A stretch of DNA of 64,000 bases. Origin: Magnetospirillum sp. (GTDB lineage: Bacteria; Pseudomonadota; Alphaproteobacteria; CACIAM-22H2). This document shows positions 1 through 64,000 of the stretch, piece after piece (position 1 is the stretch's first letter; the number at the start of each line of letters is the position of its first letter). The DNA lies in NCBI GenBank assembly GCA_027532905.1, contig JAPZUA010000001.1, positions 913,950 through 977,949 on the forward strand, given 5' to 3'. The notes beneath the pieces are model-generated. The model was not told the DNA's origin. It saw nothing but the letters and a program-made list of their open reading frames with translations, and ran no database searches. A program made the position numbers and the translations under genes.

Positions 1-24
1 GCGGGCGTGGCGAGTTTCCGCTGA
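1..24 (+). CDS. Possible 3' end of ccmC (partial)
   Basis: Only eight codons are visible, ending in TGA at 22-24. That stop overlaps the ATG of the next gene by one base (TGATG), the usual join inside ccm operons. In ccm system I clusters the gene before ccmD is normally ccmC, the haem-handling membrane protein. The identity is therefore inferred from position alone, and the residues seen are too few to confirm it. Confidence 0.3.
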   Translation, partial: AGVASFR

Positions 25-185
25 TGGCAGAATTTTTCGCGATGGGCGGCTACGCCGATTTTGTGTGGGCAGCCTACGGCCTCACAGCCGCCGTGCTGAC
101 CGTGCTGGTCGTGGCGAGCGTGCGGCGCCTCAAAACGCTCGAGCGCGATTTGGCCGCCGCCGACGGGGACGAGCAAAGCCCATGA
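24..185 (+). CDS. ccmD: Haem exporter protein CcmD
   Basis: A 53-residue protein with one central membrane segment (about residues 17-33) followed by a basic then acidic tail (RRLKTLERDL). This is the size and layout of CcmD, which helps release haem-loaded CcmE from the CcmABC complex at the inner membrane. The FFAMGGYADFVW start, with an aromatic/Gly stretch before the helix, is typical. The stop overlaps the ccmE start (ATGA at 182-185). Short CcmD proteins diverge strongly, so the call leans on position between ccmC and ccmE. Confidence 0.85.
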   Translation: MAEFFAMGGYADFVWAAYGLTAAVLTVLVVASVRRLKTLERDLAAADGDEQSP

Positions 186-682
186 AACTGCCCAAAGCCC
201 GTACGGCGCGCCGCCGCCGTCTTGCCGTGTTGCTGCTGGCAGGCCTCGGCCTCGGCACGGCCGCCGCCCTCACGCTGACGGCATTCGACGACCATCTCGT
301 GTTCTTCCACACGCCCACCGACGTCGCCGACAAAAAAGTGCCGCTCGACCGGCAAATGCGCATCGGCGGCCTCGTCGAAGTGGGCTCGCTCGAGCGCGTG
401 CAGGGTACGGCCGAAGTGCGCTTCCGCGTGACCGACCTCGAACATGCCGTCCCTGTTGCCTATGTGGGCGTGCTGCCCGACCTGTTCCGCGAGGGCCAAG
501 GCGTGGTCGCCAACGGCAAGCTTGCCGCCGACGGCACATTCCGCGCGCGCGAAGTGCTGGCCCGCCACGACGAAAACTACATGCCGCCGGAAGCGGCCGA
601 AGCGCTGAAACGCTCGGGCCGATGGAACGAAACGATGGGTGCCGGTACGGCTCCCCCCCCTGCCCCCGCAGCACAGAGGTAG
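182..682 (+). CDS. ccmE: Periplasmic haem chaperone CcmE
   Basis: CcmE covalently binds haem in the periplasm and passes it to the CcmF/CcmH ligase. The 166-residue protein has a short basic cytoplasmic start, one membrane anchor (about 14-33) and an OB-fold domain. The haem-binding histidine lies in RHDENYMPP (His about 129), with the conserved Tyr just after it. The start at 182 was chosen because it overlaps the ccmD stop (ATGA) and gives the family length; the open frame continues upstream only as a shadow of ccmD. The Ala/Pro-rich C-terminus is a common flexible tail. Confidence 0.95.
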   Translation: MKLPKARTARRRRLAVLLLAGLGLGTAAALTLTAFDDHLVFFHTPTDVADKKVPLDRQMRIGGLVEVGSLERVQGTAEVRFRVTDLEHAVPVAYVGVLPDLFREGQGVVANGKLAADGTFRAREVLARHDENYMPPEAAEALKRSGRWNETMGAGTAPPPAPAAQR

Positions 683-690
683 CCCCGACC

Positions 691-2724
691 ATGACCGCCG
701 AAATCGGCCATTACGCGCTTGTGCTGGCGCTGTGCGTCGCCCTCGTGCAGGCAAGCCTGCCGCTTGTGGGCGCCCAGAAAAACGACGCCGCCCTGATGGC
801 GCTTGCCAAGCCCTCCGCGTTTGCGCAGTTCGGGCTCGTGACGCTTTCGTTCGGCTGCCTCGTCTACGCGTTCATCGTTTCGGATTTCACCGTCAGCAAC
901 GTCGTCGCCAACTCGCATTCCGACAAGCCGATGCTCTACAAAATCTCGGGCTCGTGGGGCAACCACGAAGGCTCGATGGTGCTGTGGGCCTTGATTCTGG
1001 CGCTTTTCGGCGCGCTGGTGGCGGGCTTCGGGCGTAACCTGCCCGACGGGCTGAAGGCGCGCACGCTTGCCGTGCAGGGCATGGTGTGCGTCGCGTTCCT
1101 CGCCTTCATCGTCTTCACCTCGAACCCGTTTTTGCGCGTGCTTCCCCCGCCGCTCGACGGCAACGGCCTCAACCCGCTGCTTCAGGACCCCGGCCTCGCC
1201 TTCCATCCGCCGCTGCTTTACGTTGGCTATGTCGGCTTCTCGATCGTGTTCGCGTTTGCGATGGCCGCCCTCATCGAAGGCCGCGTGGATGCCGCGTGGG
1301 CGCGCTGGGTGCGGCCCTGGACTCTGGCCGCGTGGTCGGCTCTCACGCTCGGCATCGCACTCGGCTCGTGGTGGGCCTATTACGAACTCGGCTGGGGCGG
1401 CTGGTGGTTTTGGGACCCGGTCGAAAATGCGAGCTTCATGCCGTGGCTTGTGGGTACGGCGTTGCTGCATTCGGCTATCGTCGCCGAAAAGCGCGACGCG
1501 CTGAAGACCTGGACCATTCTGCTCGCGATCCTTGCTTTTGCACTCTCGCTGCTCGGCACGTTCCTGGTGCGCTCGGGCGTGCTTACTTCCGTGCACGCCT
1601 TTGCGGTCGATCCGGCGCGCGGCGTGTTCATCTTGGCGATCCTCGTGATCGCGGTTGGCGGCTCGCTCGCGATGTATGCGTGGCGGGCGCCCATGCTGCG
1701 CGGCGGCGGCCTCTTCCAGCCGATCAGCCGCGAAGGCGGGCTCGTTCTCAACAACGTGCTGCTCGCAACCTCGGCCGCAACGGTGCTGATCGGCACACTC
1801 TATCCGCTGTTCCTTGAAGCGGTCGGCGGCGCCAAGGTTTCGGTGGGCCCGCCCTTCTTCAACGCGACCTTCGTGCCGCTGATGGTGCCGCTTCTGCTCG
1901 CGGTCAGCTTCGGCCCGTTGCTGGGCTGGAAGCGCGGCGATTTGGCCGCCGCCGCCCAGCGCCTGTCGTTCGCGATCGCGGCTTCGATCGCCGTGATCGT
2001 CGTCGTCTATTGGGCCGATGCAGGGCGCAAGATTTTCGCGGCCCTGGCGATGGGTTTGGCCGCGTGGCTCATCGCGGGGGCTGCCGTCGAATGGAGCGAA
2101 CGCGTGGCGTTGTTCCGCGCACCGGCCGGCACCGTGTGGTCGCGCATGCGCAATCTGCCGCGCGCGAGCTGGGGCATGACGATCGCGCATGCGGGCGTGG
2201 GCCTCATGGTGATGGGCATTGCGGGTGTGACCGCCTGGCAGACCGAAGTGATCCGCCTCGTGCGCGCGGGCGATGCGTTCGACGTGGCGGGCTATCGCTT
2301 TGTGTTCAAGGGTGTCACGCAGCGCGAGGGGCCGAATTTCTTTGCCACGCAAGCCACGTTCGAGGTCTACGAAAACGACCGGCTCTATGCCGTGCTGATG
2401 CCCGCCCGCCGCTTCTTCCCCGTGGCCGGCACCTCGACGACCGAAACCGCGATCAAAACGAACCTGCTGGCCGATCTCTACGCCACGATCGGCGATCCGG
2501 AATTGGGCACGCCCGCACTCAACATGCCGGCCTTCCTTGCCCCCACCGACGCCAACACGCAATGGACCGCGCGCATCTACCACAATCCGCTCGTCCCCTG
2601 GATCTGGATCGGCGCATGCGTGATGGCGTTCGGCGGCATTGTGTCGCTGACCGACCGGCGCCATCGCGTGGGTGCCCCTCGGCGTGCGGCCGTCCCGCTC
2701 GGTGCTGCACAGGCGGCCGAATGA
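691..2724 (+). CDS. ccmF: Cytochrome c haem lyase subunit CcmF
   Basis: A 677-residue polytopic membrane protein of the haem lyase complex that attaches haem to apocytochrome c. The tryptophan-rich WWD haem-handling signature [15 protein letters not shown] lies at about residues 235-249, and further conserved histidines sit in periplasmic loops (for example [10 protein letters not shown] near 171). The start at 691 follows an AGGT-like ribosome site and gives [10 protein letters not shown], the usual CcmF beginning. It lies eight bases after ccmE and overlaps ccmG (ATGA), so it is part of one operon. Confidence 0.97.
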
Positions 2725-3257
2725 AGCGCCTGCTGTTTCTGGTTCCGCTCGCGGCGTTTCTGGTTCTGGCGGGCTATCTCGGTTTCGGGCTCACGCGCGA
2801 TCCGCAGAAAGTTCCGAGTGCCCTTATCGACCGCCCGGCTCCTGCCTTCGATCTGCCGGCGGTACCGGGCCTCGCCCTTGCGGGCCTGTCGAACGAGACG
2901 CTCAAAGGCCAAGTCTCGATCGTCAACGTATTCGCCTCGTGGTGCCAGCCTTGCCGCGTCGAGCATCCGATTTTCATGCGCCTTGCGCGCGAAAGCGACG
3001 TGCCGATCCTCGGCCTCAACTACAAAGACAAAGCCGAAGACGCGCGCAAATGGCTGGGCGATCTCGGCAACCCCTATCGCGCCATCGGCTACGATATCGA
3101 GGGCCGTGTGGCGATCGATTGGGGCGTGTACGGCGTGCCCGAAACCTTCGTCGTCGATCGCAGCGGCACAATCCGCTTCAAACATGTGGGGCCGGTCACG
3201 CCTGCCGTGCTCGACGACATGCTGAAACTCATCGCGCAATTGAAGAGGGCGGCATGA
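2721..3257 (+). CDS. ccmG: Thiol:disulfide interchange protein CcmG (DsbE)
   Basis: A membrane-anchored periplasmic thioredoxin-fold protein that keeps the CXXCH cysteines of apocytochrome c reduced. It has 178 residues, with an N-terminal anchor at about 2-22. The redox motif WCQPC is at about 74-78, inside the family context NVFASWCxPC. The later GVYGVPETF segment carries the conserved cis-proline. The start overlaps the ccmF stop (ATGA), as does its stop with ccmH. Confidence 0.95.
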
Positions 3258-3730
3258 GGGCGCGTCGTTTCGCATTCGCGTTCCTGTGCGCCTTTCTTCC
3301 TTCAGCGGCCGGTGCCGTGTTGCCGAGCGAGCGCTTGGCCGATCCCGCCCTCGAGGCGCGCGCGCGCGTGATCAGCCAGGATCTGCGCTGCCAGGTCTGC
3401 CAGAACCAGTCGATCGACGATTCGAACGCCTCGCTTGCGGCCGATCTGCGCCGCCTTGTGCGCGAGCGGTTGACGGCCGGCGACAGCAACGAAGCCGTGC
3501 TGTCGTATGTCACGCAGCGCTACGGCGACTATGTGCTGCTGCGCCCGCCGCTGCGCACCGACACGATTCTGCTGTGGTACGGGCCCTTCGGCCTGCTCGC
3601 GGCAGGGCTCCTCGGCGCGGCCATCTATATCCGGCGCCGCAATCCCAAAGCGGCACCGTCCGTCGCTTCCTTGAGTGCCGAAGAAGAGCAGCGCTTGGCC
3701 AAATTGCTGGCGCCAGAGGAACGCAAATGA
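3254..3730 (+). CDS. ccmH: Cytochrome c maturation protein CcmH
   Basis: A 158-residue membrane-anchored periplasmic thiol protein that presents apocytochrome c for haem ligation. A signal peptide (about 1-20) is followed by the LRCQVC motif (Cys about 46 and 49) within [18 protein letters not shown]-terminal membrane helix lies near 110-128. It is the short CcmH form, with the TPR part encoded by the separate next gene. ATGA overlaps on both sides show tight coupling. Confidence 0.95.
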
Positions 3731-5154
3731 TTTTCGCCGTTCTGGCGCTGCTGACAGCACTCGTCGTGGCCATGATGGTGTGGCCGATGCTGCGCAAGGC
3801 CAAGGCCCCGCCCACGCGTGCGGCCTTCGACATGGAAGTGCATCGCGACCAGCTCGAAGAGATCGCGCGCGATTTGGCGCGCGGCACCATCGATGCGCGC
3901 GAAGCCCAGGCCGCCCGCGCCGAAATCGGCCGCCGCATGCTGACGCTTGCCGCCGAACCTGCGTTGGAACCTGCGCATACCGGCGGCTCGCGCCTGCTGG
4001 CGGTCGCGTTGGCGGTCGCACTTCCGGCGGCAGCGTTCGCACTTTACATCGACCGGGGTGCGCCGGGCGCACCCGGCGTGCCGTTTGCCGAACAGCGCGC
4101 GACGGGCACCAACCAGGATCCGCAGCTCGTGGAATTCGCACGCGCTTTGCGCGCGCGCGTGGCGAACAACCCGAACGATATCGAAGCCTGGGTGCGTCTT
4201 GCCCAAGTCTCGGCCGCATTCAACCTGGCCGAAGACGCGCTCGATGCCTGGCGCGCCGCCGACAAGCTTGCAGGCGAGCGGCCCGAACTTGCAGGCTCGC
4301 TCGGCGAAGCGGCCGTGCTTGCCGCCAACGGCCAAGTGACACCCGAGGCGCAGCGCGCCTTTGCGCGCGTGCTCGCCGCAGACCCCGGCGATCCGCGCGC
4401 GCGCTACTATATGGGCCAAGCGCTGGCGCAAGCAGGCGACCTCAACGCCGCCGTGCGCATGTGGTTCGATCTCGCTGCCGCCTCGCCGCCCGACGCGCCG
4501 TGGCTGGCGACCGTGCGCGAGGCGTTGGCGCAAGCCGCACGCGAAGCGCGCATCGATCTTTCGCGCCTGCGCCCCTCGCCCGACAATCGCCCGGCCATAT
4601 CGAGTTTGGCGCCGCCGCAAAGCGTTTTTGCTTCGGCCGCTCCGCCGCAGGGCGCACCGCAAGGCGTGCCGCCGGGTGGCCAAGCCTTGCTCGCGTTGCC
4701 CGAAGCCGAGCGTGCAGAAGCCATTCGCGGCATGGTCGAAGGGCTTGCGGCCCGGCTCGAAGCGCAGCCCGACGATCTCGAAGGCTGGCAGCGCCTCGCC
4801 CGTTCGTGGCAAGCGCTCGACGAGCCCGAGAAGGCGCTTGCCGCCTATGCGCGCACGGCCGAAATCGCGCCCGACCAGATCCCCGTGCTCGACGCCTATG
4901 CCGATGCGCTGCTCGCACTCCACGATCCCGACACGCGCCTCGACGATTCCGCGCGCAAAGCAATGGCGAATCTGCTCGAGCGCTCGCCCAACAACGCATT
5001 GGCGCTTTGGCTCGTCGGGCTCGACGAAGTCGTCGCCGGCAACCAACTCGCCGCCACGGCCTTGTGGCAGCGTCTGTTGGCCTTGTTGCCCGAAGGAACG
5101 CCCGCGCGCGCCGAACTCGTCGAGCGCATCGAAAAGCTCAAAGCCGGAAACTAG
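3727..5154 (+). CDS. ccmI: Cytochrome c biogenesis protein CcmI (CycH)
   Basis: A 475-residue protein with an N-terminal membrane helix (about 2-18) and a cytoplasmic coiled region rich in Arg/Glu ([18 protein letters not shown]). A second membrane helix lies near residues 90-105. The long periplasmic TPR part includes repeats such as [20 protein letters not shown] and [17 protein letters not shown]. CcmI binds the C-termini of apocytochromes and hands them to CcmFH. It is the last ccm gene; the next gene converges, with only four bases between the stops. Confidence 0.92.
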
Positions 5155-5158
5155 CGCT

Positions 5159-5632
5159 TCAAGCGCCGATCAAAGCGCGGCCCACATCGGCGCGATAGGC
5201 GGCGGCGAGGATGAAGGCGACGTCGCCTTTTTGCCCGAGCAGCGGCAGCGACAGGCGCTCCCAGGTCTGCGGCTCTTCTTTGGGGCCAAACCAGCCGGCA
5301 TAGACGCGCCAATAGGGGCGCTGCGTGCGCCGAACCATCCGATACTCGGCCGTCAGAATGCCGGATTGGGCAGCCGGCAAATCCTCGACGATCGCCCCCG
5401 TCATATCGACGCCGAAGGCTTTGCGAAACGTGGTGCCGTAGAAGCCGTAGCGGAAGCGCGCTTGCGGGCGCACCTCGATCACGATCAGGTTGCGCGCCCA
5501 TTCGGCCAAGCCCTGCACGTCGAGATCGCGCGCACGCGGCGGGCCCCCGGCCGCCGGCGACTGGCGAATCCAGAACCGGTAAAGCTGCCGCAATTTGTCG
5601 CTTTGGATGCTGCGCAGAAATTCGTCGCTCAT
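5159..5632 (-). CDS. PAS_5 (DUF1457-like) domain protein
   Basis: A 157-residue single-domain protein. The pattern FLRSIQSDKLRQLYRFWIRQ..., then LAEWARNLIVIEVRPQARFRYGFYGTTFRKAFGVDMTGAIVEDL, is that of the alphaproteobacterial PAS_5 family. These are stand-alone PAS-like sensors with unknown ligand and output. The start at 5632 (MSDEF) fits the family better than an in-frame ATG ten codons upstream. It converges on ccmI and is divergent from the NADH dehydrogenase gene, with a shared AT-richer upstream region. No effector domain is present. Confidence 0.75.
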   Translation of the reverse strand: MSDEFLRSIQSDKLRQLYRFWIRQSPAAGGPPRARDLDVQGLAEWARNLIVIEVRPQARFRYGFYGTTFRKAFGVDMTGAIVEDLPAAQSGILTAEYRMVRRTQRPYWRVYAGWFGPKEEPQTWERLSLPLLGQKGDVAFILAAAYRADVGRALIGA

Positions 5633-5732
5633 TCCGATACCGCTTGTTGCCCCAAGAATCATAAGCTGCGACGCGCCGCAGGCGCGAATTATATCGATAT
5701 TGCCTCATTCGGCATGTAGATTCGCAAATTGT

Positions 5733-7061
5733 ATGGACATGAAAACCAAGACAAAAAAGACCCAGATCGTCGTGATCGGCGGCGGTGCGGGCGGACTCGA
5801 GCTGATGGCGCGGCTCGGCGCCAAGTTCGCAGGCAAGCATTACGACCTCATTCTGGTCGATCGCAACCGCGCGCATATCTGGAAGCCGCTGCTGCACGAG
5901 GTGGCGGCAGGCTCGCTCGACGCCAATCTCGACGAGGTCGGGTATCGCAGCCACGCCTATCGCTGGGGCTACCGGTTTTTCGACGGCACGCTCGAGGCGA
6001 TCGACCGCGACAGCCGCGAGGTCGTGATCGCCCCCATGTTCGACGAAAAGGGCCTCGAGATCGTGGCCCGCCATCGCATCCGCTACGACTATCTCGTCGT
6101 CGCGGTGGGTTCGGTCTCCAACGATTTCGGTACGCCCGGCGTGCGCGAGAACTGCATCTTCCTCGACGAACGGGCCCAAGCCGACCGCTTTCGCCAGCGT
6201 CTGCTCAATGCGTGTCTGCGCGTGTCGCGCGGCATGACGATCGATCCGTCGGCCAATCTCACCGTCAATGTCGCGATCGTCGGCGGCGGGGCGACTGGCG
6301 TGGAGCTTGCGGCCGAGCTCTACAGTGCTGCTGCCGCCTTGCGCGTCTACGGCCTCGAAGTGTTCGACGAAAGCCGCCTTAAGATCACGTTGATCGAAGC
6401 AGGCCCGCGCATCCTGCCGGCCTTGCCCGAGAAGCTTGCGGCCGCCGCGCACAAAGAGCTTGAAGCGCTTGGCGTGCGCGTGCTCACGGGCACGCAAGTT
6501 ACGCAAGCGACGCCCGAGGGGATCGTCACCAAAAGCGGCGAGACCGTCGCGGCCGATCTGCGCGTATGGGCGGCCGGCGTCAAAGGCGGGGAATTTCTCA
6601 AAGAGATCGGCGGGCTCGAGACCAATCGCACGAACCAGCTCGTGGTGCTGCCGACCCTGCAGACCACGCGCGACGAACGCATCTTTGCGATCGGCGATTG
6701 CTGTGCGTGTCCCGTCGAAGGCAGTCCGCGCCCGGTTCCGCCGCGCGCGCAAGCCGCCCATCAGATGGCCGCGACCGCGTTCAAGAATCTCTGCCGCCTC
6801 GTCGAGGGCAAAGCGCCCGTGCCCTTCGTCTACAAAGACCACGGCTCGCTCGTGAGCCTCGCGCGCTACACGACCGTGGGCAGCCTCATGGGCAATCTCA
6901 TCGGCGGGCGCATGGCGGTCGAAGGCAGGCTTGCGCGCTTCGTCTATGTGTCGCTCTACCGCATGCACATTCTGGCCGTGCATGGCTGGCTCAAGGGCCT
7001 GATCATGATCGGCATCGGGCACGTGAATCAGGTGATTCGTCCGAAACTCAAACTGCACTGA
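5733..7061 (+). CDS. ndh: Type II NADH:quinone oxidoreductase
   Basis: A 442-residue non-proton-pumping NADH dehydrogenase that passes electrons from NADH through FAD to the quinone pool at the inner membrane face. The FAD-binding Rossmann motif IGGGAGGLE is near residue 15. A second dinucleotide motif, VAIVGGGATGVELAAEL, is near 180. The late FAIGDCCACP matches the conserved FAD-contacting GD segment. The C-terminal amphipathic helix region (LYRMHILAVHGWLKGLIMI) suits membrane association. A second in-frame ATG lies two codons downstream, and neither start has a clear ribosome site. Confidence 0.9.
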   Translation: MDMKTKTKKTQIVVIGGGAGGLELMARLGAKFAGKHYDLILVDRNRAHIWKPLLHEVAAGSLDANLDEVGYRSHAYRWGYRFFDGTLEAIDRDSREVVIAPMFDEKGLEIVARHRIRYDYLVVAVGSVSNDFGTPGVRENCIFLDERAQADRFRQRLLNACLRVSRGMTIDPSANLTVNVAIVGGGATGVELAAELYSAAAALRVYGLEVFDESRLKITLIEAGPRILPALPEKLAAAAHKELEALGVRVLTGTQVTQATPEGIVTKSGETVAADLRVWAAGVKGGEFLKEIGGLETNRTNQLVVLPTLQTTRDERIFAIGDCCACPVEGSPRPVPPRAQAAHQMAATAFKNLCRLVEGKAPVPFVYKDHGSLVSLARYTTVGSLMGNLIGGRMAVEGRLARFVYVSLYRMHILAVHGWLKGLIMIGIGHVNQVIRPKLKLH

Positions 7062-7078
7062 ATTAGGGACCTATCGAT

Positions 7079-7179
7079 TGCCGGAGCGGGGATGGTGGAG
7101 CCGATCGGGATCGAACCGACGACCTCCTCATTGCGAACGAGGCGCTCTCCCAGCTGAGCTACGGCCCCCTGCTCCGGCA
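7079..7179 (-). repeat. Perfect 9-bp inverted repeat flanking tRNA-Ala
   Basis: TGCCGGAGC (7079-7087) and its exact reverse complement GCTCCGGCA (7171-7179) bracket the tRNA. In the minus-strand transcript the 5' leader and 3' trailer could pair for nine bases just beyond the acceptor stem, closing the precursor into a longer rod. This may guide processing or protect the ends. No U-run terminator follows. Confidence 0.6.
7093..7168 (-). tRNA. tRNA-Ala (anticodon CGC)
   Basis: Read on the minus strand, this 76-base sequence folds as a cloverleaf with encoded 3' CCA. The acceptor stem GGGGCCG pairs with CGGCTCC and includes the G3:U70 pair that identifies alanine tRNAs. The D arm is GCTC/GAGC. 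The anticodon stem CCTCG/TGAGG holds the loop TTCGCAA, giving anticodon CGC for GCG codons, which suits this high-GC genome. The T loop TTCGATC is intact. It sits between the convergent ndh gene and the divergent yggT gene. Confidence 0.97.
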
Positions 7180-7193
7180 TCGAAAGGTGCGGG

Positions 7194-7222
7194 ATAATGC
7201 TGGCCCGCCCCGCCCCTGTCAA
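7194..7222 (-). promoter_or_regulatory. Sigma-70-type promoter of tRNA-Ala
   Basis: On the minus strand a perfect -35 box TTGACA (7222-7217) is followed after 17 bases by CATTAT (7199-7194), a four-of-six match to TATAAT. The expected transcript start is about 19 bases before the mature tRNA 5' end. No comparably good promoter serves the plus strand here. Confidence 0.6.
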
Positions 7223-7308
7223 GGGAGCGATTTTCCAAGACCTTGCAAGCGTTTGACGGCTTCGAGTACGATCCGCCCGCACGCTTTTTCCGGGGAAATG
7301 GGGCCACC

Positions 7309-7587
7309 ATGCAGTCGTTGGGCGTTTTGCTGTCGTCGGTCATCCAGATCTATATTTGGGTTCTGATCGGCTCTGCCGTGCTGTCGTGGCTCCTGGCCTT
7401 CAACGTGCTCAATGCGCGCAACCAGGTCGTCTACACGATCGCCGATTTTCTCTACCGCATCACCGAGCCCGCCTTGCGCCCGATCCGCCGCTTCATGCCC
7501 AATATCGGCGGCATCGACATTTCGCCGGTGGTGCTGATCCTGCTGCTGATCTTCGCGCAGAACCTGATCTACGAATATTGGCTCTGA
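7309..7587 (+). CDS. YggT family membrane protein
   Basis: A 92-residue protein with two hydrophobic helices (about 5-30 and 70-90) around the YggT signature ITEPALRPIRRFMPNIGGIDISPVV. The family has roles linked to cell shape, division-site and osmotic functions, but no firm biochemical activity. The start at 7309 (MQSLGVLL) was chosen because it begins just before the first helix. The gene precedes a DUF167 gene by four bases, the usual yggT-yggU pairing, and then folD. Confidence 0.88.
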   Translation: MQSLGVLLSSVIQIYIWVLIGSAVLSWLLAFNVLNARNQVVYTIADFLYRITEPALRPIRRFMPNIGGIDISPVVLILLLIFAQNLIYEYWL

Positions 7588-7591
7588 CAAG

Positions 7592-7891
7592 ATGGGCGGC
7601 TATTTGGAGCTCGCGGCGGACGGCGTGTATCTCGCCGTGCGCGTGACGCCCAAATCGCGCCGCCCCGGTATCGGCGGCATTGGCGACGGCACCAACCTCG
7701 CGGTCGCGGTCAACGCCGCCCCCGAAGACGGCAAAGCCAACGACGCGACCATCGCCGCCCTCGCCGAATTTTTCGGCGTTCCGAAGCGCCAGTTCGCGTT
7801 GGTCAAAGGGGCCACGTCGCGCCTCAAACGCTTCAAGATCGCCGGCATGCCCGAAGCGTTGCGCAAAACCATCGAAGGAAAACTCGCATGA
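7592..7891 (+). CDS. DUF167 (YggU) family protein
   Basis: A 99-residue protein with the YggU fold signature: [14 protein letters not shown] near the start and [42 protein letters not shown] in the middle. It is a small cytosolic family of unknown function, often beside yggT. Its stop overlaps the folD start (ATGA at 7888-7891), which points to translational coupling. Confidence 0.9.
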
Positions 7892-8745
7892 CCGCCCGCA
7901 TCATCGACGGCAAAACCATCGCCGCGGATTTGCGTGCCGATGTCGGCCGCGAGGTTGCAAGCCTGCCCTTCCAGCCGGGCCTTGCAGTCGTGCTCGTGGG
8001 CGAGGACCCGGCCAGTGCCGTCTATGTGCGCAACAAACACAAGGCCACGCTCGAAGCTGGCATGGCGAGCTTCGAACATCGCTTGGCGGCCACGACAAGC
8101 GAAGCCGATCTGCTGGCCCTCGTCGCCAAACTCAACGAAGACGAAAAAGTCGACGGCATCCTCGTGCAATTGCCGCTGCCCAAACATATCGACGCCACGA
8201 AGGTGCTGGACGCAATCGCGCCGGCCAAAGACGTCGACGGCTTCCACGCGGTCAATGCGGGCCTGCTCGCGAGTGGCCGGCCGGGCTTGGTGCCGTGCAC
8301 GCCCGCCGGTTCGATGCGCTTGATCGCGAGCCTCGGCACGAACATCGCCGGCAAACACGCCGTGATCGTCGGCCGCTCGAACATCGTCGGCAAGCCGATG
8401 GCGCATCTGCTGCTGGCCGCCGACTGCACGGTCACGGTCGCGCACTCGAAGACGGCGAACCTTTCCGCCGTTTGCCGCAGTGCGGACATTCTCGTCGCCG
8501 CCGTCGGCCGACCCGAAATGGTCAAAGGCGATTGGATCAAGCCGGGGGCGATCGTGATCGACGTCGGTATCAACCGCGTGGCAACGCCGGACGGCAAAGG
8601 CCGCCTCGTCGGCGACGTGGACTACGCGGCCGCGCTGCCGATCGCAGGCGCCATCACGCCCGTCCCCGGCGGTGTCGGCCCCATGACGATCGCCTGCCTG
8701 CTCGCCAACACGCTCATGGCGGCAAAGGCACGCCGCGCAGCCTGA
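7888..8745 (+). CDS. folD: Bifunctional methylenetetrahydrofolate dehydrogenase/cyclohydrolase
   Basis: FolD interconverts 5,10-methylene-THF and 10-formyl-THF, feeding one-carbon units to purine and formyl-Met synthesis. The 285-residue protein has the substrate/catalytic segment [16 protein letters not shown] (Tyr/Lys pair near 48-54), [15 protein letters not shown], the loop [11 protein letters not shown] and the NADP site [17 protein letters not shown]. The C-terminal [18 protein letters not shown] is typical. Its last 32 bases overlap the end of the convergent DUF3253 gene. Confidence 0.97.
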
Positions 8746-8983
8746 CCACACCGCGCATGTCGGCGGCATCGGCAATCGGCTTGCCCTTGCGCAATATCTC
8801 GATCTTGCCCTCGCCCATCAGCACCAGGGCGCGCGCCCGGATCTTCGGCAACAACCCCTGCCAAGCCTTCCCAGGCCCGGCGAGAACCACGGCCACATCC
8901 GAAGGACTGACCGACCGCCCCGCCGTGACGGCCGCGAGGATCGCCGCGTCGAGAGCTTCGTTGTCGGGCGGTGCTTGCGTCAC
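8714..8983 (-). CDS. DUF3253 family protein
   Basis: An 89-residue protein with a winged-helix-like pattern: [59 protein letters not shown]. This matches the small DUF3253 family (S-adenosyl-Met tRNA-ribosyltransferase-associated in some annotations, function unproven). It starts with GTG, overlapping the argG stop (GTGA), so it is the second gene of an argG operon. Confidence 0.7.
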
Positions 8984-10194
8984 CCTTTGCGCTTCGCCGC
9001 CGCCAGGCGCAGGCGCAGCGCGTTCAGCTTGATGAAGCCTTCCGCGTCGCGCTGGTTGTAGGCACCGGCGTCTTCTTCAAAGGTCACGTGCGCCAAGCTG
9101 TAGAGGCTGTTGGGGCTCTTGCGGCCCGCGACGGTGGCCTGACCCTTGTAGCACTTGATGCGCACGGTGCCCGAGACGTTGGCTTGGCTCTTGTCGATCG
9201 CAGCCTGCAGCATTTCGCGCTCGGGCGCGAACCAGAAGCCGTAATAGACCAGCTCGGCATAGCGCGGCATCAACTCGTCCTTGAGGTGGGCGGCACCGCG
9301 GTCGAGCGTGATCGATTCGATCCCGCGATGGGCCACATGCCAGATCGTCCCACCGGGCGTTTCGTACACGCCACGGCTCTTCATGCCGACGAAGCGGTTC
9401 TCGACGAGATCGAGGCGGCCAATGCCGTGGCGGCCGCCGATCGCGTTGAGCTCGGTGAGCAAAGCGGCCGGCGACAGACGCTTGCCGTTGACCGCGACCG
9501 GGTCGCCCTTTTCGAATTCGATCTCGAGATATTCGGGCTTGTCGGGGGCGGCTTCGGGCGAGACGGTGCGCGAATAGACGAATTCTTCGGGCTCCTGCCA
9601 CGGATCTTCCAGCACTTTGCCTTCGGCCGAAATGTGCAAGAGGTTCGCGTCGACCGAGAAGGGCGCTTCGCCGCGCTTGTCCTTGGCGATCGGGATCTGG
9701 TTCTTTTCGGCGTAGTCGAGCAGCTTCGTGCGGCTGTCGAGCTTCCATTCGCGCCAGGGCGCGATCACGCGGATGTTGGGTTCGAGCGCGTAGTAGGTGA
9801 GCTCGAAGCGCACCTGATCGTTGCCCTTGCCGGTGGCACCGTGGCACACGGCATCCGCCCCGACCTGGCGCGCGATTTCGATCTGGCGCTTGGCAATGAG
9901 CGGGCGCGCGATCGACGTGCCCAGCAGATACTGGCCCTCGTAGAGCGCGTTGGCGCGGAACATCGGCATCACGAAGTCGCGCACGAATTCCTCGCGCAGA
10001 TCTTCGATGAAGATTTCCTTGATGCCGAGCATCTGCGCCTTTTTGCGCGCGGGCTCGAGCTCTTCGCCCTGGCCGAGATCGGCCGTGAAGGTCACGACCT
10101 CGCAGCCGTAGGTGTCCTGCAGCCATTTGAGAATGATCGAGGTGTCGAGGCCGCCCGAATAGGCGAGGACGACTTTTTTGACTTTCTTTTCCAT
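8980..10194 (-). CDS. argG: Argininosuccinate synthase
   Basis: This 404-residue enzyme joins citrulline and aspartate with ATP in arginine synthesis. The N-terminal pyrophosphatase P-loop AYSGGLDTS is at about 10-18, [13 protein letters not shown] near 115 binds substrate, and [29 protein letters not shown] is family-typical. The start at 10194 ([15 protein letters not shown]) is the normal beginning; the open frame upstream has no family similarity. The upstream region is shared with a divergent methyltransferase gene. Confidence 0.97.
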
Positions 10195-10355
10195 GGGACG
10201 GACCGTTTCGAGCTTGGACTGGGGATGCGGCAAAATCGGCGCGGAGTATAGGTATTGCACGGGCCGGGGCAAGGGCGGTCTCGTGCTTTTTGGCAAAGTG
10301 CGGGGTAGAATCGAGACACCCGATTCGACGCGTTCTGTACAAAAAGGGACGAAAA

Positions 10356-11093
10356 ATGCTGTTCGTCAAACTCGTCGAGCTTTATGGCCGCTACGGCTTC
10401 ACGATCCGCTCGAGCATTTCGCCGTTCCTGCTGACCAAATTGTCGCTGAACAGTGCCGAAGACGGCACCTTCACCTACGCGTTCCGCAAGGGCACGAACA
10501 TCGGCAATCTCGGCGGCGGCATCAACATGTCGGAGGTGGCGCTGATCGAGGATATCGGCCAGGTGCTCGCCCCCAAACGTATCTTCGCGATCGGCTGTTC
10601 GTTCGGCTGGAGCACACTCGCTTTGGCGCTGGCGATGCCCAAGGCCAAGATCGTGGCGATCGATATCGGCATGGGCAACGGCAAAGAGGGCTTGGCGCTG
10701 ACGAACCAAATCGCCAAGGAAAACGGCTTCGACGTGACCGGCGTGCTGGGTGCGTCACCCGACGATTTGGCCGCCACGGTCGCCGCCCATTTCGACGCCC
10801 CCATCGACATGGTGTTCATCGACGCCGACCACACGAACGAAGCGCAGAGCAAAGACTATTTCGGCATCCGCCCGCATTGCACGACCGACGCCGTCTACAT
10901 GTTCCACGACGTGATGGTCTGCCAGATGCTGCCGTCGTTCAAAGAAATCGCGGCCGCCACGCCCTCGCACAAAGCGCGCGTGCTCACGCGCACGGCGTCG
11001 GGTATTGGCATCTTGGCGCCCAAAGACAGCCACGCGGAATTGCACCGCGTGCTCGACGCTTATTGCGATCCTTACGGTGCCGTCCCGGTCTAG
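10356..11093 (+). CDS. Class I SAM-dependent methyltransferase (substrate unknown)
   Basis: A 245-residue protein with a Rossmann methyltransferase core. [21 protein letters not shown] is motif I (the SAM-binding glycine loop), [10 protein letters not shown] is motif II with an acidic ribose contact, and [19 protein letters not shown] resembles the O-methyltransferase/Methyltransf_24 metal-site context. The start at 10356 follows an AGGGACG stretch. The substrate cannot be told from sequence. It shares its stop bases (CTAG, 11090-11093) with the convergent rlmN. Confidence 0.7.
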
Positions 11094-12268
11094 GACGCGT
11101 CGCCGCTGCTCGCTGCGGCTGCGGCATCGAGCAGGCTGCGGCGGATTTTCTGGCTTTCGCTTTTAAGCTGGCCGCAGGCGGCCGAAATGTCGCGCCCGCG
11201 CGGCGTGCGCACCGGGCTCGAATAGCCGGCGTCGAACACGATCTGCGAAAACTTCTCGATGGCTTCGTTTGTCGAGCACTCGAACGGAGCACCCGGCCAG
11301 GCGTTGAACGGGATCAGATTGACCTTGGCCGGAATGCCCGAAATGAGCTTCACCAACGCGCGCGCATCGGCCGGGCTGTCGTTGACGCCCTTCAGCATCA
11401 CGTATTCGAACGTGATACGCCGCGCGTTCGACAGGCTCGGGTAGTTGCGGCACGCCTCCATGAGTTCGGCGATCGGATACTTCTTGTTGAGCGGGACGAG
11501 CACGTCGCGAAGCTCGTCCGTGACCGCATGCAAGGAGATCGCCAGCATCACGCGCAATTCTTCGCCGCAGCGCTTGATCATGGGGGCAACGCCCGAGGTC
11601 GACAGCGTGATCTTGCGCTTGGAGATCGCAAGGCCTTCTTCGTCCATCGCGATCTTCATCGCCTTGGCGACGTTGGCGTAGTTGAACAAAGGCTCGCCCA
11701 TGCCCATCAAAACGATGTTCGTGAGTTTGCGGTTGCCTTCGGGGCCGGGCCATTCGTCGAACGTGTCTTTGGCCAGCATGATCTGGCCGACGATTTCGGC
11801 GGGCGTGAGGTCGCGCACAAGGCGCTGCGTGCCCGTGTGGCAGAATTTGCAGGTGAGCGTGCAGCCGACCTGGCTCGAGATGCAAAGCGTGCCGCGGTCT
11901 TCTTCGGGGATATGGACGGTTTCGATTTCTTGCCCGTCGGGGAAGCGCAGCAGCCATTTTTTGGTGCCGTCGATCGAATCCTGCAGGCGGCTGATCTCGG
12001 GCCGGTGCACGGCGTAGCGTTCGGCCAATTTGGCGCGCAGCTTCTTCGACATGTCGGTCATGTCGTCGAAATCGCGGGCACCCTTGGCGTAGATCCAGCC
12101 CCACAATTGGCGCGCGCGGAATGCCGGCTCGCCGAGCTCTTTGAAAAGCTCGGCCAGCTCCTGGCGCGTGAGCCCCACAAGGTTGCTGCGCCCGTCCGGA
12201 CTTTGCGGGGCGGGCAGGCTTTCCTTGAAGGGCGCCAAGGCGGGGGCTGGGACGATGGGCTCGAGCAT
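11090..12268 (-). CDS. rlmN: 23S rRNA/tRNA adenine-C2 methyltransferase RlmN
   Basis: A radical-SAM enzyme that methylates A2503 of 23S rRNA and A37 of some tRNAs, affecting decoding accuracy. The 392-residue protein has the 4Fe-4S motif CTLTCKFC (Cys about 136, 140, 143) followed by [12 protein letters not shown]. The C-terminal S-CGQL part supplies the second methyl-carrying cysteine (ISAACGQL). The start at 12268 gives the usual length. It lies 32 bases after the IalB-like gene on the same strand. Confidence 0.96.
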
Positions 12269-12300
12269 GCCCGCTATATAAGGGTGCCCGGCAGTTCTGG

Positions 12301-12885
12301 CTAGCGGCGCACGTTGCAGGCGCGGTCGATATCGGCCAAAGCGCGGGCAAAGCCCGTGAGATTGTAGGTGTCGGTCGTCTCGGTGCCGCGTGCGGACACG
12401 CCGCGTACGATTGCCGTTGCGCGCGGGGCGGCGGCGCGCATCGCGTCGATGGCCGTGCGGTTGGCGGCGTCTTCGCGCGTCCAGGCACGGTCGGAGCCTG
12501 GCTGGTCGAGATTGGAAAGCGGCACTTTGACGCGCCCGATTTCGATTTCCATGGCCCCGCCGTCGCGCAGCGGATATCCGGCAAACCACGTGATCTCGTT
12601 GGATTTGTTGACGCCCGGATAATGCGCCACGCTCAAGGTCGGATCGGCGCGGCGCGCCCCCGCAGGCTTGCTCTCGACCTTGACCGGGCGGCCGATCACG
12701 TAGCACACGCGCGTGGCCCCGCTGCCTGCTTCGGCCGCGAGCCAGCCGTCGTAATTGCCGAGCTGGCGCGGGCCCGCATTTGCGGGTGCGGCCGGGGCGG
12801 GGGCAGCCGGGCGCGGCTGCGTTTGGGCCCCCGCCTCGACGGCGAGGAACAAACCAAATACAGAGAGCCAGAGAGCGGTTTTCAT
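12301..12885 (-). CDS. IalB-like (invasion-associated locus B family) secreted protein
   Basis: A 194-residue protein with a signal peptide ([21 protein letters not shown], cleavage near AGA-Q) and a Pro/Ala linker. The domain has the IalB-family pattern: [49 protein letters not shown] ... [11 protein letters not shown]. The family is widespread in alphaproteobacteria; despite the name it need not be linked to virulence. The start at 12885 is set by the signal peptide. It is divergent from the ECF sigma gene. Confidence 0.75.
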
Positions 12886-12894
12886 GGGCGAATC

Positions 12895-12920
12895 GTGATC
12901 CGATGGGCCATAGCTTGCGT
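12895..12920 (+). promoter_or_regulatory. Candidate RpoE/ChrR-class ECF promoter
   Basis: TGATCC (12895-12900) is followed after 18 bases by TA (12919-12920). TGATCC-N18-TA resembles the -35/-10 arrangement reported for the RpoE/ChrR group in Rhodobacter. It lies 130 bases before the chosen sigma-factor start, so it would be an autoregulatory promoter. The match is short, and the -10 context beyond TA is weak. Confidence 0.4.
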
Positions 12921-13049
12921 ATCGCACTGGACATGATGCTCGTCAACCGCGCAGAAACCCTCGCCCCACGCCCCGGCCGCCCCAGCGCGGTCGCGACGGC
13001 GTTTGCGGGCGCGCTTGCGCCGTTCTTGAACCGCTCTATACAAGGCGCC

Positions 13050-13634
13050 ATGGCCAACGACAGCGACCCGCTTTTGCCGGCAACCCCGACGCTCGAAGCG
13101 CTGGTGCGCGATCTGGGGGCGGTGGCCAATCGCCAGGACCGGGCGGCTTTCGCCCGTCTGTTCGCGCATTTCGCCCCGCGCGTGAAGGGCTATCTGATGC
13201 GCCTGGGGGCCGAGCGCGCGCAGGCGGACGACCTGATGCAAGACGTGATGCTGACCGTCTGGCGCAAGGCGCCCGGCTACGATCCGCAGATGGCGAGCCC
13301 CGGCACCTGGATATTCGCGATCGCGCGCAATCGGCGCATCGACGCACTCCGCCGCGACAAGCGCGCCGATCTCGACCCCGACGATCCGGGCCTAATGCCC
13401 GATACCGCCGCCCTGCCCGACCGCGTGCTCGATGCCCGCATGTGGGAGACGCGGCTGGCGGGGGCGATCGCCGATCTGCCGCCCGAACAGGCGCAGATGC
13501 TGCGCCTTGCCTATTACGAAGACCGCTCGCACGGCGACATCGCTTCGAGCCTGCGGCTGCCGCTCGGCACGGTCAAGTCGCGCCTGCGGCTTGCCGTGGC
13601 GCGGCTTCGCACTATGTTTGAGAGCGACACATGA
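13050..13634 (+). CDS. ECF RNA polymerase sigma factor (RpoE/ChrR class)
   Basis: A 194-residue sigma factor with region 2 ([48 protein letters not shown], then [20 protein letters not shown]) and region 4 ([44 protein letters not shown]). It is immediately coupled (ATGA) to a ChrR-like anti-sigma gene, as in the group that responds to singlet oxygen. An in-frame ATG near 12933 would add 39 residues, but these do not look like sigma region 1 and would start almost at the predicted transcript start, so 13050 is preferred. Confidence 0.9.
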
Positions 13635-14308
13635 AAGCGCACAGCATGACAAACTTGGCCCATATTCCGGACGAATGGCTGCTCGACCACGCCGCCGGCG
13701 CCACGCCCGAGCCGGTGGCGGTGCTCGTCGAAGCGCATCTTGCACTGTCCGCACCTGCGCGCGCGACCTATGCGCGCCTCGCTTCCGTGGGCGGCGTTCT
13801 GCTCGAACAGCAGGCACCGGCCGAACTCGCCGCCGACGCGCTCACCTGCATGATGGCGCGCATCGATGCGAGCCCCGCAACCTTGCGCCACACCGCACCG
13901 GCCGCCGCTTCCGCCCTGCTGCCCGCCGCCGTCAGCGCCTATACGGGCCCGTCGATCGACGCCCTTGACTGGCGGCGCGTGGTGCGCGGCGTGGAACAGG
14001 CCACGCTGAAGCTCGGCACGACAAGCCCCTACGAATTGAGCCTGCTGCGCATTGCGGCCGGCAAGTCGATCCCGCAGCACACGCACGAGGGCGACGAACT
14101 GCTGCTCGTGCTCGCCGGTTCGTTCGAAGACGGGCGTGCCGGCTATGCGCGCGGCGACGTGTGTGCGGCCGACGCAAGCGTGGACCACGCCCCCGTGGCC
14201 GACCGCGCGACGGACTGCCTGTGCCTACATGTGGCCAATGCGCCCATCAAGCTCACGGGTCCGTTCGGGCGCCTTCTCAATCCGCTGCTGAAACTCGCGC
14301 GCCGCTAG
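13631..14308 (+). CDS. ChrR-like cupin anti-sigma factor lacking zinc cysteines
   Basis: A 225-residue protein with the ChrR layout: an N-terminal anti-sigma domain that grips the sigma factor and a C-terminal cupin. The first two zinc ligands of ChrR have counterparts (His11 in HIPDEWLL, His36 in HLALSAPA). The expected Cys-x-x-Cys after His36 is Ser40-x-x-Ala43, so the classical HxxxCxxC site is lost. The cupin metal set is intact: His150, His152, Glu156 and His186. A second in-frame ATG lies five codons in. Loss of the zinc site suggests altered sensing, or a fold held by other contacts. Confidence 0.85.
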   Translation: MKAHSMTNLAHIPDEWLLDHAAGATPEPVAVLVEAHLALSAPARATYARLASVGGVLLEQQAPAELAADALTCMMARIDASPATLRHTAPAAASALLPAAVSAYTGPSIDALDWRRVVRGVEQATLKLGTTSPYELSLLRIAAGKSIPQHTHEGDELLLVLAGSFEDGRAGYARGDVCAADASVDHAPVADRATDCLCLHVANAPIKLTGPFGRLLNPLLKLARR

Positions 14309-14317
14309 ACGTCGCCG

Positions 14318-14797
14318 TCAAGGTGTTCCGCCCGGCAGGATCGGGCGCGCGTCGTGCGTGCGCATCGACAGCACGCGGTCGTACATCACAAGTGCGCCCG
14401 CGAGCGACACGTTGATGCAGAATTTCGTCGGGATCTTGATCACGAATTTGCACAAGGCCTGCATGGCGGGCGACAGCGAGCCGCGCTCGGGCCCCAGCAC
14501 GTAGGCGGCCGCGCGCGGGTGGCGGAAGCGCGGCAGATCGATCGCGTCGTCGGTAAGCTCGATGCCCACAAGCGTGCAGCCGAGCGGCAATTGCATCGCG
14601 TCGATCGTCGGCCAATCGTAGATCGGCACGCTCTGCGAGGCGTCGGACGTATCGGCCAAATTGGCTTGGTGCCGGTCGAACGCGGCCGCGACCGTGAACA
14701 CAAACGCCGCGTCGAACGCGTGCGCGGTGCGCGCGAGAGCGCCCAGATTCATGGGTTTCGAAATACCCTCGACGCCGATGCCGAAATAACCCTTCAT
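14318..14797 (-). CDS. TrmH-family (SPOUT) RNA methyltransferase
   Basis: A 159-residue protein consisting of the SPOUT methyltransferase domain only. The trefoil-knot motifs are visible: GISKPMNLGALARTAHAFDA (motif 1, N-x-G-x-x-R-x-A), AAAYVLGPERGSLSPAMQ (motif 2, G-E-x-x-G) and VIKIPTKFCINVSLAGALVMYDR (motif 3, N-V-S-x-A). It methylates ribose or a base in RNA, but the target cannot be told. It lacks the N-terminal substrate-binding domain of larger relatives. It is divergent from the asparaginase gene, with 51 bases between starts. Confidence 0.85.
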   Translation of the reverse strand: MKGYFGIGVEGISKPMNLGALARTAHAFDAAFVFTVAAAFDRHQANLADTSDASQSVPIYDWPTIDAMQLPLGCTLVGIELTDDAIDLPRFRHPRAAAYVLGPERGSLSPAMQALCKFVIKIPTKFCINVSLAGALVMYDRVLSMRTHDARPILPGGTP

Positions 14798-14848
14798 GAT
14801 CGGCGGACCTTGCCCTTTGGCGCGCGGCAAGGCAAGTTTCCCCGCATC

Positions 14849-15850
14849 ATGAATGCTCCCTTGATCGTCGAAGTCACGCGCGGCAATGCGGTCGAAAGCC
14901 GCCACCGCACGCATGTCGCAATCGCCACGCCCGACGGCACAATCCTCGAAGCGTACGGCGATATCGATCTGCCCGTATTCCCGCGCTCGGCGATCAAGCC
15001 GATCCAGTCGCTGGGCTTGCTCGAAAGCGGGGCGGCGGACGCGTTCGGCTGCTCGAATGCCGAGATCGCGATTTCGGCCGCCAGCCACGGCGGCGAGCCC
15101 ATGCACACGCAGACGGTCGCCGCATGGCTCAATCGCATGGGTCTCGATGCGAGCGATCTCGAATGCGGGGCGCATCTGCCCACGCACGCCCCCAGCGCCG
15201 AGGGCCTGATCCGCGCCTTCGAAGCGCCCACCGCACTCCACAATAATTGTTCGGGCAAACACACCGGCATGCTCGCCGTGTGCCGCCATCTTGGTTGGCC
15301 CACCAAGGGCTATATCGACCCGTCGCACCCGCTCCAAAAAGAGATCGTGGCGCGCTTCGAGGCGATGCTGGGGCTCGATCTTGCGGCGGCCGCCACCGGC
15401 TTCGACGGCTGCTCGCTGCCGCAGATCGCCATCCCGGTGCGCAATCTCGCGATCGGCATCGCGCGCCTCGGGAGCCCCGATGGGCTCGAACCCATGCGCG
15501 CCGCCGCGTGCAAGCGCATGGCGGCTGCCATCGTCGAAAACCCATTCATGCTGGCGGGCTCGGGCCGCTTCTGCACGCGCACCTTGCAGGCGGCCCGCGG
15601 CCGCGTGGTGCTGAAGACCGGGGCCGAGGGCGTTTACATGGCCGCGATTCCGGAACGGCGCATCGGCATTGCGCTTAAAGTGGAAGACGGGGCGGGCCGT
15701 GCGGCCGAAGTCGCGATGGCGCGCCTGCTCGACCGGCTCGGCGGTTTTGCCGACACGCCAAGCACCGAGGTCGAGGCTCTCGTCAATCCGAAACTCGTCA
15801 ATGCCAACGGTTGGACGGTCGGCGAGATTCGCCCCGCGCCGAATTGGTGA
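14849..15850 (+). CDS. L-asparaginase II family protein
   Basis: A 333-residue protein of the bacterial/plant-pathogen asparaginase II family (PF06089 type), which hydrolyses asparagine to aspartate and ammonia. Family blocks seen are EVTRGNAVESRHRTHVAI, FPRSAIKPIQSLGL, AISAASHGGEPMHT, HNNCSGKHTGMLAVC and DGCSLPQIAIPVRNLA. No signal peptide is present, so it is probably cytosolic. Its stop overlaps the quinone oxidoreductase start (TGATG), and a third gene follows in the same operon. Confidence 0.88.
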   Translation: MNAPLIVEVTRGNAVESRHRTHVAIATPDGTILEAYGDIDLPVFPRSAIKPIQSLGLLESGAADAFGCSNAEIAISAASHGGEPMHTQTVAAWLNRMGLDASDLECGAHLPTHAPSAEGLIRAFEAPTALHNNCSGKHTGMLAVCRHLGWPTKGYIDPSHPLQKEIVARFEAMLGLDLAAAATGFDGCSLPQIAIPVRNLAIGIARLGSPDGLEPMRAAACKRMAAAIVENPFMLAGSGRFCTRTLQAARGRVVLKTGAEGVYMAAIPERRIGIALKVEDGAGRAAEVAMARLLDRLGGFADTPSTEVEALVNPKLVNANGWTVGEIRPAPNW

Positions 15851-16827
15851 TGCGCGCGATCGGCTGCAGCGCTTTTGCCGATCCGCCCGTGCTGCGGCTG
15901 GGCGATTTGCCGATCCCGTCGCCCGGCCCCGGCGAAGTGCGGCTGCGCGTGCGCGCGGCGGGCGTGAATTTCGCCGACACGCTGATGGTGCGCGGCAAGT
16001 ACCAGGCCAAGCCCGAATTCCCGTTTGTGCCCGGCATGGAAATGGCCGGCGAAATCGACGGGCTGGGTGCGGGCGTGACCGGCTTTGCCATCGGCACACG
16101 CGTGCTCGCCACCGCCGAACACGGGGCTTTCGCCGAGTTCGCGATCGCGCGCGCGGCCGACACGGTCGCAATTCCGGACGCGATGGATTACGCGACCGCC
16201 GCCGCCTTTCCCATCGTCTACGGCACGGCGCATGGCGGCTTGCTTTGGCGCGCAAACCTGCAGGCGGGCGAAACGCTGCTCGTCCTCGGGGCGGCAGGCG
16301 GCGTGGGGCTCGCGGCCGTCGAAGTCGGCAAGGCGATGGGCGCCATCGTCTATGCCGGAACCAGCGACGATGCGCGCGGGCGCCTGGCGATGGCGCACGG
16401 GGCGGACACGGCCATCAACTACGCGACCGAAGATCTGCGCGCCGTGGTGCGCACCCTCACGCGCGACAAGGGCATCGACGTCGTATTCGATCCAGTGGGC
16501 GGCCCCGCCTTCGATGCGGCCTTGCGCGCGGTCGCGTGGGAAGGGCGCATCGTCGTGGTGGGGTTCGCGGCCGGTGCCGTGCCGCAGATCCCGGCCAATC
16601 TGCTGCTCGTCAAGAATGCGGCAGCGCTCGGCTTTTTCTGGGGCAGCTATCGGCGCCACGATCCGGCGCGCCTGCAGGCCTCGCTTTCCACGCTGATCGG
16701 CTGGTGGCAGCAAGGGCTCTTGAAGCCGCATGTCGATGCGCGTTTCAAACTCGCCGATGCCGTCACGGCCTTGGCTCATCTCACCGAGCGCAAGGGGACA
16801 GGCAAAGCTGTGATCGAAATCGCATGA
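15850..16827 (+). CDS. NADPH:quinone oxidoreductase / zinc-independent MDR alcohol dehydrogenase family
   Basis: A 325-residue medium-chain reductase. The N-terminal GroES-like domain contains VRAAGVNFADTLMVRGKYQAKPEFPFVPGMEMAGEID, and the nucleotide-binding domain has the motif VLGAAGGVGLAAVEVGKAMGA near 155-175. The zinc-ligand cysteines of true alcohol dehydrogenases are absent, as in quinone oxidoreductases. The substrate is unknown. It is translationally coupled on both sides (TGATG with asparaginase, ATGA with the PLP enzyme). Confidence 0.85.
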   Translation: MRAIGCSAFADPPVLRLGDLPIPSPGPGEVRLRVRAAGVNFADTLMVRGKYQAKPEFPFVPGMEMAGEIDGLGAGVTGFAIGTRVLATAEHGAFAEFAIARAADTVAIPDAMDYATAAAFPIVYGTAHGGLLWRANLQAGETLLVLGAAGGVGLAAVEVGKAMGAIVYAGTSDDARGRLAMAHGADTAINYATEDLRAVVRTLTRDKGIDVVFDPVGGPAFDAALRAVAWEGRIVVVGFAAGAVPQIPANLLLVKNAAALGFFWGSYRRHDPARLQASLSTLIGWWQQGLLKPHVDARFKLADAVTALAHLTERKGTGKAVIEIA

Positions 16828-17930
16828 CCGACCCCGACGACATCCGCATCGCCAAGCTCCTGCATGCGCGCGCCGATCTCGCCCCCGGCGACCCCATTGC
16901 CCCGCCCATCGTGCTCGCAAGTTCATTTCACATTCCGGGGCTGCCGGCCGATGCGCCGTTCCAATACGGCCGCTTCCACAATCCGAGCTGGGATGCGGTC
17001 GAGCATGCGCTGGCGCTGCTCGAAGACGCGCCGGTCGTTGGCTTCCCCTCGGGCATGGCCGCGATTGCTGCCGTGCTCTATTCCACGTTGCGCAGCGGCG
17101 ACCGCATCCTGCTGCCGTCCGACGGCTACTACACCACGCGCGCCTTGAGCGAACGTTTCCTTGCACCGCTCGGCGTTGCGTTCGACACGCGCGCCACGGC
17201 GAAATTCCTCGAAGGGGGTTTTGCGGGCTACCGGCTCGTCTGGATCGAAACCCCGTCCAATCCGGGCCTCGACGTGTGCGACATTGCCGAGGTCTGTGCT
17301 GCAGCGCACGCCGCCGGTGCGATCGTATGCGTCGACAACACCACGCTCACCCCGCTTGGCCAGCGCCCGCTCGATCTGGGTGCCGATCTCGTGGTCGCGG
17401 CCGACACCAAAGCGCCCGCGGGCCATTCGGACGTGCTGTTCGGCCACGTCGCCTCGCGCGACGAAAAGCAGCTGGCGGCCGTGCGCGACTGGCGCAAACT
17501 CGGCGGGGCGATCCCCGGCCCGTTCGAAGCGTGGCTCGTGCATCGCGGCCTCGAGACGCTCGAGCTGCGCTATGCCCGCCAATGCGAAAACGCGCTCGCA
17601 ATCGCCCAGCGCCTGGCCGTGCACAAGGCGACGGTCTCGGTGCGCTATCCCGGCCTTGGCAACGATCCCTCGCACACGATCGCGCGCAAACAGATGCGCC
17701 GCTTCGGCGGGCTCGTGGGCGTTACCTTCGCCGACGAAGCTGCCGCCGAAACCTTCATCGCATGCCCCTTCATCCGCCCGAGTACGAGCTTCGGCAGCGT
17801 GCACACAAGTGCCGAGCGACGCGCCCGCTGGGGCGACGCGGTGGCACCCGGCTATGTGCGCCTGTCGGTCGGCTGCGAACCGCTCGAAGCTTTGTGGGGC
17901 GCGATGGACGAAAGCCTTTCCCAACTCTAG
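16824..17930 (+). CDS. Cys/Met metabolism PLP-dependent enzyme (cystathionine gamma-lyase-like)
   Basis: A 368-residue PLP enzyme of the trans-sulfuration family. It shows the family blocks FQYGRFHNPSWDAVEHALALLE, PSGMAAIAAVL, WIETPSNPGLDVCDIA, VDNTTLTPLGQRPLDLGADLVVAADTKAPAGHSDVLFG and PSTSFGSVHTSAERR. The Schiff-base lysine is in ADTKAPAGHSD. Whether it acts as a gamma-lyase, beta-lyase or synthase cannot be settled. It ends the three-gene operon and shares CTAG (17927-17930) with the convergent DUF1127 gene. Confidence 0.88.
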   Translation: MTDPDDIRIAKLLHARADLAPGDPIAPPIVLASSFHIPGLPADAPFQYGRFHNPSWDAVEHALALLEDAPVVGFPSGMAAIAAVLYSTLRSGDRILLPSDGYYTTRALSERFLAPLGVAFDTRATAKFLEGGFAGYRLVWIETPSNPGLDVCDIAEVCAAAHAAGAIVCVDNTTLTPLGQRPLDLGADLVVAADTKAPAGHSDVLFGHVASRDEKQLAAVRDWRKLGGAIPGPFEAWLVHRGLETLELRYARQCENALAIAQRLAVHKATVSVRYPGLGNDPSHTIARKQMRRFGGLVGVTFADEAAAETFIACPFIRPSTSFGSVHTSAERRARWGDAVAPGYVRLSVGCEPLEALWGAMDESLSQL

Positions 17931-18157
17931 CGCCAGTATTCGGGGCGCTGCAGCGTGCGTTCGACGTCGCCGCGCGTGAGGCCCATATCCTTGAGCTCAT
18001 CCGGCCCCAACTCGGCGAGGCGCGCGCGCTGCTGGGCGCGCTCTTGGGCTGCCATCAAAAAGCGCGCGCTGGCGCCGAGTGCTCCGCCAAGGGCCACAAA
18101 TACCGCGATCCAAGCGCGGCGAACATCCACGCTGTCGTGCTGGACCAAGCTTGCCAT
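17927..18157 (-). CDS. DUF1127 domain small protein
   Basis: A 76-residue protein with a hydrophobic N-terminal segment (AWIAVFVALGGALGASARFLMAA) and a C-terminal DUF1127 motif, RLAELGPDELKDMGLTRGDVERTL. Short DUF1127 proteins are common in alphaproteobacteria, and some bind RNA and affect phosphate or small-RNA regulation. Here the extra hydrophobic part may anchor it to the membrane. A clear AAGGAG ribosome site precedes the start. It is divergent from a LysR gene, with a 108-base AT-richer gap between them. Confidence 0.82.
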   Translation of the reverse strand: MASLVQHDSVDVRRAWIAVFVALGGALGASARFLMAAQERAQQRARLAELGPDELKDMGLTRGDVERTLQRPEYWR

Positions 18158-18265
18158 GCCACAATCTCCTTCATGTGTGTTTTCTGGCTTGGCAAACAAT
18201 TTGACCCTATAATTGGCATTCGACAAACGACCTCTTCTCGCCCTTCTCATTAGGAAATCTAGGGT

Positions 18266-19204
18266 ATGGCCGTTCCGCGCCACACGCCCCGCCTGCCGCC
18301 GCTCAATGCGCTGCGCGCCTTCGAGGCGGCCGCCCGCCATCTGTCGCTGACGAAGGCGGCGGAGGAACTGGGCGTCACGCAAGCGGCGGTGAGCCACCAG
18401 GTCAAAGCGCTCGAAGAAGATCTCGGCACGCCTTTGTTCCGGCGCCTGACGCGTGCGCTTGCCTTGACCGACACGGGCGCTCTGCTCGCACCCGAACTTG
18501 GCGTCGCCTTTGCGCGCATTGCGGCAGCCGCCCAGCGTGCGCGCGAGCGCGAAGCCAAAGGCACGCTCACGATCAGCCTGCTCTATACGTTTGCGCTGCG
18601 GCTCGTCCCCCGGCTCGGCGTGTTCGCAGCCCGCCATCCCGAGATCGTGCTGCGGCTCGACAATTCGAAGCACAAGATCGATTTCGACCGCGAGCCGCAC
18701 GACGCCGCGATTCGCTACACGGCAGACGCGAACGCGCCGGGCCTCTACGCCGTCAAACTTTTCGACGATGCGTTGACCCCGCTTTGCGCGCCCGAGATCG
18801 CCAAAAAGATCCGCAAGCCTGCCGACCTGTTCCAGTTCGAAATGCCGGACGACCACAATTTTTGGGACGATTGGAAAACTTGGCTCGAAGCGGCGGGCTT
18901 GGATGCTGCCCCGCGACGGCGGGCGACCGTCTACGATTCGACGCGCCTTGCGGTCGAAGCGGCGATGGAAGGGCTTGGCCTCGCCTTGGGCGCGCCCTAT
19001 CTGTTCGAAAGCCAGATCGCGTCGGGCCGCCTCGTGCAGCCGCTCGACCTCATCGTGCCGGCGGGCAAAGCCTATTGGTTCGTGTGCCGCAAAGCGGACG
19101 CGGACCGCCCGACGCTCAAAGCTTTTCGGGATTGGCTGTTGGAAGAAACCGCGCCGCAGCGTGCCGCCTTCGCGCGCATCGGCAAAGCCAAGCGGCGGCG
19201 ATAG
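18266..19204 (+). CDS. LysR-family transcriptional regulator (GcvA-like)
   Basis: A 312-residue regulator. The N-terminal winged helix (PLNALRAFEAAARHLSLTKAAEELGVTQAAVSHQVKALEEDLGTPLFRRL) has the wording typical of the GcvA/AmpR branch, and the rest is a periplasmic-binding-like effector domain. It sits divergently from the DUF1127 gene, so that gene or LysR itself is the likely target. The shared gap (18158-18265) contains TTGACC and TATAAT but not at promoter spacing, and I see no clean T-N11-A operator. The effector is unknown. Confidence 0.88.
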   Translation: MAVPRHTPRLPPLNALRAFEAAARHLSLTKAAEELGVTQAAVSHQVKALEEDLGTPLFRRLTRALALTDTGALLAPELGVAFARIAAAAQRAREREAKGTLTISLLYTFALRLVPRLGVFAARHPEIVLRLDNSKHKIDFDREPHDAAIRYTADANAPGLYAVKLFDDALTPLCAPEIAKKIRKPADLFQFEMPDDHNFWDDWKTWLEAAGLDAAPRRRATVYDSTRLAVEAAMEGLGLALGAPYLFESQIASGRLVQPLDLIVPAGKAYWFVCRKADADRPTLKAFRDWLLEETAPQRAAFARIGKAKRRR

Positions 19205-19307
19205 GTGGGCGCTTTTGCGGAAGCCGGAGCATAGGATTGGTTGAGGTCGTCCAAATCCATTGAAAGGAAAATATATTTTTATAGAGGTAATTATCTTTGT
19301 TCTTGAA

Positions 19308-19323
19308 ATAAACCTTCGTTTAT
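19308..19323. terminator. Small AT-rich hairpin after lysR
   Basis: ATAAAC (19308-19313), loop CTTC, GTTTAT (19318-19323): a perfect 6-bp stem with a 4-base loop, about 100 bases after the lysR stop. No T-run follows, so it is at best a weak transcript end or an RNA-stabilising element. Confidence 0.25.
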
Positions 19324-19425
19324 GCTCCAATCAATCATCGTCGCCGGGGTCGCCGCCGGCCGCGTGCGCTATTTGAAATGTGAAGAAAGACGAGCGGGAT
19401 TCCGCCCAAAAGTGGGTCTTGCAAC

Positions 19426-19456
19426 ATGTAACCTCGAATCGTCGTCGCGGTTACAT
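19426..19456. repeat. 8-bp perfect inverted repeat ATGTAACC-N15-GGTTACAT
   Basis: The two arms (19426-19433 and 19449-19456) are exact reverse complements with a 15-base spacer. Arm centres are 23 bases apart, about two helical turns, which suits a dimeric DNA-binding protein. As RNA it could also close a hairpin at the 3' end of the def-fmt-truA transcript, about 58 bases past the truA stop. Confidence 0.5.
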
Positions 19457-19513
19457 TTCTGAAATATCAATAGCTTAAACCGGCGACCGTCGCGATTTGT
19501 CGCGCTTGGTAAC

Positions 19514-20260
19514 CTATTCTTTGGGGTAGTCGACGCGGGCCAGATACAGCCCCTCGGGCGGGGCGGTGGGGCCGGCCGCACGGCGGTCGCGCGCGTCAAG
19601 CGCTTTGGCGACGTGGTTCGCGGTCCAGGACCCGTTGCCGACCAGTTTGAGCGTGCCCATCATGTTGCGCACCTGGTGGTGCAGGAACGAGCGCGCTTCG
19701 ACCCAGGTGACGATCTCGTCGCCCTCGCGGCGTATGTCGAGCCGGTCGAGCGTTTTGAGCGGGCTTTTGGCCTGGCAATCGCCCGCGCGGAAGCTCGAAA
19801 AATCGTGGTGGCCGACGAGAAGCTGCGCGGCATCGTGCATCGCAGCAGCGTCGAGGCGATGGTTGATGTGCCACACGCGGCCCCAATCGAGCACGGGGCG
19901 TGCGCGCCGGTCGCAGATGCGGAACAGATAGACGCGCCGGATCGCCGAAAAACGCGCGTGGAAATCGGCCGGTGCGGGCGTCACCTCGAGCGCTTGAACC
20001 TTCTGTGGTTTGAGGTGCCAGTTCAGCGCATCGCGGATTTTGAGCGGGTCCCAGTCACGCTCGAGATCGACATGCGCCACCTGCCCCAGCGCATGCACAC
20101 CCGAATCCGTGCGCCCCGCCCCTGCGACCGCCACCGCATGGCCGCAGAATTTGGCGAAGGCGGTTTCGAGCGCTTCCTGCACGCTCGGCCCGCCGGCCTG
20201 GCGCTGCCAGCCCAGAAAATCGCTGCCGTCGTATTCGAGCGTCAGCCGGTAGCGGGTCAT
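19514..20260 (-). CDS. truA: tRNA pseudouridine(38-40) synthase TruA
   Basis: A 248-residue enzyme that isomerises uridines 38-40 in the tRNA anticodon arm. [21 protein letters not shown] is the standard start. The catalytic aspartate lies in [19 protein letters not shown] (motif II), and [21 protein letters not shown] is the C-terminal motif. The start overlaps the fmt stop (ATGA), so it is the third gene of def-fmt-truA. Confidence 0.97.
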
Positions 20261-21210
20261 GAGGACGGCGGATCGATCTGGGGCAGATCGAGCCGCGTGC
20301 CGGGCGGCAAGGCAAGGCCGCGCAGCAGCTCTTCGGCCGACATCGGGCTGCGGCCCGCACGCTGCACGCGCTCGATCGCAAGCGCGCCCTCACCGCACGC
20401 CACCGTCAACGGTGCAGCCACGATGGTGCCGGGTTCGGCTTTTGCGGATGCCGCCACGACGCGGGCGGCCAGCACTTTGAAGCGTTCGCCCGACCACGCG
20501 AACCACGTGCCCGGAACCGGATCGAACGCGCGAATGCGGCGTTCGAGTTCGACGGCCGGGCGGCGCCAATCGAGGCGCGCTTCCTCCTTGGTGAGTTTAC
20601 GCGCGTAGGTGGCATCGTCGGGCTGCTTGATCGCCACCAGCGTTTCGAGACTCTCGAGCGCTTCGACGATGGCTTTGGCACCCGCGCCCATCAGCGCATC
20701 GTGCAGAAGGCCGCCGGTAGTGTGCGATTCGATGGCGATTTTATGCACAAGGAGCGTGGGGCCGGTGTCGAGCCCGGCTTCCATCTGCATGATGGCAATG
20801 CCGGTCTCGGCGTCGCCCGCTTCGATCGCGCGCTGGATGGGGGCGGCCCCGCGCCAGCGCGGCAGCAACGAGGCGTGGATGTTGAGGCAGCCGCGCTTGG
20901 GCGCATCGAGGATCGCCTGCGGCAGCAAAAGCCCGTAGGCCGCCACGACCGCCACTTCGAGATCGAGGGCCGCGAATTCAGCGCGGCTCGCCTCGTCCTT
21001 GAAGTTCGCGGGATGGCGCACGGGCAGGCCCAATTCGAGGGCGCGCAGATGCACGGGGCTTTGTTGGATGCCGTGGCCGCGGCCCTTCGGGCGCGGCGGC
21101 TGGGTGTAGACGCAAGCGATCTCGTGGCCCGCTGCGGCGATCGCATCGAGGGCAGCAGCGGCAAATGCCGGCGTGCCCATGAAGCAGACGCGCCGCCGTT
21201 TGGCGCTCAC
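20257..21210 (-). CDS. fmt: Methionyl-tRNA formyltransferase
   Basis: Transfers a formyl group from 10-formyl-THF to initiator Met-tRNA. The 317-residue protein has [14 protein letters not shown] at its start, catalytic core blocks [29 protein letters not shown] and the C-terminal tRNA-binding domain. The start is taken as GTG at 21210, which overlaps the def stop (GTGA) and places the normal MGTP block at residue 11. An ATG at that block would truncate the usual lead-in. It is coupled to def and truA. Confidence 0.96.
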
Positions 21211-21731
21211 GCATCCGCCTTGATGCGTTTGGCCTTCTGCAGCTTGCGCAAGATCATCGAGCGCTTGAGGGAGGAGATGTGGTCGACGAACAAGGTGCCT
21301 TCGAGATGGTCGATCTCGTGCTGGATGCATACCGACAGCAGCCCCTCGCACTCGATCTCCTGCACGGCGTCGTTTTCGTCGCGGTAGCGCACGCGCACCT
21401 TGGCCGCGCGCTCGACGTCGGCATAGTGCTCAGGCACGGACAGGCAGCCCTCTTCGCCGGGCACGCGCTCGTCGGACATCCAGACGATCTCGGGATCGAC
21501 GAAGCGCATCGGGCGCGGCGGGGCACCCTCTTTTTCGCGCGCGAGATCCATCACGATTACGCGTTTGGAAACGCCGATCTGCGGGGCCGCAAGGCCAATA
21601 CCATTGGCCGCGTACATGGTCTCGAACATGTCGTCCATGAGGTCGCGGATCTGCTGGTCGACCCGGCCGACCGGCTGGGCCTTGATTTTGAGGCGTGGAT
21701 CGGGGGCCACGAGAATTTCGCGCAGTGCCAT
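21207..21731 (-). CDS. def: Peptide deformylase
   Basis: This 174-residue metalloenzyme removes the N-formyl group from nascent proteins. All three family motifs are visible: GIGLAAPQIG (about 44-53), EEGCLSVP with the metal-binding Cys96, and QHEIDHLEG (His138 and His142 with catalytic Glu139). It is first of def-fmt-truA. It is divergent from the PEP-mutase-family gene, with only 76 bases between starts. Confidence 0.97.
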   Translation of the reverse strand: MALREILVAPDPRLKIKAQPVGRVDQQIRDLMDDMFETMYAANGIGLAAPQIGVSKRVIVMDLAREKEGAPPRPMRFVDPEIVWMSDERVPGEEGCLSVPEHYADVERAAKVRVRYRDENDAVQEIECEGLLSVCIQHEIDHLEGTLFVDHISSLKRSMILRKLQKAKRIKADA

Positions 21732-21807
21732 AAAACGTTAGTTATGATGACTTGCGGGCTTGGTCAAGCCTTGGCCCGCATACCCGTTTGCCCGAAGGAA
21801 TACGCCC

Positions 21808-22689
21808 ATGAACGCCGCCCAACGCCTGCGCCGCCGCCTCGAAGAAAAACGCCTGTGCGTGATGCCCGGCGTGTTCGACGCGCTCTCGGCCAAACTGGCG
21901 GCTGAAGCCGGGCACGAGGTGCTGTTCATGACCGGCTTCGGCGTCTCGGCCGTGCGCCTTGCTTCCCCCGATGCGGGCCTCATCTCGATGGGCGAGATGC
22001 TCGACCAGTTGCGCTCCTGCATCGCCGCCGCAGGCGATATTCCCGTGGTCGGGGACGGCGATACGGGCTGGGGCAACGCGCTCAATGTGCAGCGCACGGT
22101 GCGCGAATATGCGCGTGCAGGTGCCGCCGCCATCATGCTCGAAGACCAAGTCACGCCCAAAAAATGCGGCCACACGAAGGGCAAGCAAGTGATCTCGCGC
22201 CAGGAAGCGCGCCTCAAGATCCGCGCTGCGTGCGAGGCGCGCGATGCGCTGCGCGCCACGGGGGCGGGCGATATCCTGGTGCTGGCGCGCACCGATGCGC
22301 GCGCCGTGAACGGCTTCGACGATGCTTTGGCGCGCTGCCAGGATTTCGCCGACGAAGGGGCCGATATTCTGTTTCTCGAAGCGCCTGAGAATATCGACGA
22401 GATGCGCCGTTTTTGCGCATCGGTGAAGCGCCCGTGCCTCGCCAACATGGTGTTCCAGGGCAAAACGCCGGTCCTGCCGCCGGCCGAATTGCAGGAAGTG
22501 GGCTATCGCCTCGCGGTCTATCCGATCGCCGCACTCGCGGGCCTCATCGCATCGCTGCGCCAGACCTACGCGGCCCTCGTACCGGGCGCCGGCGTCGCCC
22601 ATCCGCCGCAGCTCGATTTTGCGGCCCTGCAAGAGGCCGTCGGCTTCCCCGCCTATTGGGACGCGGAGAAAAAATACGCGGCCGAATAG
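21808..22689 (+). CDS. Isocitrate lyase / PEP mutase superfamily protein
   Basis: A 293-residue (beta/alpha)8 enzyme. Family blocks seen are VMPGVFDALSAKLAAEAGHEVLFMTGFGVSAV, PVVGDGDTGWGNALNVQRTVREYARAGAAAIMLEDQ and the active-site loop KKCGHTKGKQV with the conserved Cys, followed by LVLARTDAR. It may be a carboxyphosphonoenolpyruvate mutase-like, oxaloacetate decarboxylase-like or methylisocitrate lyase-like enzyme; sequence alone does not decide. The start at 21808 gives the family beginning. It converges on rmuC. Confidence 0.8.
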   Translation: MNAAQRLRRRLEEKRLCVMPGVFDALSAKLAAEAGHEVLFMTGFGVSAVRLASPDAGLISMGEMLDQLRSCIAAAGDIPVVGDGDTGWGNALNVQRTVREYARAGAAAIMLEDQVTPKKCGHTKGKQVISRQEARLKIRAACEARDALRATGAGDILVLARTDARAVNGFDDALARCQDFADEGADILFLEAPENIDEMRRFCASVKRPCLANMVFQGKTPVLPPAELQEVGYRLAVYPIAALAGLIASLRQTYAALVPGAGVAHPPQLDFAALQEAVGFPAYWDAEKKYAAE

Positions 22690-22695
22690 CGGCGA

Positions 22696-24111
22696 TCAGA
22701 GCAGTTCGCCCTTCGTGAAGGGCTTGGTCGCCACTTCGACGGGGGGCAGCAGAATGTCGGGCGCGTTGGGCCCGGCCGCTTCGAAGTCGCGCAGCTTGCG
22801 CGCACTCGGCAGCAGCCGCGTCTCGAGCGAAGACACCGATTTGTTGTAGGCGTTCGTCGCGTCGTCGAGCGCCTTGCCAATGCCAGCCACGTGTTTGGCC
22901 ACCACGCCGATACGCTCGTAGAGATCGGTGCCAAGCTTCTGGATCTCGCGCGCATTCGCGGCCAAACCTTCCTGGCGCCAGGCATAGGCGATGACCCACA
23001 GCATCGTCTGCAGCGTGAGCGGCGTGGCCAAAGCCACGCGCTGTTTGGCCGCGAATTCGAGCAGTTCGAAATCGGCTTCGACGGCGGCACTCAAGAGCGC
23101 TTCGTTCGGCAGGAACATCAGCACGAATTCGGGCGAGCCTTCGACCTTGGCCCCGTAGTCTTTGCCCGCAAGCGTGCGCACATGGCCTTTGAGCTGGGCC
23201 GCATGCTCTTTGAGGAAACGCGCGCGCTCGGCCGGGTCGGTGGCGTCGTGCGCCTTGAAATAAGCATCGGCCGGGGCCTTCGCGTCGATCACGATCGCGC
23301 GCCCGCCAGGCAGCCGCACGACCGCATCGGGACGCGCCGACGCGGTTTCGTGCGCCACGCTGAACTGCTCGTCGAAATCGATGTGGCTGTTGAGACCCGC
23401 AAGTTCGAACGAGCGGCGCAGCGTGTTTTCGCCCCATTTGCCGCGCACGGCCGGGTTCTTGAGGGCGGCGGCAAGATTGGTCGTGGCCATCGACAAGCGG
23501 TCGCTGCGCTCGCCCAGGCTTTCGACCTGCTTGGTCAAAGCGCCGTAGCTTTGGGCGCGCGCCTGTTCGATCTCGGCGAGCCGCACGCCCATTTTTTCGA
23601 GCGCTTCGCGCACCGGGGCCACCATCTCGCCCACGGCTTGCTGGCGCTTCTCGAGATCGCCCTTGGCGATCTCCTGTTCGCCCGCGAAGCTCGCTTTGGC
23701 AAGTTCGAGGAACTGCGCGGTCGTGGCCTGCAGCGTTTTGGCAGAGAGCGCATCGAACGTATCGACGAGGCGTTTTTCAGCCGCCAGCAGCAGCGTTTGT
23801 TTCTCGGCCGCTTGCGCGCGTTCGGCCTTGAGTTCGGCCTCGAGGCTTGCGGCCTTCGCGCGCATTTCGGAGAAGCCGCCTTGCACGCGCGCGAGATCGT
23901 CTTCGAGGCCCGCAATGCGCTGGACCTGCGCTTCGGCCGCACTCTGGGCACGCGTCGCGGCATCCAGGCGCGTGCGCAGATCGAGCTCAAGATCGGCCGC
24001 CTGGATCAGCTTTTCCTTGTAGATTGCCTCACGCCCGCGGCCGCGCAGGGCGAAGTAGGTGCCGGCAGCACCGACCAGCAATCCCACAAGGATGAAGCCG
24101 ACAATTTCCAT
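22696..24111 (-). CDS. rmuC: DNA recombination protein RmuC
   Basis: A 471-residue protein with an N-terminal membrane anchor (about 3-22), a long Ala/Glu/Arg coiled coil (about 40-190) and the RmuC nuclease-like domain (LAAALKNPAVRGKWGENTLRRSFELAGLNSHIDFDEQF ... RPDAVVRLPGGRAIVIDAKAP). RmuC limits DNA inversions and rearrangements in E. coli. It follows uxs by three bases on the same strand, so the two probably share a transcript. Confidence 0.93.
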   Translation of the reverse strand: MEIVGFILVGLLVGAAGTYFALRGRGREAIYKEKLIQAADLELDLRTRLDAATRAQSAAEAQVQRIAGLEDDLARVQGGFSEMRAKAASLEAELKAERAQAAEKQTLLLAAEKRLVDTFDALSAKTLQATTAQFLELAKASFAGEQEIAKGDLEKRQQAVGEMVAPVREALEKMGVRLAEIEQARAQSYGALTKQVESLGERSDRLSMATTNLAAALKNPAVRGKWGENTLRRSFELAGLNSHIDFDEQFSVAHETASARPDAVVRLPGGRAIVIDAKAPADAYFKAHDATDPAERARFLKEHAAQLKGHVRTLAGKDYGAKVEGSPEFVLMFLPNEALLSAAVEADFELLEFAAKQRVALATPLTLQTMLWVIAYAWRQEGLAANAREIQKLGTDLYERIGVVAKHVAGIGKALDDATNAYNKSVSSLETRLLPSARKLRDFEAAGPNAPDILLPPVEVATKPFTKGELL

Positions 24112-24114
24112 GCG

Positions 24115-25095
<981 letters not shown>

Positions 25096-25193
25096 GAACC
25101 GTCCAACCTTTCGAGGAAAAACCCAAGCGCCGGAATAGCAGGGCGCTCGCCAAGACACAACGCCCGCAATGCGCCCGGAATTCCGCCCGCTCT

Positions 25194-25784
25194 TCAGGCC
25201 GCTTCGCGCACCAACGCCACCAGCGGCTCGAGGCGTTTTTCGACCGGGCTGCCGTCGCGGATGGCCTTCACGATCGCGGGCACCGGGCCTTCGAGATGGG
25301 CCGTCTCCATGAGCACGCTCGAGAAGGCGCGCTCAGGTTTCGGCTGCAGGCTCGCGGGCAGAACGCCGGGCCCGAGTTTGAGCAGCATGCCGGCCAAGGC
25401 CGCACGCTCGACGTCTTCGCCGCCGATACCGCGGCTCGCAGCGAGTGTGGTAATGCGCGCTGCCGCCCGGCGCGCCTGGGCCGCACCCACGGGGTCGCGT
25501 TTGTCGGCCAAGGCCAGCAGCGTGCGCGCCATGCGGCGCACGGCATCTTCGGGATCGGGGCCGGCGGCGTTGGCCGCAAACGGGACGGCCACGGCCGGGG
25601 AGATCCCGGCGGGTGCCGAAGGCGTGCGCACGCGCTGCCGCACGCGCACCACAACGTCTTCGAACGGGCGCTTCTCTTCGCGGGTGCGGTCGAATGCCAC
25701 GCGCACGCGCGCGAAGACCGCCACAGCCGCCACGAGCAGCAGGCCCCAGGTCAGAATGTTGGGATCGAGATCCATCGCGTCCAT
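25194..25784 (-). CDS. Hypothetical membrane-anchored protein
   Basis: I do not recognise this 196-residue protein. It has one N-terminal membrane helix (about 11-25), a basic linker ([28 protein letters not shown]) and a cytosolic mostly helical domain. The domain includes [37 protein letters not shown] and [25 protein letters not shown]. The last part faintly recalls the HD-GYP block AxLLHDIGKIxVP, but with no metal-binding His/Asp. It lies upstream of uxs-rmuC on the same strand, with a 98-base gap, and is divergent from the sugar-phosphate transferase. Confidence 0.6.
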
Positions 25785-25903
25785 AAATGAAATGCTACAC
25801 CCTCCTGCCCCGTTTTGTCCCGAGATGGACTTTGCGTCGAACCTCGGGGTGGCCTATGCTCGCACATCTTGAAAGACCCCGAGTTTTCGGGCAAACAGCT
25901 GAA

Positions 25904-27319
25904 ATGAAACGAAAAACAAGCGTCGTCGCGGCCGATCTTCAGACCTTGGTGCTGGGCGGTCTGCGCGTGGCGGACGCAAGCGTGGTCGCTGCCGCCGGTT
26001 TTGCCGCCTATTGGGCGCGCCACGACAGCCTTGCCGTCCCCGATCTCTATCTGATCGCTATCCTGGCCGCGATGGGGCTTGCGGCCAATTATCTGCAGGT
26101 CGCGCGCGTCTATGTGTTCGAGAATCTGTCGCGGCTCGCAAGCCAGTTCGGCAAGGTCGCGATGGCGTGGATGGGCGTGATGGCGAGCCTGATCGCCCTT
26201 GCCTATTTCACGCAGACCTCGGTCGCGTTCAGCCGCGCCTTTGCGCTGGGCTGGCTCGCCCTCGGCTTTGGCGGACTCATCTTGGTAAGGCTGCTGCTGC
26301 TCGTGCAAATCGACCGCTGGCGGCGCCAAGGGCGCCTCGCCATGAATGTCGCGGTCATTGGCGCTGGCGAAATGGGCCGCGCGTTCCTGAAACACCTCAC
26401 CGACGTCGCGACGCAGGAATACCGCATCGTCGGCGTGTTCGACGACCGCAAGGACCGCCTGCCCGAAACCATCGAAGGCCACCGCGTGGTCGGCACGGTC
26501 GACGATCTGATCGCCTATTGCCGCACCCATGCGCTCGACGAAATCGTGGTGGCGCTGCCGTGGCAGGCCTCGGCCGATCTGCAGGAACTCATCAAAAAGC
26601 TCAAGGTCGTGCCGGTCGACGTGAAACTGTGCCCGGACTATATCGGCACGTATCTGCCCGCCCGCGGCTTCCACGCGATCGCGGGCATCCCAATGCTGTC
26701 GGTCTTGGAGCGTCCGCTGTCGGGCTGGAGCCTCGTGCTCAAAGCGCTCGAAGACCGCATCCTTGCCGCAATCCTCTTGCTGCTACTAGGCCCTCTGCTG
26801 TTGGCGATCGCGGCAATCGTTAAGTTCGACAGCCCAGGCCCGGCCCTGTTCCGGCAGCGCCGCTACGGCTTCGCCAACAACGAGATCGTCGTCTACAAGT
26901 TCCGCACGATGTTCCATGCGCGCGTCGAAGATGCTTCCGTGCCGCAGGCCAAGCGCGACGATCCGCGCATCACGCGCATCGGCAAATTCCTGCGCCGCTC
27001 CTCGCTCGACGAATTTCCGCAGCTCCTGAACGTGCTGCGCGGCGACATGTCGCTCGTGGGGCCGCGCCCGCACGCGGTCGCGCACAACGAACAATACGCC
27101 ACGATCATCGACGACTATCTCGCCCGCCATCGCGTGAAGCCCGGCATGACGGGGTGGGCGCAGGTGAACGGCCTGCGCGGCGAAACCGACACGCCCGAAA
27201 AGATGCGCCGGCGCGTGCAGTTCGATCTTTATTATATCGACAATTGGTCGCTGCTGTTCGACCTCAAGATCCTCGCCCTCACGCCGATCGCGATCCTGGG
27301 CAAAGAGAACGCCTACTGA
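25904..27319 (+). CDS. Undecaprenyl-phosphate glucose phosphotransferase (WcaJ-type)
   Basis: A 471-residue enzyme that starts surface polysaccharide repeat units by putting a sugar phosphate on undecaprenyl phosphate. It has four N-terminal membrane helices and a nucleotide-binding-like central domain (VAVIGAGEMGRAFLKHL near 150). After a fifth membrane segment comes the catalytic bacterial sugar transferase domain: YKFRTMFHARVED, RITRIGKFLRRSSLDEFPQLLNVLRGDMSLVGPRPHA and KPGMTGWAQVNGLRGET. The start at 25904 (MKRKTSVV) precedes the first helix. No other glycosyltransferases of an assembly locus are visible downstream. Confidence 0.9.
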   Translation: MKRKTSVVAADLQTLVLGGLRVADASVVAAAGFAAYWARHDSLAVPDLYLIAILAAMGLAANYLQVARVYVFENLSRLASQFGKVAMAWMGVMASLIALAYFTQTSVAFSRAFALGWLALGFGGLILVRLLLLVQIDRWRRQGRLAMNVAVIGAGEMGRAFLKHLTDVATQEYRIVGVFDDRKDRLPETIEGHRVVGTVDDLIAYCRTHALDEIVVALPWQASADLQELIKKLKVVPVDVKLCPDYIGTYLPARGFHAIAGIPMLSVLERPLSGWSLVLKALEDRILAAILLLLLGPLLLAIAAIVKFDSPGPALFRQRRYGFANNEIVVYKFRTMFHARVEDASVPQAKRDDPRITRIGKFLRRSSLDEFPQLLNVLRGDMSLVGPRPHAVAHNEQYATIIDDYLARHRVKPGMTGWAQVNGLRGETDTPEKMRRRVQFDLYYIDNWSLLFDLKILALTPIAILGKENAY

Positions 27320-28789
27320 TCAGCGGCCCACGCGGCGATAGAGGTAGAAATCGCCGTTCTCGGCCACGAGTTGCCAGCCGACGGCGGCGGGATCGAGGCC
27401 AAGATTGATTTCGACGTACCAGTCGGAATCGACGAACCAGCGAATGCCGCGCACATCGAGATATTCGGGAATGCGCCCGCGCCATTTGAGCGCTTCGGGA
27501 TTGACCTTGCCGTCGACATTTACCACGCGATCGCGCAGGAAACCGAGCGTGCCCGATTGCCCTGCCGCGACGACGTCTTCGGGCGGCACGTGTTCGGCGA
27601 CGAGGGCTGCTTGGCGGTGATGGGCGGACGCGCCGAATAGCCTCATACTCTGCCACGCGCCTGCCAGCAGCATGGCGGCAACGAGTGAAGCGGCGATCCC
27701 CATTGCCGCACCGGCGCGCGGCAGGCGGGCGGCGAGCAGTGCGGGCAAATAGACGAACGCGATCAAAGAGAGCGGGGCGAAATAGCGGATATAGAACCAG
27801 TCGGCGAAAAACGTGCGCGTGTAGTAGACGACGAGGCCCGCATAGCAGAGCAGCAGCAGGCCAGCGAAACGCAGCAGCGCCGAAGCGCGCACAAGATCGC
27901 GCGTGCGCCACACGAGCACGCAAACGCCGAGAAGGGCCGCAATGCGGGCAAGGTCGATCCACAAAGCTTCATGGGCCCCTGCAAACAGCCACGGCATTGC
28001 GACGATGCGCAAGGCCCACAAGGCGGTCCAGATGCGCTCGATCTCGAAAACGGCGTCCTGCTGGGCAAAGCCGGAGCTTGGCATTGGATGGCCGAACAGC
28101 AGCGTGTTGTAGAGCCACCACGGGCTCGAGACGAGGACTGCCACGGCACCGGCAATAAAGCAGGTGCGAAAACGCACGGCCCAGCTTGCCCTGCCACGCA
28201 AGAATTCGACCGCGCAGAACACGGCCACGAACACGGCCGCGTCGATGCGCGCAAGCACGAGGGCACCCAGCGCCAAACCCATCAGGGTCGGATGCCGGCG
28301 CCAATCGTTTGCATAGAGCCGCCACACGAGCGCATAGAGCGCAAGCTGCAACCCGGTTTCGAGGCCCGTATAGAAATCGTTGAAATTTTTGATGGCGGCC
28401 AGATAGAGCAAGGCGGCAAGCGGAGCCGCGAGTGCGCCGGAGCCTTCGCGCACCGCGTCGCGCGCAAGGCTCGCGACGAGCATGGCGCCCGCGCAATGCA
28501 CAAGCCACGCAAGCCCATAAAACAGCCGCAATTCGCCTTCCGGTGTGGGCACGAACCAGAAGCACAGCACTTGCAATGCCGTGAACAGCGGTTGGAAGCC
28601 GTTCGTCCACACCGTGCCGTCGATCGTGATGCCGTGGCCGTTCGCGACGTTGCGCGCGACGGTCAGCGCATACCAGCCGTCCTCGGCGATCGGCATCGCG
28701 AGCAGTGCGTCGAAAGGACGCAGCGCAAGGCCCAAATAGAAAAAGGCCAGGGCGAGCGCCGCACTGGCAATGCGCAGCGGATGGGCCAC
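27320..28789 (-). CDS. Polytopic GT-C-like membrane protein
   Basis: A 489-residue protein with about ten hydrophobic helices. The first loop after helix 1 reads AEDGWYALTVARNVANGHGITIDGTVWTNGFQPLF, the acidic-loop pattern of GT-C glycosyltransferases that use lipid-linked sugars. The C-terminal 130 residues are a soluble, probably periplasmic, domain. The start is taken as GTG at 28789, which overlaps the regA stop (TAGTG); no better ATG exists before the first helix. Acceptor and sugar are unknown. Confidence 0.65.
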   Translation of the reverse strand: MAHPLRIASAALALAFFYLGLALRPFDALLAMPIAEDGWYALTVARNVANGHGITIDGTVWTNGFQPLFTALQVLCFWFVPTPEGELRLFYGLAWLVHCAGAMLVASLARDAVREGSGALAAPLAALLYLAAIKNFNDFYTGLETGLQLALYALVWRLYANDWRRHPTLMGLALGALVLARIDAAVFVAVFCAVEFLRGRASWAVRFRTCFIAGAVAVLVSSPWWLYNTLLFGHPMPSSGFAQQDAVFEIERIWTALWALRIVAMPWLFAGAHEALWIDLARIAALLGVCVLVWRTRDLVRASALLRFAGLLLLCYAGLVVYYTRTFFADWFYIRYFAPLSLIAFVYLPALLAARLPRAGAAMGIAASLVAAMLLAGAWQSMRLFGASAHHRQAALVAEHVPPEDVVAAGQSGTLGFLRDRVVNVDGKVNPEALKWRGRIPEYLDVRGIRWFVDSDWYVEINLGLDPAAVGWQLVAENGDFYLYRRVGR

Positions 28790-29340
28790 TACTGTACTTC
28801 GCGCGGCGCGTATTTGGACAGGATGCGCTGCAAGGTGCGCCGGTGCATGTTGAGGCGGCGCGCCGTCTCCGACACGTTGCGGTCGCACTGCTCGAACACG
28901 CGCTGGATATGCTCCCAGCGTACGCGGTCGGCCGACATCGGATGGGCAGGCGGGGCCGGCAAGGCGCGGCTCGTCGCCTGCAAGGCCGCATCGATCGCGT
29001 CGGCGTCGGCGGGCTTGGGCAGATAGTCGACCGCACCGGCTTTGATGGCGGCAACCGACGTTGCGATGTTGCCGTAGCCGGTGAGGATCACGATGCGGGC
29101 ATCGGGCGCTTGGGCACGGATGAGCGGCACGAGATCGAGGCCGGACCCGTCGCCGAGCTTCAGATCCACGACGGCGAAATCGGGCGCTTGGCTGCGGATC
29201 TGCGCTTCGGCGGCCGCAAAGGATTCGGCGAGCGCGACGGCGTAACCGCGTCGTTCCATGGCTTGCGCCAAACGCAGGCGAAATGCTTCGTCGTCTTCGA
29301 CGATGAGCAGGCGGCGGACGGGCGGCGCTGTTGGGATCAT
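28789..29340 (-). CDS. regA: Redox response regulator RegA/ActR family
   Basis: A 183-residue two-domain regulator. The receiver domain has the acidic pair VEDDE, phospho-acceptor Asp59 (FAVVDLKLGDGSGLDL), TGYG and LPKPAD. The Fis-type DNA-binding helix-turn-helix is SETARRLNMHRRTLQRILSKYAPRE, the near-invariant RegA/PrrA/ActR recognition region. The start at 29340 overlaps the kinase stop (ATGA). In relatives this system controls respiration, photosynthesis, nitrogen fixation and cytochrome genes in response to redox state. Confidence 0.93.
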   Translation of the reverse strand: MIPTAPPVRRLLIVEDDEAFRLRLAQAMERRGYAVALAESFAAAEAQIRSQAPDFAVVDLKLGDGSGLDLVPLIRAQAPDARIVILTGYGNIATSVAAIKAGAVDYLPKPADADAIDAALQATSRALPAPPAHPMSADRVRWEHIQRVFEQCDRNVSETARRLNMHRRTLQRILSKYAPREVQ

Positions 29341-30662
29341 GCGAGCCTCTTCTCGGACAAGGCGGCAAAAGCGGATCGGTGCCATGTTACGACGATTCGC
29401 GCCCCGCTGTGCGGCGCATTGTCCCAGGCGACCGACGCCGACATGCGCGCGAGCAGCGTCGAAGCGATGAAAACGCCGAGCCCCATATGGTCGCTCTCGC
29501 CCACCCGGCTCGAAACATAGGGCTCGCCGAGGCGCGCGAGAATCTCGGGCGCAAAACCCGGCCCATCGTCGACAATGTCGATGCCGACGGTCAGCAAATC
29601 CGACCAGGCGCGAATGTCGATGCGCGTGTGCGCGAAACTCGCGGCATTCTCGATCAAGGTGCCCAGGGCCTGCACAAGATCGGGGCGGCGCGGCGTGGGC
29701 GGATCGACATTGTCCGCATAGTCGATCGTGACCGCGACCTCGATTGGCCCGGCCGCATATCGCGCGCCGATCTCGCGCAGCAGCACAGACAGCGGCGGCT
29801 GCGGAAACGGATCACCATGCGCGTCGCCGCTCTCGGGTTTGGCCGCCAAGCGCGCCAGGATGTCGCGGCAGCGCATCGTCTCGCGCAGCAGCAATTCGGC
29901 GTCCATCTTGAGGGCACCGGGCGGGGCGTCGCGCGCCACCTCTTTGGCGACGAGCGCGATCGTGGCAAGCGGCGTGCCGAGCTCGTGCGCGGCGGCGGCG
30001 GCAAGCCCGCCCACCGCACTCACCCGCTGCTCGCGCTCGAGCGACGTTTGTGCGGCCGCCAGCGCATCGGACATCTGGCGCGCATCTTCGGCAAGCTTGG
30101 AGACGTTGGCGGCGACGACCACGATCGTCATCGCGACCGCAAGCCAAACGCCGAACGAGAACAGCGGCGGCAACTCAAGGCCCGGCGCTGCCCAGGGCAA
30201 GGGCTCGTGCCAGAACGGCAGCACGCTCGCCGTCGCCATGGCGAGCACGCCCAGCGCAACGGTGGAACTGCGCGTGAGCGACGTCGCCGCGACCGCGACG
30301 GGTGCGACGAGCAGAACCGCAAACGGATTTTGCAGACCGCCCGTGAAATGCAGCAACGTGCCGAGCTGCAGAATGTCGTAGGCGAGGACGGCACCGGCCG
30401 CACGGTCGTCGAGCCGCCCGGCGCGCGGGCGGTCGAGCATCAGCACCGCATTCAAGATGGCCGACACAGCCACCGCGCCCAGTGCGGCCCAGATCGGCAG
30501 CGCGTAGCCGAGACCGTAATGCACGCCGAGCACGGCGCAGGCTTGGCCGAGCACAGCGATCCAGCGCACCACCACGAGCGTGCGCAGCCGCACGCGACCG
30601 ACCGGTGGCGGCGGCAGAAGACCTGGCGATGGGATCGCGGGCGGGATCATCGGTGCGCGCAT
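29337..30662 (-). CDS. regB: Redox sensor histidine kinase RegB/ActS family
   Basis: A 441-residue kinase with six N-terminal membrane helices. Hallmarks are the quinone-site heptapeptide GGLQNPF (108-114), the H-box AAAAHELGTPLATI (His226) and the redox cysteine region MRCRDILARL (Cys265). The ATPase domain has N and G boxes (TLIENAASFA, IVDDGPGFAPEI, GLGVFIASTLL). These are the RegB features for sensing ubiquinone state and thiol oxidation. The start at 30662 (MRAPMIPP) gives the usual length. It is coupled to regA. Confidence 0.95.
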   Translation of the reverse strand: MRAPMIPPAIPSPGLLPPPPVGRVRLRTLVVVRWIAVLGQACAVLGVHYGLGYALPIWAALGAVAVSAILNAVLMLDRPRAGRLDDRAAGAVLAYDILQLGTLLHFTGGLQNPFAVLLVAPVAVAATSLTRSSTVALGVLAMATASVLPFWHEPLPWAAPGLELPPLFSFGVWLAVAMTIVVVAANVSKLAEDARQMSDALAAAQTSLEREQRVSAVGGLAAAAAHELGTPLATIALVAKEVARDAPPGALKMDAELLLRETMRCRDILARLAAKPESGDAHGDPFPQPPLSVLLREIGARYAAGPIEVAVTIDYADNVDPPTPRRPDLVQALGTLIENAASFAHTRIDIRAWSDLLTVGIDIVDDGPGFAPEILARLGEPYVSSRVGESDHMGLGVFIASTLLARMSASVAWDNAPHSGARIVVTWHRSAFAALSEKRLA

Positions 30663-30735
30663 GTCCGTTCCTTGAAACGCTCGGCGGCAAACACAAGGCT
30701 GGTCACGAACTTGTGAAAGCGCCATATAACAGCCT

Positions 30736-31476
30736 ATGCTGCCTCTTGCGATCAATGTCGAAAGCCTAACCAAGATTTTCGTCGCCGGTGCCGCCCCGGC
30801 GGTCGACAGAATTGCGTTTGCCGTCCCGCCCGGGCGCATCTGCGGCCTGCTGGGCGGCAACGGGGCCGGCAAAACGACGACGATATCGATGCTGCTGGGC
30901 ATTCTCGTGCCGACCTCGGGGCGAATCGAACTTCTCGGCCACGATATGCGCCGGCACCGCTTTCGCGCCTTGCCGCAGATCAATTTCTCCTCGCCCTATG
31001 TCGATCTGCCGGGGCGCCTTACGGTGCGTGAAAATCTGACCGTGTTCGGCCGACTTTACGGCGTGCGCGATCTTTCATCCCGCATCGCGGAGCTTGCGCG
31101 CGATCTTGAGCTCGGCGCCCTGCTCGACCGCAAGACCGGCTCGCTCTCCTCGGGCCAGAAGACGCGCGCAGCTTTGGCCAAAGCGCTCGTGAACCGGCCA
31201 GCCCTGCTGCTGCTCGACGAGCCGACCGCAAGCCTCGATCCCGACACGGCCGACCAGGTGCGCGGCCTGCTCGAAACCTACGCGCGCCGCGAAGGCGCTG
31301 CGATCCTGCTCGCCTCGCACAATATGGGCGAGGTCGAGCGACTGTGCGCCGAGGTGCTGATGATGAAATCCGGGCGCATCGTCGATCGCGGCACGCCCGC
31401 CGAGCTCATCGCGCGCTACGGCCGAAACGACATGGAACAGGTGTTTCTCGACATCGCGCGCAGAGAAGAAGCATGA
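30736..31476 (+). CDS. ABC transporter ATP-binding protein
   Basis: A 246-residue ATPase with Walker A GGNGAGKTTT (about 40-49), the Q-loop region NFSSPYVDLPGRLTVRENL, signature SLSSGQKTRAALAKAL, Walker B ALLLLDEPTASLD and the switch His in LLASHNM. It overlaps the ABC-2 permease gene (ATGA) and resembles ATPases of polysaccharide or drug/nodulation-type exporters. It starts 73 bases from the divergent regB. Confidence 0.9.
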   Translation: MLPLAINVESLTKIFVAGAAPAVDRIAFAVPPGRICGLLGGNGAGKTTTISMLLGILVPTSGRIELLGHDMRRHRFRALPQINFSSPYVDLPGRLTVRENLTVFGRLYGVRDLSSRIAELARDLELGALLDRKTGSLSSGQKTRAALAKALVNRPALLLLDEPTASLDPDTADQVRGLLETYARREGAAILLASHNMGEVERLCAEVLMMKSGRIVDRGTPAELIARYGRNDMEQVFLDIARREEA

Positions 31477-32270
31477 CCGACAGTCTCCAGCGCATATCGG
31501 CCATGCTGCTGCGGCACTATTACCTGTTCCGCGGCTCGTGGACGCGCATCTTCGATCTCATGTATTGGCCCGTGCTGCAGATGGTGATCTGGGGCTTCAT
31601 AACGGTGTTCTTGAACCAGCATTCGAACTGGTTTGCGCAGGCCGCCGGCGTTTTGATCGGGGCCGTGCTGCTGTGGGACGTTCTCGTGCGCGCGCAATTC
31701 GGCTTCACGCTGTCGCTGCTCGAAGAGATGTGGTCGCGCAATTTGGCCAATCTGTTCGTGGCCCCGCTGCGGCCCTACGAGTTCGGCCTGTCTTTGATGG
31801 CGATGGGCATCATCCGTTCGGCGATCGGCGTCGTCCCCGCAGCGCTGCTCGCGATCCCGCTCTTCCACTATTCGATCTTCGAAATGGGGCTGCCGCTGAT
31901 CGCATTCTGGTCGATGCTGATCATGCTCGGCTGGTCGATCGGGCTCGGTATCGCGGCCCTCTTGTTCCGCTTCGGGTTGGCGGCCGAATCCTATGCCTGG
32001 GCCTCGATCTTCCTGATCCAGCCCGTGTCGGGCGTGTGGTATCCGGTCGACGTTCTGCCGGGCTGGCTGCAGCCGGTCGCGTGGGCCTTGCCGACCACGC
32101 ATGTGTTCGAAGGCATGCGCGCGGTGCTGATTACGGGCACTTTCCGCTGGGACCTGTTCGCCTCGGCGTTTGCACTGAATATCCTCTATCTGGGCTTGGG
32201 CTTCGGCGCATTCCTCTTTGCGTTCGCGCGCGCGCGCCAGCGCGGCCAGCTGCTGCAATCGAGCGAGTGA
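31473..32270 (+). CDS. ABC-2 type transporter permease
   Basis: A 265-residue integral membrane protein with six hydrophobic helices and an ABC-2 permease pattern (late segment QPVSGVWYPVDVLPGWLQPVAWALPTTHVFEGMRAVL). It pairs with the preceding ATPase as a two-gene export system; the substrate is unknown. The start at 31473 overlaps the ATPase stop. It converges on the M20 hydrolase gene. Confidence 0.88.
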   Translation: MTDSLQRISAMLLRHYYLFRGSWTRIFDLMYWPVLQMVIWGFITVFLNQHSNWFAQAAGVLIGAVLLWDVLVRAQFGFTLSLLEEMWSRNLANLFVAPLRPYEFGLSLMAMGIIRSAIGVVPAALLAIPLFHYSIFEMGLPLIAFWSMLIMLGWSIGLGIAALLFRFGLAAESYAWASIFLIQPVSGVWYPVDVLPGWLQPVAWALPTTHVFEGMRAVLITGTFRWDLFASAFALNILYLGLGFGAFLFAFARARQRGQLLQSSE

Positions 32271-32274
32271 GCGC

Positions 32275-33441
32275 TCAAGCAGCGCGGCGCGGCAGATTCT
32301 GCTCGATCAACATGGCCCAAAACGAAGCGCCGACCGGCAGAATGTCGTCGTTGAAATCGTAGCGCGGATTGTGCAGCGACGGACCGGTCCCGTTACCGAG
32401 GAACACGTAAGCGCCGGGCTTGGCTTCGAGCATGAAGGCGAAATCTTCAGAGCCCATCGTGGCAATGCCGTCGGTCGTGACGCGGTCCGGCCCCACGACC
32501 GCGCGCATCGCGGCCGCCGCGATTTCGACTTCGGCCGAACTGTTCACGAGCGGGGGATAGCCGCGCCGATAGTCGAGCGTGATCTCGCATCCCATGGCGG
32601 CCGCAATGCCGCCTGCAATGCGCTTCATCGCCGCTTCGAGACCGTCGCGCACTTTGGGCTCGAACGCGCGCAAGGTACCGCGCATGACACATTCGTTCGG
32701 GATCACGTTGTAGGCGTCGCCCGCATGGATCTGCGTGACGCTGACCACGACCGCGTCGAGCGGGCTTGTCTCGCGCGAGGAGATCGTCTGGAGTGCGGTA
32801 ACAATCTGAGCGGCGCAGACAACGGGATCAGTGCCTCGCTGCGGCATGGCGGCATGCGTGCCGAGGCCGCGCACGACGAGGTCGAACTGGTCGGCCGAGG
32901 CCATCATCGGGCCGGGGCGCACCGAAAAGCGGCCCGCCTCGGTGCCCGGCCAATTATGCATGCCGTACACACTCTCGACCGGGAATTTCTCGAACAGCCC
33001 TTCTTTGACCATAAGATCGCCGCCACCGCCGCCCTCTTCGGCGGGCTGGAAGATGAACTGCACCGTGCCGTCGAAATTCTTGGTCTCGGCAAGATATTTG
33101 GCGGCCCCCAGCAGCATCGCCGTGTGGCCGTCGTGCCCGCACGCATGCATGCGGCCGGCATTCAGCGAGCGATGCGTGAAATCGTTGTTCTCGGCCATCG
33201 GCAGCGCGTCCATGTCGGCGCGCAAGCCGATGGCGCGGTTGGAGGTGCCGGCGCGCAGCGTGCCGACCACGCCCGTTTTCGCAAGGCCGCGATGCACGTC
33301 GATGCCGAATTCGGCGAGCTTGGCGGCCACCAAATCGGCCGTGCGCGTTTCCTCGTAAGCGAGCTCGGGCCGGCTGTGGATGTCGCGGCGCCAGGCTTTC
33401 ATGTCTTCGTGGAAAGCGGCGATTCGGTTGATGACGGGCAT
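32275..33441 (-). CDS. M20-family amidohydrolase (hippurate hydrolase-like)
   Basis: A 388-residue zinc aminoacylase/amidohydrolase. Metal and catalytic blocks are visible: RRDIHSRPELAYEETRTAD, AGRMHACGHDGHTAMLLGAAKYL, FIFQPAEEGGGG and YGMHNWPG, with the late TMGSEDFAFML. It hydrolyses N-acyl amino acids or related amides, exact substrate unknown. It follows cobT on the same strand after 56 bases, so co-transcription is possible, but no known cobalamin step needs it. Confidence 0.9.
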   Translation of the reverse strand: MPVINRIAAFHEDMKAWRRDIHSRPELAYEETRTADLVAAKLAEFGIDVHRGLAKTGVVGTLRAGTSNRAIGLRADMDALPMAENNDFTHRSLNAGRMHACGHDGHTAMLLGAAKYLAETKNFDGTVQFIFQPAEEGGGGGDLMVKEGLFEKFPVESVYGMHNWPGTEAGRFSVRPGPMMASADQFDLVVRGLGTHAAMPQRGTDPVVCAAQIVTALQTISSRETSPLDAVVVSVTQIHAGDAYNVIPNECVMRGTLRAFEPKVRDGLEAAMKRIAGGIAAAMGCEITLDYRRGYPPLVNSSAEVEIAAAAMRAVVGPDRVTTDGIATMGSEDFAFMLEAKPGAYVFLGNGTGPSLHNPRYDFNDDILPVGASFWAMLIEQNLPRRAA

Positions 33442-33497
33442 CGCTTGATCTCCTTGGCGGCGGTCTCAATCAGTTTTGGACCGCACTTGCACGCGAG

Positions 33498-34529
33498 TCA
33501 ATTCTTGGCCGAAACGCCCGCAGCTGCAAACGTCGCCATGCCGGTGTGGCACGCAACCGCTGCGCGCACGAGGCCGATCGCGAGTGCCGCCCCCGAAGCC
33601 TCGCCCAGGCGCATGCCGAGATCGAACAAGGCGGTACGCTCGATCGCGGCCAGCAAGCGGCGATGGCCGGGCTCGGCCGATACGTGGGCCACTTGGCAAT
33701 GGTCGAGCAGATGCGGATCGAGGGCGCGCAGCACGCAAGCCGCAACGGTCGACGCAAATCCATCGAGCAGCACGGGCACGCGTGCAAGCCTTGCGGCAAG
33801 GATAGCACCCGCGATCGCCGCAAGCTCGAACCCGCCCACGCGGGCCAGCACATCCAAAGGGGCACGGGGGCTCGAGAAATGCAGTGAAGTTGCCGCTTCG
33901 ACGGCCGCGATCTTGCGCGCGAGTGCGGACCCGACGACACCCGTACCGGGGCCGACCCAGTCGGCTGCCGTCCCGCCGAACAGGCCCACGCACAACGCCG
34001 CCGCCGACGTCGTATTGGCAATGCCCATCTCGCCCACGCACAGAAGATCGATGCCGGGCTCGACCGCCATCATGCCGTAGGCGATCGCGCGCGCGCATTC
34101 TTCTTCGCTCATCGCGGGGCTTTGCGTGAAGTCGGCCGTCGGCGTTTCGAGCGCCATTTCGTAGACGCGCAGATCGGCGTCGAAGGTTTTGCAGAGCTGG
34201 TTGACCGCCGCCCCGCCCGCAATGAAATTTTGCACCATCTGCGCCGTCACTTCCGAAGGGAACGCCGACACGCCTTGTGCGGCCACGCCGTGATTGGCCG
34301 CGAACACCGCCACGCGCGGATGCGAAACCGTCGGCGGATGTTTGGCCTGCCAGCGTGCCAGCCACGCCGAAATGTCTTCGAGCCGCCCCAAAGCGCCCGG
34401 CGGCTTGGTGAGATGCGATTCGCGCGAAGCGGCCTTGGTCGCTGCTTCAAGATCGGGGCCCGGCAATTCGGGCAGCAAAGCCAGGATTTCGGCGAAACTT
34501 GCGACGGGCTGGCGGGTAGCGGACGGCAT
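33498..34529 (-). CDS. cobT: Nicotinate-nucleotide:dimethylbenzimidazole phosphoribosyltransferase
   Basis: Activates the lower ligand by making alpha-ribazole phosphate from dimethylbenzimidazole and NaMN. The 343-residue protein has KPPGALGRLEDISAWLARWQ, VAVFAANHGVAAQGVSAFPSEVTAQMVQNFI, GEMGIANTTSAAAL, LDGFASTVAACVLRAL and VSAEPGHRRLL, all CobT/CobU-family blocks. An in-frame ATG six codons upstream is possible, but GAGAA before 34529 favours this start. It is divergent from cobS. Confidence 0.95.
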   Translation of the reverse strand: MPSATRQPVASFAEILALLPELPGPDLEAATKAASRESHLTKPPGALGRLEDISAWLARWQAKHPPTVSHPRVAVFAANHGVAAQGVSAFPSEVTAQMVQNFIAGGAAVNQLCKTFDADLRVYEMALETPTADFTQSPAMSEEECARAIAYGMMAVEPGIDLLCVGEMGIANTTSAAALCVGLFGGTAADWVGPGTGVVGSALARKIAAVEAATSLHFSSPRAPLDVLARVGGFELAAIAGAILAARLARVPVLLDGFASTVAACVLRALDPHLLDHCQVAHVSAEPGHRRLLAAIERTALFDLGMRLGEASGAALAIGLVRAAVACHTGMATFAAAGVSAKN

Positions 34530-34628
34530 CGGCGGTTCTCGATTCATCTGGGGTGCGGGCGGCTGGCAATGCGAAGCGTGGCGTCCTATCTTGCGCCTCC
34601 CGCAATTGCAAGAACACCGTCTTTGCCG

Positions 34629-35441
34629 ATGACCGAACCCTCGCCGCCGCCGCACGCTTCGCCCACCCCCGGTGCGTTTGCCGAACTGTGCTTGGCGTTG
34701 GGCTTCCTCACGCGATTGCCGGTTCCGCTGGCGCCGACGACCGCCGCCTTGCCGCTCGCGACGTCCGTGCGCGCCTTTGCACCTGCCGGAGCCGTCGTGG
34801 GTGCGCTGGGGGCCGGTCTTTATGCGCTCGTCTGGTACGCAGGCCTGCCGCCGATGCTGGCGGCGCTGATGGGGTTGGCCGCGACCATCTGGGCGACCGG
34901 CGCTTTGCACGAAGACGGGCTTGCGGACTTCGCCGACGCCTCGGGTGCGCGCGATGTCGAACGACGGCTGGCGATCATGCGCGACAGTCGCATCGGCACC
35001 TTCGGCGTGCTGGCCCTGCTGCTGTCGCTGGGCTTGCGCGCGATCACACTCGCGGCGCTGGACGATCCCGCGACGGTCGCAATCGCTTGGATCGGGGCGG
35101 CCGCCGCCTCGCGTGCGGCCATCGCCTTTCCGATGCATCGCCTGCCGTTCGCGCGCAGCGACGGAGCGGCCGTGCGCGCCGGCAGGCCAAGTGCGGCACA
35201 CGCCGCTGCGGCACTCGGCATCGGGGCCGCGTTCCTGCTGCCGCTCGGAATTTTCGGCTTTGCGATCGCGCTGTTGTTTGCGGGTGGCGTTACCCTCTAT
35301 ACAAGCGCGCTTGCCCGCCGCCAGCTCGGCGGGCAGACGGGCGATGCGCTCGGCATGGTACAGCAGTCGGTCGAGATCGCGATCTTGATCGCGGCCCTTA
35401 TCGCAACGGTCCTTTTCGAGGCTCACGCATGGATGGATTGA
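34629..35441 (+). CDS. cobS: Adenosylcobinamide-GDP ribazoletransferase
   Basis: The membrane enzyme that joins adenosylcobinamide-GDP with alpha-ribazole (phosphate) in the last part of cobalamin synthesis. The 270-residue polytopic protein has FLTRLPVP near the start, the metal/active block TGALHEDGLADFADASG and MRDSRIGTFGVLALLL, then the late RRQLGGQTGDALGMVQQ. This protein is CobV in Pseudomonas naming. Its stop overlaps the phosphatase gene start region. Confidence 0.95.
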   Translation: MTEPSPPPHASPTPGAFAELCLALGFLTRLPVPLAPTTAALPLATSVRAFAPAGAVVGALGAGLYALVWYAGLPPMLAALMGLAATIWATGALHEDGLADFADASGARDVERRLAIMRDSRIGTFGVLALLLSLGLRAITLAALDDPATVAIAWIGAAAASRAAIAFPMHRLPFARSDGAAVRAGRPSAAHAAAALGIGAAFLLPLGIFGFAIALLFAGGVTLYTSALARRQLGGQTGDALGMVQQSVEIAILIAALIATVLFEAHAWMD

Positions 35442-36067
35442 TCGAAACGCGCTTCTGGCTGGTGCGCCATGCGCCCGTCGTGGGCCAGCACGGGCGCTGC
35501 TACGGCACGACGGACGTCGATTGCGACACCGGCAACGAAACGGCCTTTGCGGGGCTTGCACGCCTGCTGCCCGACAGCGGCGTGTGGCACACCACGCGCC
35601 TGTCGCGCACAAAGCGAACGGCCGCCGCGATCTGGGCCGCCAAGGGCAAGCCTGCGCCGACCTTAGGCCTTGCCGAAGACATGATCGAGCAATGTTTCGG
35701 CGAATGGCAGGGCCGCACCTATGCCGAGATCGGCGCCTATGGCCACGGCGACCCGGCCACCACGCATCGCCATTGGCTGTCGATGGCCGACATCAAACCC
35801 GCCGGCGGCGAAAGCTTCACGGAAGTGTGCGCGCGCGTGGCCCGCGCCCTCGATGGATTGGCCAATACGCACCAGGGCAACGACGTGACGGTCGTGTGCC
35901 ATGGCGGCACGATCCGTGCGGCCGTCGCTTATGCGCTGGCGCTGCCGCCTGAAACCGCCCTGTCGCTGGTTGTCGATACGCTGTCGGTCACACGGCTCGA
36001 TCTTTTGGCGGGCAGCGGCATCGGCCATTCCTGGCGCGTGGGCTTCGTGAACCGCCCGCCGGCCTAA
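35429..36067 (+). CDS. cobC: Histidine phosphatase, probable alpha-ribazole phosphatase
   Basis: A 212-residue phosphoglycerate-mutase-like phosphatase. The catalytic RHA motif occurs in FWLVRHAPVVGQHGRCYG; RLSRTKRTAAA, IEQCFGEWQGRTYAEI and the second His in VVCHGGTIRAAV complete the family set. It probably removes the phosphate from alpha-ribazole phosphate or adenosylcobalamin phosphate, judged from its 13-base overlap with cobS. It converges on a secreted protein gene with five bases between them. Confidence 0.85.
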   Translation: MDGLIETRFWLVRHAPVVGQHGRCYGTTDVDCDTGNETAFAGLARLLPDSGVWHTTRLSRTKRTAAAIWAAKGKPAPTLGLAEDMIEQCFGEWQGRTYAEIGAYGHGDPATTHRHWLSMADIKPAGGESFTEVCARVARALDGLANTHQGNDVTVVCHGGTIRAAVAYALALPPETALSLVVDTLSVTRLDLLAGSGIGHSWRVGFVNRPPA

Positions 36068-36072
36068 ATCGA

Positions 36073-36894
36073 CTAGCGCGGAAGGCTCAGATATTTGTCG
36101 AGGGCGGCGTCGATGAGGCGCTGCTCCTGCAAAAGCGTGGCGCGCGAGCCGCGCGCTTCTTCGAGGAAGAGTTCGTTCTTGCCGCCGAATTTGCGCACCG
36201 CATTGGCGGCTCCGCGCATTGCAGGGCAACCCGCGCGCTCGGGCTCGGCATCGCGCCCGCCGCAATAGAAGATCCAGCGCGTGTCGTCGAACGGCCCCAA
36301 GCCGAACTGGCCTTCCGCCACGCGCCGGTTGGCCGCGATATCCTCGGCCATCGCACCTGAATTGACCAACGTGGCGCCGAAAAACTTGCCGCCTGCATGG
36401 CGATCGTAGGCCTGGATCGCGTAGGCCATTTCGGCGCCGCGCCCCATGCCGTAGAGCATGGCGGTACCGGGCTTCATGCCCATCTGGCGCAAGGCCTGCT
36501 CGAGTTCGCGATAGACAAGCTCGGCATTGGCGTAGTTCGCCGGCCCGTCGCCGGTGGCGTACCACCATTGCATCGCGACGATGCCGACCGATTTGCGCAC
36601 GAGCGTGGGATGCCAGACCGCGAGCTCCTGCTGCGCCCATGTTTTGGCGTCGGGCAACACCACGATCCAGCCGCGCGGATTGGGATTGGGCGACCAGGTG
36701 GCCGCGAACAGGCGGCCGTCGCGCGTGACGCGCAGATTGACGCCGATGCGGCTGGCAAAGCGCACTTGCTCGGGGATCGCCTCTTGGGCGCGCTGCAGAA
36801 TCGTGGCTTGCGGCGCACCTTGCGCATGCACAGGTGCGGCGTGCGTCGCCAACGCCAGCCCCGCAATCGCCAAAATTCCCAGCAAACCGCGCAT
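36073..36894 (-). CDS. Secreted alpha/beta-hydrolase-like protein without nucleophile serine
   Basis: A 273-residue protein with a signal peptide (MRGLLGILAIAGLALATHAAPVHAQG). The rest has an alpha/beta-hydrolase look: GWIVVLPDAKTWAQQELAVWHP, then YRELEQALRQMGMKPGTAMLYGMGRGAEMAYAI. The expected G-x-S-x-G elbow is G-M-G-R-G (149-153), so no serine is present there. Two late cysteines (FYCGG, AGCPAM) could form a disulfide. It is divergent from the cobalamin riboswitch. I cannot assign a function, and a binding rather than catalytic role is possible. Confidence 0.6.
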   Translation of the reverse strand: MRGLLGILAIAGLALATHAAPVHAQGAPQATILQRAQEAIPEQVRFASRIGVNLRVTRDGRLFAATWSPNPNPRGWIVVLPDAKTWAQQELAVWHPTLVRKSVGIVAMQWWYATGDGPANYANAELVYRELEQALRQMGMKPGTAMLYGMGRGAEMAYAIQAYDRHAGGKFFGATLVNSGAMAEDIAANRRVAEGQFGLGPFDDTRWIFYCGGRDAEPERAGCPAMRGAANAVRKFGGKNELFLEEARGSRATLLQEQRLIDAALDKYLSLPR

Positions 36895-36934
36895 GTCCCC
36901 TCGCCCAAACGCCGTCTAGCAAGCCGCACCCGGA

Positions 36935-37145
36935 CTGTGATAGTAACGGCATTGCATCTGGACAGGGAAGACCGGTGAAGCCAAGCAAAAAGCGCCCGAC
37001 AACGCGCATTTTGCCGTCAGCCACCCCGGCGCTGCCCCCGCAACTGTAAGGGCGAGATCGGCCGCCCAAAACGCCACTGGCCCCCGTCGAACGGGGCTGG
37101 GAAGGCAGGACGGCCCTCGAAGACCCCGAGCCAGGAGACCTCCCG
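36935..37145 (+). promoter_or_regulatory. Cobalamin riboswitch upstream of cobU
   Basis: Class-defining blocks occur in order: GGGAAGACCGGTGAAG (36964-36979), CGCTGCCCCCGCAACTGTAA (around 37031), GCCACTGG, CTGGGAAGGC and the B12 box GAGCCAGGAGACC (37128-37140). It leads into cobU-cobW-cobN-cobO-cobQ, which should be repressed by adenosylcobalamin. Unusual is an extra arm between the GGTGAAG and CCCCCGC blocks (36986-37013). Right after the B12 box CCTCCCG can pair with the cobU ribosome site, so control is probably at translation. Confidence 0.93.
36986..37013 (+). other. Extra hairpin arm inside the cobalamin riboswitch
   Basis: CAAAA-A-GCGC (36986-36995), loop of eight, then GCGC-A-TTTTG (37004-37013): nine base pairs with one symmetric A/A mismatch. 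It lies between two conserved core blocks that are usually closer together, so it forms a peripheral stem. Confidence 0.6.
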
Positions 37146-37191
37146 GACGCCAAGGGCATTCCCCTTGCCAACTACCATCCTCGGCGGGAGG
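37139..37191 (+). promoter_or_regulatory. Ribosome-site sequestering pair of the riboswitch
   Basis: CCTCCCG (37139-37145), at the end of the B12 box, is complementary to CGGGAGG (37185-37191), the cobU ribosome-binding site. Between them CAAGGG/CCCTTG (37151-37156 and 37162-37167) makes a perfect 6-bp hairpin that brings the two together. No T-run follows, which argues for translational rather than terminator control. Confidence 0.55.
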
Positions 37192-37203
37192 AACTGGTGC
37201 GCC

Positions 37204-37764
37204 ATGGTTGCCGAAAAAGCTTCGCGTAACGCGGAGCCGAAACATCCCCTTATTCTGGTCCTGGGCGGTGCGCGCTCGGGCAAAAGCCGCTATGCCGAAG
37301 CGCGCACGCGAAGCTTTTGTGCTTCGGCCAAGCACGCGATCTACGTGGCGACGGCACAAGCCCACGACCGCGAGATGGCCACCCGCATTGCCCTCCACAA
37401 AAAGCAGCGCGGCAAAAAACTGTGGCGCACGCTCGAGGCACCGCTGGAACTTTCCGAGATGCTCGCAGCGCAAACGCAGCCGACCTTGGTCGATTGCCTC
37501 ACTTTGTGGCTCACCAATCTGATGCTGGCCGAGCGACCGATTGCCGCCGCCACAAAAGAACTCTGCCGCACGCTCGCCAAGCGCCAAGCCCCGATCGTGC
37601 TCGTCGCGAACGAGGTGGGCTTGGGCATCGTGCCCGACAACAAAATGGCGCGCGATTTCCGCGACCATGCCGGGCGCCTGCACCAGGCGATCGGCGCTAT
37701 CGCGACCGACGTTGTTTTTGTAGCGGCTGGCTTGCCGCTCGCCTTGAAGGGAAAAACCGCATGA
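37204..37764 (+). CDS. cobU: Adenosylcobinamide kinase/guanylyltransferase
   Basis: Bifunctional enzyme that phosphorylates adenosylcobinamide and adds GMP (CobP in Pseudomonas naming). The 186-residue protein has the P-loop LGGARSGKSRYAEAR (about 20-34), ALHKKQRGKKLWRTLE, LVDCLTLWLTNLML and VANEVGLGIVPDNKMARDFRDHAGRLHQ. The start at 37204 follows GGGAGG with a 12-base spacer; an ATG 13 codons upstream would lie before the ribosome site. Its stop overlaps cobW (ATGA). Confidence 0.95.
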   Translation: MVAEKASRNAEPKHPLILVLGGARSGKSRYAEARTRSFCASAKHAIYVATAQAHDREMATRIALHKKQRGKKLWRTLEAPLELSEMLAAQTQPTLVDCLTLWLTNLMLAERPIAAATKELCRTLAKRQAPIVLVANEVGLGIVPDNKMARDFRDHAGRLHQAIGAIATDVVFVAAGLPLALKGKTA

Positions 37765-38783
37765 AACGCATTCCGGCAACGATCGTGACCGGCTTTCTGG
37801 GGGCTGGCAAAACCACGCTGCTGCGCCACATGGCGGCCAACGCCAAGGGCAGGCGCATCGCGTTTGTGATCAACGAATTCGGGGCGCTGGGCATGGACCG
37901 CGAATTGCTGCTCGGCTGTGCGGAAGATTCGTGTGCCCCCGGCGACGTGGTGGAACTGGCCAACGGCTGCATCTGCTGCACGGTCGCGGACGACTTCCTG
38001 CCCACGCTCGAAGCTCTGCTCGCGCGCGAGCCGGCCCCCGACCATATCGTCATCGAAACGTCGGGCCTTGCCTTGCCGAAACCGCTTGTGCAGGCCTTCA
38101 ACTGGCCGGCCGTGAAAGCGCGTGCCACGGTCGACGGCGTGATCGCACTCGTCGATGGGCCTGCCCTTGCGCAAGGCCGATTTGCCGACGACGAGGAAGC
38201 GCTGGCCGCCCAGCGTGCTGCCGATCCTGCCCTCGACCACGACAATCCTTTAGCCGAAGTGTTCGACGACCAGATGGCGTGCGCCGACCTCGTCGTCGTC
38301 ACCAAGGGCGACAGCATCGACGCGCAGACGGCCGCCCGCGTGCGCCTCGAACTTGGCGGCAAGCTGCGCGAAGGAGCGAAGCTTGTGTCGGCCGCCTACG
38401 GCGCAGTTCCGCTCGATGTGCTGCTCGGGCTTTCGGCCGCCGCCGAAGACGATCTCGCCACGCGCCCGAGCCATGCCGATGCGTTGGGCGAGCACGATCA
38501 CGACGATTTCGACAGTTTCGTGGTCGAGCCCGGCGAAGTCGCCGACCCGGCCGCGTTCGAAGCACGCCTTGCAGCGGCGATCGCTAGCCACGACGTGCTG
38601 CGCGCCAAAGGCTTTCTCGACGTGCCCGGCAAGCCGATGCGCCTTGCGCTGCAGGCCGTGGGCCCGCGCATCGAGCGCTATTTCGACCGGCCTTGGCGCA
38701 GCGACGAGCCGCGCGGTTCGCGCGTGGTCGTGATCGGGCGCAAGGGCATCGACGCCAACGCCATCCGTGCGGCCCTGGCCTGA
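37761..38783 (+). CDS. cobW: CobW GTPase metallochaperone
   Basis: A 340-residue G3E-family GTPase. Walker A is GFLGAGKTTLLR (11-22), and the metal-binding CXCC motif is in ANGCICCT (Cys70, Cys72, Cys73). Walker B/switch residues lie in IVIETSGLALP, and the guanine contact is TKGD. A short His/Asp run (GEHDHDDFD) precedes the C-terminal domain. In cobalamin operons CobW is thought to deliver cobalt to CobN-type chelatase, which fits cobN being next (TGATG overlap). Confidence 0.95.
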   Translation: MKRIPATIVTGFLGAGKTTLLRHMAANAKGRRIAFVINEFGALGMDRELLLGCAEDSCAPGDVVELANGCICCTVADDFLPTLEALLAREPAPDHIVIETSGLALPKPLVQAFNWPAVKARATVDGVIALVDGPALAQGRFADDEEALAAQRAADPALDHDNPLAEVFDDQMACADLVVVTKGDSIDAQTAARVRLELGGKLREGAKLVSAAYGAVPLDVLLGLSAAAEDDLATRPSHADALGEHDHDDFDSFVVEPGEVADPAAFEARLAAAIASHDVLRAKGFLDVPGKPMRLALQAVGPRIERYFDRPWRSDEPRGSRVVVIGRKGIDANAIRAALA

Positions 38784-41700
38784 TGCATCTGCTGGCCGCC
38801 ACGCCGGGGACAATCCTCGACGCCGACGCTGCGATCGATCTTGCCCAGACCCCGGGCAAGGTTGTCGTGCTGTCGATGGCGGACAGCGACCTAGCAGGGC
38901 TTGCGCGCGCGCGCAAAGGCCAGTCGCTGCGGCTTGCCAATGTGGCGGCCCTCAAACATCCCTATTCGGTCGATCTCTATGTCGAGCGCACGGCCGCACA
39001 TGCGCGAATCGTCGTCGTGCGGCTCTTGGGCGGACGCAGCTATTGGCCCTACGGCATCGACCGGCTCGTCGAAACCGTGCAGCGCAGCGGCGCGAAGCTT
39101 GCCTTGCTGCCGGGCGACGCAAACGACGACACAGAGTTGCAGCAGCTTTCCAACATCGACGCCGATCTCTATCGCCGTTTGCATCTGGCGTTTGTGCATG
39201 GCGGTCCCGCCAATTTCGCGCGCATTCTCGAAGCGCTCGACGATCTCTCGGAAAGCCGCACGCGCGATTGGGCGCCCATTGCGATCCCGCGCGCCGGGCG
39301 CTATGCGCATGCCCTTGCGCGGCCCGGAGCGTCGGTCGCGGCGTTGCTGTTCTATCGCGCACACTATCAGGCGGGCGATCTTGCCCCCGTCGATGCGCTG
39401 ATCGAAAAGCTCGCCGAACGCGATCTCGACGTGCACGCCTTCTATGCGACGAGCCTAAAAGACGCCGATGTCGGCGCGTATCTCGCGGCCGAACTTGCCG
39501 CGACCCCGCCCGACATTGCGATCAACCTCACCGGTTTTTCGGCAGGTGCGCTTGATCCGTTGGCAGCATTCGACGTGCCGGTGCTGCAAGCCGTACTCGC
39601 AGGCCAAACGCGCGAAGCGTGGGCCGCCGATACGCGCGGCCTTGCGAGCCGCGACGTTGCCATGAACGTGGCTTTGCCCGAACTCGACGGCCGCATCATG
39701 ACGCGCGCGATCGGCTTCAAAGATTCGCTCGGCCGCGATGCGTCGTGCGAGATCGATCTGATGGGTTTTGCCGCAGATACGGAGCGCTGTGGCTTTGTGG
39801 CCGAACTTGCCGCCAACTGGGTCAAGCTGCGCCGTGCTGCACCCGCCGAACGCCGCATCGCGCTTGTGCTCGCCAACTATCCGGGCAAAGACGGCAGACT
39901 TGCCAACGGCGTCGGGCTCGACACGCCCGCCGCAACCGTCGCCATCCTTGGCGCCCTTGCGAATGCCGGCTACGCGGTCGAAGACGCACCCACCGACAGT
40001 GCGGAATTGATGCGCCGTTTGCTCGACGGCCCTACCAATCGCACCAAGATTGCAGCGGGCGGTTTGCGCTTTGCGTACGCCGACTATCTCGCGTTTTACG
40101 CGACATTGCCCGCCACGGTGCGCGCTGCCGTCGAAGCGCGCTGGGGCGCACCCGATTCCGACCGGCGGCGCGACGGCGATGCGTTCGTGCTGCCGGTGCA
40201 TTGCTTTGGCCATGTCGCGGTTGCGATCCAGCCTGCGCGCGGCTACGAGATCGATCCGGCCACGACCTACCACGATCCCGATCTCGTGCCACCACACGGC
40301 TACCTCGCTTTCCATGCGTGGCTGCGCTCGCAGAACGCGGTTGTGCATGTCGGCAAACACGGCAATCTCGAATGGTTGCCGGGCAAAGGGCTTGCCCTTT
40401 CGGCCGCGTGTTTCCCCGAAGCCGCATTGGGTGCCTTGCCCAATCTCTATCCCTTCATCGTCAACGATCCGGGCGAAGGGACCCAAGCCAAGCGCCGGAC
40501 TTCGGCCGTCGTTATCGACCATCTGACACCGCCTTTGACGCGTGCGGGCGCCTACGGTCCGCAAGCCGCCCTCGAACGTTTGATCGACGAATACGGCGAG
40601 GCAAGTCGACTCGATCCGCGCCGTCTTCCTGCGTTGGGCGCTTCGATTCTCGACCTTGCGCGCAAAGCCGGGCTCGACCGCGAATGCGGCATTGCCCAAG
40701 ACGACGATGCGAAGGCAGCCCTGCCCAAGCTCGACGGGCTCTTGTGCGAACTCAAAGAGCACCAGATCCGCGACGGCTTGCATGTGTTCGGCACGTCGCC
40801 AGGCGGAACGCAACGCCGCGACACGCTGGTCGCGATCGCGCGTGTGCCGCGGCCCGGCACGGCACCTTCAAGCGCATCGCTGCTGCGCGCCCTTGCCGCC
40901 GATCGCGGCTGCAAATTCGATCCGCTCGATTGCGACATGGCCGTGCACGGCGATGCGCTGGCCGAGCTCGAGGCCGCCGCCGAGCAACTTCTCGACGGTG
41001 CCACACCCAGCGGGCCCGCAAGTGCCGCCGTGCAGGGATGGATTCAATCGCATTTGGCACCGGCATTCGATGCGAGCGGCGCTGCCGAAATGGCGGCGTT
41101 GCTGGCTGGGCTCGACGGGCGGCGCGTGGCCCCCGGCCCTTCGGGGGCGCCGTCGCGCGGCCGTGCCGACGTGCTGCCGACCGGCCGCAATTTCTATTCG
41201 GTCGATCTGCGAGCCGTGCCGACGCCGTCAGCCTGGATGCTCGGCTGGAAATCGGCAACGCTGCTGCTTGAGCGCCATGTGCAAACACATGGCGACTGGC
41301 CGCGCGCCGTCGCTTTGTCCGCGTGGGGGACCGCCAATATGCGCACGGGTGGCGACGATGTGGCACAGGGGCTCGCACTTATGGGCGTGCGCCCGACCTG
41401 GGAGCCGTCGTCGCTTCGCGTGACGGGGTTCGAGATACTGCCGCTCGATTTGCTCGACCGCCCGCGTATCGACGTGACCTTGCGCGTGTCGGGCTTTTTC
41501 CGCGACGCGTTTGCGAACCTCATCGACCTGTTCGACTCGGCCGTGCGCGCGGTCGCCAAGCTCGACGAGCCTGCACACCTCAATCCGCTCGCCGCACGCG
41601 TGGCGGCCGAAGGCGGCGGCGTGGATGCCGCAACGCGCGTGTTCGGCTCGAAGCCAGGTGCTTACGGTGCGGGCCTTCAGGCATTGATCGATGAGGGCGG

Positions 41701-42331
41701 TTGGCAGAACGCGGGCGACCTTGCCGATGCCTACGTGGCGTGGGGCGGCTATGCCTATCGCGCGGGGGCGGCCGGCGATGCTGCGCACAGGCTGTTTGAA
41801 AAGCGCCTCGCGCGCGTCGAAGCCGTGCTGCACAACCAGGACAATCGCGAACACGATTTGCTCGACAGCGACGACTACTACCAATTCGAGGGCGGGCTTG
41901 CCGCCGCGGTCAAGAAACTGTCGGGCGCTTCGCCGACCATGTACCACAACGACCATTCGCGCCCCGAAAGCCCGAAGATCCGCACGCTCAAAGAAGAAAT
42001 CGCGCGCATCGTGCGTGCGCGTGCGGCCAATCCCAAATGGATCGCGGGCGTAATGCGCCACGGCTACAAGGGCGCTTTCGAAATGGCCGCGACGGTCGAC
42101 TATCTGTTTGCGTTCGCAGCATCCACCGATGCGGTCGAAGACCGGCATTTCGATGCGCTGTTCGATGCGTATTTGCGCGACGAAGCCGTACGCGATTTTG
42201 TGGTCGAGGCCAACGCGCCCGCTTTGCGCGAGATGGCAGCACGCTTTGCCGAAGCGCGCGAGCGCGGCCTGTGGCGCCCGGGTGCCAACGACGTGCCGGC
42301 ACTTCTCGCGAGCCTTTTGGAGACGCCATGA
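38783..42331 (+). CDS. cobN: Cobaltochelatase subunit CobN
   Basis: The 1182-residue large subunit of the ATP-dependent cobaltochelatase of the late-cobalt pathway, acting on hydrogenobyrinic acid a,c-diamide. It shows the CobN/magnesium-chelatase H-subunit blocks [39 protein letters not shown] and [33 protein letters not shown], with the late [34 protein letters not shown]. The partner ATPase subunits (CobS/CobT chelatase type) are not in the window. It is coupled to cobW and cobO. Confidence 0.95.
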
Positions 42332-42927
42332 CCCTCGATACCGAGCACAACGAAAAAATGCGCCGCATCAAAGCCGCGCGCGACAGAATGATGGCGGGCA
42401 AGGTCGGCGAGAAGGGTTTGCTGATCGTGCATACCGGCAAGGGCAAGGGCAAATCCTCGTCGGCCTTCGGCATGGTCATGCGCTGCCTGGGCCACGGCAT
42501 GAAAGTCGGCATCGTGCAGTTCGTGAAGGGTGCTTGGGACACGGGCGAAGCGCGGCTGCTCGCGAAGTTCCCCGAGCTTTGCGAAATCAAAACGATGGGC
42601 GAAGGCTTCACCTGGGAAACGCAGGACCGTGCGCGCGACGTCGCCGCCGCCGAACGCGCTTGGGCAGAGTCGAAGCGCATGCTCGCCGACGAAAGCTACC
42701 GGATGGTGGTGCTCGACGAGCTCAATATCGTGCTGCGCTACGAATATCTCGCCCTCGAACCCGTGCTCGAAACGTTGGCCGCACGGCCGCCTTTGCAGCA
42801 TTGCGTGGTTACGGGCCGCAACGCGCCGCAATCGCTCATCGACGCGTGCGATCTTGCGACCGAAATGACGCTGCTCAAACATCCGTTTCGCGACGGCATA
42901 AAGGCGCAGCCGGGCGTGGAGTTCTAG
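42328..42927 (+). CDS. cobO: Cob(I)yrinic acid a,c-diamide adenosyltransferase
   Basis: A 199-residue CobO/BtuR-type enzyme that adds the 5'-deoxyadenosyl ligand to Co(I) corrinoids using ATP. P-loop: [14 protein letters not shown] (35-48). Other blocks are [38 protein letters not shown] and [21 protein letters not shown]. The start overlaps cobN (ATGA), and it is eight bases before cobQ. Confidence 0.96.
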
Positions 42928-42935
42928 CTACAGCC

Positions 42936-44399
42936 ATGGCCGCGCGCGCACTCATGTTCCAGGGGACGGGATCGAACGTCGGCAAGTCGCTGCTGGTAGC
43001 GGGGCTTGCCCGCGCCTATGCGCGCCGGGGCTTGGCCGTGCGTCCGTTCAAGCCGCAGAACATGTCGAACAACGCCGCCGTCACCGCCGACGGCGGCGAA
43101 ATCGGGCGTGCACAGGCCCTGCAGGCGCGCGCGTGTTTTGTGAGCCCGCACAGCGACATGAATCCGGTGCTGCTGAAGCCGCAGAGCGAGACGGGTGCGC
43201 AAGTCGTCGTGCGCGGCCAGGTACGCACCACGGCGCGCGCGCGCGACTACCATGCGCTGAAGCCGCAATTGCTGGCCGAGGTGCGCGCGAGTTTCCAGCG
43301 CCTGTGCGGCCAATGCGATCTCGTGCTCGTCGAGGGTGCGGGCTCGCCTGCCGAGATCAATCTGCGCGCGGGCGACATCGCGAATATGGGTTTTGCCGAA
43401 TCCGAAAACTTGCCCGTGGTGCTGATCGGCGACATCGAACGCGGCGGCGTGATCGCAAGCTTCGCGGGCACGTTTGCTGTGCTGGAGCCAGACGAACGCG
43501 CGCGCATCGTCAGCACGATCGTCAACAAATTCCGCGGCGATATTTCTTTGTTCGACGACGGCCGCAAGGCGATCGAGCGCTGGACGGGAGCGCCCTGCCT
43601 CGGCGTGGTGCCGTGGTTTGCCGCAGCGGCACAGCTGCCCGCCGAGGACAGTGCGGGTCTTGGGGAGCGCTATGCGCGCAAGCACGGCGCCAAGATCAAG
43701 ATCCGCGTGCCGCATCTCCCGCACATCGCGAATTTCGACGATCTCGATCCTTTGGCCGCTATGCCCGAGATCGATTTGGCTTTGCTCGAGCCGGGCGAGG
43801 CCTTGCAAGGCGATTGCGACATCGTGCTGCTGCCCGGCTCCAAAGCCACGATCGCCGATCTCGCCTTCTTGCGCGCGCAAGGTTGGGACATCGACATTGC
43901 CGCCCATCGCCGTCGCGGCGGCATCGTCGTGGGCCTCTGCGGCGGCTATCAGATGATGGGCCGCACGATCGCCGATCCCGACGGGCTCGAAGGCCCGCCT
44001 GCGGCCGTGCCGGGACTTGCGCTGCTCGACATCGACAGCGTGCTCGCCCCTGCAAAGACGTTACGCGAAATCGATGCGATCGATGCGCATTCGGGCTGCC
44101 GCATTCGCGGCTACGAAATTCATCTTGGGCTGACAACCGGTTCCGCGCGCGCGCTCCTCGATCTTGGCGGCGTGCCCGAAGGGGCCGTCTCGGCCGATGG
44201 CCGCGCGATGGGCTGCTATATCCACGGGCTGTTCGGCAACGCCGAATTCAGCAAAGCTTGGTTCGCACGGTTGGACGCGGCCATCGCCATGCCCGAAGAT
44301 ACGGACGCATCCGTCGACCGCACGCTCGACGCGCTCGCAGCCCATCTCGAAGCATCGCTCGATCTCGACCGGCTCTTGGAGTTTGCGCGATGCGGCTAA
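42936..44399 (+). CDS. cobQ: Adenosylcobyric acid synthase
   Basis: A 487-residue glutamine amidotransferase that amidates four side chains of adenosylcobyrinic acid a,c-diamide. The N-terminal dethiobiotin-synthetase-like domain has [20 protein letters not shown] and [28 protein letters not shown]. The C-terminal class I-like GATase domain has [13 protein letters not shown] with the catalytic Cys, and the late [10 protein letters not shown]. It ends the riboswitch operon; its stop overlaps the cbiB stop on the other strand (44396-44399). Confidence 0.96.
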
Positions 44400-45397
44400 G
44401 CCAGCAGCGCCAAACGGCCGACGGCGAGTGCGGCAATCAGGCCCGCATGCACGAGGCACGCGGCCACGAACAGCCAGAGCGCGCGGCGCATATCTTCGAG
44501 CGTGGCGCGCGCCCGGCCCTTGCCGATCCACGGATCTTCGACCAGTTCGCTGCCGTAGCGGCGGGGACCTGCGAGCGCAAGACCGAGTGCGCCCGCAAAA
44601 GCACCCTCGGGCCAGCCCGCATTGACCGAGCGATGTTTGCGCGCATCGCTTACTGCTGTCGCTACGGCTTTGAAGGGTTTGGCACCAGGTGCGACAAACG
44701 CCGCCGCCGCGACGATCAAGGCACTCAAGCGTGCGGGGAGAAAATTCATCGCCGTATCGAGACGTGCCGCATAGCGGCCGAAATCGAGATAGCGTTCGTT
44801 GCGGTGGGCGATCATCGAATCGAGCGTGTTGGCGGCCTTGTAGGCCATCAGGCCCGGCAAGCCGAACAGCACGTACCAGAAGCAAGGGGCCACGACCGCG
44901 TCGGAGAAATTCTCGGCGAGCGATTCAATACCCGCACGCGCGACACCGTGCGCGTCGAGGCTTTCGGGATCTCGCCCGACGATGCGCGACACGGCCAAGC
45001 GCCCGCCGGCAAGCCCGCCTTTGTCGAGACCGTTCGCGACGTCTGCGACATGGTCGTAGAGCGAGCGCTGGGCGACGAGCACCGTCACGATCAGAATTTC
45101 GACGGCGGCACCCCACGGGTAGCGCCGCGCGTAGAGCAACACGAGCCAGCCGAGCGTTGCGGCAAGCCCCACCACCAGCACGACTGTAAGCCCGCCGCGC
45201 ACGCGGCGCGCGCGCGGGCTGCGCTGCGGACGGTTGAGGCGCGCTTCAAGTGCTGCGATCAGAGCACCCAACCATTGCACCGGATGGCCGATCCGCGCGA
45301 AAACAGGGCGCATTTCGCCCACCACGGCATCGGCGGCAAGGGCCGCCAACAGGATCAGCAGCGGATCGACAAAACCAGGGCCCGGCAGAATCGGCAT
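44396..45397 (-). CDS. cbiB: Adenosylcobinamide-phosphate synthase (CbiB/CobD)
   Basis: The membrane enzyme that attaches aminopropanol (phosphate) to adenosylcobyric acid. The 333-residue protein has several hydrophobic helices and the blocks [81 protein letters not shown] and [18 protein letters not shown]. The start at 45397 follows an AAGGTG ribosome site; an in-frame ATG 12 codons upstream is possible. It is divergent from cbiX. The partner L-threonine-phosphate decarboxylase is not in the window. Confidence 0.94.
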
Positions 45398-45450
45398 GCC
45401 GGGCACCTTGGCCGCTGCGGACGCGAAAATCAATCGACCAGGAGCATCAA

Positions 45451-46491
45451 ATGAACGACAGCGCCATCATGATCTGCGGCCACGGCAGCCGCGACCTCGA
45501 CGCGGTGCGCGAATTCGACACGCTCGTGTCCGAATTGCGCAAGCAGCTGCCGGGCCGCGCCGTGGGCTCGGGCTTTCTCGAATTCGCCCGCCCGATGATC
45601 CGCGAAGGGCTCGACAGCCTCAAAGCGCAGGGCGCCACGCACATCAAGGCCGTCCCCGCCATGCTGTTTGCGGCCGGCCACGTGAAAAACGACTTGCCGT
45701 GGGAGCTCAACACCTGGGCCTCCGAAAATCCCGGCATCAAGGTCGAGTTCGGCCGCGATCTTGCGATTGATCTGAAGCTCATCGAAGCGGCCAAGCAACG
45801 CATCGAAGAGGCCGAGGCGAAGGCCACGCGCCCCGCCACGCGCGCCGAAACTCTGCTCGTGGTCGTCGGGCGCGGCACCAACGATCCCGACGCCAACTCG
45901 AACGTCGCCAAAGTGGCGCGCATGCTGTGGGAGGGCATGGGCTTCGGCTGGTCGACCGTGGCCTATTCGGGTGTGGCCCATCCGCGCACGAACGAGTGCT
46001 TGGCGCGCGCCGTGCGTCTCGGTTTCCGGCGCATCGTCGTGTTCCCGTATTTCCTGTTCAACGGCATTCTCATCAAGCGCATCTATGAACAGACGGCCGA
46101 AGTGGCGCGCCTCAACGGCGACGTCGAGTTTCTGACGGCCGATTATCTCAGCACGCATCCCAACGTCGTCGCCGCCTTCCTCGAGCGGCTCGGCGAAATC
46201 GGCAGCGGCCAGAACGCGATGAACTGCATGGTGTGCAAATATCGGACGCAGATTATCGGCTACGAGGCCGATGTGGGGGCCCTGCAGGCCGGGCACCATC
46301 TGCATGTGCGCGGGATCGGCACCGACGGCGACCATGGCCATAGCCATGGCCACGATCATGGGCATGGGCATGGCCATAACCACGGCCACGACCATGGGCA
46401 CGATCACGGCCATGCGCGTGGGCACGCGCACGACCATGGCCATGGCCACGATCATGCGCACCCCCATCCGCATCCGCACAAACACGACTGA
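45451..46491 (+). CDS. cbiX: Sirohydrochlorin cobaltochelatase CbiX, long form with CxxC and His-rich tail
   Basis: A 346-residue protein with two CbiX-like halves. The first (about 1-120) keeps the metal-site histidines in MICGHGSRD (His11) and FAAGHVKND (His77); the second (about 134-250) has VGRGTNDPDANS in place of the HG motif. A linker holds MNCMVCKYR (Cys259, Cys262), as in CbiX proteins that carry an iron-sulfur centre. Residues 292-346 contain 25 histidines with Gly/Asp, a metal store or cobalt/nickel handling tail. CbiX inserts cobalt early, at the precorrin-2/sirohydrochlorin stage. A clear AGGAG site precedes the start. Confidence 0.92.
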   Translation: MNDSAIMICGHGSRDLDAVREFDTLVSELRKQLPGRAVGSGFLEFARPMIREGLDSLKAQGATHIKAVPAMLFAAGHVKNDLPWELNTWASENPGIKVEFGRDLAIDLKLIEAAKQRIEEAEAKATRPATRAETLLVVVGRGTNDPDANSNVAKVARMLWEGMGFGWSTVAYSGVAHPRTNECLARAVRLGFRRIVVFPYFLFNGILIKRIYEQTAEVARLNGDVEFLTADYLSTHPNVVAAFLERLGEIGSGQNAMNCMVCKYRTQIIGYEADVGALQAGHHLHVRGIGTDGDHGHSHGHDHGHGHGHNHGHDHGHDHGHARGHAHDHGHGHDHAHPHPHPHKHD

Positions 46492-46497
46492 GCTCGC

Positions 46498-47124
46498 ATG
46501 GACTATCTGCGCAACCCGGCCGAGATCTATCGCCGCTCCTTTGCCACGATCGGAAGCGAGCGCGATTTGGGCCGCCTGCCGCCCGATCAGGCGGCCTTGG
46601 CGGCGCGCGTGGCACATGCCTGCGGCATGGTCGATGTGATCGACACGCTGGTCGTGAGCCCGAACGCGATTGCCGCCGCGCGTGCTGCCTTGCAGAACGG
46701 CGCGTCGGTGCTGTGCGACGCGCAGATGGTTGCCCATGGAGTTTTGCGCAAGCGGCTGCCAGCGGGCGTGCAGATCAAATGCACGATCGATGCACCCGAA
46801 ACAGCGGCGCGTGCGGCAGCACTGGGCACCACGCGCTCGGCTGCCGCTGTCGATCTGTGGGACATCGAAGGGGCGGTCGTCGCCATCGGCAATGCACCGA
46901 CGGCGTTGTTCCGCTTGCTCGAGAATATCGATGCCGGCGGCAAGCGTCCGGCGGCGGTGTTTGCGTTTCCGGTAGGGTTTGTGGGCGCCGCAGAGTCGAA
47001 AGCCGAACTTGTCGCCGCGCCGCGTGGACTTGAATTTGCGACATTGCCGGGCAGGCGCGGCGGCAGTGCGATGGCCGCTGCCGCGATCAACGCGCTGTTC
47101 GGCAATCCCGAGGCCAACCCATGA
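46498..47124 (+). CDS. cobH: Precorrin-8X methylmutase
   Basis: A 208-residue CobH/CbiC enzyme that moves a methyl group from C11 to C12, giving hydrogenobyrinic (or cobyrinic) acid. It has the blocks DYLRNPAEIYRRSFATI, RVAHACGMVDV with the catalytic His, CDAQMVAHGV, AVVAIGNAPTALF and FPVGFVGAAESKAEL. It begins six bases after cbiX and overlaps cobL (ATGA). Confidence 0.96.
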   Translation: MDYLRNPAEIYRRSFATIGSERDLGRLPPDQAALAARVAHACGMVDVIDTLVVSPNAIAAARAALQNGASVLCDAQMVAHGVLRKRLPAGVQIKCTIDAPETAARAAALGTTRSAAAVDLWDIEGAVVAIGNAPTALFRLLENIDAGGKRPAAVFAFPVGFVGAAESKAELVAAPRGLEFATLPGRRGGSAMAAAAINALFGNPEANP

Positions 47125-48326
47125 GCAAATGGCTCACGATCGTCGGCATCGGCGAAGACGGCATTGGCGGCTTGTCGGCGGCAGCGTCGGCGGCGATCGC
47201 TTCGGCACAAACGCTGATCGGCGGCAAACGCCATCTTGGACTCGTCGGCGCCACAAGCGCCGAGTGCTTCGAATGGTCGAGCCCACTCGACGCGACGTTC
47301 GACCTCATCGCGGCAAGGCGCAACACGCGTGTCGCCGTCCTCGCCTCCGGCGATCCGATGTGGTTCGGCATCGGCACCACGCTGTTGAAACGCTTTTCCA
47401 TCGACGAGATGGCTGTGCTGCCGCATGTCTCGGCCTTTGCATTGGCGGCGGCCGAAATGGGCTGGCCACTCGATGCGGCCGAAAAAATCAGTCTGCATGG
47501 CCGCCCGCTCGAAGCGCTCGCTTTGCATCTCGCACCAGGCGCCAAGCTGCTTGCCCTCACCGCCGATAGGGCAGCCCCTGCCGCGATCGCGGCGTTTCTG
47601 GCGGCACGCGGCTATGGCGCTTCGCCCGTGACCGTGCTCGAACATTTGGGCGGGCCGAAGATGCGGCGCATCGTTCGCACAGCCGCATCGTTGCCGCCGG
47701 GTCCCTATGCCGATCTCAATACGCTCGCGATCGAATGTGCGGCCGACGCAAACACGCTTGCGCTGTCGCGTGTTCCGGGCATGCCCGATGCCGCTTTCGA
47801 ACATGACGGCCAACTCACAAAACGCGCAGTACGAGCAGCAACGCTTGCAGCTCTTGCACCCCTTCCCGGCCAGCTTTTGTGGGATATCGGGGCAGGCAAT
47901 GGCTCGATCGCCATCGAGTGGCTGCGCGCGGTGCCGCACACACGCGCGATCGCCGTCGAGCGCGATGCCGCGCGCCATGCGCGCCTCCTGCACAACGCAC
48001 AAACGCTCGGCGTGCCGCATTTGCAGGCGGTCGCAGGCTCGGCGCCAGCGGCATTCACGGGCCTTCCCGCCCCCGATGCCGTGTTCGTCGGCGGCGGCCT
48101 TTCCACACAAGGCCTCGTCGATGCGGCGTGGGCAGCGCTTAAACCGGGTGGCCTGTTCGTCGCCAATGCCGTGACGCTCGAAGGCGAGAGCGTGCTGGCC
48201 GAACTTCACCGCAGCAACGGCGGCGAGATGATGCGCCTCGCCGTCGCACATGCCGAGCCGGTCGGTCCGCATCGCGGCTGGCGTGCCGCGATGCCCGTCA
48301 CGCAATGGATCGGGCGCAAGACATGA
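47121..48326 (+). CDS. cobL: Precorrin-6Y C5,15-methyltransferase (decarboxylating)
   Basis: A 401-residue fused CbiE-CbiT enzyme. The N-terminal half is a tetrapyrrole methylase (LTIVGIGEDGIGGLSAAASAAIASAQTLIGGKRHL, then VLASGDPMWFGIGTTLL). The C-terminal half is a Rossmann methyltransferase (LLWDIGAGNGSIAIEWLRAVPHTRAIAVERD) that also decarboxylates the C12 acetate. The full fusion is the CobL form. It overlaps cobH and cobI (both ATGA). Confidence 0.96.
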   Translation: MSKWLTIVGIGEDGIGGLSAAASAAIASAQTLIGGKRHLGLVGATSAECFEWSSPLDATFDLIAARRNTRVAVLASGDPMWFGIGTTLLKRFSIDEMAVLPHVSAFALAAAEMGWPLDAAEKISLHGRPLEALALHLAPGAKLLALTADRAAPAAIAAFLAARGYGASPVTVLEHLGGPKMRRIVRTAASLPPGPYADLNTLAIECAADANTLALSRVPGMPDAAFEHDGQLTKRAVRAATLAALAPLPGQLLWDIGAGNGSIAIEWLRAVPHTRAIAVERDAARHARLLHNAQTLGVPHLQAVAGSAPAAFTGLPAPDAVFVGGGLSTQGLVDAAWAALKPGGLFVANAVTLEGESVLAELHRSNGGEMMRLAVAHAEPVGPHRGWRAAMPVTQWIGRKT

Positions 48327-49027
48327 GCGGCACCCTTTACGGCATTGGCGTGGGACCCGGCGATCCCGAGTTGCTGACGCTCAAAGCTGTGCGGCTGATC
48401 GCTTCGTGCCCAGTCTTGGCGTATCCCGCCCCGGAATCGGGCGAGGCCTTGGCGCGCCGTATTGCCGCCCCGCACATCCCCATCGGCAAGATCGAACTGC
48501 CGATCCGCCTGCCGATCGAGATCGAACGCCATCCCGCCCAAGACGCGTACGATGCCGGTGCGGCGTTGCTAGCCGAACATCTTGCGGCGGGCCGCGACGT
48601 GGCGCTTCTGTGCTTGGGCGATCCGCTGTTCTACGGCAGCTATATGTATCTGCATGCGCGACTTGCCGAGCGCTTCCAAACGCGTATCGTGCCCGGCGTC
48701 ACGTCGTTTGCGGCGTCGGCCGCCCTTTCGCACCACGCACTCGCCGCGCGCGAAGACAGCGTGACGGTGGTGCCTGCGACCTTGACCGACGACGAGATCG
48801 AACGGCGTATCGCCGCGCACGATTCGCTGGTCTTCCTGAAACTCGGCCGCCATTTCGCGCGGCTGCGCGAAACACTCGCGCGGCTCGGCCTTGGCGACCG
48901 CGCAGTCTATGTCGAACGCGCCGGGCTCGACGGCGAACGCACAATGCCGCTTGCGCAAGCCACGCACGCGACCGCCCCCTATTTTTCGCTGATCCTCGTG
49001 CATCGGCGCGGCAAGGCCTGGACATGA
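48323..49027 (+). CDS. cobI: Precorrin-2 / cobalt-factor II C20-methyltransferase
   Basis: A 234-residue tetrapyrrole methylase: TLYGIGVGPGDPELLTLKAVRLI at the start, ALLCLGDPLFYGSYMYL in the SAM site and RIVPGVTSFAASAALSHHALA. CobI acts on metal-free precorrin-2, CbiL on the cobalt form. The presence of CbiX and CbiD in this locus makes the cobalt form likely, but sequence alone does not separate them here. ATGA overlaps bind it to cobL and cbiG-cobJ. Confidence 0.93.
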   Translation: MSGTLYGIGVGPGDPELLTLKAVRLIASCPVLAYPAPESGEALARRIAAPHIPIGKIELPIRLPIEIERHPAQDAYDAGAALLAEHLAAGRDVALLCLGDPLFYGSYMYLHARLAERFQTRIVPGVTSFAASAALSHHALAAREDSVTVVPATLTDDEIERRIAAHDSLVFLKLGRHFARLRETLARLGLGDRAVYVERAGLDGERTMPLAQATHATAPYFSLILVHRRGKAWT

Positions 49028-50790
49028 AGCCCGTTCTTTTCTGCCTCACGCAAGCCGGTGCCGATCTTGCCCGCAAGCTTGACGGCGAGCTGCATGGCTT
49101 TCGCCCGCGCGTTGCCGACGCCGAAATCGCCTTCGACGACGCAACCGCGCATCTGGCGGCCCTGTTCGCGGCCGGTCGATCCATTGTCGGCTTCTGTGCA
49201 GCCGGCATCCTCGTGCGCGCGGTCGCTCCGCTGCTTGACGACAAACGGAGCGAGCCGCCGGTCGTCGCCGTCAGTGCGGATGGCAAATTCGCGATCCCGC
49301 TTTTGGGCGGTCATCGCGGCGCAAACCGCTTGGCGCAGGATGTCGCGGCTGCCCTCGGCGGCCAAGCGGCCGTCACCACGGCGGGCGATGTTGCCCTCTG
49401 CGTGTCGCTCGACGAACCGCCGCCGGGCTGGCGCATCGCCAATATCGACGCGGTAAAGCCCGTGGCGGCAGCTTTGCTCGCGGGCGAAAGCGTGCGCATC
49501 GAAGGTACTGCTCCCTGGCTCGATACCTTGCCGCAAAGCGAAACCGCGCAAACGACGATCCGCGTCACGGCACACAAGCAAGCCGCCGATTCGAAGGCGC
49601 TGATCTATCACCCGCCGTTGCTGGCAGTCGGGGTCGGCTGCGAGCGCGGCACGTCGCAGGCCGAAATCGAAACGCTGATTGCAACAACGCTCGACGAAGC
49701 AGGCTTGGCCGCCGCTGCCGTCGCATGCCTCGTGTCGATCGATGTCAAATCCGACGAGCTTGGCTTGCTGGCAGTCGCCGAAAAATTCGGCGTGCCCGCG
49801 CGCTTCTTCGATGCAGCCACGCTTTCGGCGCAAGAGCCGCGCGTGACGGCACCTTCCGACTATGTCCGCGCCACCGTGGGCACCGCGTCCGTCGCCGAGG
49901 CATCCGCACTCGCAGCCGTGGGGTCGACCGGGACACTGCTGGTGCCCAAGCGCAAATCGATTCGAGCGACCTGTGCGGTCGCCGTATCGCCCGTTCCGCT
50001 CGATGCGGCAAAGATCGGCCGCGCGCGCGGCCATCTCGACATTGTCGGCATTGGTCCGGGCAGCGACGCGTGGCGCACACCCGAAGCGAGCGAAGCCCTC
50101 GCGGCAGCCGACTGCGTGGTCGGCTACGGGCTCTATCTCGATCTCGTCGCCGATCTGATCGATGGCAAGCAGCGTTTCGAAACGGGCTTGGGCCACGAAA
50201 CGGGCCGCGTCGAACGTGCGCTCGATCTTGCGGCCGAAGGACGGCGTGTGGCGCTTGTCTGTTCGGGCGATGCCGGCATCTATGCGCTTGCGACGCTAGC
50301 GTTCGAGCGGCTCGAAGCCGGTGCGCCCGAGCGCCGGCGCATCGCAGTGCGCGTCTGCCCCGGCATTTCGGCCTTGCAGGCAGCAGCGGCAAGGCTTGGC
50401 GCCCCGCTTGGCCACGATTTCTGCGCGATCTCGCTGTCGGATTTGCTGACGCCGACCGCCACGATCGAGCAGCGTTTGCGTGCGGCCGCTGACGGCGATT
50501 TTGTCGTGGCCCTCTACAACCCCGCCTCCGAACGGCGGCGCAGCCTGCTGCCGCTGGCGCGCGACATCTTCACGGCGGCGCGCGGTGCGGATTGCTTGGT
50601 GGCGTGTGCGCGCAATCTCGGGCGCGACGGCGAGAAGGTGTCGATCTTCCGCCTCGGCGACGATTGGGTCGAAAGCGTTGACATGCTCACGCTCGTCATG
50701 ATCGGCAGCGCGGCCACGCGCGCTTTTGCGATGGGCGGCCAGCAACGGCTTTACACGCCGCGCGGCTATGCGGCCAAGGAAACGCCATGA
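49024..50790 (+). CDS. Fused CbiG (cobalt-precorrin-5A hydrolase) - CobJ (precorrin-3B C17-methyltransferase)
   Basis: A 588-residue fusion. Residues 1 to about 335 are CbiG: IPLLGGHRGANRLAQDVAA (about 91-109) in the N-terminal part and LAVGVGCERGTS in the C-terminal part. CbiG opens the delta-lactone and releases acetaldehyde in the early-cobalt route. Residues from about 337 are CobJ/CbiH (LDIVGIGPGSDAWRTPEASEALAAADCVVGYGLYLDL, VCSGDAGIYALA), which contracts the ring. Fusing them links consecutive ring-contraction chemistry in one chain. Coupled to cobI and cobM by ATGA overlaps. Confidence 0.95.
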   Translation: MKPVLFCLTQAGADLARKLDGELHGFRPRVADAEIAFDDATAHLAALFAAGRSIVGFCAAGILVRAVAPLLDDKRSEPPVVAVSADGKFAIPLLGGHRGANRLAQDVAAALGGQAAVTTAGDVALCVSLDEPPPGWRIANIDAVKPVAAALLAGESVRIEGTAPWLDTLPQSETAQTTIRVTAHKQAADSKALIYHPPLLAVGVGCERGTSQAEIETLIATTLDEAGLAAAAVACLVSIDVKSDELGLLAVAEKFGVPARFFDAATLSAQEPRVTAPSDYVRATVGTASVAEASALAAVGSTGTLLVPKRKSIRATCAVAVSPVPLDAAKIGRARGHLDIVGIGPGSDAWRTPEASEALAAADCVVGYGLYLDLVADLIDGKQRFETGLGHETGRVERALDLAAEGRRVALVCSGDAGIYALATLAFERLEAGAPERRRIAVRVCPGISALQAAAARLGAPLGHDFCAISLSDLLTPTATIEQRLRAAADGDFVVALYNPASERRRSLLPLARDIFTAARGADCLVACARNLGRDGEKVSIFRLGDDWVESVDMLTLVMIGSAATRAFAMGGQQRLYTPRGYAAKETP

Positions 50791-51551
50791 GTGTGGATTT
50801 CATCGGGGCGGGACCGGGTGCGCCGGACCTCATCACCTTGCGCGGCTTGCGCGCCATCCAGCGCGCCGACCTCGTGCTCTATGCAGGCTCGCTCGTGCCC
50901 GCCGAAATCGTTGCCGAGCGGCGGCCGGGTGTGGAAGCGATCGACACCGCCCCATTGGCGCTGGACGCGATTGTCGACGCGATGGCGGCGGCCCACGCCA
51001 AAGGCCAGCACGTGGCCCGCGTGCATTCGGGCGATCCGTCGCTCTACGGTGCGACCGCCGAACAGATGCGAAGGCTCGATGCGCTCGGCATTCCCTACGA
51101 CGTGATCCCGGGCGTGCCCGCCTATGCCGCAATGGCGGCGGCGATGCGCACCGAGCTCACTTTGCCGGGCATTGTGCAAAGCGTGGTGCTCACGCGCACC
51201 GCCACGCGCGCTTCGGCGATGCCCAACGGCGAGACGCTGGCGAATTTCGCCGCGACGGGGGCAACGCTCGCCATCCATCTGTCGATCGCCAACCTTGCCA
51301 AAGTCGTACGCGAGTTGGCGCCGCTCTACGGCAGCGATTGTCCCGTCGCGATCGGCTACCGAGTAAGTTGGCCCGACCAGCAATTCCTTGCGGGCACGCT
51401 TGCCGATATTCGCGACAAGGTCAAAACGGCGGGCTTCACGCGCACCGCCCTCATTCTTGTTGGTCCCGGCCTGGGCGCGGACAATGCGGCCGACAGCCGC
51501 CTCTATGCCGCCGACCATACCCATGTGCTGCGCCCGGCGGCAAAGCGCTGA
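50787..51551 (+). CDS. cobM: Precorrin-4 / cobalt-precorrin-4 C11-methyltransferase
   Basis: A 254-residue tetrapyrrole methylase with VDFIGAGPGAPDLITLRGLRAIQRADLVLYAGSLV, VARVHSGDPSLYGATAEQM, VIPGVPAYAAMAAAMRTELTLPGI and QSVVLTRTATRASAMP, the CobM/CbiF pattern. It ends the cbiX-cobH-cobL-cobI-cbiG/J-cobM operon and converges on the ankyrin protein gene with three bases between. Confidence 0.95.
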   Translation: MSVDFIGAGPGAPDLITLRGLRAIQRADLVLYAGSLVPAEIVAERRPGVEAIDTAPLALDAIVDAMAAAHAKGQHVARVHSGDPSLYGATAEQMRRLDALGIPYDVIPGVPAYAAMAAAMRTELTLPGIVQSVVLTRTATRASAMPNGETLANFAATGATLAIHLSIANLAKVVRELAPLYGSDCPVAIGYRVSWPDQQFLAGTLADIRDKVKTAGFTRTALILVGPGLGADNAADSRLYAADHTHVLRPAAKR

Positions 51552-51554
51552 AAA

Positions 51555-52115
51555 TCAGCGCGGCGCACCGTTTCGACGCAGGTAATCGGCAATCGCTCGC
51601 CGATTCGCGGCCTCGGCGATCGCAAGCGCCGTGCGGCCCGTGGCGTCGGTCGGCGTCAAATCGACCTTGGCCTGGACCAGCGCTTCGACGACCCGCAAAT
51701 GCCCCTCGCGCGCGGCTAGCATAAGGGCGGTCGAACTCGTGCTGCGCTCGATCAGATTGAGATTGGCGCGGCCGGCGATCAAGGCCTGCACGACGCCGAC
51801 ATGGCCGCGTTCGCTTGCCCACATCAGCGGCGTGCGGCCCTCGCGGTCGCGAAGATCGGGCGTGGCGCGCGCGTCGAGCAGCATCTTGGCGATCTCGGCA
51901 TTGCCGCCCACGGCGGCGATTACCAGGGCCGGACGATTGTCGAGATCGAGTTGGTTGGCCGAGATGCCGGCAATCAACTGCTGGCGCACGCCGTCGACGC
52001 TGCCTTCCCGCACCGCCTCGGCAAGCGGGCGGCGGATCAGCACTTCGATGCCGATCTGGGCTTGGGCCGGCACGGCAAGCAGCACGGCGAGAAAGACAAA
52101 AACGAAGCGACGCAT
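51555..52115 (-). CDS. Secreted ankyrin-repeat protein
   Basis: A 186-residue protein with a signal peptide (MRRFVFVFLAVLLAVPAQAQ) and about four ankyrin repeats, for example DLDNRPALVIAAVGGNAEIAKMLLDARATPD, DREGRTPLMWASERGHVGVVQALIAGRANLN and SSTALMLAAREGHLRVVEALVQAKVDL. It is probably periplasmic and binds a protein partner. It lies nine bases after cobK on the same strand, so it is likely the third gene of cbiD-cobK-ank. No cobalamin role is known for it. Confidence 0.85.
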   Translation of the reverse strand: MRRFVFVFLAVLLAVPAQAQIGIEVLIRRPLAEAVREGSVDGVRQQLIAGISANQLDLDNRPALVIAAVGGNAEIAKMLLDARATPDLRDREGRTPLMWASERGHVGVVQALIAGRANLNLIERSTSSTALMLAAREGHLRVVEALVQAKVDLTPTDATGRTALAIAEAANRRAIADYLRRNGAPR

Positions 52116-52124
52116 GACTGGACT

Positions 52125-52862
52125 TTAGGAAGTTCCCGCGTGCGTCGCAAGCCAAGCGACGGCGTCGGCAATGCTTGCCACAGTCGGTCCCGGGGGCGGC
52201 GACGGACGGCGCAGCAGCACGACCGGCAGACCGAGATTGCGCGCGGCATCGAGCTTCGCGCGCGCGGAGTCGCCACCACTTGCTTTGGCAAGAATGACCT
52301 CGATGGCTTCGGACTTGAGGAAGCGGCGTTCGGCCTCGCGTTCGAAGGGGCCGCGCATCACGACGACACGCGCGCCCGGCAAATCGACCGGACCAGGCTC
52401 GGCACGCCGCACCAGGAAGTCGAGGTCGAGGGCGGCAAGCGGGGCAAGCCCGTCTGCGAAGGCCACGAACACGCGCCGCCCCATCGCGGGCAACAGCCGC
52501 ACGGTGGCCCCGACGTCGTCGACAAAGAGCCAGCGGTCGCCGTCGACCGGCGGCCATTCGGGCCGCACAAAGGCCGCACGTGGGACATTGGCTTGCGTGC
52601 AGGCCAAGACTGCGTTGGCGGACATGCGAACGGCAAACGGATGCGTGGCATCGATGCAGACCGCGATGTTCTCGGCACGGAGATAGGTGCCGAGCCCAGC
52701 TGCCCCGCCGAAGCCGCCGCTGCGCATCTGGGCAGCACTCGCACTCGGCGCTGCCGTTCGCCCGGCAAGCGACAGGATGGTCTCGTAGCCATCGCCGACG
52801 AGGCGATCGGCGAGCAACCGCGCTTCGCCGGTACCGCCGAGAATGAGAATGCGCTTTTTCAT
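52125..52862 (-). CDS. cobK: Precorrin-6A / cobalt-precorrin-6A reductase
   Basis: A 245-residue CobK/CbiJ NADPH reductase: [19 protein letters not shown] at the start, IAVCIDATHPFAVRMSANAVLAC, RPEWPP and the late ILAKASGGDSARAKLDAARNLGLPVVLLRRP. The start at 52862 overlaps the cbiD stop (ATGA). Metal-free and cobalt-bound substrates cannot be told apart by sequence. Confidence 0.93.
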   Translation of the reverse strand: MKKRILILGGTGEARLLADRLVGDGYETILSLAGRTAAPSASAAQMRSGGFGGAAGLGTYLRAENIAVCIDATHPFAVRMSANAVLACTQANVPRAAFVRPEWPPVDGDRWLFVDDVGATVRLLPAMGRRVFVAFADGLAPLAALDLDFLVRRAEPGPVDLPGARVVVMRGPFEREAERRFLKSEAIEVILAKASGGDSARAKLDAARNLGLPVVLLRRPSPPPGPTVASIADAVAWLATHAGTS

Positions 52863-53944
52863 GGCCCTGCCTGTCCGATCAGTTCGCCCGCCCGGTCGAC
52901 GACCAGCACGTCGAGGGCGATCGCGGGGCCGGCGATCTCGGCGGCGATACGCTGCGCGTCTTCGGCGATGCGCTGGGCGAGCGGCAGTTTGGCCGACCGT
53001 GCCAGTGCGAGGATCGCACCGGCCGAAGCGTCGGGGGCGGATGCCGCTTCGCACAGTTCGGGGGCAGCACCCAAGGCTGCGAGGCGGTTGGCGAGATGGC
53101 GACCGTCAACGCGGCTGCGCGACGAGTGCAGATCCATCGCCCCCGCCGCGAGTTTGGCAAGCTTGGCAAAACCGCCCGCGACGGTCACGCGTGCGACCGG
53201 ATGGACCCGCAAATACTTCAAAGTGCCGCCCGCGAAATCGCCCATGTCGAGCAGGGCCGAATCGGGCAATGCATAAAAGCTCTTCACAAACGCCTCCGAG
53301 GTCGAGCCGGTGGCCGCCGCGACATGGGCCAAGCCCTCGGCGCGGGCCACGTCGATGCCGCGATGGATCGAGTGGATCCAGGCGGCACACGAATAGGGCG
53401 TGACGATGCCGCTCGTGCCCAGCACCGACAAACCGCCGACGATGCCCAAGCGCGCATTCAGCGTTTTGACGGCGCGCTTTTCGCCGTCCGGGATCGACAC
53501 CGTGACGATCCAGTCGGCTCCGTACTCGGCCAGCGCCGTCGCGATGATGGCTCGGGGTGCCGGATTGATCGCCGGCTCGCCGACGGCAAGGGCGAGGCCC
53601 GGTTTGGTGACCGTGCCGACGCCGATGCCGGCGCGAAAAGCGAGCCCCTGGCCGGGGACATTGCGCACGAGCCGGACCCGGATTTCGGCGCCGTGTGTGA
53701 CGTCGGGATCGTCGCCGGCGTCTTTGACGATGCCGGCCTCGGCGAAATCGGCGCCGACAATGCCGCCGACGACGGCAAATGTCGGCGTTTGGCCCTGCGG
53801 CAGGCGAATCGTGACCGCCGACGGCATCCGCCCCGTCGCGAGCGCTTCGGCGGCGGCCCGGGCGGCGGCGGCGGCACAGGCCCCGGTCGTCCAGCCGCTG
53901 CGCAAAGGCCCCGAAGGCTTGGGCGGAAGTTCGTCTTCGACCAT
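52859..53944 (-). CDS. cbiD: Cobalt-precorrin-5B C1-methyltransferase CbiD
   Basis: A 361-residue CbiD protein. It has the blocks LRSGWTTGACAAAAARAAAEAL, DVTHGAEIRV, GEPAINPAPRAII, GGLSVLGTSGIVTPYSCAAWIHSIHRGIDVARA and GDFAGGTLKYLR. CbiD methylates C1 in the early-cobalt pathway and takes the place of CobF, which I do not see in the window. The start at 53944 (MVEDELPP) gives the usual length; an ATG eight codons upstream is also open. It is divergent from cobA, with 49 bases between starts that must hold both promoters. Confidence 0.94.
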   Translation of the reverse strand: MVEDELPPKPSGPLRSGWTTGACAAAAARAAAEALATGRMPSAVTIRLPQGQTPTFAVVGGIVGADFAEAGIVKDAGDDPDVTHGAEIRVRLVRNVPGQGLAFRAGIGVGTVTKPGLALAVGEPAINPAPRAIIATALAEYGADWIVTVSIPDGEKRAVKTLNARLGIVGGLSVLGTSGIVTPYSCAAWIHSIHRGIDVARAEGLAHVAAATGSTSEAFVKSFYALPDSALLDMGDFAGGTLKYLRVHPVARVTVAGGFAKLAKLAAGAMDLHSSRSRVDGRHLANRLAALGAAPELCEAASAPDASAGAILALARSAKLPLAQRIAEDAQRIAAEIAGPAIALDVLVVDRAGELIGQAGP

Positions 53945-53993
53945 GATTTCAGTAGGGTAGCATCGCAAGCCCGGGCCGGATAGACTGGCAGCG

Positions 53994-54839
53994 ATGGACG
54001 ATCACGGTCTTGAAATGCCGGTCTTCGAACCGGGCAGCGTTTGGCTGGTGGGGGCTGGCCCGGGCGATCCCGGGCTGTTGTCGCTGTACGGCCTGCATGC
54101 GCTGCGGGGGGCCGACTGCGTCGTCTACGACGCACTTGTCGATGCGCGGATCCTGAAGCTCGCGCGCACCGGGGCAAGCCTGTGGTTTGCGGGCAAACGC
54201 GGCGGCCGCCCGAGCCCCAAACAACGCGACATCACGCTTCGCCTGATCGAGCTGGCGCGCAGCGGCAAACGCGTGCTGCGCCTCAAAGGCGGCGACCCAT
54301 TTGTGTTCGGCCGCGGCGGCGAAGAAGCGCTTGGCCTTGCCGGTGCCGGGATCCCGTTCCGCATCGTGCCCGGCATCACGTCGGGTATTGGCGGGCTTGC
54401 CTATGCCGGTATCCCGGTCACGCATCGCGACACCAACCACGCCGTGACCTTCATCACCGGCCACGGCGTGACCGGCGACGTGCCCGACGGTCTCGACTGG
54501 CCGGCCCTTGCCAACGGTGCGCCAACGCTCGTTTTCTACATGGCGCTCAAACATCTGGGCCGCATCGCCGACCTGCTGATCGCCGCCGGCCGTGCCGGCG
54601 ACACGCCCGCGGCACTGGTCGTGCGCGCGAGCACCAAGGACCAGCAAGTGGTCGAAACCACGCTCGCCCGCGCGGCTGCCGATGCGCACGCCAGCGGCAT
54701 CGAACCGCCCGCCTTGTTCGTGGTCGGAGAGGTCGTGCGCTTGCGCGCCGGGCTCGACTGGCAGGGCCAGGCTCTGGGCCGCATCCTCGATCCCGACCCG
54801 CTGGGTCTGGGCAACCGCCAGACGGCGGAAACGGCATGA
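53994..54839 (+). CDS. cobA: Uroporphyrinogen-III C-methyltransferase (SUMT)
   Basis: A 281-residue enzyme making precorrin-2, the entry point to the corrin ring. Blocks: VWLVGAGPGDPGLLSLYGLHALRGADCVVYDALV, FAGKRGGRPSPKQRDI, RLKGGDPFVFGRGGEEA and IPFRIVPGITSGIGGLAYAGIPVTHRD. It lacks the CysG oxidase/ferrochelatase half, so it is dedicated to cobalamin (or sirohaem together with other enzymes). It starts the cobA-lipoprotein-cobB-phaZ unit. Confidence 0.96.
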   Translation: MDDHGLEMPVFEPGSVWLVGAGPGDPGLLSLYGLHALRGADCVVYDALVDARILKLARTGASLWFAGKRGGRPSPKQRDITLRLIELARSGKRVLRLKGGDPFVFGRGGEEALGLAGAGIPFRIVPGITSGIGGLAYAGIPVTHRDTNHAVTFITGHGVTGDVPDGLDWPALANGAPTLVFYMALKHLGRIADLLIAAGRAGDTPAALVVRASTKDQQVVETTLARAAADAHASGIEPPALFVVGEVVRLRAGLDWQGQALGRILDPDPLGLGNRQTAETA

Positions 54840-54853
54840 AAGGAAAACAGCAC

Positions 54854-55162
54854 ATGGTGCGTCCGACTTTTGCGGCAGCCCTCCTCGCGGTCCTCGCCTT
54901 GGGCGCTTGCGAATCGCGCACGTCCTGGGTCAAGGAAAGTGCGCCGGCAGGCCAGCTCGACTACGACCAGCGCGAATGCCGCCGCAATGCGGGCGACTAC
55001 GGCTATATCGAGCGCGGGCCCTCCTACTCCACCGATGCAGGCCGCAATGTTGGCCAGTCGGTGGTGGCCGAAGAGTATCGGCGCTGCATGGAGCTGCGCG
55101 GTTGGCGGCGCGAGCGCGGCTCCGAAACGAGCGGGCCCACCGCCGGCGACCGCCGCTCTTGA
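54854..55162 (+). CDS. Small lipoprotein of unknown function
   Basis: A 102-residue protein with a lipoprotein signal MVRPTFAAALLAVLALGAC (lipobox LGAC, lipid on Cys19). The mature part has two cysteines in RECRRNA and YRRCMELRGW, probably a disulfide; the C-x-x-x-x-GW ending is common in small alphaproteobacterial lipoproteins. The start at 54854 is preferred for its AGGAAAA site; an ATG at 54836 would overlap the cobA stop (ATGA). It sits between cobA and cobB, and its stop overlaps the cobB start. Confidence 0.75.
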   Translation: MVRPTFAAALLAVLALGACESRTSWVKESAPAGQLDYDQRECRRNAGDYGYIERGPSYSTDAGRNVGQSVVAEEYRRCMELRGWRRERGSETSGPTAGDRRS

Positions 55163-56475
55163 GGCAAACACCGGGGCTGATCCTGGCCGCGCCCGCCTCG
55201 GGCAGTGGCAAGACGACCCTGGCGCTGGGGCTGGCACGCGCGCTGGTCCGCAAGGGCCTGCGCATCGCGCCCGCCAAGATCGGCCCCGACTATATCGATC
55301 CGACCTTCCACCAAGCGGCCGCAGGCCGGCCCTGCCCCAATCTCGACCCGTGGGCGATGCGGCCTGCAACACGGGCGGGCCTCGTTGCCGAGCTTGGCCA
55401 GAACGCCGACCTCGTGCTGTGCGAGGGTGTGATGGGGCTCTATGACGGTATTGACGCCGCCGGGACCGCCTCCACCGCCGAACTCGCCGCCGAGACCGGC
55501 TGGCCCATCCTCCTCGTCGTCGATACGCGCGGGCTTGCCGCTTCGGTTGGACCTTTGGTGGCGGGTTTCGAAAACGCTGCCAAAGGTTTTAAAGTCGTCG
55601 GCGCCATTGCCAACCGGGTCGGAAGTGCAAGCCACATCGCCCTGCTGCGCGAGGCCCTGCAACGCCATTGCCCCTCCATCGCATTTTTGGGCGGGGTCAA
55701 GCGCCAAGCCGATCTCGTCGTGCCCGAGCGGCATTTGGGGCTTGTACCGGCGGGCGAACGAAGCGACCTCGAACCCTTCCTCGAGCGCGCTGCCGATGCG
55801 TGTGCCGCCGGCGTCGATCTCGACGCGATCGTGGGTCTTGCCCGGCCAAGCCATCTCGCCGCCGCTGCGCCGCCGATCTTGATCCCGCCCTTGGGCCAAC
55901 ATATCGCGATCGCCAAAGACGCCGCTTTTGTCTTCGCCTATCCGACCCTGCTCGAATCCTGGCGCCGCCAGGGTGCGAGTTTAAGCTTCTTCAGCCCGCT
56001 TGCCGACGAGCCCCCCACGCCCGACGCCGATGCCGTGTTCTTGCCCGGCGGCTACCCTGAATTGCATGCCGCAACGCTCGCCGCAGCTGCCCGTTTCAAA
56101 ACCGCTCTGCGTGGTTTCCGAGGCTTCGTCTACGGCGAATGCGGGGGCTATATGACTCTCGGCCGCAGCCTCGAAGACGCTTCCGGCATCCGCCACGCGA
56201 TGCTCGACCTGCTGCCGATCGATACCTCATTTGCGACTCGTAAATTGCATTTGGGGTATCGGGCGATGCGGCTGCGGAACCGAACACCGTTCGGTGCGGC
56301 CGGAGCGATGTTTCGCGGCCACGAATTCCACTATTCGACCGTTTCGGGCGAAAATCCGGCCGATGCGCTGTTCGAAACATGCGACGCGCGCGGACATGCG
56401 CTAGACTCCGGCGGCTTGCGACGCGACAATTTCGCCGGATCGTTTTTTCATCTGATCGACCGCACTGAGGCTTGA
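55159..56475 (+). CDS. cobB: Cobyrinate / hydrogenobyrinate a,c-diamide synthase
   Basis: A 438-residue amidotransferase that amidates the a and c side chains using glutamine and ATP. N-terminal P-loop: LILAAPASGSGKTTLALGLARAL (8-30). Further blocks are AKIGPDYIDPTFHQAAAGRPCPNLDPW, CEGVMGLYDGID and the C-terminal GATase core GFVYGECGGYMTLGRSLED with the nucleophile Cys. There is no ATG near the family start; a TTG at 55159 overlapping the lipoprotein stop (TTGA) fits exactly. The family serves both early- and late-cobalt routes. Confidence 0.94.
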   Translation: MRQTPGLILAAPASGSGKTTLALGLARALVRKGLRIAPAKIGPDYIDPTFHQAAAGRPCPNLDPWAMRPATRAGLVAELGQNADLVLCEGVMGLYDGIDAAGTASTAELAAETGWPILLVVDTRGLAASVGPLVAGFENAAKGFKVVGAIANRVGSASHIALLREALQRHCPSIAFLGGVKRQADLVVPERHLGLVPAGERSDLEPFLERAADACAAGVDLDAIVGLARPSHLAAAAPPILIPPLGQHIAIAKDAAFVFAYPTLLESWRRQGASLSFFSPLADEPPTPDADAVFLPGGYPELHAATLAAAARFKTALRGFRGFVYGECGGYMTLGRSLEDASGIRHAMLDLLPIDTSFATRKLHLGYRAMRLRNRTPFGAAGAMFRGHEFHYSTVSGENPADALFETCDARGHALDSGGLRRDNFAGSFFHLIDRTEA

Positions 56476-56483
56476 ACCCGCCC

Positions 56484-57710
56484 ATGCTCTACCATTTCTA
56501 CGACATGCAGCAGACGATGCTTTCGCCCGTGCGTTTGGCCGCCGAAACCGTCCAGCACATGTTCAGCCATCCGCTCATGCCGATGTCGTACACACGCATG
56601 GGCCGCGCGATGGCTGCCGGTGCGGAGATGCTTGAGCGCGCCACGCGCCGCTACGGCAAGCCCGCCTTCCGCCTCGACCAGGTCACGATCGACGGTGTGG
56701 AATGCCCGATTGTCGAAGAGGTCGTGCACACGAAGCCCTTCTGCGATCTGCTGCATTTCGACCGCGCCACGCCCACGACGCGCAACGATCCCAAAGTGCT
56801 GGTCGTGGCCCCGATGTCTGGCCACTACGCGACCTTGCTGCGCGGCACGATCGAAGCCCTGCTGCCCGACCACGATGTCTATGTGACCGACTGGGTCAAC
56901 GCCGCACTCGTGCCGCTCGTCGAAGGCCCGCCCTTCGATCTCGACGCGTATGTGGACTATCTGATCGAGTTCCTCGAAGTGCTGGGCCCTGAGACCCATA
57001 TCATCGCGGTCTGCCAGCCCTCGGTGCCGGTGATGGCAGCCGTGGCGCTGATGTCGGCCGACGACGGCGCTTTGGCGCCGCGCTCGATGACCTTGATGGG
57101 CGGACCAGTCGATACGCGCGTGAACCCCACGAAGGTGAACCAGCTTGCGGCCGAACGTTCGATCGAATGGTTCGAACGCTCGGTCTTGTCGACCGTACCG
57201 GCCAACTATCCGGGCTTCATGCGCCGGGTCTATCCGGGCTTTCTGCAGCTCAGCGGCTTCATGAGCATGAATCTCGACCGCCATGTCGGCTCGGCCATGA
57301 AGCAGTTCCAGCATCTCGTGCGCGGCGACGGCCTCAGCGCTCAAGGCCATCGCGAATTCTACGACGAGTATCTGTCGGTCATGGATCTCGACGCTGCCTT
57401 CTATCTGCAGACGATCAAGGTCGCCTTCCAGGACCACGATCTGCCGCGGGGGACGTGGGTTTCGCGCGGCCGTAAGGTCGATCCGAGTGCGATCCGCAAC
57501 ACGGCCCTGCTCACGGTCGAAGGCGAACTCGACGACATCTCCGGCGTGGGCCAGACCTACGCAGCGCATGTGCTGTGCAACAACCTGCCCAGCGACAAAC
57601 ACCGCCACTGGCTGCAGAAGAATGTCGGCCATTACGGCATCTTCAACGGCAAGCGTTGGCGCAACGAGATCCTGCCGCAAGTGCGCGGCTTCATCCGCGA
57701 CAATCGATAG
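56484..57710 (+). CDS. phaZ: Intracellular polyhydroxybutyrate depolymerase
   Basis: A 408-residue PhaZ-type enzyme that breaks down storage polyhydroxybutyrate granules. Family start MLYHFYDMQQTMLSPVR; the active-site cysteine takes the place of a lipase serine in IIAVCQPSVPVMAAVALM (Cys177). Other blocks are TDWVNAALVPL, MGGPVDTRVNPT and WVSRGRKVDPSAIRNTALLTVEGELDDISG, with the catalytic Asp region, and KNVGHYGIFNGKRW, with the catalytic His. A TTG four codons upstream overlaps the cobB stop, but the ATG gives the usual start. It is co-directional and nearly continuous with cobB. Confidence 0.93.
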   Translation: MLYHFYDMQQTMLSPVRLAAETVQHMFSHPLMPMSYTRMGRAMAAGAEMLERATRRYGKPAFRLDQVTIDGVECPIVEEVVHTKPFCDLLHFDRATPTTRNDPKVLVVAPMSGHYATLLRGTIEALLPDHDVYVTDWVNAALVPLVEGPPFDLDAYVDYLIEFLEVLGPETHIIAVCQPSVPVMAAVALMSADDGALAPRSMTLMGGPVDTRVNPTKVNQLAAERSIEWFERSVLSTVPANYPGFMRRVYPGFLQLSGFMSMNLDRHVGSAMKQFQHLVRGDGLSAQGHREFYDEYLSVMDLDAAFYLQTIKVAFQDHDLPRGTWVSRGRKVDPSAIRNTALLTVEGELDDISGVGQTYAAHVLCNNLPSDKHRHWLQKNVGHYGIFNGKRWRNEILPQVRGFIRDNR

Positions 57711-57753
57711 AGCCGGGGCGCTGACGCGTCGGCAAGACGCCCGAGTTACGGAC

Positions 57754-57767
57754 CGCAAAATTTTGCG
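57754..57767. repeat. 14-bp perfect palindrome CGCAAAATTTTGCG
   Basis: CGCAAAA (57754-57760) followed directly by TTTTGCG (57761-57767) is exactly self-complementary, with no spacer. It lies 44 bases past the phaZ stop, and its right edge overlaps the first direct repeat by three bases. Confidence 0.7.
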
Positions 57768-57830
57768 CGACATAGACGCGACATTTATGCGCCATCTGCG
57801 CAACATGCGCGCGACATAGGCGCGACATTT
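57765..57830. repeat. Four CGCGACAT boxes at helical phase
   Basis: Two 22-bp direct repeats (57765-57786, 57809-57830) differ at one base. Each contains CGCGACAT twice. The four box starts are 57766, 57777, 57810 and 57821, so the steps are 11, 33 and 11 bases: all multiples of 11, placing every box on the same face of the helix. This suits cooperative binding of a regulator or nucleoid protein. Confidence 0.65.
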
Positions 57831-57873
57831 TTCGCCTCAAGTATCTGATAAATAAGCAAACGTCGCGTCCGAA

Positions 57874-57893
57874 ACAGCGGTTTTCGCCGCTGT
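57874..57893 (+). terminator. Hairpin after phaZ (possible terminator)
   Basis: ACAGCGG (57874-57880), six-base loop TTTTCG, CCGCTGT (57887-57893): a perfect 7-bp stem about 160 bases after phaZ. No T-run follows, so it may act as a Rho-assisted end or only stabilise the RNA. Confidence 0.35.
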
Positions 57894-58007
57894 CGCGTAG
57901 GAGCGTTTGCCGCCATCTTCCTCTTCACTTTTCAAACAGCACACGCCGTCGCCGACGATGCACTGATGAAATCATATTCGCTTTATGTACGCAATCAGAA
58001 AATAAAC

Positions 58008-58271
58008 TTATTTGCGCATTTCACCACGCATTTGATCATGCCGCTCGATCATCTTGCGGCGAGTCTCGGGCGACATTTTGTCCCAACGTTCGCGCATCTG
58101 CTCATAGGACGGCTCGGTGCGCGGCCCGCGCATGCGATCCATCGCACGCTCGCGGGCCGGATGGTCCATGTCGTCCCAGCGCTTGCGCATATCGTCGCGC
58201 ATCTGCGCCTGGGCGAGCGGGGCAACGACGATACCGGTTGCCAATACAGTCAGGAAAAGACGGCGATCCAT
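58008..58271 (-). CDS. Small secreted Met/Arg/Asp-rich helical protein
   Basis: An 87-residue protein with a signal peptide (MDRRLFLTVLATGIVVAPLAQAQ) and two similar helical units, MRKRWDDMDHPARERAMDRM and MRERWDKMSPETRRKMIERHDQM. The W-x-x-M-S-P-E-x-R rhythm resembles small periplasmic DUF3106-like and metal/stress-response helical proteins. Methionines could bind Cu(I) or a hydrophobic partner. I cannot assign a function. The start is set by the signal peptide. Confidence 0.7.
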   Translation of the reverse strand: MDRRLFLTVLATGIVVAPLAQAQMRDDMRKRWDDMDHPARERAMDRMRGPRTEPSYEQMRERWDKMSPETRRKMIERHDQMRGEMRK

Positions 58272-58365
58272 GGGCTCATGCCTCCTTCGAGTGACAGCGA
58301 AGGATAGAGGCTGCGCCGTTTGAGAGCCCTGCGCATTGCGGCATATCAATACCGCGTGCGCGCCC

Positions 58366-59286
58366 CTACCGCCCCGCGCGCGTGACGAGGGCGAGGCCCA
58401 CGAAGATCGATGCCATCGCGGCCCAGATGTAGAGGCTGTGCTGTTCGCCGAACAGCAGCCAGCCCCAGAACACGCCGGCGAGCGTCACGAGAAAACCGGT
58501 CTGGCTGAAAAAGACCGGCCCTGCGAGGCGCAAGGTTTCGAAAAACAGCAGCGAGCCGATACCGGCGAGCGCGCATTGAAGCAACAGCGCCCAGTCGCCG
58601 TTGTTCTGCGGCGGGATCGGCAGGTGCCACACGCCCAATCCAGCCGCGAGCGGCAGGATGCAGGCGGCGGCTCCGATCTGCATGGTCGCGGCCAAAGCGA
58701 TCGAATCGACGCCGTCGGGCCGCGCCTTGGCGATGTAAATGTTCGAAGCGGCGTAGAAAAACGGCATCAGCAGGCACGCTAGAACCCAGGGCAGCAGGTC
58801 GGGATCCGGCAGGCTCGCGCGCGGCCCTACCACAAGCAAAGCACCGGCGAGCCCGCAGCCGAGCCCGAGCAGGCGCAGGCTGTGGCGCTTTTCCATGCCG
58901 AGGCCGAGCGCCATCGCATAGGTCATCAGTGGCGACAGCGTGTTGAGAACGGCCGCAAGCCCCGCCGGCACATGGCCGACGACAAGCACCGCCAGCGAAT
59001 TGGGGATCGCGATGGCGGTGGCCCCGGCAATCAGCGTATAGACCCAAAAGCGGCGGGCGAGCGGCAGGCTGGCGCCGCGAAAGCGCGCCACCGCCGCCAA
59101 CAGGCAAGCGGCCGACACCGAAATCGCCAGCGTGAAGCCGAACGGATGGATGCCCGACGCATAGGCGATCTTCGCGAGCGAAAATTGCAGACCCCAGATC
59201 AGGCCCATGCACAACATGTAACCGAGGGCGAGATAGAGTCGGCGACCTGTCAGGGTCGGCGCTGCAGCGGGAGGAGACGAATCCAT
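58366..59286 (-). CDS. EamA/DMT-family membrane transporter
   Basis: A 306-residue protein with ten predicted membrane helices in two EamA halves. The first has GLIWGLQFSLAKIAYASGIHPFGFTLAI, and the second includes FETLRLAGPVFFSQTGFLVTLAGVFWGWLLFGEQHSLYIWAAMASIFVGLALV. It exports a small metabolite, substrate unknown. Its only good start, ATG at 59286-59284, shares the CATG with the plus-strand EEP gene. No ribosome site precedes it. Confidence 0.88.
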   Translation of the reverse strand: MDSSPPAAAPTLTGRRLYLALGYMLCMGLIWGLQFSLAKIAYASGIHPFGFTLAISVSAACLLAAVARFRGASLPLARRFWVYTLIAGATAIAIPNSLAVLVVGHVPAGLAAVLNTLSPLMTYAMALGLGMEKRHSLRLLGLGCGLAGALLVVGPRASLPDPDLLPWVLACLLMPFFYAASNIYIAKARPDGVDSIALAATMQIGAAACILPLAAGLGVWHLPIPPQNNGDWALLLQCALAGIGSLLFFETLRLAGPVFFSQTGFLVTLAGVFWGWLLFGEQHSLYIWAAMASIFVGLALVTRAGR

Positions 59287-60148
59287 GAAGTTCGCAAGCT
59301 ACAACATCCAATACGGCAAGGGCAAAGACGGTCGTTTCGACCTTGCGCGCATTGCCGCAAGCGTCGCCGATGCCGACGTGATCGCTTTGCAGGAGGTCGA
59401 GCGCTTCTGGCCGCGTTCCGGCAATGTCGACCAGCCGGCCGAGCTTGCGGCCCTGTTGCCGGATTTCTACTGGGTCTACGGACCCGGCTACGACATGGAT
59501 GCCGACACCGGCCGGCCCGGTGGTGCGCGCCGCCAGTTCGGCAACATGTTGCTGTCGCGCACGCCGATCGTCACGTCGCGCAACCATCTCTTGCCCAAAT
59601 ACGGCGCGGTCCATCAATTCTGCCTGCAGCGCTCGGCTCTCGAAGGGGTGATCGAAACGCCGACGGCGGGGCCCTTGCGTCTCTATTCGCTGCATCTCTC
59701 GCATATCGACGACGGCGACCGCGCCGCCCAAGTGGACCGGCTCATCGAACTCCACCGCACCGCCCCCGACGAAGGCGGGGCGTGGTTCGGTGCCCACAAA
59801 GATGCCGACTGGACCCAAGGCCGACCGCCGCCGCCGATGCCGCAGGCGGCTTTGTTCATGGGCGATTTCAACATCACCTTCCGCTCGCCGCTTTATGCGC
59901 GGCTGGTCGGGCCGCTGTCGGCCGAGTTCGGCCGCGTGACGGCCAGAAGCGGCTTCGTCGATGCCTATGTGGCGGCCGGAAACGATGTGGCGAGCGGCTG
60001 GAGCTGCGACAGTACGCTCACGCATCGCGAGCGCATCGATTTCTGCATGGCGAGCGCGGTCTTGGGCCCCCGGATCAAACGCGCCTGGATCGACAACGAC
60101 GCCCAAGGTTCCGACCACCAGCCGATCTGGACGGAGATCGAGCTTTAG
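59285..60148 (+). CDS. Endonuclease/exonuclease/phosphatase (EEP) family protein
   Basis: A 287-residue EEP-fold hydrolase. MKFASYNIQYGKG is the usual start, LQEVERFW carries the metal-binding Glu, LHLSHID, MGDFNITFRSPLY (catalytic Asp/Asn), HRERIDF and the terminal GSDHQPIW complete the active site. It may act on nucleic acid, a phospholipid or a sugar phosphate. A strong GGGAGGAGA site lies inside the first codons of the divergent transporter gene. It converges on the ugp operon, where a phosphodiesterase would be fitting. Confidence 0.87.
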   Translation: MKFASYNIQYGKGKDGRFDLARIAASVADADVIALQEVERFWPRSGNVDQPAELAALLPDFYWVYGPGYDMDADTGRPGGARRQFGNMLLSRTPIVTSRNHLLPKYGAVHQFCLQRSALEGVIETPTAGPLRLYSLHLSHIDDGDRAAQVDRLIELHRTAPDEGGAWFGAHKDADWTQGRPPPPMPQAALFMGDFNITFRSPLYARLVGPLSAEFGRVTARSGFVDAYVAAGNDVASGWSCDSTLTHRERIDFCMASAVLGPRIKRAWIDNDAQGSDHQPIWTEIEL

Positions 60149-60172
60149 GCGCCGAGATTTAGGCGGCGAGAT

Positions 60173-60179
<7 letters not shown>
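60144..60179. repeat. 14-bp tandem repeat carrying stop codons in all six frames
   Basis: TTTAGGCG occurs at 60144, 60158 and 60172, with a 14-base unit (2.6 copies). Because 14 is not a multiple of three, the TAGs fall in all three plus frames and the complementary TAAs in all three minus frames. The first supplies the EEP stop and the third the ugpC stop. Confidence 0.8.
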
Positions 60180-61261
<1,082 letters not shown>

Positions 61262-61286
61262 TTCTTCCGTCCTTCGCGCGCCTTCG

Positions 61287-62138
61287 TCACTTTTCCGTCT
61301 CGACCAGACCTTTGACGAACAGCTTCTGCATCAGCACCACGACCAGCACCGGCGGCAGCAAGGCGAGCACCGCTGTGGCCATCGCGAGCTGCCATTCTGT
61401 CAAGGCGTCCTGCGTGACGATCATCTTTTTGATGCCGATCACGATCGTCTGCATGTTGTCGCGCGTCGTGATCAGAAGCGGCCACAGATATTGGTTCCAG
61501 CCGTAGATGAACTGGATCACGAACAGGGCCGCCATCGTCGTGATCGACAGCGGCAGCAGCGTGTCCTTGAAAAAGCGCACCGGCCCCGCCCCGTCGATCT
61601 TCGACGCTTCGACGAGTTCTTCGGGCACGGTCATGAAAAACTGGCGGAACAGAAGCGTGGCGGTCGCGGACGCGATCAGCGGCAGCGTGAGGCCAGTGTA
61701 GGTGTCGAGCAGGCCGAGATCGGCGACGATCTTGTAGGTGGGATAGATGCGCACTTCGACGGGCAGCATCAATGTGACGAAAATGAGCCAGAACGCAGCC
61801 ATCCGGAACGGAAAGCGGAAGAACACGATCGCGTAGGCCGAGATCAGCGAGATCGCGATCTTGCCGAGTGCGATGACGAGCGCCATCACGAAGCTGTTCA
61901 GCAGCATCGTGCCGACCGGCTCGCGCGTGGTGGCGCGAGCGCCAGAAAACACGATGCGCTCGTAGTTTTCCAGCATCTGGTTGCCGGGCAACAGCGACAT
62001 CTGGCCGTTCTGCACGGTGGCGGCGTCGTAAGTGGAGGCGAGCAAGGCGAGATAGACCGGGAACGCGACGATGCACACGCCGACGAGCAGCACGACATGC
62101 GGCACCACGCGGCCGACGAGGGTTTCGCGCTCGACCAT
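61287..62138 (-). CDS. ugpE: Glycerol-3-phosphate-type ABC permease UgpE
   Basis: A 283-residue permease with six membrane helices and the EAA loop [22 protein letters not shown] that docks to the ATPase. [12 protein letters not shown]-like text ([21 protein letters not shown]) is characteristic of UgpE. The start overlaps the ugpA stop (TGATG). It lies 25 bases before ugpC. Confidence 0.92.
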
Positions 62139-63019
62139 CAGTACTGCACCCGGCGCTCGACGAATTTGAACTGCACGGCCGTGAGCGCGATCACGATCGC
62201 CATCAGCACGACCGACTGGGCAGCCGAGCCGCCGAGATCGCTGCCGAGTTTGCCGTCGGCATAGACCTTGTAGACCATCGTCGTCGTGTTACCGGCAGGG
62301 CCGCCGCTCGTGACCGAGTCGATGATGCCGAACGTGTCGAAGAACACGTAGACGATGTTGACCGTGAGCAGGAAGAAGGCCGTGGGCGATAGCAGCGGGA
62401 AGATGATCGTCCAGAAGCGGCGCATCGGCCGCGCTCCGTCAATGGCGGCGGCCTCGATCACGCTCTTGGGGATCGCGGCGAGGCCGGCGAGGAAGAAGAG
62501 GAAATTGTACGAGATCTGCTTCCACGTGGCGGCCAGCACCACGAGGATCATCGCGTGGTTGCCGTTCAAGAGCGGGTTCCAGTCGATGCCCCAGCTGCGC
62601 AGCGCCTTGGCGAGCATGCCGAGCGACGGCTGGAACATGAAGAGCCACAGAACGCCTGCAACGGCCGGGGCCACCGCATAGGGCCAGATCAGCATCGTCT
62701 TATAGATGGTGGCCCCTTTGATCTGCTTGTCGGCCATCACGGCGAGCAGAAGCCCGCTCGACAGCGACAGAAATGCGACCAGCACCGAGAACACGGCCGT
62801 GGTGCCCATCGTGCGGTAATATTCGGGGTTGGCGGCGAGGATCGTGTAGTTCTCGAACCACACGAATTCGGTCGAAATGCCGAACGCGTCCTGCATTAGC
62901 ATCGATTGCCAGACCGCCTGTACGGCCGGCACGTAGAAGAAGACGACGACGATCGCGAATTGCGGCAGCAGTAGCGAATAGGGCAGGACTTTGCCGCCGA
63001 ACAGCGCGCGTCGTTCCAT
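62138..63019 (-). CDS. ugpA: Glycerol-3-phosphate-type ABC permease UgpA
   Basis: A 293-residue permease with six membrane helices and the EAA loop [40 protein letters not shown]-like text after the first helix and the late [26 protein letters not shown] match UgpA. The start at 63019 (MERRALFGG) is chosen because the upstream open frame runs through the intercistronic hairpin. It forms a pair with ugpE. Confidence 0.92.
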
Positions 63020-63049
63020 GCTGCGAAGTCTCCGTTTCCTTCGAAGAAA

Positions 63050-63078
63050 CGGGCCGGGTCCGCGAAGGACCCGGCCCG
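63050..63078 (-). other. Strong intercistronic hairpin between ugpB and ugpA
   Basis: CGGGCCGGGTCC (63050-63061), loop GCGAA, GGACCCGGCCCG (63067-63078): a perfect 12-bp GC-rich stem 17 bases past the ugpB stop, with no T-run. Such elements protect or partly terminate the upstream message, making the binding protein more abundant than the permeases. Confidence 0.6.
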
Positions 63079-63095
63079 CCCGTTTCAGACCGCGT

Positions 63096-64000
63096 TCAGC
63101 GCGTGACCGTGCGCTCGAACTGGCGCAGCGAGGCGTTGCCGCGCGCAACGGCCGCATCCATGGCCTGCTGGGCCGTCTTGGTGCCCTGCAGGGCCGCTTC
63201 GATTTCTTCCGACCAGATGTCGCGGATCTGGACGAGGTTGCCGAAGCGCAGACCCTTCGAGTTCTCGGTCGGCGCCTTGTTCGTGAGCGACTTCAGCGGC
63301 GTCTCGAGATAGGGGTTCGTGTTGTAGAAGCCCGACGCCTTGACCTTTTCGTAGGCCGCCGTCGTGATCGGCAGGTAGCCCGATTCGGTGTGCAGGCGCG
63401 CCTGGCGGTCGGTGTCCGACAGGAAGGCGAAGAACTTGGCAACGCCCTTGTACTCGTTGGCGTTCTTGCCGCCCATGACCCACAGCGAAGCGCCGCCGAG
63501 CGTCGAGTTCTGCGGCGCACCCGCCACGTCCGGATAGTACGGCATCGCGGCGTTGGCCCAGTCGAACTTGGCGTTCGCCTTGACGTTGCCGTAGAAGCCC
63601 GACGAGGTGATCATGATCGGGCATTCGCCCGACGTGAACGTGCCTTCGCCCGTGTTGGTGCGGCCGCCATAGACGTAGGTCTTGTCCTTGGCGAGTTCGG
63701 CCAGATTGGCGAAGTGGCGCACATGCGTGGGCGAGTTGATGCGGAACTCGGTGTCGAAACCGTCGATGCCGTTCGACTTGGTGCCGATCGGAATGTTGTG
63801 CCACACCGAGAACTGCTCGATGTTGACCCACGTGACCCACGCGGTCGAGAAGCCGCAATTGGGCGTGGCCGACGCCTTAAGCTTCTTGGCGGCTTCGAAC
63901 ACTTCGGGCCAAGTCTTGGGCGGCGCGTCCGGATTGAGGCCAGCCTTGCGGAAGGCGTCCTTGTTGTACCACATCACCGTCGACGACGAGTTGAACGGGA
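63096..64000 (-). CDS. ugpB: Glycerol-3-phosphate-type substrate-binding protein UgpB (5' partial)
   Basis: The visible 301 codons are the C-terminal two-thirds of a periplasmic solute-binding protein; the frame runs off the right edge. [39 protein letters not shown] is the UgpB-type PFNSS-xx-xxYNKDAF block, so the ATG at 63977 is internal. [45 protein letters not shown] and [11 protein letters not shown] are further family blocks. It is first of ugpB-A-E-C in the visible part, and the signal peptide lies outside the window. Confidence 0.92.

Follow-up and report, generated by a model that had tools for sequence, protein, structure and literature searches.

In R. sphaeroides ChrR, the zinc of the anti-sigma domain is reported to be required for inhibition, while the cupin domain is dispensable for inhibition and required for the singlet-oxygen response, for which E147 and H177 are needed; the truncated protein ChrR85 inhibits but gives no response (PMC6852236). 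The same review describes t-BOOH as able to act in cells without an intact cupin, and gives the role of the N-terminal zinc in the singlet-oxygen response as unknown (PMC6852236). The reaction of singlet oxygen with a peptide model of the zinc site is reported to be fast (PMC6432622), so that zinc as the sensor is still a live idea. For V. cholerae ChrR, it is reported that the mutant C36S acts like wild type, that C33S leaves the reporter elevated, and that the first Cys has a part in control by nitric oxide and by blue light (PMC11976125). Among class I anti-sigma domains, zinc and non-zinc domains are described as mixed in the tree, with about 28% of the soluble ones having no Hx3Cx2C motif; AS19-1 and AS27 are named as mixed and AS33 as split (PMC7406223). 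For AS11, the group of ChrR, we found no statement of a mixed zinc state in the accessible part of that text, whose Fig. 2 (zinc motifs by subgroup) may show zinc-less members, and in the full-text literature we found no report of a zinc-less ChrR beyond those that this figure may hold. Outside the ChrR family, RseA of E. coli and RskA of M. tuberculosis are reported to bind sigma through a helical bundle that has no zinc (PMC7406223, PMC6852236), and the sigma binding of B. subtilis RsiW to be independent of zinc (PMC7406223).

The window, a stretch of 64,000 nucleotides from Magnetospirillum sp., contains at 13631-14308 (+) a gene that translates into a ChrR-family anti-sigma factor of 225 amino acids without the N-terminal zinc site. 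It follows an ECF sigma factor gene (RpoE/ECF11-like) at 13050..13634 (+), the product of which has 194 amino acids from this start, earlier starts being possible. The stop codon TGA of the sigma gene (13632-13634) overlaps the ATG of chrR (13631-13633) as ATGA, and Sigma70_r2 (67.4 bits) and r4_2 (45.7 bits) are both above their Pfam cut-offs; the sequence-only reading of this locus had called the sigma factor and the coupling intact. The anti-sigma factor scores 155.9 bits with TIGR02451 (cut-off 124.5) over positions 2-215 of the 216 of the model, and with E 1.3e-45 chance resemblance is no issue. The full-length score, the HHEH ligands of the cupin and the succession of an anti-sigma and a cupin fold all agree with this family, and Cupin_7 reaches 46.6 bits against a cut-off of 27. 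With the stress ChrR equivalog NF051881 (cut-off 300 bits) the protein scores 144.9 bits, and eight other ChrRs that we compared, two of them with the full H-H-C-C zinc set (HHCC), are also under this cut-off (117.9-201.3 bits). The adjoining ECF sigma gene and a TGATCC-N16-CGTA promoter are those of an ECF11 module, the ECF11 label of the sigma factor itself being one that no model scored. Where the motif of the ZAS subfamily is H-x24-H-x3-C-x2-C, the window ChrR reads H36-x3-S40-x2-A43. The protein is a ChrR by family and fold, and not a ZAS by motif. From the literature and the regulon, we would predict a singlet-oxygen-responsive ChrR that releases sigma via its cupin.

In a phmmer search against the PDB, the protein matched R. 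sphaeroides ChrR (2z2s) at E 2.9e-33, and also 2q1z. The alignment places H11 (13661..13663), H36 (13736..13738), S40 (13748..13750) and A43 (13757..13759), all on the + strand, on the zinc ligands H6, H31, C35 and C38 of R. sphaeroides ChrR (ligand list from PMC6852236). It also places H150, H152 and E156 (14078..14098, +) and H186 (14186..14188, +) on the cupin ligands H141, H143, E147 and H177, and the C-x-C of C196 and C198 (14216..14224, +) on C187/C189. Translation and alignment thus bear out that Ser40 and Ala43 occupy the CxxC positions and that all four cupin ligands are kept. The further statement that both His are present is only half right: H11 and H36 are there and H36 is a kept ligand, but the position of the first His is Pro in 6 of the 9 ChrRs of the genus (L033 and five more), so that H11 is probably secondary and no relict. 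Both refutations that had been foreseen, a sequencing error and another Cys pair as the source of ligands, fail. An error is very unlikely since the same Ser and Ala are found in L031, L032 and L033 and five further ChrRs of the genus have no CxxC; the single-contig genome G050 is also zinc-less. No substitute pair is seen, the sole other Cys of the N-terminal half, C73, being Arg, Arg and Lys in the three nearest relatives and hence not conserved.

ChrR sequences were taken from the window's order (18 of 23 genomes with a match at E <= 1e-20), from an even set of the class (matches at E <= 1e-25 in 158 of 387 genomes, of which 150 are above the family cut-off), from a scan of named genomes (6 loci) and from plasmid records (8 of 83 matched, all eight ChrRs being HHCC). 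After removal of duplicates and fragments, the alignment held 193 distinct sequences, the R. sphaeroides reference included, with near-identical rows from sister genomes counted separately. Matches of 150 residues or less were excluded from it, and with them cupin-only and split ones (among them L002, L004 and a split copy in G072); the locus L003 gave no ChrR match and was not counted, partial matches in G019 and G057 are outside the counts, and three partial matches on viral contigs were left out of the analysis as wider relatives.

The full zinc set is present in 136 of the 193 ChrRs and incomplete in 57. Two ligands are missing in 14 of these, three in 20 and four in 23, two of the last having a gap at the first His that was scored as missing. 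That no sequence is missing just one ligand is in keeping with a release of the zinc site as a whole. The second His (H31) has survived in 33 of the 57 zinc-less rows and is lost in 24; of the two Cys, 45 rows have kept neither, 11 only C35 and 1 only C38. The cupin ligand set HHEH is complete in 193 of 193. Counted by genome, 114 of the class-sample genomes have the zinc type only, 43 the zinc-less type only and 0 both among the analysed copies; this covers 157 of the 158 ChrR genomes, the remaining one (G408) having two partial matches. Without the eight genomes under the family cut-off, 37 of 150 are zinc-less. At the family level, the zinc type is the only one in 43 of 66 families and the zinc-less type the only one in 18, while 5 families have both. 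Two copies of ChrR are present in some genomes, the following five among them: G305 has them in tandem and both zinc-type (L182 and L195, C68:12932-14331), and in G136, G134, G220 and G292 both copies are zinc-less with differing ligand types.

It had been proposed to check whether the Cys-less type forms its own branch, and it does not. We built a quick maximum-likelihood tree after masking the ligand columns (61 of its 190 forks are open); the zinc state changes about 16 times on the best tree, at least 4 of these changes being forced by starred branches. Constraining the 57 zinc-less rows to one clade makes the tree 150 log-likelihood units worse, and this topology is rejected (p-AU 0.0035). 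Loss of the zinc site is recurrent within ChrR. Within the window's genus, 9 of 11 genomes have a ChrR, the other 2 being without a match, and all nine are zinc-less; they sit in a family clade of 14 rows that also contains two HHCC proteins (L013 and L023). The ligand states found in the genus (PHCA, PHCS, PHCG, PHSA and HHSA) suggest that H6 and C38 were lost first and C35 later; the His at position 11 of the window ChrR, which its two sisters share, would have been regained or shifted in a variable N-terminus. Such an order fits the wild-type behaviour of C36S and the elevated reporter of C33S in V. cholerae, with which the more frequent retention of C35 than of C38 across the natural decay (11 rows against 1) is also in line (PMC11976125).

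The promoter before the sigma gene is an exact match to TGATCC-N16-CGTA at 12896..12921 (+), which suggests autoregulation; the promoter reported upstream of P. syringae PSPTO_1043 has the same form (PMC5507510). Motif and spacing are alike upstream of sigma in 9 of 9 ChrR-bearing members of the genus. Where a locus has a sigma gene and a sufficient length of sequence before it, TGATCC-N15-17-CGTA precedes 25 of the 44 zinc-less pairs and 84 of the 121 zinc-type pairs, and it is near zero in shuffles. With loci fetched twice included, 48 of the 62 zinc-less ORFs and 125 of the 139 zinc-type ORFs have a sigma gene as their immediate upstream neighbour. A scan for standard sigma-70 promoters and terminators gave no matches. 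The divergent gene at 12304-12927 (-) encodes a protein with no Pfam match; its longest reading starts inside the sigma promoter region, which a later Met start would clear.

The exact motif occurs at 7 sites in the window's genome compared to 2 for the reversed control. The genes led by it are rpoE-chrR, a sigma-32 factor (rpoH; NF005693 368 bits vs 315), a photolyase-type gene (both Pfam photolyase domains above cut-off, no NCBIfam model over cut-off), and the genes of a molybdopterin oxidoreductase-domain protein, an RND adaptor, a DUF4394 protein and a 261-residue protein. The last (L214:708-1490; G000:C2, ~305 kb) starts 10 bases after its sigma-E-type promoter and has no Pfam or NCBIfam match at the thresholds applied. 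After the photolyase-type gene come an amine oxidase, a DUF1365 protein, which we take to be of the RSP_1090 type, a cyclopropane-synthase-type (CMAS) protein, an MFS_2 transporter and DUF3833. This operon is similar to the sigma-E core regulon of R. sphaeroides and P. syringae as published (PMC6852236, PMC5507510), and rpoHII transcription in R. sphaeroides is reported to depend on sigma-E (PMC6852236).

Both domains of the window ChrR are under purifying selection. The dN/dS values of the anti-sigma domain are 0.066/0.293 against L032, 0.057/0.296 against L031, 0.168/1.059 against L033 and 0.364/0.905 against L021, that is, 0.16 to 0.4 over the four comparisons. Those of the cupin are 0.015/0.219 (about 0.07), 0.035/0.297 (about 0.12), 0.159/0.782 and 0.346/0.870 in the same order. 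The constraint on the anti-sigma domain is weaker than that on the cupin (about 0.2 compared to 0.07 and 0.12) only against the two closest sisters, not against L033 and L021. The impression that the pair looks functional gains support from the ATGA overlap, the promoter in 9 of 9 ChrR loci of the genus, this selection, and the sites before rpoH and the photolyase operon, all of which are consistent with a working pair.

The window's genome has two Photo_RC genes (C5:75215-75973 and C5:76148-76879), presumably pufL and pufM, the reaction-centre pair, and we read the genome as that of an anoxygenic phototroph. Singlet oxygen should for this reason matter for the organism. In the window's order, ChrR is zinc-less in 7 of 7 Photo_RC genomes compared to 5 of 11 others with ChrR (p 0.038, the genomes being related). 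The class sample does not bear out a link of zinc-less ChrR with phototrophy: of the genomes with ChrR, the zinc-less type is found in 6 of 20 that have Photo_RC compared to 37 of 137 others (p 0.79), and 6 further Photo_RC genomes have no ChrR match. With 7 of 7 in the order and 6 of 20 in the class, loss of the zinc site is no mark of lineages that left the light.

In order to see what may stand in for the zinc, we turn to the residue at the lost C35, which in 46 rows is Ser (12), Asp (11), Asn (11), Arg (5), Lys (3), Glu (2), Leu (1) or Val (1). Ser, Asp and Asn, the classical helix N-cap residues, thus make up 34 of 46 compared to an alignment background of 13.2% (binomial p 1e-20, relatedness ignored). 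An AlphaFold model of the window ChrR from a 7-sequence alignment has a mean pLDDT of 74.5, with the blocks covering residues 11-50 at 82-92. In it, helix II ends at 39 and helix III is 41-52, which would put S40, directly before helix III, at the N-cap. The model of an HHCC control (L039, same 7 sequences, pLDDT 77.6) has helix II ending at 32 and helix III at 36-47, directly after C35. Over 191 columns, the window model matches 2q1z with E 2.1e-15, TMt 0.77 and rmsd 7.5; the last value means that the domains match and their mutual placement does not. Because AlphaFold places no metals and may draw on family memory, the model is consistent with zinc-free folding rather than proof of it. With a predicted ChrR-like fold and no substitute Cys pair, folding of the anti-sigma domain without zinc, one of the two possibilities that the sequence-only reading had offered, appears the most likely. 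Raw Fisher scans for compensating columns pointed to ChrR positions 8, 29, 33, 57 and others, several sigma columns being among those listed. None of the columns listed, in ChrR or sigma, withstands phylogenetic correction, and none could be significant since there are just 4 independent starred pairs, fewer than the 6 needed.

We consider it fairly likely that the locus is a working ECF11 RpoE-ChrR-type pair that has lost the zinc site of its anti-sigma factor, in which the domain works zinc-free and the cupin is the likely sensor. The zinc ligands are gone and the cupin ligands kept, and the pair, the promoter and the regulon architecture are conserved under purifying selection. The three-helix bundle would hold without zinc, with Ser40 capping helix III and with side-chain packing as reported for RseA. 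The domain would still sequester sigma, since a sigma that drives its own gene would escape control if the brake failed. Release of sigma would occur through the metal-bearing cupin, followed by proteolysis of ChrR; in R. sphaeroides, the metal-bearing cupin is reported to be necessary for the singlet-oxygen response (PMC6852236). The zinc of the anti-sigma domain would be a replaceable structural element and not an obligatory sensor. The natural series of ligand states argues for this and for the metal site of the cupin as the part that cannot be lost, and, given the 193 of 193 complete cupin sets, signalling is likely to be entirely by the cupin. Several observations stand against a working zinc-free domain. 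Inhibition by R. sphaeroides ChrR is reported to need zinc (PMC6852236), and the C33S mutant of V. cholerae appears to lose inhibition (PMC11976125). Sigma adjacency and the exact promoter motif are rarer in zinc-less than in zinc-type loci, and against the two closest sisters the anti-sigma domain is less constrained than the cupin. As Ser in place of the first Cys is reported to break a zinc-type domain, some compensation would be needed.

The window ChrR shares with R. sphaeroides ChrR the whole-length homology, the domain folds, the cupin ligands, the C-x-C, the sigma partner upstream, a TGATCC/CGTA-type promoter, rpoH and photolyase-type regulon genes, and a phototrophic host. It differs by Ser and Ala at C35 and C38, whereas there the N-terminal zinc is reported as required for inhibition. 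The laboratory mutant C36S of V. cholerae is alike in one respect: its second Cys is removed with blue-light control kept (PMC11976125), and the window ChrR also has no second Cys. In that mutant only one ligand is removed and the first Cys is not replaceable by Ser, whereas in the window ChrR it is naturally a Ser. RsiW is like the prediction for the window ChrR in binding sigma independently of zinc, and unlike it has a zinc-binding motif and regulates SigW. The window ChrR would also be like RseA and RskA in binding sigma by a helical bundle that has no zinc. To our knowledge, RseA and RskA fall outside the ChrR family and carry no ChrR cupin; unlike in these, the zinc site of the window ChrR has been lost inside a cupin-bearing and otherwise mostly zinc-type family. 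Since zinc-free anti-sigma domains are already known, the apparent novelty lies in the repeated loss of the zinc site among cupin-bearing ChrRs, the cupin site of which stays invariant.

It is rather unlikely, but the best of the alternatives, that the zinc-free domain works but answers a changed input, in which signals of the thiol type (nitrosative or disulfide stress) are no longer read and the signal set is narrower or different; this overlaps with the reading that we favour. The importance of the first Cys for nitric-oxide and blue-light control in V. cholerae (PMC11976125) speaks for it, and since t-BOOH is reported to act without an intact cupin in R. sphaeroides (PMC6852236), the N-terminal loss could remove that input. 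Yet the sequence gives no sign of a new input domain, and promoter motif and regulon are like those of the standard singlet-oxygen response.

A re-wired metal site, in which the anti-sigma domain would hold the metal by other ligands, e.g. H36 with H11 and H20, or nearby acidic residues, has an even smaller chance of being right. H20 (R. sphaeroides position 15) is His throughout the four-species clade with the S..A site, and in counts uncorrected for relatedness position 15 is His in 10 of 57 zinc-less rows compared to 4 of 136 zinc-type rows and position 29 is Glu in 14 of 57 compared to 2 of 136. On the other hand, L033 has Pro for H11 and otherwise the same S..A site, 22 of the 57 zinc-less rows have no Cys at all in the domain, and the 24 rows mentioned above have lost H31 as well. 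A scan for His, Cys, Asp, Glu and Met found no new position gained across most losses, with the one exception of Glu at position 57 (32 of 57 compared to 29 of 136), a residue that zinc-type rows often have as well. A decaying pair, in which ChrR no longer inhibits and sigma is constitutive or silent, would follow from the need of zinc for inhibition in R. sphaeroides (PMC6852236), but is highly improbable given the open frames and promoter in 9 of 9 ChrR members of the genus, dN/dS well below 1, invariant cupin ligands, and the zinc-less type as the only one in 43 of 157 class-sample ChrR genomes, too many for decay.

Returning to the working pair with a zinc-free domain, natural and otherwise complete ChrRs without zinc separate the two roles of the metal, in inhibition and in the response. 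Should such proteins inhibit and respond, the N-terminal zinc would be neither indispensable nor the sensor, which would leave the cupin as the place to look. The label 'zinc-dependent' would in that case be wrong for about a quarter of the class-sample ChrR genomes (43 of 157, or 37 of 150 over the cut-off). Phototrophs meet singlet oxygen most, and the zinc site was discarded there too. A broader claim, which we advance tentatively and with less confidence than the reading for the window pair itself, is that the N-terminal zinc is exchangeable and not the singlet-oxygen sensor anywhere in ChrR, having been discarded several times, also in phototrophs, and that the metal site of the cupin is the universal sensor and cannot be dispensed with. 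As a separate observation, the locus L003 of the window's genome (L003:1258-2322; G000:C1, ~1018.1-1019.2 kb) encodes a 354-residue protein with no CxxC, in which two similar N-terminal anti-sigma-like stretches (D-E-S/T-L-M-x-Y-A-D-G) are followed by a hydrophobic segment; it may be a second zinc-free anti-sigma factor, with a duplicated domain.
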